DNA from: a virus
Virus record (IMG/VR): IMGVR_UViG_3300030430_000289
Coordinates: 1 to 32,317 of that record
Direction: 5' to 3' (one strand)
DNA: 32,317 nt
Shown piece by piece: positions 1 through 32,317 of this stretch (its first letter is position 1; every line of letters starts with the position of its first letter). A program made the position numbers and the translations under genes. The notes below the pieces were generated by a model, which searched no databases, was not told where the DNA came from, and worked only from the letters and a program-made list of their open reading frames with translations.

Positions 1-1808
1 TTACGTAGTAAGTCTGATCCTGTCTTTGTAAACTTACCACCTGTGGCTAGACCACCAAGCATATACATACTGCCTGTTGATATATCAGCTAATGTAGAAC
101 CTACATAAAACTGTGAGAAACCTGCAATGTTCAAGCCTGTTGTAGCAGGTGATGATATAAGTAATCTACGCCACACACTTTGGCTGTAAGCTCCAAGCTT
201 AGGACGTTTTACTTTTCCTGTAGCTTTGAGTATCTCTTCTTCCATCTGCTCTTTTAGCTGTGGAGTACGCACTAAGTTGATCATGGCATTGTGTCCTGCA
301 ACAAGACCTGAATCAATTGTACTTCTTACTTGAGACATCACTGCACCGTAAGTCATACCTCTGCTAACATTTGATGCTATGTAGTCACCTATCTCTTGTG
401 CTATTTCTGTTGTATCACCTAGAGTATAACCAACTAGAGGCTGCATACGTTTAGCTATGATTTGTAAATCATCTTCAGGTATCTGTCGGAGGGTGTTTGT
501 CATTACATCTGTGACACGTACATTCTTAGGAATTGGCTTACCTACTTCATCAAGGTAAAGTTTTGCAACACCGCCCTTGCCGTCTTCTCCTACCATAATG
601 GTTTTTAAAAAGTCTGCTGGCATTACACCTGTCTGAAACATATTATCGCCACGATTACGTTTTGTCTCCCAAGAATCTAACGCATCATTTAGTTCATCAG
701 TGTACTTCTTAATTCTTTCTTTTGATAGTGGTACTAAAAGCTTGCCTTCAATGTCAGCCTCTAGCTCTGCCTTACGTTTACCTGCAACAAGTTTACCTTT
801 GGTGTCTTTGAGTCCACTCACACCCTTGAGTTTACCACCTACAAGTTGAGCACCACCGCCAACAAGACCTAGCGCAGAACTAAATCCTGTTTGTAACATA
901 CTGTATTCTTCTTGTGCTCCTACATCTAACATGACATTCTGTATCATGTTGTCGTGCAGCATAGCTAGTGATCCATCAATACCTGTAGTAGCTAACAGGG
1001 AACCACGCACAGCTTTCTTAGCTCTTTTATCTAAAAACTCTCTCTGTGCTTTCTTTTTAGCGTTGTATATAAAGTTACGCTGCTCCTGTAGAGCTACACG
1101 TTCTTGTAACTTTTTAGCTGCAGGACCTTTTATACCTGCTTCTACTATGCGTTGGGACACACGTTCTGCTGCTTCATCTGCTGCTTTCTTAGCACCCTGT
1201 GTTGTAGCACCAGACTTGGCTGCTCTTTGTCCTGCTTCTATAGCGGCCTGTCTGACTAGCTCTTTACCACCCTTTGTTATACCTAGGGATGCAGCCTTAC
1301 CTAAACCACCAGTAAGTAGACCAATGTAGTTAGAAGGATCTGTAGCTGCAGCTTGGATGTAGTCAAACACACCATCTACTGCACCATAAAAACCATCGTT
1401 TACAAACACATTGCCTAGCTGATCGTATAACTTGTATGCGTCACCTGCTAGTGCCTTATCTTGTTGACTCGCATTTGTGATGTGTCTTACTTCGCCACCT
1501 GTGTTTATGATGTTGGTGTTGAAGCTACGCATGTGATCCATAAAATCTTCTACAACATCTTCGTCACTCTTGTCGTTATACTGTATGCCTCTGCGAGACA
1601 CCATATACCTACGTATAGTGCGTAAGTTAGAAGCCTCATACAAGTCTTTCTTCTTAAGCTTACCACCTTTGTCAACAAGCTCACTTTCACTGCGTACAGG
1701 TATAGGCTCTTGTTGTTCTACAGTGGGCGGCTCAATACGGTTAGGTGCAAGTATGTCATCCTTTGTAACGCCATACTGATCCATCAAGTCTAAGAAGGAA
1801 TCACTCAT
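1..1808 (-). CDS. Large internal virion / DNA-ejection protein candidate (3' part beyond window)
   Basis: An open frame runs from an ATG at 1806-1808 to the left window edge (about 602 codons, no stop), so the C-terminus is missing. A GAGG ribosome site lies about 12 bases upstream. The protein starts MSDSFLDLMDQYGVTKDD and is rich in Lys, Ala and Gly. There is an alanine/lysine-rich, probably helical and coiled stretch at about residues 185-265, with hydrophobic Gly/Ala segments nearby (LLTGGLGKAASLG near 160-175 and SALGLVGGGAQLVGG near 295-310). I see no catalytic motif in the visible part. It is the last visible gene after the fibre, lysis and other virion genes. A very large late protein in this place usually is an internal core or ejection protein of the T7 gp15/gp16 kind; that role is inferred from place and size, not from a recognised domain. 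Confidence 0.75.
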   Translation of the reverse strand, partial: MSDSFLDLMDQYGVTKDDILAPNRIEPPTVEQQEPIPVRSESELVDKGGKLKKKDLYEASNLRTIRRYMVSRRGIQYNDKSDEDVVEDFMDHMRSFNTNIINTGGEVRHITNASQQDKALAGDAYKLYDQLGNVFVNDGFYGAVDGVFDYIQAAATDPSNYIGLLTGGLGKAASLGITKGGKELVRQAAIEAGQRAAKSGATTQGAKKAADEAAERVSQRIVEAGIKGPAAKKLQERVALQEQRNFIYNAKKKAQREFLDKRAKKAVRGSLLATTGIDGSLAMLHDNMIQNVMLDVGAQEEYSMLQTGFSSALGLVGGGAQLVGGKLKGVSGLKDTKGKLVAGKRKAELEADIEGKLLVPLSKERIKKYTDELNDALDSWETKRNRGDNMFQTGVMPADFLKTIMVGEDGKGGVAKLYLDEVGKPIPKNVRVTDVMTNTLRQIPEDDLQIIAKRMQPLVGYTLGDTTEIAQEIGDYIASNVSRGMTYGAVMSQVRSTIDSGLVAGHNAMINLVRTPQLKEQMEEEILKATGKVKRPKLGAYSQSVWRRLLISSPATTGLNIAGFSQFYVGSTLADISTGSMYMLGGLATGGKFTKTGSDLLR

Positions 1809-1817
1809 ATTAATACT

Positions 1818-3722
1818 TTATCCTCTAAATGCTTTTTGAAATTGTACAGTTAGGAATCCCATGTTGTAAGGCAATCTCTTATTGTTTGCATCTGCCCACT
1901 CACTGAGTGCTCTCATGATGTCAAAGGTATCAGCATTTTCATCTAGACCTTGCTCTTGCATATATTTGAATATGTCTTCACCAAAGTCAGCCATTACAGA
2001 CAGATCTAATTCTGTAATAGTTCCTGTGTCCATACCTGTTTCTATTTCTTCATCTGTAGTGTTAGGGAATATTCGCTTAATTTTATCCCTTACACTTGTT
2101 ATTTTTTTAGAACCTGGCTCTAGTTCTGCCATACGTGCAGCAATAGTCTCACGTTTCACCTTGCCTTTAGGTAATTCTATGAATCCATTTTCTGTAGCAT
2201 TCTGTGCACCAACCTTAGATGTGGGTAGACCAAGTAGCTTCCTAGCGTTTGGACCCATCTCTTCCCACTCTTCAAAGGTAACTCTATCTCTGTCCATGTA
2301 CTCTGCAGCTTTACGGATACCCATTTCTTCTGCAGTTTCGGTTACGTCTTCTACTTCACGTTTTTGCTCAGGAGGTTCTAGCTCAACCTTCTTCTCTACA
2401 GGGTCTTCTGTTTTAGGTTCGCTGATTGCTACGTTCTCTAAAGTATCTATCTCTTCTAGATTTAATTTTTTGAGTGCTTGCTCTTCCACTGGACCTATAG
2501 GTGTCTCTTCTTTTTCTAGGTGCTGTACTAGTACATCCCACCCTTCGCTTTCAGGTGTGTAAGTATTACCACCATCAGTTTTAACCTCAAGAGGGTTACC
2601 TTCTGAGTCAGACTTTGTTACGGTAAACTCAATGTCCTCAAATAGTTTTTTAGTTTTAGGCACTTCTCCTAATGCCTCTATGGTTTCTGTATCAATATCA
2701 CTATCTGTATCTATAGCCTCACTAGTCTGTTTCATGGTAGGAAACAATAGTTCACGTATGCTTTCTACGTATTCTTCACCTACGTTAGCTAACATACTAG
2801 TTTCTAAATCTTCAAATGCAGCTAGTCCATATGTATCTATGGCATCATCGTACACCATTTGATAGAGAGGCATTTCTATAGATTTTACTTTTTTCTGTGC
2901 TGCTTCATACGCAGCTATTTGTTGTTTTATATTTGCATTATCTGGGCTTGTTTTTAAATCACTTTGAAGTTGAGCTAGCCCACCTCTTTCATCAAGCGTT
3001 TCTAGTGTCTCTAAGGCAGCTTTATACTCAGGGTCTAACTCTTCTCTATCTTTCTTTAAAGTTACAATACTATCAAGTACAAACTTCTTAGCTTTTAGAT
3101 CAAAGCGTTTCATATCTGCTATCACTGCATAAGTAGAGGGTTGTAATGCCTCATACTCTTGCTGTCGTGCTAACATATTTATATCTTCAGCAGTATATCC
3201 ATCATAGATAATCTCACTACCAAGCTTGTACTTTGACCGCATCATGGCTGAGTCACCAGTAAGCCTATCAAAGAAACCTATATCTGGCTTTTCTGCAGTA
3301 GCACCTTTTGTTTCTAAACCAAGGCCATACGTTTTTCTTACGTATTCATCCATGTCCATGTCAAGAGGTTGAAAACCCTCTGGTAGTTTTATGATCATGT
3401 CTACTTCAGTATCACTTAGCTTTCTACCACCATTAGCCTGAACTGCTGCTTTAACTTTAGTAGACAAGTCTTGTATGGCTTGAGGTCCACTTGCTATTGC
3501 AGCTTGCATTTGTGCAGTGCTTACACCTTGATCCTCTAAATAACTTGTAAGACCTAACACCTCATTCACTACAGAGTTACGCCTAGAGATCTTCATGATG
3601 TTATCTTTGGCTAACTGCTCTTGCTCTAACTCGAATTTACGAGCTTCTTTCTTTTTCTCTTTTATGTTCGCTGCTGCTGTTTCAGCAAACCCTTCAGCGA
3701 AGGCTCTCCAATCAAATCCCAT
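1818..3722 (-). CDS. Internal virion protein candidate, 634 aa
   Basis: The 634-residue protein begins MGFDWRAFAEGFAETAAANI followed by a Lys/Glu-rich helix (residues about 20-45). The N-terminal pattern of an aromatic start, an 'AFAEGF' helix and a charged coiled segment resembles virion proteins I know from other marine phages. The middle is a mix of charged helices. Residues about 400-480 are acidic and Pro/Glu-rich and probably disordered. No transmembrane segment or enzyme motif is visible. The ATG has a good AGGAG site about 10 bases upstream. It sits between a small structural protein and the large ejection-protein candidate, only 9 bases from the latter. Role as an internal or ejection protein is inferred from position, size and composition. 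Confidence 0.7.
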   Translation of the reverse strand: MGFDWRAFAEGFAETAAANIKEKKKEARKFELEQEQLAKDNIMKISRRNSVVNEVLGLTSYLEDQGVSTAQMQAAIASGPQAIQDLSTKVKAAVQANGGRKLSDTEVDMIIKLPEGFQPLDMDMDEYVRKTYGLGLETKGATAEKPDIGFFDRLTGDSAMMRSKYKLGSEIIYDGYTAEDINMLARQQEYEALQPSTYAVIADMKRFDLKAKKFVLDSIVTLKKDREELDPEYKAALETLETLDERGGLAQLQSDLKTSPDNANIKQQIAAYEAAQKKVKSIEMPLYQMVYDDAIDTYGLAAFEDLETSMLANVGEEYVESIRELLFPTMKQTSEAIDTDSDIDTETIEALGEVPKTKKLFEDIEFTVTKSDSEGNPLEVKTDGGNTYTPESEGWDVLVQHLEKEETPIGPVEEQALKKLNLEEIDTLENVAISEPKTEDPVEKKVELEPPEQKREVEDVTETAEEMGIRKAAEYMDRDRVTFEEWEEMGPNARKLLGLPTSKVGAQNATENGFIELPKGKVKRETIAARMAELEPGSKKITSVRDKIKRIFPNTTDEEIETGMDTGTITELDLSVMADFGEDIFKYMQEQGLDENADTFDIMRALSEWADANNKRLPYNMGFLTVQFQKAFRG

Positions 3723-3725
3723 ATC

Positions 3726-4280
3726 TTAAGCTCCTCTTGCCATCAAGCCTTGGGGTTCAGCCATTTCGCTTACTTCCATTTCATCTTCTTGTGGTACTTC
3801 ATCTGTCTCTTCTTCTAGAGTACCTTGTAATGTCTTCAACAAGTCTAGACCTACATCACCCTCTTTACCTTTAGCATCTGCTACAGCTAACTCTATAGCT
3901 AGTGATAGTCGTTTTCTTTCACGCTCTTTGAGTTTCTCTTCGGGATCTTCAATGTCATCTCTTACTTCTATGCCGTAGGTAGTCATCGATGCTTTGATAA
4001 ACTCGTGTATAACAGGAGCTACAATCAAACTTACATCCACACTGTGCAGTCCGTTCATAACACCTGTAGTCAATAATGTTTTAACAAAAGGAGCTACAGG
4101 CATGTCACCGCCAAAGAGTACAGATAAATCATCCATGATCTCTTCATCAGCTAACTTGTTGATGTAGTATTTAGTTACTTCATCAGGATCAACCATTTCA
4201 GGTGGATTCTCCCAAGGCCAGTTCTTAGGTTCATCTGTCAGAGACTGTCCTGGTATTGGTGCTTCAAAAAATGATGCCAT
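3726..4280 (-). CDS. Small virion-associated protein with PGQSLTDEP N-terminus
   Basis: The 184-residue protein starts MASFFEAPIPGQSLTDEP and continues with a Trp/Pro-rich segment (WPWENPPEM, residues about 21-29). This N-terminal signature recurs in structural proteins of many marine phages, where its job is not settled. Residues about 30-105 look helical, residues 110-150 form a charged helix, and the C-terminus is acidic and ends QGLMARGA. That ending resembles QGLISRP inside the GH19 lysin (see findings). The ribosome site is AGGAT about 10 bases before the ATG. It lies 11 bases after the holin candidate and 3 bases before the next virion gene, so it is surely co-transcribed with both. 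Function unknown; virion component or assembly factor is my best reading. Confidence 0.7.
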   Translation of the reverse strand: MASFFEAPIPGQSLTDEPKNWPWENPPEMVDPDEVTKYYINKLADEEIMDDLSVLFGGDMPVAPFVKTLLTTGVMNGLHSVDVSLIVAPVIHEFIKASMTTYGIEVRDDIEDPEEKLKERERKRLSLAIELAVADAKGKEGDVGLDLLKTLQGTLEEETDEVPQEDEMEVSEMAEPQGLMARGA

Positions 4281-4291
4281 CTTATTATATC

Positions 4292-4735
4292 CTATTTAGT
4301 AAATCCTGCGCCAAAGTATAATCCTACAATGGCTGATACGATATGTGTGTCTAGTGGTGTGATTACAAAGCCTTGAGCCATCTTCCACTTGATAGCTTCA
4401 TCTGGTCCAAACAACCAACTAAAGAAACCACCAGTAGCCTCAGTGTATCCTACATACACACTCACTTCAGGATACCATACTGCAACCAACTTTGGCAATA
4501 CAATTATAGAGAACACAGCAGATAAAGCTATAAGCCTACGTGTCCATGCAAAGTGTTTGTCATTCTTACCTGCATCTCTTGCGTCAGCTACAGCACTACG
4601 GTTAAACTCTGCACGTTGCATAAGCATCTCTTGCTGCAACTGACGGTTCTTCATTGACTGACCCCAGATAGACATTACTCCACCTAGCACAGTGGAGAAG
4701 AGCATTGTGATTAGTTCTAGTGGTAATCCAAACAT
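4292..4735 (-). CDS. Holin candidate (multi-pass small membrane protein)
   Basis: The 147-residue protein has hydrophobic segments at about residues 5-25 (LELITMLFSTVLGGVMSIWG), 68-90 (LIALSAVFSIIVLPKLVAVWY) and 128-145 (IVSAIVGLYFGAGF). A basic/polar helix around residues 28-65 (QLQQEMLMQRAEF) separates the first two. Small size, two or three membrane spans and a basic loop are what a holin shows. Its start codon overlaps the lysin stop (TAATG), which is the usual holin-lysin pairing. No holin family can be assigned from sequence alone. It could also be a virion membrane protein or a lysis regulator. Confidence 0.65.
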   Translation of the reverse strand: MFGLPLELITMLFSTVLGGVMSIWGQSMKNRQLQQEMLMQRAEFNRSAVADARDAGKNDKHFAWTRRLIALSAVFSIIVLPKLVAVWYPEVSVYVGYTEATGGFFSWLFGPDEAIKWKMAQGFVITPLDTHIVSAIVGLYFGAGFTK

Positions 4736-6192
4736 TAAAAAGGTGGCCTTTCCATTATTCCTGCAGGTTTTATTCTAGGACGTGGAGATGAAGTTGGAGC
4801 AGAATCAACGGCACGAGAGCTTGTTGGCATATCTTCGTTATACATCTCTTTGTAAAACTTTTGAGTAGACTTCCATCTTTTCTTAGCTTCTTTTTTATTT
4901 TTATCACTATGGCCTACTATAGATGCAAGCCTGTCTTGAGTTAAATCCGCAAATATAAAACCACTATCTCTTAAGTATGCTAAGGATGCTTTTAACATTA
5001 CATCTTTGTCTGTTTCTAATAATTCAGGATTATTAACTAGATCAACACCTATAGCATTTCCTACTCTTTTATAATTTTTTCTACCTGTAATTTGTAATAT
5101 GCCTCTGCCTTTGTATGTTGAACCATCATTTGTACCTGCCCTGTTTCCTAAACGTCCTCCATATACGATATTAAATATGTCATCAGAGGTGTAATCATCA
5201 GGTAACGCTAGTATATCTGCTTTACGCTTTGTCATTCTAGGTCCAAGAGTACCATCTGCACGAGCATTACGATCAACAAAAATTTCTATAGCTTTATCCT
5301 TTGTATAGCCTTTTTCTACTAAGCCTTTACCAGATTCTGCTTGTACGGTTGCCACAAAAGCAGCAGCTTTTACAGGATTAGAATATGTATCTTTAGCAAA
5401 TTCTTTTATCTTATCCATGTTAGGTGTCACACTGTTCCCAGAAACTGTGAACATACTTTCCGTATATTCTTTTCCAAATCTAGGCTGCACCTCATCAGCA
5501 CTAAGAGAATTATCAATGATACTAGTAGCCTCTTCATCTGAGATTCCTTGTTCTTTTAGTACTTTTTTAACCTCACTCTGCACACCTTTTTCAGTTAAAC
5601 TTCCTGTAATACCAATAGCATTTAAAAATCTTGGGCTTAGTATTTTACTATCTACCCTTACTTCTTCTGTGGGTTCAGCTTCTTCTGCCATTGAAGGTAC
5701 TTCAGTTCTGTCTACCTGTTTAGCATCTGACGGTCTACTTATTAAACCTTGCGGCTGTGTCTGTGTTATGTCAAGTGTTTCGCCTTCACTATCTACTATA
5801 GGCTGATCATCAAAGGTTGCAGTATATGTGTCAATTGTAGTATATATATCTTCTAGTTTGTTTGGAGACTCACCTAGTGTAGATACTTCTTTTATTGCGT
5901 CTTGAATGATTTCACTCTTCATCAATTTAGAGTATTCTTCTAACACTTTGTTTTTTGGTGTAGTTGTAGTATCTTCGCTAGGTTGTTTAGGTTCGTAGCC
6001 ATTATCTCTAAATAGTTGTGCTATACCTTCTAAAAAGTTATTGTCTAGCTCAACCGTTTCTGTTTCAGGCTTTGCTCCTATGCCACGATTCTTCCTAGAC
6101 ACCTCTTCTAGAGTTTTTTTACTCCTAGTAACAGACTCAGTATAGCCACTAATGTCTAAGTCTAAACCACTTAATGTTTTATAGTCTGCCAT
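4735..6192 (-). CDS. Glycoside hydrolase family 19 (chitinase/lysozyme-like) lysin with long N-terminal extension
   Basis: This 485-residue protein carries a GH19-like domain in its C-terminal half, about residues 265-450. The likely first catalytic glutamate is E286 in VQAESGKG. The typical GH19 block follows: YGGRLGNRAGTNDG (344-357), YKGRGILQITGRKNY (360-374) and NNPELLE (387-393). GH19 enzymes of phages cleave the glycan strands of peptidoglycan. Residues 1-240 are acidic, low in hydrophobic residues and probably partly disordered, with the short motif QGLISRP at 148-154. The tail of the protein also ends in a short Pro/Arg-rich stretch. The usual phage GH19 lysin has about 200 residues, so this is more than twice as long. 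It directly precedes the holin candidate. It may be the endolysin, a virion-borne lysin used at entry, or both; the long extension makes virion docking possible. Confidence 0.85.
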   Translation of the reverse strand: MADYKTLSGLDLDISGYTESVTRSKKTLEEVSRKNRGIGAKPETETVELDNNFLEGIAQLFRDNGYEPKQPSEDTTTTPKNKVLEEYSKLMKSEIIQDAIKEVSTLGESPNKLEDIYTTIDTYTATFDDQPIVDSEGETLDITQTQPQGLISRPSDAKQVDRTEVPSMAEEAEPTEEVRVDSKILSPRFLNAIGITGSLTEKGVQSEVKKVLKEQGISDEEATSIIDNSLSADEVQPRFGKEYTESMFTVSGNSVTPNMDKIKEFAKDTYSNPVKAAAFVATVQAESGKGLVEKGYTKDKAIEIFVDRNARADGTLGPRMTKRKADILALPDDYTSDDIFNIVYGGRLGNRAGTNDGSTYKGRGILQITGRKNYKRVGNAIGVDLVNNPELLETDKDVMLKASLAYLRDSGFIFADLTQDRLASIVGHSDKNKKEAKKRWKSTQKFYKEMYNEDMPTSSRAVDSAPTSSPRPRIKPAGIMERPPF

Positions 6193-6196
6193 TATG

Positions 6197-9112
6197 TTAG
6201 CCTGTTATAATTGAACCTACTAGACTACCGATAGCATTAGCAAAGGATGCACTCTTACTTGCTGCTGCACTACTTGCTGCTGCTTCATTAGCTAGTTCTT
6301 GTACAGCAATAGTTGTAGCACGATCAGCATTGTTATTCTCTAACTGGAATGCAAAGCTCATGAGGTCACGCTCACGTTGCCATATCTGATCCATGTTAGC
6401 TGCAGTCAATCCGTTGATCACCTTAGCAAAGTCCATGTTGCTTTCATTCTGTGTAGCTGTATTGATTGTAGCTATGCTCTGTCTCCATGCAGCATTAGAC
6501 TGTGCTATCACTAAACCATTCTGTGCATTGAACAAGTCACGCTGTTGCTGTAGACCAGAGTTAAACTCACGCAATGCATTCACACTGTTGACGTTGAATT
6601 GATCCATAGCATTCTGTTGTGTAGCATTGAACTGTGCAGTTTGGTTAGCCAAGTTAGCAAAGAACTGATTTGTTTGATTCTCACTAGATGCGTTGAACTG
6701 TGCCGTAGCATTCTCTGCAGCTTGATCTGTAAACAGAGCCTGTATGTTTTGCTGTGTCTTGAATATAGAAGTCTGCTGTTCGTTGGATAGACTAGCCATG
6801 TCCATCTGTAAAAAGTTAGCCGCATTCTGTACTGCAGCCTGTTGTCTATTTGACAAGTTAGCTATATCTAGTTGTGACAATGCAGCAGCCTCAGCCATCA
6901 CCATAGCTTGTCTGTTAGACAGGTTGGATAGTTCCATAGTGTTTGCTGCACGAGAGTTCTCTAAGGCTATCTGTTGTTCAGCCGTAAAGTTCATGTTAGC
7001 AATGTCACCGATACGAGCAGAGTTAGCTACACGAGCTTGGAATGCTTGATCAAACTCCATGCCCATAAAGGTAGCACGTTGCTGTGCAGCAAGTATCTGT
7101 CTTTGCTGTCTGTTAGATAAGTTCTGTGCTTCAAATTGTGCTATAGTAGCTGCATCCATCTGAGCGATAGGTAGTGCTGCTTCCATTGCAGCTTGCACTA
7201 CAGCTTGACCTGCAAGACTAGACGCACCAAGACCACGAGCAGAGAGTGTAGCCATTGCGGTACGCATAGATCCTGCAGCCCAAGCAGGTGTCTCACCACC
7301 CTCAAAGTCAGCCATTAACTGTTCTAGCTGACCTGCAACTGTTGCCTGTTTAGTTGGTGTAGCTTCTGCAGCTTGTATTGCTTCAGTAAATGTAGCAGCT
7401 TTAGTAGCATCTGCTTCACCAGATATTATCTCACCGTCTTTTATTTCTCTAGGATCAGGGGCATCTACTTTTATAGCGTTACCTAGTTCCGCTTCCATAC
7501 CTGTGATAGATGTACCAACTTGTTGTTCTGCAGTAATCTCTTTTGTAGGTGTGCCTGTAGCTGCAGTTAGTCCTGCAGTTTGTAATTTTACTTGTGGTGT
7601 AACAGTAGTAACATCTGCCTCTACAGGTGTAGAAGTTGTAGGTTTTACGGCTTGTTGTACAGTACCTACTGTAGCAGCTTCCGCAAAAGGAGCTATGGGT
7701 ACAGTCTGACCTGCATCTACTGGAATAAACTCACCTGCAGTAGGTTGTATCATAGCTGTGGTAGGTTGCATTGGCTGCATTGTTTGTCTTACAGCATTGG
7801 CTTGCATCTGAGCTAATTGCTCTGTAGTAAGACCACCCTCTTGATAACCTTGTACTGCACCGCCCCTGTTAAACTTTTGTATGTAACCACCAATAGCAAG
7901 ACCTTTAGCTTTTGCAGCAGGGTTAGCCTCTTCAAACTTGGCATGACCTTCTCGTGTCTTAGGACCATTGTAACCCATCTTACGGAAGATACGGTCTTTA
8001 CCTTCTAGAGACATAGTCTCCATCAAGCCACCCTCTGCAGCGCCTGTAGCTTCGATCTTAGAAAAACCCGGTGGTACATATGTTGTAGGTACACCGTTAA
8101 ACTCAGTAATCATTATTTGCTGACCTAGCTGATTAGCATAGGGTACAGTCTGATAACCTTGAAATACTTCAGGATAAGTTGCGCCTGTTCCTGGCTGAGT
8201 TGTTACAAGGGTAGGTGCTACTGCGCCTTGTGTACCTGCGTACTGTGTTTTGTAAGAAACTTGAGATGGTACAGCAGACATACCGCCTGTTTGTGTAGTT
8301 GTTGCAACTGTGCTTGGACCTGATCCTGCTGTTGGTACTACATCCTGATATGTAACTGGTGTTACTTGCTGCATTACTGTTTGAGACTCGTCAGGATCAA
8401 CAATAGGCACACCACCTGCAGGTACTTGTTGTACAGTTGTTGGAGGAGTTACAGCTTGAAAAGCGCCACCTGCTACAGCAGGATCTACAGTCTGCATGTA
8501 GTCACCTGCTGTTAAACCTGTTGTACCTGTTCCTGTTGTGCCATCGCTACCATCTGTTGTGTCTTCTGTGTCATCTTCATCGTCATCATCTTCTTCTATA
8601 GGAGTCACAGTAGTAGCTTTACTTATACCTATAATCTCATTAGCTAAAGTTCTAGCATGTTCAGCTTCTACTGCATCACTACCTATTCTACCACCAAGAG
8701 TACCTACGACATTGCCTTGACTGTCAACTAAGTCTAGCATAGTTTCTTTATCTCTTTTAAGGAAACCGCTTCCACCTACAGTTAAATTAGAATCGTCATA
8801 GGTTACACCTGTAGCCTCTGCAGCAGCAGTTGCAGCCTCTTTAAATCTGTCAAACTCTCTCTGTAACTGCCCTGCGTTATAACTTCTTCTACTTGAAGCA
8901 GATCTTCTATTTTTTCCTGAGCCTCTTCTTTTTCCTTTTGCAGCATTCAATATAGTTTCAGTAACAGTGCCGTCTGCATTAGTAACTTTCTTGATTATAC
9001 CAGTACCGCTACCTGTAGCTACAGCATCATAAACTGTACCGTCAGCAGCAGTAAAAGAATCTATAACTTGTGCATTTCTTGATCCTGTAATTACATAATC
9101 TAAGTCAGACAT
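6197..9112 (-). CDS. Large structural protein with 22-residue-periodic C-terminal rod, 971 aa
   Basis: The 971-residue protein has three parts. Residues 1-190 contain a basic stretch near 58-75 (GKRRGSGKNRRSASSRR) and an acidic end near 175-190 (EEDDDDEDD). Residues about 190-640 are Thr/Val/Pro/Gln-rich and low in complexity, with a motif block KMGYNGPKTREGHAKFEE (near 377-395) and glycine-rich AIGGYIQKFNRGG and GYQEGG (near 405-428), which I have seen in marine phage virion proteins. Residues 664-971 are an uninterrupted series of 22-residue units (see repeat entry) predicted to be helical, ending in a Gly/Ser/Ile hydrophobic tail. The ATG has an AAGGA site. The protein follows the fibre cassette and precedes the lysin. 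An internal core or DNA-ejection role, comparable in place to T7 gp14-gp16, is plausible but inferred. Confidence 0.75.
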   Translation of the reverse strand: MSDLDYVITGSRNAQVIDSFTAADGTVYDAVATGSGTGIIKKVTNADGTVTETILNAAKGKRRGSGKNRRSASSRRSYNAGQLQREFDRFKEAATAAAEATGVTYDDSNLTVGGSGFLKRDKETMLDLVDSQGNVVGTLGGRIGSDAVEAEHARTLANEIIGISKATTVTPIEEDDDDEDDTEDTTDGSDGTTGTGTTGLTAGDYMQTVDPAVAGGAFQAVTPPTTVQQVPAGGVPIVDPDESQTVMQQVTPVTYQDVVPTAGSGPSTVATTTQTGGMSAVPSQVSYKTQYAGTQGAVAPTLVTTQPGTGATYPEVFQGYQTVPYANQLGQQIMITEFNGVPTTYVPPGFSKIEATGAAEGGLMETMSLEGKDRIFRKMGYNGPKTREGHAKFEEANPAAKAKGLAIGGYIQKFNRGGAVQGYQEGGLTTEQLAQMQANAVRQTMQPMQPTTAMIQPTAGEFIPVDAGQTVPIAPFAEAATVGTVQQAVKPTTSTPVEADVTTVTPQVKLQTAGLTAATGTPTKEITAEQQVGTSITGMEAELGNAIKVDAPDPREIKDGEIISGEADATKAATFTEAIQAAEATPTKQATVAGQLEQLMADFEGGETPAWAAGSMRTAMATLSARGLGASSLAGQAVVQAAMEAALPIAQMDAATIAQFEAQNLSNRQQRQILAAQQRATFMGMEFDQAFQARVANSARIGDIANMNFTAEQQIALENSRAANTMELSNLSNRQAMVMAEAAALSQLDIANLSNRQQAAVQNAANFLQMDMASLSNEQQTSIFKTQQNIQALFTDQAAENATAQFNASSENQTNQFFANLANQTAQFNATQQNAMDQFNVNSVNALREFNSGLQQQRDLFNAQNGLVIAQSNAAWRQSIATINTATQNESNMDFAKVINGLTAANMDQIWQRERDLMSFAFQLENNNADRATTIAVQELANEAAASSAAASKSASFANAIGSLVGSIITG
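6200..7123 (-). repeat. Fourteen consecutive 22-residue (double-hendecad) protein repeats
   Basis: From residue 664 to the C-terminus (971) the protein divides into 14 units of exactly 22 residues with no insertion. Units start NLSNRQQRQ, EFDQAFQAR, NFTAEQQIA, NLSNRQAMV, NLSNRQQAA, SLSNEQQTS, DQAAENATA, FANLANQTA, NVNSVNALR, NAQNGLVIA, NTATQNESN, NMDQIWQRE, NADRATTIA and AASKSASFA. Asparagine opens eight of the 14. Units 7-9 also show an 11-residue half-period (QFN or EFN every 11). The last one or two units are degenerate. The spacing fits a hendecad helical rod, but the structure is inferred. Confidence 0.85.
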
Positions 9113-9122
9113 ATCTTATTCC

Positions 9123-9377
9123 TTACTTACCCATTGTCATCCATACCGCACCTGCAATAAATGTCAGGACTCCAACGGTAGTCATTTTTACTACGGTTGA
9201 TCTTATAGATCTACGTGTATCTCTCCACGCTTCTATGAGATTACGCATCTCTATTATATCTTTAGCTGCATCATCATCGAGTAGCCCAATAGAACGCAGT
9301 GCTTCTTTAGCACCACGACTAGCTGCATTGTCTAGCATCTCTTCTAGTTCTTCTGGGGAGAGTTTAATTTCACTCAT
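9123..9377 (-). CDS. Small membrane-anchored protein, DUF6127-like
   Basis: The 84-residue protein has a charged N-terminal half (SPEELEEMLDNAASRGAKEA, residues 7-26), a middle block with LLDDDAAKDIIEMRNLIEAWRDT and RRS (about 33-60), and one C-terminal membrane span (about 62-81, MTTVGVLTFIAGAVWMTM). The pattern 'D-I-x-E-x-R-x-L-x-x-A-W-R-D' before a single C-terminal span matches my memory of the DUF6127 family of alphaproteobacterial phages and prophages; that match is from memory. The ATG follows AGG by 5 bases. It lies between the tail-assembly chaperone-like gene and the 971-residue virion protein. It could be a second lysis-related membrane protein (a pinholin or accessory) or a membrane factor for infection. 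Confidence 0.65.
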   Translation of the reverse strand: MSEIKLSPEELEEMLDNAASRGAKEALRSIGLLDDDAAKDIIEMRNLIEAWRDTRRSIRSTVVKMTTVGVLTFIAGAVWMTMGK

Positions 9378-9400
9378 AGTAGCCTGTACCTATATGTGTG

Positions 9401-9688
9401 TCAAGGTTGTGTAGGCCAGTCAGCATCTTCAAGCAAAGGCCAGTTTTCGTGAGTTGGAAGATCCCGTAACGCTGTACGATATGTTGCCCATGAAGTCTTG
9501 GCATCATCTGCTAGTGGACTGTCTGGCATTTGTGTCCAATCAGACGCAGTAAGTAACTCATTACGAATAATTCTATTTTGTTCATTTAGCATTGCTGTTT
9601 TAGCAGCAAGACTTTCTGCCTGTCGTTCTGCATATTCTTCATCAGAAATTTCAACAAGACTATTATTAATTCCTATGTAATGTGGCAT
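9401..9688 (-). CDS. Tail fibre assembly chaperone-like protein (Phage_tail_APC type)
   Basis: The 95-residue protein ends with the block RNELLTASDWTQMPDSPL (about 41-58), then AKTSWATYRTALRDLPTHE and a Trp/Pro-rich tail (ENWPLLEDADWPTQP). The 'R-x-x-LL-x-x-x-DWTQ-x-PD' then 'W-x-x-YR-x-x-LRDLP' pattern is the hallmark of the phage tail assembly chaperone family. Members lie beside tail fibre genes and are thought to help fibre folding or assembly. Its start overlaps the stop of the preceding fibre gene (TAATG) and has a strong GAGGAG site. The neighbourhood agrees with the assignment. Confidence 0.8.
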   Translation of the reverse strand: MPHYIGINNSLVEISDEEYAERQAESLAAKTAMLNEQNRIIRNELLTASDWTQMPDSPLADDAKTSWATYRTALRDLPTHENWPLLEDADWPTQP

Positions 9689-10317
9689 TATCTTCTCCTC
9701 ATTCCATAAATTAATACTGTAACATCTCTTAATTCTTCTCTTAGAGATATGCCACCGTATTCATCGCCATTTGGATTTCTAAAATAAGCGTTTCCATCAC
9801 TGTGCATATTCCAATAACCACCCTGATAACCCATGCTTGTGCGAGTGTAAGCAGTTATATAATAATCGCCTGTGCCTACACTTTGGATTTTGTTGTCTAT
9901 TAGTTCTATTTCAAAAGTTGCATTAAAATTTGAGTTTCTTTGTTGACCATCAAAATATAAATATGAGCTGCTTGATATACTGCTTTGTGAAGCTCTATTT
10001 TGAGTACTGTATCTGCTTTGCCAAGCACCGCCATGACTCCATCTAGTCTGTCCATCAGCTTGTAACAAATGCCAACTTAAATAGTTATTAGCATACCACT
10101 GACAGGATCTAATAATATACTTATGCCTTTCATATTTTGTATGATCTATTCCTGCTGTAATTAAATGTTCATTTATATTACCACTGTTTTGAACTTTTGT
10201 AATAAATTCATATTCGTTTTGAGCTTGGATAATATTGCTTACTTGTGAAGCTGAAACCCCACTCGCTCCACCACCTTCAGCCGCAGAAGCTAATGAATTT
10301 CCTGATGATAATCCCAT
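9688..10317 (-). CDS. Distal tail fibre or receptor-binding protein candidate, 209 aa
   Basis: The 209-residue protein starts with a Gly/Ser/Ala-rich stretch (residues 1-30) and a short helix (SQVSNIIQAQNEYEF). The rest is rich in aromatic residues, Ser, Asn and Gly, alternating in a beta-like way (SSISSSSYLYFDGQQ, TGDYYITAYTRTSMGYQGGYW). It ends RDVTVLIYGMRRR. That composition fits a fibre tip or lectin-like head. No known fold can be named. It has an AGGAG site and is the last of five fibre-type genes, just before the assembly chaperone-like gene. It could instead be a fibre-bound accessory adhesin. Confidence 0.65.
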   Translation of the reverse strand: MGLSSGNSLASAAEGGGASGVSASQVSNIIQAQNEYEFITKVQNSGNINEHLITAGIDHTKYERHKYIIRSCQWYANNYLSWHLLQADGQTRWSHGGAWQSRYSTQNRASQSSISSSSYLYFDGQQRNSNFNATFEIELIDNKIQSVGTGDYYITAYTRTSMGYQGGYWNMHSDGNAYFRNPNGDEYGGISLREELRDVTVLIYGMRRR

Positions 10318-10326
10318 GCTAAACTC

Positions 10327-11685
10327 CTATGTTGTTGACTTGACGCCAAGCAATTGAATGCCAAACGTAGGAGCAGAAAAACTTAATGCAGTTGCTTCGG
10401 CAGAAGATAAAGTTCTAGTTTTCTTCCAATGTCCTCTGTTCGGTTGATTTATCGTTTGTGACCCTACACTCATGCTATTTTGTGTTGCAGCTTTAACTGT
10501 TAAGTCAGCGTTCATTTCTACCATAATGCCGCCACTACTATCTTTAAAATTAAATCCACCATTAATATCATAACCCATGTTTGAGTCTGCTAAATTAGAA
10601 ACATCTTGACCATTTATACCTAAAGCATTAAGCGCACCGCCACTTGCAAAAATGCCGCCACTGCTTCCACTCATTATTTGCTCACCATCTGAACTATGAT
10701 TTTGCACAGAAGCTGAATCAGTGTCTTTAAAAGTTGAGTAATTATTATAAACATTTTGGTATATACTTGTGCCGCTATTAGTATGATAAAAATATAATTT
10801 ATCATTTGTTTCATCTATTGAGACAACAAAGTTTTTAGAACCATCTAAACTAGGTTGTGTAGCCAAATTAAATTTATGCCAATTACCTTTTGCAGAACCT
10901 TCTAATCTTATACCATAAACATTTCCATGATAACTACTGTTAGGATGATACCAAAACCACCCATGTGACGCCCTTGCTCTTGGATAAGATGATTGTGTGG
11001 CTGGGGCATAGCTATTAGTTTTTGAGCCGCTTACAGACATAGCAGAAGCATAATAACTTAGTGGTTGATCAAATAAATCTTGTTCATATAATTGACTACC
11101 GTTTAAAAAATAAGCTTTGTTATTATATATTCCAAAAGGATCATAACTTGTTGAATGAATATTACCCTCATTGCTATTATCTAAACGCCAATACCTAATT
11201 TGTTGAGATGAGTTTCCATCATTAAGTGTAAAAAAAGCATATGGGTTTCCATTAGTATCATTACCCATGTAATAAAGATCAGTTACATTTGTGGGGTCAC
11301 TTACGCCATTTAAGTAATGACCAAAAGGTGTACCATGAGCATTGCCTTTGTTATCTTTATAACTAATATTAAACATACCCTCACTAGAATTAGCCGCCCA
11401 TCTCAATTCTTCTAAAAAAGTTAATGGATAATCTGTAGTCTTAATTTTAAGAGTAGAACTAGGCGGTATAATTAAACTACCAGTTGCATTACTTGTAATT
11501 CCACTAACATTAAAACCATTAAGTTCTAAATGCGTATTTGTTAAAGTAGATGTGTTATTAACGTGCATATCCTTAATAACAAAACTTGTGTTTGCATCTG
11601 TAGTTAAAATTGTATGTTCACCATCGTCAAGCTGCGTAGCTCCTAATGATGTGTTAAGAAAAATACTTTCGAGTGTGTCTGCCAT
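10327..11685 (-). CDS. Tail fibre protein candidate, 452 aa
   Basis: The 452-residue protein is rich in Asn, Ser, Thr, Tyr and Gly, with few charged residues and no long helix, as expected for a beta-structured fibre or receptor-binding domain. The N-terminal part (about 1-80) is a small beta-rich module (LDDGEHTILTTDANTSFVI). The middle (about 120-330) alternates short strands ending in tyrosine or phenylalanine (DLYYMGNDTNG, YWRLDNSNEG, IYNNKAYFLNGSQLYEQ), which suggests a propeller- or kelch-like body, though the repeats are weak. Its DNA is visibly more A/T-rich than the capsid genes, a sign of exchange among fibres. It has an AGGAGA ribosome site. Confidence 0.65.
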   Translation of the reverse strand: MADTLESIFLNTSLGATQLDDGEHTILTTDANTSFVIKDMHVNNTSTLTNTHLELNGFNVSGITSNATGSLIIPPSSTLKIKTTDYPLTFLEELRWAANSSEGMFNISYKDNKGNAHGTPFGHYLNGVSDPTNVTDLYYMGNDTNGNPYAFFTLNDGNSSQQIRYWRLDNSNEGNIHSTSYDPFGIYNNKAYFLNGSQLYEQDLFDQPLSYYASAMSVSGSKTNSYAPATQSSYPRARASHGWFWYHPNSSYHGNVYGIRLEGSAKGNWHKFNLATQPSLDGSKNFVVSIDETNDKLYFYHTNSGTSIYQNVYNNYSTFKDTDSASVQNHSSDGEQIMSGSSGGIFASGGALNALGINGQDVSNLADSNMGYDINGGFNFKDSSGGIMVEMNADLTVKAATQNSMSVGSQTINQPNRGHWKKTRTLSSAEATALSFSAPTFGIQLLGVKSTT

Positions 11686-11695
11686 TTCTTATCTC

Positions 11696-12214
11696 CTATT
11701 CAAACGCCAGTGTTGAGGCGAAAGAAAATGCGCTTACGCCAGTAAGGTTAGAACCATTTATTGCAGGAAGGTTTCCGCTAGAGTCTAGTTTTACTAATTG
11801 ATCTCCTGATGTACCTATTCCAGACACAGATACACCTCCTATAGATAGTGTAGGTATAGTAGCTGTTCCTGTAAATGTAGGATTAGCTGTTGGTGCTTTT
11901 GTGTCTAGCTGAGTTTGTACAGAAGAGTTTATACCTGCTACGTTATTTAACTCTGTGGTACTAGCTGTCAAACCTGTTAGTTTATTTATCTCTGTTGTAC
12001 TAGCAGTTACACCATCTAATTTGTTTAACTCTGCAGTGTTAGCTGTAATACCTGCTAACGTGTTCAACTCTGCTGTATTTGCAGTTACACCGTCTAATTT
12101 ATTTAGCTCTGCAGATGTAGCAGTAACGCCATCTACTTCAGTAGTGCTTATGACACCATCTTGAAGCAGGTTTCCCTGCGACATTAAACTTGCTAGATCT
12201 CTTGCTCTTGACAT
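11696..12214 (-). CDS. Short repeat-type tail fibre protein, 172 aa
   Basis: The 172-residue protein opens with MSRARDLASLMSQGNLL, a start I know from other marine phage fibre proteins. Five 13-residue repeats (AELNKLDGVTANT type) follow at residues 35-99. After them come a hinge (SSVQTQLDTKAP), a beta-type segment (TANPTFTGTATIPTLSIGG) and a C-terminal Gly/Ser/Asn-rich part (LDSSGNLPAINGSNLTGV). Such 'ELN-x-L-x-GVTA' repeats build trimeric fibre shafts. The ATG has an AGGAG site. It lies between the giant propeller fibre and the 452-residue fibre, so it may be a linking shaft or one of several alternative fibres. Confidence 0.75.
   Translation of the reverse strand: MSRARDLASLMSQGNLLQDGVISTTEVDGVTATSAELNKLDGVTANTAELNTLAGITANTAELNKLDGVTASTTEINKLTGLTASTTELNNVAGINSSVQTQLDTKAPTANPTFTGTATIPTLSIGGVSVSGIGTSGDQLVKLDSSGNLPAINGSNLTGVSAFSFASTLAFE
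11918..12112 (-). repeat. Five tandem 39-bp repeats coding 13-residue fibre units
   Basis: The repeats code for AELNKLDGVTANT, AELNTLAGITANT, AELNKLDGVTAST, TEINKLTGLTAST and TELNNVAGINSSV, in frame with no gap. The first and third units are most alike. A shorter, diverged unit (TEVDGVTATS) lies just before the first. Tandem in-frame repeats like these can gain or lose units by recombination and so change fibre length. Confidence 0.85.
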
Positions 12215-12223
12215 TTGTTTCTC

Positions 12224-15200
12224 CTAAACAACTCTTATTTTTAAATTCTGTGCAGCTAGACTTTTGATCTGTACTTTATTGGCGGCAGGGTGAAAGAAGT
12301 CATAGTCAGTACCCAATACCGCACCTTCATTTAATGCAGCCGCATCGTAGTTAAGTGTTACACCATCACTAGTTGGCAGTGTAGCTGCAGCCGTGTCCAT
12401 ACGCAGCGCAATCATCAGGTCTAGGCTTGTGCCAGTTGGGAAATGGTTAGCATCTGGAATAGCATCTAGTTGGGTCTTATCCATGCGGTTAAACGCTTGT
12501 GCGCCTAGTGCTTGTTGTAAGGTGTAGAGTTCATCGTTTGTTGAACCGTTAACCCATGTTGTACCTGTGCCGTATGCTGAAGATGTAGTAGAGAACTCAT
12601 AGATTTTATTACCGCTTCTAGACCATACTAAAAGTCTTGTTCCATTATCAATAAATGTCATTCCCTCAAAATTATAATCATTAGAATTCTGATAAGATAA
12701 TTTGTTGTTACTGTAAGTAGCGGTACTTACATCCCATGCAGTTGACAGATTATATTCGTATACCCCACCCCAAGGAGCAGCAGTATTGCCGTTTACATCA
12801 TCACTAATAAACATTTTAGTACCAGTAGGATTAAAAAGTACGGCTCTTGGTACTGTTGCTTGAGGTGTTACAGTAAAGCTTTGATTTGCATAAGAAGCTG
12901 TACTTAAATCCCATGCTGTAGATAAATTGTATCTATAAACTGTTTCTGAAGAATACCCTATTATGTAAAAAGCAGTACCATCTGGTTTAAAAGTTAAATG
13001 CGTAACAGTACTTTCTTGTGCAGATATGCTTACATTTACACTGTTATAAGAAGCAGTTGATACATCCCATGCCGTAGATAAATTGTATTCATGAACTTGG
13101 TCATTACCATAACCTGCCATGTATAATTTTGTACCATCTGGTTTAAAATGTATTCCTGACGGACCAATGTCTTGTCCTGCCATACTAAAACTTTTGTTAT
13201 CATATGACATTGTGGTTATGTCATTAGCTGTAGTTAAAGAATATTGATAAATAGTTTGATTTGTAGTGCCAACAAAATACAATTTAGTTCCATCAGGCTT
13301 TACTTGAATGTCTTGTCCACTACTTTCAACACTTCCGTAATCTGCCGAAACAACACTATTATATGACCCACTAGCCATACTATAACCTGCTGTTGTACCT
13401 GCATCATTATTATACTGCCATGTACCACTGTTATTCCTGACAATTGGACGAACACCATCAGTACCTTTAGCAACAGACCAAGTTGTTCTACCGTCATTAC
13501 TGACTGCGTAGTGTACTGTGCCTGTACCTGCGCTTTGTGCGGCTGTCATGCTGTTGATGTCTATAAATGATGAACTGTCTATTTGACCGCCAGCGTTGGT
13601 TACGGCTACATGGTATTGGGCTGTTGGTTGTGTAAAAGAGCCAATGTTCCACTGTGATATTTCATTGTTATACATAGTGTATATTCTTGTTTCATCAGGC
13701 TTAATAAAAAAACCTTCAACAGCGTTGGTGTTTACCGTAACACTAAAACTTGTATCATGAGTAAAACCACTACTTAGTTCAAAAGGTGTACTTAAGTTAA
13801 ATTTATAAAATCCACTATTGTTACCTGAGAGATACATAGCAGTACCGTCTGGATTAAATGCAATATCAAAAGGATAATTATTTACAGAATTTACTGAAGT
13901 AAGGGCATCAAAACTGATATTGACTATATCTTGTGTAGCAGTAAAATTCCATCTTACTACTGTATCTGTATTTCTATCAACAGTATAAATTTTTGTACCA
14001 TCAGGTGTAACAAATATACCATTGAAGCCACCGTTGACCCTATTAGAAGCGTATACATTTTTGCTTCCACTATAAGAAGCGGTAGACAAATCCCAAGCAG
14101 TGCTTAAATTCCATTGATAAATATAATCGCTATCTTGCCCAGCGAGATACATTTTTGTGCCGCTAGGATTGAAAGCAACGTCTATCATATTTCCATCATA
14201 ACCACTAGTAGTAATAGACTGACCTGAAGTTGCTGTTGTGTTTAATGTAGACAAATCCCAAGGTGTACCAAAATCATACCGCTTAACTCTATCGTCTTGC
14301 GTTGATACAGTATAAAGATACAAACCATTTGGATCTATAGTAAACCCTTGGTCACCACCTGCGCTGGTGCTTCCTAAAGTAACTTTATGTGTATGACCAT
14401 CTGTAGTGTCTAGTAATGTATAGTTACCTGATGATGCTTTTCCAGATATAGTAATACCACTAACATCACCTGCCGACTTTAGCCCAAACATCTGCCAAGA
14501 CCCTGCGGCTATCGTAGAGTTATCTGTAAATGCAGAGCCGCCTGTTGTATCAAATGCACCACCAGTAGACGTTAAGATTACATCACCGCCATTGCCGACT
14601 ATGCGTTTGCCTACGTCTGTACCAGCAAATGAGCCAGAGCCTAGAGTTACAACATTTGTTTGACCAAAATTATATTCATATGCATCATCGGTTGCATTGA
14701 CTATAAATATTTCTGAATTGTCAGGTCTTATCGTTAAACCTTGATTATTAGTTGATTGTGTTGATGTTGTAAAATCTCTATTTGGCGTAGACATTGTACT
14801 TGTATCATAAGCAGTTGAGCAATTGTATTCAGTAATTTTTGTTGCTGTTACTATGTAAATAACAGTTCCATCACTATTAAAGACAATGTCTTTTGGTGTA
14901 GCTAAAACATTTGCATTTCTTACATGGGAAACTGTAGATAAATCCCATGCAGTTGATAATGACCATTCTCCAATATGGTTGTTAGTGTAATCTGTTATGA
15001 ACATTTTTGTGCCATCAGGTTTAAAAAATATACCTTGAGAGCCAGTTCCATGTTGTGAGCTAATATTATTACTGCTGTCGTAAGAAGCATAAGCTAAATC
15101 CCAAGGGTAACTAGAATTTATAGTATACTTAAAAACAGAGAGAGTGTTACCAACTATGTAAAACTCAGTTCCATCAGGTTTAAAATATAGACCTCTTGCG

Positions 15201-15742
15201 TTAGATAACTGACTAGCATGACTAAATGCTCTAGTATATGAAATTGTACTTAAATCCCAAGCAGTGCTTAAGCTGTGTTCATATACAGAACCACCACTAC
15301 CAGAGGTAAAAACTTTTGTTCCATCAGACTTAAAAGCTATAGCCTGTGTATCATTTCCAGTTACATGACCTGTTTTACTTGCATAGGTAAGGCTTGTGAC
15401 TTGTGAATCAAAACCACTGCTAGGCGTAAGCGTCACATTCGCAGCCGTATTGTGGAAGTCATAATTACTTGCCGTAGAGTTTACATCCCAGTTACCCTTC
15501 GTTGATATACCTGACTGCGGTACTTCTTTGGTGACTGAGACTACTGGTCCTACAGTTACATTAGAGCTAAGAGTAATGTTAGCCGTTTCGTTTTGAGCAA
15601 AAGTCTTTGTAAGTGTACCTTTAGTCGGATCAGTATTAAGCGCAGAGTTAAATGCGGTAACTGTTCCACTGTCTATACTTGCTATGTTTTTTAGCTGTCG
15701 GCTGTTATCTACAACTTCTATGCCGCCTACTTTTATCGCCAT
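12224..15742 (-). CDS. Giant tail fibre with three five-repeat propeller-like modules, 1172 aa
   Basis: Residues 1-125 form a fibre N-terminal region. Then come 15 copies of a 'F-x-PDGTK-x-Y-x-x-G' strand motif, usually followed by 'Y-x-LSTAWDLSTASY'. They fall in three groups of five, at about residues 135-360, 470-705 and 815-1055. The first spacer (about 362-470) begins VVTLGSGSFAGTDVGKRI and the second (about 707-815) begins QPTAQYHVAVTNAGGQ; both are beta-rich segments of a sort found in marine phage tail proteins. Residues about 1060-1172 are a separate domain (ELYTLQQALGAQAFNRMDK, ending LKIRVV). The blade motif resembles beta-propeller repeats, so carbohydrate or receptor binding is likely but inferred. 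There is an AAGGA site before the ATG. Confidence 0.8.
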   Translation of the reverse strand: MAIKVGGIEVVDNSRQLKNIASIDSGTVTAFNSALNTDPTKGTLTKTFAQNETANITLSSNVTVGPVVSVTKEVPQSGISTKGNWDVNSTASNYDFHNTAANVTLTPSSGFDSQVTSLTYASKTGHVTGNDTQAIAFKSDGTKVFTSGSGGSVYEHSLSTAWDLSTISYTRAFSHASQLSNARGLYFKPDGTEFYIVGNTLSVFKYTINSSYPWDLAYASYDSSNNISSQHGTGSQGIFFKPDGTKMFITDYTNNHIGEWSLSTAWDLSTVSHVRNANVLATPKDIVFNSDGTVIYIVTATKITEYNCSTAYDTSTMSTPNRDFTTSTQSTNNQGLTIRPDNSEIFIVNATDDAYEYNFGQTNVVTLGSGSFAGTDVGKRIVGNGGDVILTSTGGAFDTTGGSAFTDNSTIAAGSWQMFGLKSAGDVSGITISGKASSGNYTLLDTTDGHTHKVTLGSTSAGGDQGFTIDPNGLYLYTVSTQDDRVKRYDFGTPWDLSTLNTTATSGQSITTSGYDGNMIDVAFNPSGTKMYLAGQDSDYIYQWNLSTAWDLSTASYSGSKNVYASNRVNGGFNGIFVTPDGTKIYTVDRNTDTVVRWNFTATQDIVNISFDALTSVNSVNNYPFDIAFNPDGTAMYLSGNNSGFYKFNLSTPFELSSGFTHDTSFSVTVNTNAVEGFFIKPDETRIYTMYNNEISQWNIGSFTQPTAQYHVAVTNAGGQIDSSSFIDINSMTAAQSAGTGTVHYAVSNDGRTTWSVAKGTDGVRPIVRNNSGTWQYNNDAGTTAGYSMASGSYNSVVSADYGSVESSGQDIQVKPDGTKLYFVGTTNQTIYQYSLTTANDITTMSYDNKSFSMAGQDIGPSGIHFKPDGTKLYMAGYGNDQVHEYNLSTAWDVSTASYNSVNVSISAQESTVTHLTFKPDGTAFYIIGYSSETVYRYNLSTAWDLSTASYANQSFTVTPQATVPRAVLFNPTGTKMFISDDVNGNTAAPWGGVYEYNLSTAWDVSTATYSNNKLSYQNSNDYNFEGMTFIDNGTRLLVWSRSGNKIYEFSTTSSAYGTGTTWVNGSTNDELYTLQQALGAQAFNRMDKTQLDAIPDANHFPTGTSLDLMIALRMDTAAATLPTSDGVTLNYDAAALNEGAVLGTDYDFFHPAANKVQIKSLAAQNLKIRVV

Positions 15743-15755
15743 CTTCGTATCCTTA

Positions 15756-18065
15756 CTAGGTGATTGTTGCGTTAGCGTTTACTGAGCCAACAACGTCTAA
15801 ATTGCCGTTAGCATCTAGTTTCATTTTATTAACACCTCCAGTAGCAAAATACAATGATCCACCACTTTCAGTTACTGTCCAGTTACTCCCAAGCATTACA
15901 CCACCAGAGCTATTTTCGTTGACTAATTTTACCCAGTTACCTGCGTGAGCAAAATAGCCTTTTCCTGTGCCGTGTACGTGTGCAAACATTCCGTGATATG
16001 TTGTAGCTGACGGAAGGTCCGACTCTTGAGAATACACATTTGAGTACGTAATTTTGTTACTACCAAAATCGTAGTCACCTGAAGTCTCTGGACTAACTAG
16101 CTGTACCCAATTTCCTGCATGTGCAAAGTACGCTTTTCCTGTACCATGTACGTGTGCGAACATTCCATGATACGTTGAAGCAGACGGTAAATCGTTTAAG
16201 TTGTTGTACATATTGGAGTAAGTTATTTTGTTACTTCCAAAATCTACATCTCCTGTAAACGTAGCACCACTTAGCTGTGCATATCTTGCATCAGATTGTG
16301 TTTGCGTATACATATTTCCTAGAGTAAAAGTACCATACGCAACGATAGAAATAACATCATTTGTTGTGGCAGCAGTGCCTAGTACTATTGTTGTACCGTT
16401 TGAAGCCGTAAAATCTGATGGTGCTAACTTGATACCGTTCATATAGACATCTACAAAACCAGGATCGTAAGTAGCAGGGAAAGTTGTAGTAGAGCCGTTA
16501 TAAGAACCAGATGAAGTTCCAACAACATAGTCTTGTCTGTCAGATGTACCATTTACAGAAGAACCTGCAGCTTGCCATGCTCCACCTGTAGAATATACAT
16601 AAAGAATGTTTACTGATGTATTAAAATAGAGAGCACCTGCAACTAGGGCGTCACCGTCATTGTCTACTGTGGGAGCCGAAGACTTAGGACCAAGGTATCT
16701 ATCATCAAAGTCATCAAAAGAAGCTGCTGCAGATGTAGCACTTGATGCTGCAGAGGTTGCACTCGATGCTGCAGCAGTTGCAGAGTTAGCTGCATTTGTT
16801 TCGCTAGTTGCGGCAGCAGCAGCAGAGGCTTGTGCCTGAGCAGCAGATGTAGAAGCATTTTGGCTACTACCAAATAAACCGTCTACGTAGGTTTTGTTTG
16901 TAAGGTCAGGTCCATTTGAAGGTGTATAAGTAGTAGTAATCTTTGCACTACCCATATCTATAGCACCTGTCATAGTGCCGCCAGATAGTGTTAAAAATGT
17001 AGAGTCAGCATAATTTTTTGTAGCAGCGTCTTGTGCAGCAGTAGGATTACCTAAGCCTGTAATTTTATTTGTAGCCATAGCTATAGCACCAGACATTGTA
17101 CCACCCGATAGTGGTAGCTTGGTAGCTATACTGTTAGTAATCGTAGTGGAAAAGTTTGCATCATCATTGATGGCTGCAGCTAGTTCATTAAGAGTATCTA
17201 GTGTGCCTGGCGCTGATGCAACAAGTGCGGCTACCTCTGTATCAACATAATTTTTGGTGGCAGCATCTTGTGCATTACTAGGGTCTGTAACATTAGCAAT
17301 TGTTGTACCTGTAACATCTAGTGTGCCGTTGACAGTTACATTGTTGAATGTAGATAGACCAGAATTTGCAGTTACATTACCTGTCACATCTCCTGTTAGA
17401 TCACCACTAACGTTACCTGTTACATTACCTGTAACCTGTCCTGTTAAAGCTCCTGTAAAACCTGATGAGGCTGTAACTGTTGTAGCGGCTACAGATGAGG
17501 GATTATTTGCACCAATGACAGTACCATCCACTGCACCGCCATTAATATCAACACTTGCCAAAGTGGATTGTCCAGATGACGATATAGTTGTAAAGCTACC
17601 TGCATTAGCACTAGAAGCACCAATACTTGTACCATCTATAGTACCTCCATTGACATCAATATTAGAAAAGGTAGCAGTACCTGTTATAGATACAGAGTCA
17701 AAGTATCCTACACCGTCTATGTATATATCTTTGAACTTTAATGAAGATGTACCAATGTCTATATCATCGTCAGTTACAGGAACAATAGCACCGTCTTGAA
17801 TACGTAATTGCTCTACTGCAGCACCACCTACCTCACTGAAAAATCCTATACGATTATTAGTAGTATCGATTACAACTTTATTTAATGCGTCTGTGTCAGC
17901 GATAAGGGGAACAAAAGCACCCTCTGTAGAACTACCATCATGCCTGTGACCACCTGATAAAGCAAAAGCATCTCGTATTGCGTTATACTCTGCGTTTACT
18001 GGGGCAGCTTTGATAACCGCATTTGCGATAATGTCAGCTACTGATTGTCTTGTATAACCTGCCAT
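15756..18065 (-). CDS. Tail fibre protein (virion-proximal type), 769 aa
   Basis: The 769-residue protein begins with a helical segment (SVADIIANAVIKAAPVNAEY) and GGHRHDGSSTEGAF, typical of fibre N-termini in marine podoviruses. Further on are a 'DDIDIGTSSLKFKDIYIDG' unit (about 96-114), several G-N-V-T-G-x-L-T-G repeats (about 205-235), three repeated 'ATKNY(V/A)D' or 'TNKTYVD' shaft units (about 267-400), and an Ala/Ser-rich coiled part (about 400-450). A 'VDVYMNGIKLAPSDFTASNG' domain follows at about 535-555, then two copies of a 58-residue module (see repeat entry) and a short C-terminal region. It is the first fibre gene after the nozzle-like gene, so it probably attaches to the tail; the other fibre genes may attach to it or be alternatives. 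Confidence 0.85.
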   Translation of the reverse strand: MAGYTRQSVADIIANAVIKAAPVNAEYNAIRDAFALSGGHRHDGSSTEGAFVPLIADTDALNKVVIDTTNNRIGFFSEVGGAAVEQLRIQDGAIVPVTDDDIDIGTSSLKFKDIYIDGVGYFDSVSITGTATFSNIDVNGGTIDGTSIGASSANAGSFTTISSSGQSTLASVDINGGAVDGTVIGANNPSSVAATTVTASSGFTGALTGQVTGNVTGNVSGDLTGDVTGNVTANSGLSTFNNVTVNGTLDVTGTTIANVTDPSNAQDAATKNYVDTEVAALVASAPGTLDTLNELAAAINDDANFSTTITNSIATKLPLSGGTMSGAIAMATNKITGLGNPTAAQDAATKNYADSTFLTLSGGTMTGAIDMGSAKITTTYTPSNGPDLTNKTYVDGLFGSSQNASTSAAQAQASAAAAATSETNAANSATAAASSATSAASSATSAAASFDDFDDRYLGPKSSAPTVDNDGDALVAGALYFNTSVNILYVYSTGGAWQAAGSSVNGTSDRQDYVVGTSSGSYNGSTTTFPATYDPGFVDVYMNGIKLAPSDFTASNGTTIVLGTAATTNDVISIVAYGTFTLGNMYTQTQSDARYAQLSGATFTGDVDFGSNKITYSNMYNNLNDLPSASTYHGMFAHVHGTGKAYFAHAGNWVQLVSPETSGDYDFGSNKITYSNVYSQESDLPSATTYHGMFAHVHGTGKGYFAHAGNWVKLVNENSSGGVMLGSNWTVTESGGSLYFATGGVNKMKLDANGNLDVVGSVNANATIT
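15897..16244 (-). repeat. Tandem duplication of a 58-residue fibre module (2 x 174 bp)
   Basis: Residues from DFGSNKITYSNMYNN to the next DFGSNKITYSNVYSQ span 58 codons, and the second copy continues to NENSSGGV. The shared core is YHGMFAHVHGTGK followed by YFAHAGNWV. The two copies differ mainly in the NNLN/QESD segment and at the end, so the duplication is neither brand new nor ancient. This histidine-rich module is known to me from fibre and structural proteins of other marine phages. Confidence 0.9.
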
Positions 18066-18066
18066 A

Positions 18067-19611
18067 TTATAACCTGTCTCCTACTCCAAATGTAACCACT
18101 AGTCCTTGAATACTGTGTGATGCATTGGAATCATTAGTTACGAACTTTAAAGATGCGGATTTACCTGATCCTGATATGTTAGTGCGTTGCACTGGTGATG
18201 GATTACCATCGTAAATTGCTGTACTATTATATAGAGCCTCATTATAGAACGCTGCAGCACCTGTAGTAGATAAATTAAAGTTTGTCGGATTAAGTGTGTC
18301 TACATCTTCATAATCATACACAGCCGACATTACAATAGAGTTATCACCTTCTGATCTAAGATAAGTTGCTACAGTGTAGAATATCTTGCGTTGCTCTGGG
18401 TCTTGCATATGGAAGAAAGGAGTTTGAAACAAACTAAATATATCTGTTCCTGCAAAACTAGTACCCTGTTCCTGCCTATACACTTTACCTGTATTGTCAC
18501 CGTGTATTACAAATTCGTTCTGACCTATATATCCACTATCTGCACACGTAGCTGTAATACCTAGTAACTGCCCATACTCAAACTGTAGTCCGTTTGGTGT
18601 CTGTCTGAAGCCGCCTATAACGCCCTGCGAATCTGCTGCACCAAAGAAGTATCTAAACTGAGTCTTTTGTTTTATAGTTACAGCGTTAAGACTGTTAAGA
18701 TCGATGTCAAATACAATGTCTGTAAAGATAGACTGAATATCTTTTGATACTGTTTCTAGGTTAACGTCACCGATCTTTGCTGTACCTGATATAGGACGTA
18801 GACCATCCTGTGATAAGAATAATAGATCACCACCTATTTCTATAACACTATCTGTAGCTAGGCATCCTAAGTCATCTGTAACAGTCTGTAACACAAAGTT
18901 AGCTAACGCAGTACCACCTAGTTTCTTAATATTAGTCGCACCAAATATAAACAGTTCGTTTCTAAATGATTTGATTGCAACTATAGGAAAACCTACGTTT
19001 ATTACACCTGCACCATTGGCTGCAGAAAAGTCTCCTTCATCAAGTGGTGCACTAAAGAATAACTTTGTCGGTTGCCCGGGATCACCTGCTAGGAACAAGT
19101 GATTTTGAAATACTGCAGAATATTTAGGGGCTGTAGGTGCATTTGAATGATTTATCTGTGCATACGTACTTCCATCATATGTAGCTGCAGGATTTACACT
19201 ATCTGTCAAAACTACTTTTGGTGTTCCGAAATTAAGCCTAGAGAATCTAATCTTGGTCACACCTGTCATTGTAGGTGAGCCTTGCGTAGTTACTGCTTGC
19301 CAAGCGGAACTAGAATTACTCCAATAATGTAAGTAGTTGTTACCTGTTGAAGGTTTCCTACAAGCTAAGATACCATCGTTTATTCCATCTGCTACACATA
19401 CACCTAGTACAGGTGTGTTTGCTTGGCCTGTTACTGTGCCAAAGTCGTTAGAGAAGCCACTTATCTTTCTGTAGCCACCAGTAACAGCAGGTTCATAATT
19501 AATCAAAGATATAGCTGAACCAGGCTGTGTCTCACCTTGAGATAGCACATCCCTACTAGTATTAAGCCCACCTTGACAGAAGACTTTGAAGGAAGCTAGA
19601 TTATCAGCCAT
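18067..19611 (-). CDS. Tail nozzle / tubular protein B-like structural protein
   Basis: The 514-residue protein begins with a 'QGGLNTSRDVLSQGETQPGS' segment and LINYEPAVTGGYRKISGFS (residues 37-55). The pattern 'N-x-P-x-x-GG-x-R-x-x-GF' near the start is shared in outline by podovirus nozzle and tail-hub proteins (T7 gp12 and P22 gp10 types). The rest alternates strands (VVLTDSVNPAATYDGSTYAQ, FRNELFIFGATNIKKLGG, GDLLFLSQDGLRP), compatible with a propeller platform. It lies directly between the adaptor and the first fibre gene, the place of T7 gene 12, and its ATG overlaps the adaptor gene's stop. The nozzle role is inferred from place and this short motif; no direct homologue can be named. 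Confidence 0.7.
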   Translation of the reverse strand: MADNLASFKVFCQGGLNTSRDVLSQGETQPGSAISLINYEPAVTGGYRKISGFSNDFGTVTGQANTPVLGVCVADGINDGILACRKPSTGNNYLHYWSNSSSAWQAVTTQGSPTMTGVTKIRFSRLNFGTPKVVLTDSVNPAATYDGSTYAQINHSNAPTAPKYSAVFQNHLFLAGDPGQPTKLFFSAPLDEGDFSAANGAGVINVGFPIVAIKSFRNELFIFGATNIKKLGGTALANFVLQTVTDDLGCLATDSVIEIGGDLLFLSQDGLRPISGTAKIGDVNLETVSKDIQSIFTDIVFDIDLNSLNAVTIKQKTQFRYFFGAADSQGVIGGFRQTPNGLQFEYGQLLGITATCADSGYIGQNEFVIHGDNTGKVYRQEQGTSFAGTDIFSLFQTPFFHMQDPEQRKIFYTVATYLRSEGDNSIVMSAVYDYEDVDTLNPTNFNLSTTGAAAFYNEALYNSTAIYDGNPSPVQRTNISGSGKSASLKFVTNDSNASHSIQGLVVTFGVGDRL

Positions 19612-20336
19612 TATATACCGCTAGTAAAGGAACTTGTTCTTGAATCACCCACAACAGTAGAGCGAACAAATAAAGTATCGTCAAAGGTAACTCTACGCAT
19701 TGTCTTGATGCCATCTTCAAAATTGTTTTGATGCATTGCAGCACTTTGTTCATTACTACGGAAACGCATCATAAACATCATAGCACCATCTATAACTACA
19801 TGCTTAAATCGATCTGGTATAATTGCTACATCGTTAAAAGCAGTTAAGTCTGTAGGAAATCTCCAATACACATACTCTACTTCATAGGCTGCGTCAGGTA
19901 TAGGACTAACACCAAATGAATTACCTAGTGTCTGATAAACAAGTGCAGGTGGTCCATCTCCATTTACTTGATCACCTGTATCATCTGAGGGACGTACATT
20001 CTGTATGTACTGCTCATACGATATTACACTCAATGGCATAGGACTGTTGTTTTCAGAAGCTAGTTTCTTAAGATAGAATGTATCCCAATCTGTGCTAGAA
20101 TAATCTGCAGGAAAAGCGTACTGTCTTGTACCTACACTAAGAGTTTGTGTAAACGTTGTTTTGAGGAAGGGCCACTCCTGACCATCCTGTAGAATAAGTC
20201 TAATGCTACTATTTACTGCATCTTTAGCTAAGGCTTGTACGTTTCTTACAGAATCAAAACCATCACCTGCAGTATCAAGTGTGACTTCATTCAAACGTCT
20301 TAGCAGTTCGTTTACTAGTGTTACATAAGTAGCCAT
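19611..20336 (-). CDS. Head-tail adaptor / tail tubular protein A-like
   Basis: The 241-residue protein starts YVTLVNELLRRLNEVTL, followed by a helix of the 'D-A-V-N-SS-I-R-x-I-x-x-x-x-x-EWPFLK' kind (residues about 37-59). Next comes the strand LSVGTRQYAFPADYSSTDWD (66-85), then 'VEYVYWRFPTDLTAFND' and 'IPDRFKHVVIDGAMMFMMRF' (about 157-202). This series is typical of podovirus head-tail connector proteins of the gp11/TTPA kind, which sit below the portal and hold the nozzle. AGGA lies 7 bases before the ATG. It sits between the capsid gene and the nozzle-like gene, as expected. Confidence 0.8.
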   Translation of the reverse strand: MATYVTLVNELLRRLNEVTLDTAGDGFDSVRNVQALAKDAVNSSIRLILQDGQEWPFLKTTFTQTLSVGTRQYAFPADYSSTDWDTFYLKKLASENNSPMPLSVISYEQYIQNVRPSDDTGDQVNGDGPPALVYQTLGNSFGVSPIPDAAYEVEYVYWRFPTDLTAFNDVAIIPDRFKHVVIDGAMMFMMRFRSNEQSAAMHQNNFEDGIKTMRRVTFDDTLFVRSTVVGDSRTSSFTSGI

Positions 20337-20365
20337 AGAGTTATCCTACTGTTAGATATGCTGAA

Positions 20366-20389
20366 GGGCAAGCTTGGTGTAGCTCGCCC
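20366..20389 (-). terminator. Hairpin between capsid and adaptor genes (weak terminator or processing site)
   Basis: On the minus strand GGGCGAGC and GCTTGCCC form an 8-bp stem (one G-U pair) with an 8-base loop. Outer bases CTG/CAG can extend it past a two-base mismatch. Only two T residues follow, so it is not a classic intrinsic terminator. It lies 18 bases past the capsid stop and may tune readthrough or mRNA stability. Confidence 0.45.
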
Positions 20390-20407
20390 GACAGTCTATG
20401 TGTAGTA

Positions 20408-21472
20408 TTAAGCAGCGTTGTATACGGCTGACACCAATGCTTGTGGGCGTAGAATTTTACGTCCATATAGGTGCATACCACGTACAATGTCTGCAAATGA
20501 GTCTGGATCACGGTAGTTTTCAACTTTGTTGATCTGCTCTGCAGAAGCAACCGCATCTTCCTGACCTGCTAAGATAACACCGTAGTTATCATCTTGTGCA
20601 GTTGCGCCAGATGTACCTGGACCTGTACCTTTAGCAGGTAGGTTGTTAGATACATAGACTCTGAAGCCATGCAAGTTGTTAACAGCTAGTCCGTTTTGTA
20701 GACCTGCGCCACCGAAATCAGCGTTTAATAGACGTGAATCTTCGTCTTTTAAGATTTCCATGAACACTGGGTCAATAACTAGCCATCTGCCTCGTGAGTC
20801 AACGTTTGCTACATCCATCTGACGAGCCATACGTGCAATCACAGTCAACGGAGATGTCACAGATGTTGACAACGCTGTTGCACCTGGAAGACGTGCAGCT
20901 AGAGGAATGGAGTCACCAGTTGTACCTGATGAAGCTGAGGTTGTGATGTGACCGATGTCAGACATATCTAAACGGTTAACTTTTAGAAATTCACCATTTA
21001 GTTCACTTGATGTTGGATGCTGTGCAGTACCTGAAACTGTGGTAGTGATAGCACCGTTTGCACCATGACCTGACATATACTGAAGTAAGTCAGCGTCCAT
21101 TGCGTCAGCCATTTTGTATGCTGCTCTATCTGCAGCTAGGCTTACGAAGTCAACAGATGCGAACTGATCTTCGATGTCATCCATTTTGAAAGCAAAGTAG
21201 TTAGCTTTGTCAATGGTTAGTGAAAACTCAGAATCGTCTAAGTCTTCTACGCTGATTGCAGTTTTACGCTCAAGAGCGTTGACTGTTACATCAGGCTCTT
21301 TCTGGATGCGAACTACATCACCTTGGTTTGCAATCTCTCCGAAGTAGGAGTTGTTAGTGATTGCGTTTGCAACAGATGCTTTTCTTAGAGCAATCTGTGC
21401 TTGTTTGGAATAGATTATCGGGCTAAAATTACCGTCAAATCCCGTTTTGCCAGAGGCAACTGCTATAGCCAT
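20408..21472 (-). CDS. Major capsid protein
   Basis: The 354-residue protein has the look of a phage coat protein of the HK97 fold: MAIAVASGKTGFDG, an N-arm-like FSPIIYSKQAQIALRKASV (about 17-35), the strand 'GDVVRIQKEPDVTVNALERK' (about 51-70) and 'LTIDKANYFAFKMDDIEDQ' (about 84-102). A-domain-like elements follow ('RWLVIDPVFMEILKDED' near 228-244 and 'NNLHGFRVYVSNNLP' near 263-277). The gene follows a scaffold gene and precedes the adaptor. It has the best ribosome site nearby (AAGGAGA, 7-8 bases before ATG), its own leader after a terminator, and a hairpin after it, all fitting high expression. The fold is inferred from length, place and motif order. Confidence 0.93.
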   Translation of the reverse strand: MAIAVASGKTGFDGNFSPIIYSKQAQIALRKASVANAITNNSYFGEIANQGDVVRIQKEPDVTVNALERKTAISVEDLDDSEFSLTIDKANYFAFKMDDIEDQFASVDFVSLAADRAAYKMADAMDADLLQYMSGHGANGAITTTVSGTAQHPTSSELNGEFLKVNRLDMSDIGHITTSASSGTTGDSIPLAARLPGATALSTSVTSPLTVIARMARQMDVANVDSRGRWLVIDPVFMEILKDEDSRLLNADFGGAGLQNGLAVNNLHGFRVYVSNNLPAKGTGPGTSGATAQDDNYGVILAGQEDAVASAEQINKVENYRDPDSFADIVRGMHLYGRKILRPQALVSAVYNAA

Positions 21473-21692
21473 AGTTAAATCTCCTTATAGATATGGCGTG
21501 AGAATTGACACTACATATCCACTATAAAGAGGCTCTTAGTCGTAGGGTAGTCAGTTTGTAGAAAGGTTGGCCTACCTGTCTACACTGGGCCTATACTTTG
21601 AGGTAAGTCTTTTTGTGGCTAGTGCTTAAAAAGCATACACACTAATTATGGTGTATATGCCATAGTTTTACTTACGAAATTTACTTTGTCAA
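21473..21692 (-). promoter_or_regulatory. Leader region between scaffold and major capsid genes
   Basis: This 220-base gap holds no gene. In transcription order it has a TTGACA box at 21687-21692 touching the scaffold stop, the sequence GTAAAACTAT ending at 21662, an intrinsic terminator (21628-21660), then about 130 bases with TATAGG and TATAGT boxes and the AAGGAG ribosome site of the capsid gene. No good -35 box goes with either -10-like box, so a separate capsid promoter after the terminator is likely but not located. Confidence 0.5.
21628..21660 (-). terminator. Rho-independent terminator after the scaffold gene
   Basis: On the minus strand GCATATACAC and GTGTGTATGC form a 10-bp stem (one G-U pair) with an 8-base loop, followed directly by TTTTT. 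The stem is A/T-rich but complete. It lies about 30 bases after the scaffold stop and before the capsid gene, so it should lower or stop readthrough from upstream genes. Confidence 0.75.
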
Positions 21693-22640
21693 CTATTTTC
21701 TTGACATATCGTAAATAAACTTTCCTGAGCGTTGGGCTTCCATTATCTCTTCTGCCCTCTTCTCGTATTCTTTGATAGACATCTTAGCTACTTGTGATTC
21801 TCTGAGATACGTAGACTCTTCACTATCGCTAGGTGTCGTAGTGCGTTTTGTTGTAACAGAAGAAGCTGCACCCTTATCTTCGGTAGTCTTCTTCTTAGTT
21901 GTAATGCCTTTGTCTGCTTTGTAAAGATCTATTACACGAGATACAGATTTAGCATCATCTACATTTTCATACAAAGCATCCTGCACCCATCTAGGTTGTT
22001 CCTTAGCCCACTCATGGAATGTATCATCTTCACGAATGGTATTGAAGTCAGGGTGCATCACAGCTAGTTCAGCTTCAGCTTTCTCACGTTTAGCTGTTAT
22101 GCGTAGCTCTTCTACTTCTTTCAAACGCTTGTCTATATCTGATGAACGCTCTTGTGCTTTCTTATCAGCAATGGCTTCAACTATACCTGCTACGTCTGGA
22201 TACTTTTTAGACCAAGCTTCTATCTCTTTTTCTGACTTAGGTAGTACAAGCTCATTCTTAGCTGCAGACTGAAGTTGTGCTTCTAGTTTCTCGAACTTGA
22301 GTTTCCACTCTTGTTCTTTATCTTTCATGTGCCGCCTGATGTCACCGTAGCGTTGCTTGAAAGTTTTTTCTTCAGCACTTAGGTCATCATCTTCATCTGC
22401 TTCTTGTGCTTCGGCTTTGGATTCTTCTTCTTGTTTGGCATCACCCTCTGCCTGTACTGGTTCAGCTTCAGGCTCTTTGCTATCGGGTTCAGCTTCAACA
22501 GTTTCTTCTTGAGTTTCATCTTCTTGTGAGTACCCTGCTTCTTTTAACAGTTCACGCAACTCTGCTTCATCTTTATTGATTCTTGCTTGGTTACGCATAT
22601 GAGATGCAGAGTGTACCTCTACTTGTTCTACTTCAGCCAT
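21693..22640 (-). CDS. Capsid scaffold protein
   Basis: The 315-residue protein is very acidic and helical. Residues 20-90 are Glu/Asp-rich with little hydrophobic content. Residues 100-130 form a charged coiled coil (KDKEQEWKLKFEKLEAQL), another helix follows at about 160-195, and a conserved-looking 'MHPDFNTIREDDTFHEWAKE' lies near 204-223. The C-terminus is Lys/Thr/Ser-rich and ends KFIYDMSRK. Motif 'HPDF-x-x-I-x-x-x-x-x-F-x-x-W' and the coiled, acidic make-up are typical of podovirus scaffold proteins, which guide procapsid assembly and leave before DNA fills the head. It lies right before the capsid gene. AAGGAGA precedes the ATG by 7 bases. Confidence 0.85.
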   Translation of the reverse strand: MAEVEQVEVHSASHMRNQARINKDEAELRELLKEAGYSQEDETQEETVEAEPDSKEPEAEPVQAEGDAKQEEESKAEAQEADEDDDLSAEEKTFKQRYGDIRRHMKDKEQEWKLKFEKLEAQLQSAAKNELVLPKSEKEIEAWSKKYPDVAGIVEAIADKKAQERSSDIDKRLKEVEELRITAKREKAEAELAVMHPDFNTIREDDTFHEWAKEQPRWVQDALYENVDDAKSVSRVIDLYKADKGITTKKKTTEDKGAASSVTTKRTTTPSDSEESTYLRESQVAKMSIKEYEKRAEEIMEAQRSGKFIYDMSRK

Positions 22641-22711
22641 TTTGTTTTCTCCTTATGTTGGGGCCAGTAATTAAACCGGGTAGCCTTATAGTTATATGGA
22701 ATTTATTTTTA

Positions 22712-24082
22712 TTATATTGCTTCTGGGTCTACTGTTGATGGAGCTATTTCTCTTGAAGCCTTATTCTGTTCTTCTTCCCTTGCAACCTCAGCCTTTTTTA
22801 ATTTTGTAAAAGCTTTACTTGCTTCTGACTGAGCCTTTATAGCTTTATGTCTTGCTAGGTGATCATTACCTGCAGCCTTGACTGCGTTTGTTGCTTTCAT
22901 CCAATCACTCTGTGCTTCTGCAGAACTGCTAGGTGAGTACGTTGAACCACCACTATCTTTAGCACCTGCTTTACTTCCTTGAAGCTGAGTTACGTCTACA
23001 CCTCTACGTGCACCCATGAATGAATCTCTTAGTTTAGCTCCCTGTACACCAAAACCTCCATCGTCAAAACCTAGTAAGTCACCTAACCAAGTATCGCCAA
23101 AAGACTTACCCTCTATACCATCCGTATCAGCTAAACCTTCGTAAATGCTACCTTCACCACCGAAGATACTTCCTTTACGTTTACTTTGATCTGTTAGTTG
23201 ATCATTATACTTAGCCACAGCTTTAGTATTTATAAGTGCTGTTATAGGTATACCTAATGTACCTGCTAGTGCAGTAGATAGATCAGCTAGTAAACCTAAC
23301 CCTTTAGTTGTCTTTTCTAAGTCTTTATCTTCCATTGATCCAGTGATTGAGGATATATCTGTAGATCCTACAACGCCAGGATCACTATCTGTAACTTCTG
23401 GCTCTTCACCTACTGTAGTTTCTGTTGTAGTTTGTATAAGTTTAGTAGTCCACCCATCACTTAACATTTGATCATATTCTTCTTTGCTAGTAGCATACCT
23501 AGGATTTTCACCTTCTTTGTACATTAAGACAGGCTGAAATACATTAGGATTAGCAAAAGAAAAACCTGCCATGTATTTACTAAAGTCAAACTGAGCTTGT
23601 GTTGGATCATTCTCTGTAACTGTGCCACCTTCATCATAACCTGCGTTACCCATAGCAATAGGTGCACCTTGTCTGTACATCATCTGTTGTTGTTGATACG
23701 GATCAGGCATTGTAGACTGTGTAGGTTGTCCTGTAATGAAACCGCCTACTGCAGCACCAATCGAGTCTAGCTCTGCTTTCTCTTCATCTGTAAGCTCATT
23801 ATCGTTAGCAGGTACAGGTTGACCACCTATACGTCCTTCTCTATCCATACGAGCTAACTCCATCTTAGCATATTCTCGTAAGTCTTCAAAGAACTTCATA
23901 CCATAAAAACGAAGAACATCAGCAGGTACTACATACTCACCTTCACTTAGTTGGGCAGGAATATCATCTCTTACTTCTTCAGGTAGTGAGCCTGGGGGTA
24001 CTTCATTACCTGATACTGGGTCTACCTCAACATCGTCTGCCATGAAAGCTAGTACCATTTGTTTATCTTCATTTGCTGCCAT
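22712..24082 (-). CDS. Structural protein with 'SEGEYVVPADVLRFYG' motif, 456 aa
   Basis: The 456-residue protein has the signature DDIPAQLSEGEYVVPADV then LRFYGMKFFEDLRE at about residues 39-70. This block recurs in marine phage contigs, near head genes, with no settled function. Residues about 100-170 are Gln/Gly/Pro-rich with GYDEGG, and residues 215-245 are Thr/Asp/Glu-rich. A Leu/Ala-rich segment (LGLLADLSTALAGTLGIPIT, about 263-282) could be a helix that inserts into a membrane or packs in the head. The rest is Gly/Ser/Lys-rich. It lies between the 64-residue gene (14-base overlap) and the scaffold. It may be a minor head protein or an ejected protein; the position next to the portal is the main clue. 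Confidence 0.7.
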   Translation of the reverse strand: MAANEDKQMVLAFMADDVEVDPVSGNEVPPGSLPEEVRDDIPAQLSEGEYVVPADVLRFYGMKFFEDLREYAKMELARMDREGRIGGQPVPANDNELTDEEKAELDSIGAAVGGFITGQPTQSTMPDPYQQQQMMYRQGAPIAMGNAGYDEGGTVTENDPTQAQFDFSKYMAGFSFANPNVFQPVLMYKEGENPRYATSKEEYDQMLSDGWTTKLIQTTTETTVGEEPEVTDSDPGVVGSTDISSITGSMEDKDLEKTTKGLGLLADLSTALAGTLGIPITALINTKAVAKYNDQLTDQSKRKGSIFGGEGSIYEGLADTDGIEGKSFGDTWLGDLLGFDDGGFGVQGAKLRDSFMGARRGVDVTQLQGSKAGAKDSGGSTYSPSSSAEAQSDWMKATNAVKAAGNDHLARHKAIKAQSEASKAFTKLKKAEVAREEEQNKASREIAPSTVDPEAI

Positions 24083-24263
24083 TAACTTTTTCCCTCAAAT
24101 ATTTTAGTCTACGCAGTGCACGTATACCACCTTGTGCTTGGTGAATCTCCACCACGCTTTCTGATTGCTCTAAACGTTTATGCAAGTCTGCAATCTCTGA
24201 ATCAAGTTCTTCACAGAATGAGTCCCACTCGCCTTTGTTGTTTACAAAAGACTTAAGCGACAT
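24069..24263 (-). CDS. Small conserved protein after the portal gene, 64 aa
   Basis: The 64-residue protein starts MSLKSFVNNKGEWDSFCEEL and continues as a charged helix to RALRRLKYLREKVNGSK. The 'F-x-NNKG-x-W-x-x-F-x-x-x-LD-x-x-I' start and 'AQGGIRALRRLKYLRE' end resemble a small protein that I have often seen just after the portal gene in marine phages. It overlaps the portal gene's end by 11 bases and the next gene by 14, so its translation is coupled to both. It is probably one long helix pair. Function unknown; the place suggests head assembly. Confidence 0.7.
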   Translation of the reverse strand: MSLKSFVNNKGEWDSFCEELDSEIADLHKRLEQSESVVEIHQAQGGIRALRRLKYLREKVNGSK

Positions 24264-26364
24264 TACCGCTAAAACCTTGTTCGCCCGGAACTGGTGCTGT
24301 GCCTGTACCTATGTTACCACCTCCTGCTCCTGTAGGATCTTGTACATCTGCTCCTGCAGGTGGCTCTTCTTGAGGTGGAGCTTGTGGTTGCTCAGGCATT
24401 GGTTGTTGGAAACCCTTCATTATCTCAGCTTGTATCGCAGCATCTGCCATAGAGTTTGTAACTTTATCAGGGTCTAGATCCATGCTCTTAGCAATCTCTC
24501 GTACAATGTAATCCATCTTAGCGAATGGTGCTAACATTGGGTTAGATGCTACTTGTAAGAACTGCATCAAGCGTTGGCTACGTACTTCGTTAGCCATGAG
24601 GCTTTCCGTACCATTAGCTTTTACTTCTAAGTCACCACGTATACCTTCATCAAAGTCAAACTGCATATTGAATGCAAAGAATGCTCTACCAATAGGTGCA
24701 AGAAGATAATCATCTACGTTCTTTACAACAGTCCTAATGCTACCGTTGGCAGCAGACATGAGCATAGAAATACCAGAAGCAGTACGGCCCACTCCACTAA
24801 CGCCTGTCTGACCATGAGCGAAAGATGGGAAACCAGTTGATTCATCTGCTAATACTCTTGCTTTGTCGAATAGCTGCATGTTTTCACCTGCAACGTTTGG
24901 AAACTTAGTGCCGAAGATGGCTTGACCAGGCGCACCGCCCTGTCTGCGAAAGACCTTGCCAGGATACACACTCATGTCCTGACCGGGGACTAGATTAGTT
25001 TCATCTATCTCAATCAGAAGGTTACCAGAAAGCACAGCGTTGTCAACAGCCATTCTCATGAAACCGTTCATCAACGTTTGTGTATCGTCCATGTTTTCAG
25101 CAATACCTACACCAAAGAAGCTGTATGGGTTATGCTCATATGGTACAGCGTAATATGGGATACGTGCAGGTTTGAATGGGTTTAGTACACAACGAATTAC
25201 CTTACCGTTTACTATCCAGATGTTAGCACTTACTTCATCTAAGTCTGCCATATCAGCAGGAATATTGATACCATTCTCTTCTAGAATATCTACATCTACA
25301 TAGCCCCAAAACTCTAGAACTTGCCAACGCTCTGTATCTGAAGGAGCAGTATCGTCATCCTCCATTTTCATTTCCCAATGCTTACGCACATAGTCTGGTC
25401 CTGCGTCTATCGCATCTTCGATAGCTTCATCAATGAAGTACGGTCTGCCTTTCAGTGAGCGTAACTGATTGCGAGACATCTTGTGTCTTTCAATTACGTA
25501 CTCTGCATCATCCATAGAAGAGGCAACAGGATCAGGGTAAAAGTTCCATGCTGATACATGATTTGTAGATGGTACAGTTTTGATAAGAGGATCGTACTCA
25601 CCATCGTCATCCCAATTAGGATACTCTTTGTCTGTGGCGAACGGCCCTTTCATTACACCTGTGCCTAGCAATGCCATCTCAAATGCCATGCTGCGTAGAT
25701 GTTTAGATGCACCAGATTCGTTTAGCTGATCGTGTATTTTCTTTTCCATCTTTTTAGCTGCTACCATAGCAGGATGGAATGTTACACTTGTAGGTGTACT
25801 ACCGTCACCCTCTATTATCTTTTCAGATACAGGGTCTACCTTATCTTCTACTGGACCTAGCTTACGTCTGAGATCAGCCATAGTTTCACCCGGCTTCAAA
25901 TCAGTGTCTGGTCCTATGAGGTACGGTTTCGTTGTTTCTTTCGTGAACGAGTCACGAAGTACATCCGTAGCTTTTTCAGCATTCGGATCAATATTAATGT
26001 GGACAGCATCGGCTACTCCGTCAGGTAGAACGGATGGATTGATGGTAAGTGGAAACTTGTTGTTACCAAAGAGTACATCTACAATCTGTCCGTAAGCTGC
26101 TAGGGTTTTAGTCTTCGTAACTTTAACAAATACTTTTGACTTTTCACTTGAAGTAAACTGTACGTCTGGTCCGTATACACCACGATAGTTTCTATATGCT
26201 CTTAGCCAACGCTCTTCATCTGCTCTACGAGCATCCTCTGCACGTTTGTATCGTTCATTTACAAATGTAACTACGTTGCTGACATTATCGAAAAGCGTAT
26301 CTTCTTGCTCTTCTGCAGCAACTACTTCATCTGTCTCGAAAGATAGGTCATCTATTTCTGCCAT
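24253..26364 (-). CDS. Portal (head-tail connector) protein
   Basis: The 703-residue protein has portal-like features: an N-terminal helix with 'NERYKRAEDARRADEERWLR' (about 34-53), 'SSEKSKVFVKVTKTKTLAAYGQIVDVLFGNNKFPLTINP' (about 72-110), a central block with 'HKMSRNQLRSLKGRPYF' (near 290) and 'PYEHNPYSFFGVGIAENMDDTQTLMNGFMRMAVDNA' (about 407-442), and a Pro/Gln/Gly-rich tail (about 655-703). The 'P-F-x-x-x-G-x-x-E' type region and stem/crown arrangement follow known portals, and 703 residues is near the size of P22-type portals. It follows the terminase by 4 bases. The protein forms the dodecamer ring through which DNA is packaged and ejected. Confidence 0.88.
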   Translation of the reverse strand: MAEIDDLSFETDEVVAAEEQEDTLFDNVSNVVTFVNERYKRAEDARRADEERWLRAYRNYRGVYGPDVQFTSSEKSKVFVKVTKTKTLAAYGQIVDVLFGNNKFPLTINPSVLPDGVADAVHINIDPNAEKATDVLRDSFTKETTKPYLIGPDTDLKPGETMADLRRKLGPVEDKVDPVSEKIIEGDGSTPTSVTFHPAMVAAKKMEKKIHDQLNESGASKHLRSMAFEMALLGTGVMKGPFATDKEYPNWDDDGEYDPLIKTVPSTNHVSAWNFYPDPVASSMDDAEYVIERHKMSRNQLRSLKGRPYFIDEAIEDAIDAGPDYVRKHWEMKMEDDDTAPSDTERWQVLEFWGYVDVDILEENGINIPADMADLDEVSANIWIVNGKVIRCVLNPFKPARIPYYAVPYEHNPYSFFGVGIAENMDDTQTLMNGFMRMAVDNAVLSGNLLIEIDETNLVPGQDMSVYPGKVFRRQGGAPGQAIFGTKFPNVAGENMQLFDKARVLADESTGFPSFAHGQTGVSGVGRTASGISMLMSAANGSIRTVVKNVDDYLLAPIGRAFFAFNMQFDFDEGIRGDLEVKANGTESLMANEVRSQRLMQFLQVASNPMLAPFAKMDYIVREIAKSMDLDPDKVTNSMADAAIQAEIMKGFQQPMPEQPQAPPQEEPPAGADVQDPTGAGGGNIGTGTAPVPGEQGFSGNVA

Positions 26365-26368
26365 TTAT

Positions 26369-27958
26369 TTAGTATCCAAAAGTTGAGTCTGACATTTGAA
26401 AGCCAGAGCGTTGTGTTGCAGGGTTGTAATCCCATATAGAACTTCTTGGTCTAGTCATTATACCATAGCGTAAAGCGTCATACAAGTGATCTTCAGAGTT
26501 TGTATCTACGTCTTCAGGGTTCTTCTTGTCTAGCGGAATCGCAGGGATTTGCGCTATTGTATTCGTGCAGGTGGAAAAGAACACAAGCCTTGGCTCTTCA
26601 GTGAACTCGTCCACCTGCAACCTACGGTGTATCTCGTTCTTACCTGCAACCCTAGAGCCACGAGAGCGATCTGATGGACGCCAACGGCAACCCTTCATGT
26701 TCATTTGCTCTGCAAGTGATGGGCCAGTGTCACCTCTTTTGTGCCAGAGGGATGAATCTAGTACACCGTATCTTATAGTGCCGTCATCAGCCTCTGCTTC
26801 TAGAATCATATCTGCTAGATCAGTAGCTGTAACTTTAGAACAATAAAGCTCTCTGTATACAACCAGTTGCTCACTTGGTGATACAGCGAACCAGAGTACT
26901 CCAGTGTAGGAACCGTAACCATAGTCGCAAGCTCTAAACTTAGCCCATCCACTAGGGATTTCGCTAGGTTCTACAACGTGTATGTTTCTATTAAACTCAG
27001 GAAAAGCTGCTCCTTCGCTTACATCCCAGTTACCATCTAGCAACTGCTTTCTTTGGTGTTCAGGCAATGATAGTAGCATTGCTTCGTAGTCACCACTGTC
27101 TGCTAGGTATGGATTATCAAACAAACTAGCAGGTATGAACCTACGCCTAAACAAGGGCTGTCCCTCTCGACTATGCCCTTTAGGAAACTTTATCGTGTCT
27201 CCTGTTTCAATATTTGTTGCCCAAAACGGATCATTTGGAGGGGCAGGATCAATAAACATTTTCTTGACCCACTGGTGTCCGTTGCCGCCTGGGTTTGTTG
27301 TAGCTCTCATGTACAAACCTAGCTGAGAGCTAAATGCTGAACGAAGTCGTGACCTCATGTAATCCCAAGCGTAGGGTGTAGGCCACTGTGTAAGTTCGTC
27401 AAAGCCGATCCAGTTAAACGCTTGACCTTGGTATCGTGTTACGTCCATATCTTTGTCGAGATACGACATCCACAGTCTACCACCTCTAGGTGCAATCCAC
27501 TGTGACTTACGTTCTGACCACTTGATACCGGGAACTGCTTTAGGGTAAAGTTCTTGACTCTTCTGTATGAGTTCCCTAAGTTCTTCTGTAGTATGTCGAA
27601 CTAGTAGACCACTAAAGTTTGGATCATTCAAACCATGAAGTGGGTCAGCAAGCATCGCAAAACTCTTACCACCACCTGCTGCCCCACCGTACAAAACTTC
27701 CCTTTCAGATGCGGATAGGAAGTTTGTCTGTGGGCCTGGGTTTGGTTTGAATACTACATCCTGTGCAATATCAACGTCAAACTCAGGTGCTTTGACTTCG
27801 GCTGCTACAACTTGAGGTTCAGATTGTTGCTTCGTTGGACTTGATTGCGTAGGCTCCGATACATTCTTCTTCGAGCTTTTTGATCTCTTGTAACGTTTCT
27901 TCGAGCCTTTTGGCAAGCTTCCGTTTAATTGTAGCTGCTTTCTTACGTTTACGCTCAA
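26369..27958 (-). CDS. terL: Terminase large subunit
   Basis: The 529-residue protein has both enzyme centres. Walker A is GGAAGGGKS at residues 91-99, Walker B is FDEL (186-189) in WIGFDELTQWP, and a coupling-type ATTNPGG lies at 219-225. The nuclease acidic residues are D345 (ACDYGYG), D401 (GVLDSS) and D494 (HLYDALR). It cuts concatemeric DNA and pumps it into the procapsid. The start given is TTG, two codons after a stop in that frame, with an AAGAGAG-like site about 6 bases upstream. No ATG occurs before residue 102. Residues 1-46 overlap the preceding gene's 3' end by 140 bases and are Lys/Ser-rich, so they may be a weakly conserved extension. A second TTG exists at codon 15. The conserved part begins near DVVFKPNPGPQ (67-77). 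Confidence 0.93.
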   Translation of the reverse strand: MSVNVRKQLQLNGSLPKGSKKRYKRSKSSKKNVSEPTQSSPTKQQSEPQVVAAEVKAPEFDVDIAQDVVFKPNPGPQTNFLSASEREVLYGGAAGGGKSFAMLADPLHGLNDPNFSGLLVRHTTEELRELIQKSQELYPKAVPGIKWSERKSQWIAPRGGRLWMSYLDKDMDVTRYQGQAFNWIGFDELTQWPTPYAWDYMRSRLRSAFSSQLGLYMRATTNPGGNGHQWVKKMFIDPAPPNDPFWATNIETGDTIKFPKGHSREGQPLFRRRFIPASLFDNPYLADSGDYEAMLLSLPEHQRKQLLDGNWDVSEGAAFPEFNRNIHVVEPSEIPSGWAKFRACDYGYGSYTGVLWFAVSPSEQLVVYRELYCSKVTATDLADMILEAEADDGTIRYGVLDSSLWHKRGDTGPSLAEQMNMKGCRWRPSDRSRGSRVAGKNEIHRRLQVDEFTEEPRLVFFSTCTNTIAQIPAIPLDKKNPEDVDTNSEDHLYDALRYGIMTRPRSSIWDYNPATQRSGFQMSDSTFGY

Positions 27959-28244
27959 TGTCTACTCTCTTCTTTAGCCCTGTATCAGATATATATCTAC
28001 CTGTTTGTTTTGTTAGCCACAGTGCTACTTCTTTATAAGAGTACTGCATAAGGTGTTTCTTTGCAAGTTCTAACGCTTCTAGCTCTGTAACTATGGGCTG
28101 AAGTATCTTGTCATTGTCAGGGTCCACTTCGTAACCAAACGGTACTGTTCTAGTTACTCTAGCAATTATGTGCCACTCTCTTTCTGCACCCTTGTGTGGT
28201 TTTGGTAGCTCCCAGTATCCTAGGGATTCACGATATTTTCTTAT
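27819..28244 (-). CDS. Helix-turn-helix / coiled-coil protein; probable AUA start
   Basis: A GTG at 28127 starts a 102-residue frame, but the same frame stays open upstream and codes a plausible N-terminus: RKYRESLGYWELPKPHKG and then EWHIIARVTRTVPFGYEVD. No ATG, GTG or TTG lies in that stretch. The GTG has no ribosome site. AAGAAGGA lies 9 bases before an ATA at 28242-28244, whose last two bases are the first two of the TAA stop of the terminase small gene (AUAA junction). I therefore annotate 141 residues from AUA. Residues about 68-95 (YSYKEVALWLTKQTGRYISD) look like a helix-turn-helix, then a Lys/Glu coiled coil follows. It lies between the two terminase genes. It may be a second packaging-site or terminase-associated DNA-binding protein, but function is not known. 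Confidence 0.7.
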   Translation of the reverse strand: MRKYRESLGYWELPKPHKGAEREWHIIARVTRTVPFGYEVDPDNDKILQPIVTELEALELAKKHLMQYSYKEVALWLTKQTGRYISDTGLKKRVDIERKRKKAATIKRKLAKRLEETLQEIKKLEEECIGAYAIKSNEATI

Positions 28245-28612
28245 TCGTTTATTCCTTCTTTCGATGGTAGTATAAATACGCCACCGCTAGATGACGATAA
28301 ATCTACTCTATCTACTTTACCTAGTCCTGCTCTATCAAGTAAGTCTTTAGCTGCTGACATCTTATCTCGTATGCCTAGCTCTGTCGGATCATACAAAGCA
28401 CCTACCATAGCCATTGCAGCTTTGGGTGCTGTACGTGCAAAGTAACTACGTGTACGATCACCGATCTCATCTTTCAATGATTCAACAATGGCAGTAGTGC
28501 TAGACTGTTCACCATACCCTGCTAGTTTTTTAGCTTGCACAACATCTCCACCTGCCTCATCAAATAAGACATCTAGAAACTTCTGTTGTTTTTCTGTTAG
28601 GTTTCTTGCCAT
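28241..28612 (-). CDS. terS: Terminase small subunit candidate
   Basis: The 123-residue protein begins MARNLTEKQQKFLDVLF and contains 'GGDVVQAKKLAGYGEQSSTTAIVESLKDEI' (about 20-49), the typical helix-turn-helix start of phage small terminase subunits. It is followed by a helical oligomerisation part ('YFARTAPKAAMAMVGALYDP' and 'ELGIRDKMSAAKDLLDRAGL'). Small subunits bind the packaging site and hand DNA to the large subunit. It is followed at the AUAA junction by the helix-turn-helix gene and then by the large subunit. The C-terminus (FILPSKEGINE) sits over the ribosome site of the next gene. The ATG follows the upstream stop by one base and has only a weak ribosome site, so coupling to the upstream gene is likely. 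Confidence 0.8.
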   Translation of the reverse strand: MARNLTEKQQKFLDVLFDEAGGDVVQAKKLAGYGEQSSTTAIVESLKDEIGDRTRSYFARTAPKAAMAMVGALYDPTELGIRDKMSAAKDLLDRAGLGKVDRVDLSSSSGGVFILPSKEGINE

Positions 28613-29071
28613 TTAGTTCACCATGTAAATTACAAATCCAAATATACCAAACCCTGCAATTAAAAGCAAACCTGTTACGCCCCAAGTTACAATAGCTTCT
28701 TGCATTTCGGCTTTACGGTATTCTTGTTCTTTCTTTTGTTTACGTATCCTACCTTCAGTGGCTACGAGTTCATCCCATGCAGATGGCCCCATACTAAAAC
28801 TAATCCAATCCTTTAGCTCTTTTCTCATGGCTTCGGCTTTCTTCTTAGCCGTGAAAATCTCTAGAGCTTCTGCCTCAACAGATTGTCCGTTGAGTGCTTT
28901 CCACCAAGGAGGGTTTTTATTTTTCTGTTCAGCATAGGACAGGTCACTCATAGCACCTGCCCATTGGGTCAACTGTCCTGACATATCTTGTAGGTCTTTA
29001 CCTACCTGAAAGCCTTTCTTCAATGCATTGAAAGCTACGGTAGCACCACCGATGATTGTTACTGGGTCCAC
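28613..29071 (-). CDS. Membrane-anchored phage protein of unknown function, 152 aa
   Basis: The 152-residue protein begins MDPVTIIGGATVAFNALKKG (residues 1-20, a short amphipathic or membrane-touching part), has a charged middle (about 50-120, helical, with PPWWKALNG at 54-62) and ends with a membrane span at about 128-150 (IVTWGVTGLLLIAGFGIFGF). The start is GTG, with a very strong GGAGGAGG site. The layout is familiar from marine phage genomes close to terminase genes, without a known role. A C-terminal anchor with the large soluble part before it points to a membrane-tethered factor. Lysis (spanin or holin-like) and infection-related roles remain possible. There is a 145-base gap upstream. 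Confidence 0.7.
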   Translation of the reverse strand: MDPVTIIGGATVAFNALKKGFQVGKDLQDMSGQLTQWAGAMSDLSYAEQKNKNPPWWKALNGQSVEAEALEIFTAKKKAEAMRKELKDWISFSMGPSAWDELVATEGRIRKQKKEQEYRKAEMQEAIVTWGVTGLLLIAGFGIFGFVIYMVN

Positions 29072-29216
29072 GAGCCTCCTCCAAAAGAACTCCTACCATC
29101 ATTAAAATCATTATTTGTTTGTTAATTTTCTGTACTCCTATGTCTGCCTTTTATTTTAGGCTTACATAGTTGTACTCAAATGAAGTTAAGTTAGTAGAGA
29201 CATTACGGAATGTCCG
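29072..29216. other. Intergenic region before the membrane protein gene
   Basis: The 145 bases hold no gene. They contain the strong GGAGGAGG ribosome site of the next gene (29075-29082), A/T-rich sequence with a possible but poorly spaced promoter (TTGAGT, 15 bases, TAAAAT on the minus strand), and part of a hairpin at the end of the upstream gene. The gap is unusual for this packed region, so extra regulation here is plausible. Confidence 0.4.
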
Positions 29217-29229
29217 TTATGCTTTTTTT
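29201..29229 (+). terminator. Plus-strand terminator-like hairpin overlapping a gene end
   Basis: CATTACGGA and TCCGTTATG form a stem of eight pairs with one T-T mismatch and a short loop, followed on the plus strand by C and seven T. On the minus strand no T-run follows, so it would stop antisense rather than late transcripts. The T-run is also the AAA-AAA lysine codons of the minus-strand gene that ends here, so it may be accidental. Confidence 0.4.
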
Positions 29230-29588
29230 GTACCCTTAACTTTTTTAACCATCTTAGTAGTCCAAGCTTCGTTCTCTGGCGTATTGGGATCATCTTTCAT
29301 GTAGTGACCCTTTTCGTTACGAGCACGTACTGTTACCTCTTCCATTTCCTCTTCAGGCTCTGGTGTTGGTTCAGCTTTCTTTGGTGCTGCTTTCTTTTTC
29401 TTAGCAGCAGGTTTAGCTTCTGCCTGTCTGCACAACTCTGTTACGTTAGGGTCTTTGCACTGCACATTGCCATAAGCATCTTCTGCTGCAGATTGATTTC
29501 CCATAGAGTCACGAACACAACCGTTTTCATCTACTGTGTATCCGTTAGCTTCTAGGACATCTCTGTATTTTTCATAAAATTTTGCCAT
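29217..29588 (-). CDS. Lysine-rich small protein, 123 aa
   Basis: The 123-residue protein starts MAKFYEKYRDVLEANGYTVD, then has two short Cys-containing patches (ENGCVRD near 21-27 and VQCKDPNVTELCRQ near 42-55), a Lys/Ala/Pro-rich linker (AAKKKKAAPKKAEPTPEPEEE, about 61-80) and a conserved-looking 'VTVRARNEKGHYMKDDPNTP' (about 84-103) before a basic end (KMVKKVKGTKKA). The linker looks histone-tail-like. It is two bases past the repeat protein gene. It could bind nucleic acid, but no fold is recognised and the role is unknown. Confidence 0.65.
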   Translation of the reverse strand: MAKFYEKYRDVLEANGYTVDENGCVRDSMGNQSAAEDAYGNVQCKDPNVTELCRQAEAKPAAKKKKAAPKKAEPTPEPEEEMEEVTVRARNEKGHYMKDDPNTPENEAWTTKMVKKVKGTKKA

Positions 29589-29590
29589 TA

Positions 29591-29875
29591 TTAACCACGT
29601 TTACTTTGTATTAAATGAGGGAAGTTTCTACCGCCTCTGGCTCCACCTTTAGTGGCAACACCACCCATTGAGTAACCTTTTTTCTTTTTCTTTTTAGCCA
29701 TACCACCGTTAGCCATTTTACCTTTACCATCAGCAGCATAAAACGGAACCATCTTTCCGTCTGGGCCTTTGACCATCTTCAAGCCACCTTTTGAGTAGCC
29801 CTTCTTTTTCATACCGCCCATGGCATAGCCTTTTTTCTTCATGCCACCCATTGCGTAACCTTTTTTCTTCATCAT
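29591..29875 (-). CDS. KGYAMGG-repeat basic protein, 94 aa
   Basis: The 94-residue protein is built from Lys/Gly/Tyr/Met-rich repeats: three copies of MKKKGYAMGG type at residues 2-31, then a unique segment (LKMVKGPDGKMVPFYAADG), and a partly similar KKKKKKGYSMGG at about 62-73, ending RNFPHLIQSKRG. Its ATG overlaps the upstream stop (ATGATG after CAATGA). Short proteins of this 'KKKGY-x-x-GG' kind are common in marine phage contigs. They are strongly basic and probably unfolded alone. Nucleic acid binding or a role in a condensed assembly is possible; function unknown. Confidence 0.75.
   Translation of the reverse strand: MMKKKGYAMGGMKKKGYAMGGMKKKGYSKGGLKMVKGPDGKMVPFYAADGKGKMANGGMAKKKKKKGYSMGGVATKGGARGGRNFPHLIQSKRG
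29783..29872 (-). repeat. Three tandem 30-bp repeats (MKKKGYAMGG units)
   Basis: Each unit codes ten residues: MKKKGYAMGG, MKKKGYAMGG and MKKKGYSKGG. The first two are identical as protein and nearly so as DNA, so a recent unit gain is likely. Confidence 0.9.
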
Positions 29876-30552
29876 TGTTCTTCCTCACTGTACAGATTGT
29901 TAAATACTCTTTGCGTATCCCATATATAGTCTACGTCTTCTTTTGAATTATAAGTGTGTTGGTTTGGCTTAAAGTCTGGTGCACCTTGACCTGTTTCAAA
30001 CCATGCAGGGTGAGTTACTCTCACTCTATTATTGGGTAATGCAACCATATTACCTGTATACTTACCTGCATCTAACAACTCTAATACGTGAGACTGTTTA
30101 TGCTGTGCAGGATCGTCAGCTACTTCATTATCTGTGTAGTCTACCGTAAAGTAATACTTTGCAGGGTAGAACTCACCATCTACTTTTGCTATCCAAGGAG
30201 CAGGTGTTGCTCTCTCTAACTTATATACGGAATGTGTATGAGACATACAATCCCAAGGCTGTGCCATATACGGTGGTAACTCTTCGGGCCATTCTTCGTA
30301 TGGCGTGTCAGCTACAAGTGCAGTCAGGGGCATCCTAGCCCACATCGCACCACCGTGTACATTCTCTGAGTCATCGAAGTCTGACTCGCATCCAGTAAAT
30401 AAAACTTGAAAGCTTAACGTTCTGTTTGGCATGGTGGTTACACCTATGACCATACAATGTAAAAACTCTCCGTGATATTCTTCTAAGTTTTTTGTGTATT
30501 CTCTACGTACCCATGCTTTGAAGTACGGTATACTACTTTGTAGATACGGCAT
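29872..30552 (-). CDS. Conserved phage protein of unknown function, 226 aa
   Basis: I choose the ATG at 30552, giving MPYLQSSIPYFKAWVRREYT, instead of an ATG 48 bases upstream. The upstream one has no ribosome site and would overlap the preceding gene by 68 bases; for the chosen one AAGGA lies about 12 bases away and this start matches related marine phage proteins as I remember them. The rest has conserved-looking aromatic and acidic motifs: LHCMVIGVTTMPNRTLSFQVLF (in two parts), VHGGAMWARMPLTALV, MAQPWDC, YYFTVDYTDNEVADDPAQHKQSHVLELL, and NNRVRVTHPAWFETG. It looks globular and soluble, with many Trp, Tyr and His. I do not recognise an enzyme or virion family. The last four bases overlap the next gene's start. 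Confidence 0.75.
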   Translation of the reverse strand: MPYLQSSIPYFKAWVRREYTKNLEEYHGEFLHCMVIGVTTMPNRTLSFQVLFTGCESDFDDSENVHGGAMWARMPLTALVADTPYEEWPEELPPYMAQPWDCMSHTHSVYKLERATPAPWIAKVDGEFYPAKYYFTVDYTDNEVADDPAQHKQSHVLELLDAGKYTGNMVALPNNRVRVTHPAWFETGQGAPDFKPNQHTYNSKEDVDYIWDTQRVFNNLYSEEEQ

Positions 30553-30841
30553 CTTTCTTATGTTTCCTTCGCAATTCTGCTTTAGCTTGTTTAAAGACAT
30601 TTGCTATAGCTGTCTTGCCCATGACTTTAGCACGTTGTTCTGCTACGGTCAATATTTGGATCTTTCTTGCGTAAGGTTTGTTTATTCTTTTTACTTTAGC
30701 TACGGTAGCTCTTGCGTCTTCCATAGTAGCAAACTTAATCGATACGGTATCTTTAGGGTTTTCGTCTGTGTATAATCTACGTCCAGATCCTTTGGGTTTC
30801 TTACCTGTCCCTACTTTAGGATCTCTCTTCTTCTTAGTCAT
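30533..30841 (-). CDS. Basic small conserved protein, 102 aa
   Basis: The 102-residue protein starts MTKKKRDPKVGTGKKPKGSG and contains 'RRLYTDENPKDTVSIKFATMEDARATVAKVKRI' (about 21-53) and 'YARKIQILTVAEQRAKVMGK' (about 57-76), then a Lys-rich end. The core looks like a small alpha/beta fold flanked by basic tails, resembling small marine phage proteins I know of without a role. Its start overlaps the stop of the preceding gene (ATGA), with AAAGG six bases upstream. The 3' end overlaps the next gene's start by 20 bases. A nucleic acid role is a guess from charge. Confidence 0.7.
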   Translation of the reverse strand: MTKKKRDPKVGTGKKPKGSGRRLYTDENPKDTVSIKFATMEDARATVAKVKRINKPYARKIQILTVAEQRAKVMGKTAIANVFKQAKAELRRKHKKDAVSTK

Positions 30842-31176
30842 TTCTTGCCTTTAGGCTTAACACCACGCTTCTTCATACTGACTGCAATGGCTGCTTGTTG
30901 TTTAGCACTTTTAGCAACGCCACCTTTGTTGGCTCTAAATCTCCTAGTTTTCTTTGCGATTTCTTTAGGTTGAGATACATGCTGCTTACCTGCCGCCTTG
31001 CCTTTTCGTTTAGCTCTGGTTGTAGCGGCATACTCACTGCTGCTAAGAGACTTAATAGCCTTAGAAGGGAGGTAACGTTCACCAGTAGCATTAGGGCCTT
31101 GCGTAGAAGGCTTACCACTTTTGGTCCTCCACTTCTGATCTCCCCACTTCTTTAATGACTTCTGAGGTGCTCGCAA
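30838..31176 (-). CDS. DUF5872-like basic protein, 112 aa
   Basis: The protein reads (TTG start) MRAPQKSLKKWGDQKWRTKS and continues with GKPS, ERYLPSKAIKSLSSSEYAATTRAKRKG and AGKQHVSQPKEIAKKTRRFR. The series 'W-x-x-x-x-WRTKSGKPS', 'ERYLP', 'LSS-x-EYAATTRAKRKG' and 'QPK-x-I-x-KKT' agrees with DUF5872 as I recall it, a family of marine phage and virus proteins with no known function. The TTG start has AAGG eight bases upstream, and no ATG is near. It is very basic. It follows the six-cysteine microprotein by one base. Confidence 0.75.
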   Translation of the reverse strand: MRAPQKSLKKWGDQKWRTKSGKPSTQGPNATGERYLPSKAIKSLSSSEYAATTRAKRKGKAAGKQHVSQPKEIAKKTRRFRANKGGVAKSAKQQAAIAVSMKKRGVKPKGKK

Positions 31177-31177
31177 C

Positions 31178-31276
31178 TTATCTACCTTCGCAAGTTATAG
31201 CACCACAATCACAGGTACTGCAGTTGCACTTTCTTGCTCTGACTGCACACCACATACGTCTTACGTACTTGATCAT
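31178..31276 (-). CDS. Six-cysteine microprotein, 32 aa
   Basis: This gene is too short for usual calling. It codes for MIKYVRRMWCAVRARK followed by CNCSTCDCGAITCEGR. Cysteines are at 10, 17, 19, 22, 24 and 29 (C-x-C-x2-C-x-C-x4-C core). The ATG overlaps the upstream stop (ATGA) and has a near-perfect GGAGGA site eight bases away. The stop lies one base before the next gene's start. The Cys spacing suggests bound zinc, another metal or an iron-sulfur cluster, or a disulfide knot; which one is not known. The basic N-terminal half (K3, R6, R7, R13, R15, K16) could bind nucleic acid or membrane. No family is recognised. Confidence 0.7.
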   Translation of the reverse strand: MIKYVRRMWCAVRARKCNCSTCDCGAITCEGR

Positions 31277-31458
31277 GTTTTGTATCCTCCACCTTTAGCT
31301 TTATATTGTTTGGCAAGCATCTGCGCTTTACGTGCTGACCATTGTCCAGGCGCTCCACCTTTACCACCTGCTTTGATCTGGTTAAATAAGTTCTTACGCA
31401 TTGTCGGTTTCGTGTAGTTACCTGCAGCATTAACTTTACTCTTTGTTTTTCTTACCAT
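31273..31458 (-). CDS. Small basic phage protein, 61 aa
   Basis: The 61-residue protein reads MVRKTKSKVNAAGNYTKPTM then RKNLFNQIKAGGKGGAPGQWSARKAQMLAKQY and ends GGGYKT. The motif 'G-x-Y-x-KP-x-MRK-x-LF-x-x-IKAGGKGG' and 'PGQWSARKAQ-x-LAKQYKAKGGGY' recurs in marine phages. It is strongly basic. Its ATG overlaps the stop of the upstream gene, with GGAG nine bases away, and its 3' end holds the ribosome site and start of the cysteine microprotein. Function unknown. Confidence 0.75.
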   Translation of the reverse strand: MVRKTKSKVNAAGNYTKPTMRKNLFNQIKAGGKGGAPGQWSARKAQMLAKQYKAKGGGYKT

Positions 31459-31736
31459 GCTCTACAACTCCAATATCTTGCAGTAAACTTGTCCGTTGCT
31501 GTATCACAATTGTGTCTAGCCCTGAAGCTCTTACGTGCAGCAGGGTTGTCCTTGCGGATAGCCATCTTAGGATCACCGAAGCGTACAACTTTTACTTCAG
31601 TACCTTTCTTAGCTAATACTGCTGAAGCCTTAGCTTCTCCTCGTAGACTTTTAGGTTTGTTGTATCCCGGGTATATCTCACCCCGGTACTTCAACTTACC
31701 ACTGGGTAGTCTTTCTACATCTTTAGTTGTTGCCAT
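31452..31736 (-). CDS. Small basic phage protein with 'RHNCDTATDK-x-TARYWSC' end, 94 aa
   Basis: The 94-residue protein starts MATTKDVERLPSGKLKYRGE and IYPGYNKPKSLRGEAKASAVLAKKG, then 'VKVVRFGDPKMAIRKDNPAARKSFRARHNCDTATDKFTARYWSCRAW'. The C-terminal block with two Cys near the end and the 'FGD-x-x-M-x-IRKDNPA-RKSFRARHNCD' signature are known to me from marine phages and some bacteria as a conserved family of unknown role. The Cys pair and basic surface could bind metal or nucleic acid. The ATG has GAGG eight bases upstream, shared with the 33-residue gene's end. Confidence 0.8.
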   Translation of the reverse strand: MATTKDVERLPSGKLKYRGEIYPGYNKPKSLRGEAKASAVLAKKGTEVKVVRFGDPKMAIRKDNPAARKSFRARHNCDTATDKFTARYWSCRAW

Positions 31737-31745
31737 TAGCTAACC

Positions 31746-31847
31746 TCACATACACAAGTCTTCATACAAAATCGTATAAAGTCTGTGTTTGCTTTTGTCG
31801 TTACTGACGTATTTCTTTTTAAACCAAGCTAGCATATTACTATCCAT
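31746..31847 (-). CDS. Small coupled reading frame, 33 aa (possible gene)
   Basis: The frame codes for MDSNMLAWFKKKYVSNDKSK then HRLYTILYEDLCM. Its ATG overlaps the stop region of the upstream gene by 8 bases (ATGGATAG), and purine-rich GAAAGAGAG lies just before it. The next gene's ribosome site sits at its stop. Nothing else fills this about 100-base stretch. The sequence is varied, not low-complexity, which favours a real gene. No family is recognised. Confidence 0.45.
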   Translation of the reverse strand: MDSNMLAWFKKKYVSNDKSKHRLYTILYEDLCM

Positions 31848-32097
31848 ACTCTCTTTCTCTGTCTGGATCTAGTACTTCATATCTAGTTAACATACCTTCA
31901 AGATACATAGCACGTTCTACATGGTCCAGTGTATACCACTCACCAGTACGATTATATATTGCTTCTCTTACGTAGAACACATCCGACTTTGGAATGTGGA
32001 CTTTACGTATAGCACGAGCATCATTATTAGCTAATGCATCATAGAAGTCATGTAATACATCTTCGGATGCGTATAGTTTTACGCCTTTGTTTCGCAT
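31840..32097 (-). CDS. Conserved-looking small protein, first gene of the late run, 85 aa
   Basis: I choose the ATG at 32097 (MRNKGVKLYASEDVLHDFYD) and not a TTG two codons upstream, as that TTG is part of a TTGACA box. The protein is charged and helical, 'ALANNDARAIRKVHIPKSDVFYVREAIYNRTGEWYTLDHVERAMYLEGM', ending DPDREREYG. No strong ribosome site is visible, so translation may be weak. The middle (VREAIYNRTGEWYTLDHVERAM) looks like a helix-turn-helix, but that is a guess. It is the first gene after the promoter and leader. Function unknown. Confidence 0.6.
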   Translation of the reverse strand: MRNKGVKLYASEDVLHDFYDALANNDARAIRKVHIPKSDVFYVREAIYNRTGEWYTLDHVERAMYLEGMLTRYEVLDPDREREYG

Positions 32098-32130
32098 TGT
32101 CAAGAAAAACTTTACATAGAATACAACAAA

Positions 32131-32223
32131 TACGTGTGTAGACTACGGAGCATAAGTATAAACTACATAGAGGGAGGAGGAGACACTGTTGTTCAGACTT
32201 ACAACAAGCAATCTACACACGTA
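32131..32223. promoter_or_regulatory. Leader element with a perfect 12-bp inverted repeat and inner hairpin
   Basis: TACGTGTGTAGA (32131-32142) and TCTACACACGTA (32212-32223) are exact reverse complements 69 bases apart. Between them TGTTGT (32187-32192) and ACAACA (32201-32206) form a second hairpin, and a purine block GGGAGGAGGAG (32172-32182; pyrimidine in the transcript) lies nearby. The element is in the transcribed leader of the late run. It could be an RNA switch, a pause site or a protein-binding DNA site. Confidence 0.55.
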
Positions 32224-32259
32224 GTTACAATAGTTGTATTGTTATTATGGTATTGTAAC
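32224..32259. promoter_or_regulatory. Hairpin at the transcript 5' end
   Basis: GTTACAATA (32224-32232) and TATTGTAAC (32251-32259) are a perfect 9-bp inverted repeat with an 18-base loop. It begins at or next to the expected transcription start of the promoter at 32267-32296. It may be an operator, or a 5' stem that protects the mRNA. Confidence 0.6.
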
Positions 32260-32266
32260 TGGTGTA

Positions 32267-32296
32267 AGTATAACATCAGCGTTTAAATAGTGTCAA
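32267..32296 (-). promoter_or_regulatory. Strong sigma70-type promoter for the minus-strand late genes
   Basis: On the minus strand TTGACA (32291-32296) is followed after 18 bases by TATACT (32267-32272). The first box is a perfect -35 consensus; the second matches the -10 consensus at five of six bases by position and composition allowing one change pair (TATAAT versus TATACT). Transcription should start near 32260 and cover the whole gene run. A host polymerase promoter here suggests that the late genes do not rely only on a phage polymerase. Confidence 0.7.
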
Positions 32297-32317
32297 TAAC
32301 TTTTCTTATCGTTACTA

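Follow-up and report, generated by a model that had tools for sequence, protein, structure and literature searches.

The stretch of DNA analysed here (the window, 32,317 bases) is a fragment of an HMO-2011-type podovirus, with its structural block on the minus strand in the order terminase, SU10-type portal, capsid, SU10-type adaptor, nozzle-like protein and tail fibres. The tail fibre genes are followed by those for a 971-aa repeat protein, a GH19-type lysozyme, a small membrane-type protein, a 184-aa protein and a 634-aa protein, and finally by the start of a giant protein (Table 1). The lysozyme gene is the immediate downstream neighbour of the repeat gene, and its product is likely to be either the wall-opening partner of the repeat protein or the endolysin. 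The 184-aa protein accompanies the repeat gene, close downstream, in all 12 related phage loci tested (phmmer E-values 2e-9 to 6e-40). Neither the 634-aa nor the giant protein had a phmmer match (E 1e-3) in 13 related phage loci, that of CRP-2 included, although the repeat protein itself shares 71% identity with its CRP-2 counterpart over the last three quarters of its length; the part downstream of the repeat gene may have undergone mosaic exchange.

Table 1. Position and basis of assignment of the repeat protein gene, its parts and the genes downstream of it in the window
Feature	Position	Strand	Basis
971-aa repeat protein gene, residues 1-971	6197..9112	-	open frame; homologues in phage records and IMG/VR contigs
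Conserved helical head before the array, residues 580-654	7151..7375	-	conserved columns, AF2
Hendecad array proper, residues 664-883, ten 22-residue double units	6464..7123	-	autocorrelation, register profile, length lattice
Conserved helical stem after the array, residues 884-949	6266..6463	-	conserved motif, AF2; weakly in register
Ala/Gly/Ser-rich, mildly hydrophobic C-terminal tail, residues 950-971	6200..6265	-	outside the repeat
485-aa protein with GH19-type lysozyme/endolysin domain	4735..6192	-	Pfam PF00182 E 3e-10; phrog_181 endolysin E 1e-25
147-aa membrane protein, ~3 hydrophobic segments	4292..4735	-	hydrophobicity scan; phrog_38283 (unknown function)
184-aa protein	3726..4280	-	phmmer matches in related loci
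634-aa protein, in the place of SU10 gp23	1818..3722	-	synteny only
Giant protein start, first 602 aa (cut by the window edge), in the place of SU10 gp24	3..1808	-	open-ended ORF; synteny only

The 971-aa protein has no Pfam or PHROG match. Homologues were found in 27 phage records (tblastn, E-values down to 0) and at 78 loci, and the family includes phage1322_25 of HMO-2011, gp49 of CRP-2 and CHOED_013, with significant similarity over the head, the array and the stem. The best relatives belong to HMO-2011-type phages of Roseobacter, SAR116 and SAR11 bacteria, and more distant ones to phages of Vibrio, Aeromonas, Pseudoalteromonas and Rhizobium. With the exception of one 'huntingtin', these relatives are annotated as 'hypothetical protein'. 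No relative turned up when bacterial genomes were scanned with the CHOED protein, searching the PDB by sequence and by fold gave no useful match for the repeat protein, and in the literature searched the 11-residue repeat of the HMO-2011-type protein is nowhere described. The confident BFVD matches of the AlphaFold2 (AF2) model appear to be the repeat-protein family itself, the matches including 66%-identical and CHOED-length entries.

Characteristic motifs mark the head (P.WA...RG...SS...PIA) and the stem (W...RD...EN..DR). LysM, a peptidoglycan-binding domain, was present in 4 of the 90 homologue N-termini scanned; in the CRP-235 homologue (L090:3411-5942) it occupies residues 71-110, and an apparent endolysin/transglycosylase domain in this protein was rejected, the domain being LysM. 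The N-terminal halves of the homologues are otherwise extremely variable in both length and sequence. The C-terminal tail is variable in length, and in relatives it is replaced by, or stands before, S74 or other domains. CRP-3-type homologues (L086, L090, L092 and L099) end in a peptidase S74/endosialidase-chaperone domain, which is unusual outside fibres and spikes; most relatives are without it. S74-bearing proteins are also included in the PHROG family of SU10 gp21/gp22. The HMO-2011 homologue (L080:12679-14091) carries a different extra C-terminal domain over its last ~75 residues, which starts FCWVAREVYG and has no significant Pfam match.

A preliminary description of the window had divided residues 664-971 into 14 consecutive 22-residue units without any indel. 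The segment does divide in this way, and the 22-residue period is real and far above chance: identity autocorrelation over residues 664-971 was highest at lag 22 (z 6.7) and lag 11 (z 5.7), followed by lags 33, 66, 44 and 55, the 99th percentile of the maximum in the shuffle control being 3.8. Since lag 11 and further multiples of 11 accompany lag 22, the basic unit is one of 11 residues, and 22 residues constitute a double unit. The register of the units was tested with a hendecad profile trained only on homologues with other array lengths. All ten double units of residues 664-883 fell into one register (rank 1 of 11 each), those of residues 884-949 fitted weakly (ranks 2, 1 and 1), and the last, residues 950-971, was out of register (rank 8 of 11), so that about ten units are supported rather than 14. 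Inside the window protein the array is indeed free of indels; between homologues its length does vary, in multiples of 11.

This placement of homologue array lengths on an 11-residue lattice is the new and strongest result of the analysis. Array length was measured as the spacing between the PIA motif of the head and the N..WR motif of the stem in 292 homologues from phage records and IMG/VR contigs. The spacing ranges from 113 to 751 residues and equals 3 mod 11 in 290 of the 292 homologues, and in 17 of the 19 distinct lengths; in the window protein it is 223 residues, likewise 3 mod 11. Because homologues share lengths by descent, the fair measure is the number of changes on a tree rather than the 290. 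On a tree built from the flanks only, there were at least 33 array length changes, and only two length classes lie off the lattice, one owing to a single inserted residue close to the C-terminal anchor and the other to a gap of 4 residues close to the N-terminal edge. No such quantisation was seen in three control spacings of these proteins, namely within the head, from the stem to the C-terminus, and from the protein start to the head. Head length (51-60 residues) differs between homologues by steps other than 11, and the spacing from the stem to the array anchor is invariant at 38 residues. Random-length indels inside the units of homologues, which the preliminary description had named as evidence against its reading, are not what the homologues show, the length changes being almost all quantised in 11. 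The register of Asn is constant along the array in every length class, even in the array of 751 residues.

Larger steps are also seen. The array lengths 311, 421, 531, 641 and 751 are separated by 110 residues, or ten hendecads, and the longest arrays have autocorrelation peaks at lags 55 and 110, i.e. a super-period. A subgroup of marine contigs (L310, L299, L311 and L149) carries arrays of 751, 641, 531 and 421 residues, respectively, with strongly diverged copies. Arrays of 157 and of 212 residues both occur in phages of one host strain, FZCC0040, and the host envelope alone therefore does not set array length.

Among 69,667 array residues there are just 2 prolines, whereas the N-terminal parts contain 5.6% proline; Gly makes up ~1% of the arrays. 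AF2 predicts helix only and no strand, in agreement with the helical reading proposed earlier; neither a disordered nor a globular fold, either of which would have spoken against that reading, was predicted. In the AF2 model (pLDDT 72 with 82 sequences, pTM 0.32), the head forms three helices at pLDDT ~73-87, the region 580-690 being well predicted, confidence is low at residues ~705-780, and a nearly continuous helix extends over residues ~777-970. The strict structural constraint that had been supposed for the repeat is supported by the 11-quantised length changes, the almost complete lack of proline and the unbroken Asn register. The C-terminal half of the protein most likely forms an extended alpha-helical shaft with an 11/3 (hendecad) periodicity.

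In an 11/3 helical wheel averaged over 125 non-redundant homologues, there are two hydrophobic seams, {3,7,10} and {1,5,9}, a face {0,4,8} of Asn or charged residues, and an amide face {2,6} of Gln, Asn, Ser or Thr. The seams are not purely hydrophobic, position 5 in mid-seam being mostly Gln or Asn. The hydrophobicity spectrum does not have its main peak at the 3.67-residue helix period that had been expected from the sequence, but at 2.74-2.76 residues (11/4), 3.7 being a minor peak, and the helix first harmonic is ~0. A simple two- or three-stranded coil or a lipid-binding helix is therefore unlikely. As candidate folds, a single-faced amphipathic/lipid-binding helix was rejected for the same first harmonic of ~0, and a beta-solenoid with Asn ladders on composition, on the near absence of Gly and Pro, and on the all-helix predictions.

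Among known systems, the H protein of phiX174, a decameric alpha-helical DNA tube, resembles the repeat protein in several respects: both have 11/3 hendecads, are rich in Asn and Gln and low in hydrophobic content, have their top hydrophobicity component at 4 cycles per 11, and share the same face order (charged, hydrophobic, amide, hydrophobic). In the H tube, 18 of the 23 lumen-facing residues are Asn, Gln or Arg (PMC7354561). With the H hendecad sequences printed in that paper, the best alignment puts both invariant lumen-type Gln residues on the amide face (mean r 0.60, p 0.034 after shift optimisation; three H repeats, a small sample). However, H has only three hendecads, which are followed by heptads, and guides ssDNA, whereas the repeat protein has 10-68 hendecads and belongs to dsDNA podoviruses; moreover, the oligomer is known for H and is putative here. 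As to homology with H, searches with the repeat protein gave no relevant PDB sequence match and no PDB fold match.

The podovirus ejection proteins compared were SU10 gp20-gp24, P22 gp7, gp20 and gp16, T7 gp14-gp16 and DEV gp71-gp73. The ejection block of SU10 comprises gp20 (a transglycosylase), gp21-gp23 and the giant gp24, which are reported to occur in virions and to be absent once the genome has been released (PMC9509320). The repeat gene has a similar place, beside a wall enzyme and before a giant last gene, the giant being matched by place only, and its product shares with SU10 gp21/gp22 and P22 gp7 an N/Q-rich, Pro-poor helical body and a Gly/Ala-rich C-terminus. No homology to SU10 gp21/gp22, P22 gp7/gp20/gp16 or T7 gp14-16 was detected by hmmsearch, hhalign or genome search, and none of the SU10, P22 and T7 ejection proteins examined has an 11-residue repeat. 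A link to SU10 via phrog_4287/6121 was rejected as homology, the phrog_4287 matches of CRP-212 and CRP-738 vanishing once S74 is trimmed. The designation 'ejection protein of the T7/P22/SU10 kind' thus fails as a family claim on homology, but stands as a way of working: taken together, synteny, the neighbouring lysozyme and the LysM domain of some relatives place the repeat protein among the ejection proteins.

We tentatively favour the reading that the repeat protein is an internal (ejection) virion protein, the helices of which pack side by side into an amide-faced conduit; this may well be correct, although we would stop short of calling it probable. Its location in the virion, its oligomeric state, the lumen and the place in the periplasm are all putative. 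Copies of the protein would leave the head via the tail and pack side by side through the two hydrophobic seams, and so contribute to a tube or sleeve that spans the cell wall. The amide face would line the DNA path, as in the H tube of phiX174, and the neighbouring lysozyme would open the peptidoglycan. Beyond any indel of 1-10 residues the two seams would lose their register, and we therefore propose that selection keeps only 11-residue steps. The near-exclusive occurrence of multiples of 11 suggests a register-locked rod or tube with a part in bringing viral DNA across the bacterial envelope. At 1.5 Angstrom per residue, a single straight helix would measure ~17 nm for an array of 113 residues and ~113 nm for one of 751. 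Since the ~113 nm of a 751-residue array reach beyond the periplasm, the long forms must fold, coil or serve elsewhere, and these arrays, together with the differing lengths within one host strain, speak against a rod whose length is simply matched to the host envelope. The S74 domain of some relatives suggests trimers, and counts against the conduit reading. A more specific version, in which the array is a modular trans-envelope tube or ruler, i.e. an amide-lined helical conduit of ~10 to 68 hendecads tuned by single register steps and a podoviral counterpart of the tape measure, appears rather unlikely.

Another possibility is that the protein is an ejection protein in which the array is folded into antiparallel helical hairpins, as a T7 gp15-like bundle or ring, with the super-periods of 55 and 110 corresponding to helix and hairpin lengths. 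This would account for the climb from 311 to 751 residues in steps of 110, for the lag 55 and 110 peaks of the longest arrays and for the helix breaks that AF2 places in mid-array, and it has a precedent in T7 gp15 and DEV gp72, which form rings that rearrange on ejection (PMC8954989, PMC10925440). However, most length steps (11, 22, 66, 88) are not of 110 residues, the turns would be short of Gly or Pro, both nearly absent, and AF2 gives one long helix over residues 777-900. Hairpins are therefore a serious contender, though on balance an unlikely one.

It could also be that the array is a tape-measure-like ruler or scaffold, an extended helical rod that sets some dimension of the virion and is not a DNA channel. 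The tape measure protein of TP901-1 has 11-residue repeats, and tail length follows its residue count (PMC5099701), so that it shares with the repeat protein an 11-residue repeat within a long phage protein, an evolvable length and a link to DNA delivery; that array length is widely variable, and not by host strain alone, would fit such a role. On the other hand, TP901-1 is a long-tailed phage with Trp/Phe-marked repeats of mixed 11/18 spacing, whereas the units described here are strictly of 11 residues, Asn/Gln-rich, and found in a short-tailed phage without a tail tube to measure. The window carries podovirus-type portal, adaptor and nozzle genes, and the 971-aa protein has no tape-measure match in Pfam or PHROG, only weak BFVD rows being so named. 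A ruler in this sense is improbable.

A purely mutational origin of the lattice, by unequal recombination between units and with a register that is structurally unneeded, must also be considered, since tandem repeats generally change by whole units and the steps of 110 residues look like block duplications. Recombination between units may be the source of the length changes. However, the window array has no DNA-level tandem repeat and its units are strongly diverged, half-unit steps (11) do occur, and small indels, common in the flanks of the same genes, are nearly absent from the array. Mutation alone is thus an improbable explanation too, and selection against register shifts seems to be needed to explain the near absence of changes other than by multiples of 11.

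The S74 domain at the C-termini of CRP-3-type homologues is an intramolecular chaperone typical of trimeric fibres, and tail genes lie upstream of the repeat gene, both of which would be in line with a trimeric coiled-coil tail fibre, needle or appendage. Such a trimer would require one seam, yet the helix first harmonic is ~0; S74 is missing from most relatives, the gene follows the fibre and chaperone genes in what is the ejection position, and PHROG groups S74-bearing proteins with SU10 gp21/gp22 too. We consider the chances of this explanation to be slim. Repeats of 11 or 22 residues are typical of lipid-binding helices of the apolipoprotein/synuclein style, and Asn/Gln ladders of some beta-solenoids. 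The present 11/22 repeats would fit such folds, as would the Fourier pattern, which alone cannot separate a two-seam helix from beta alternation, but the lack of a single hydrophobic face, a helix-forming composition with ~1% Gly and practically no Pro, and an AF2 model without strand make them exceedingly unlikely.

Most ejection proteins of marine podoviruses carry the label 'hypothetical', and they evolve apart too quickly to be recognised by conventional homology. Sequences can, by contrast, be screened for a lattice of 11 residues kept over arrays of 113 to 751 residues, and with such a signature the difficult question of how a phage with a short tail makes a path for its DNA through the envelope becomes open to test. 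Since HMO-2011-type phages are an abundant marine group, the repeat protein is presumably common in the sea.

Two further proteins of the window are of note. A 456-aa protein encoded between the portal and the capsid region (22712-24082) gives a weak tape-measure PHROG match (E 2.5e-6); the place of its gene suggests a scaffold. Among the tail fibre genes (12224-15742), a 1172-aa protein has matches to a lactonase-type seven-bladed beta-propeller (Pfam E 6e-13) and is perhaps a receptor-binding propeller.
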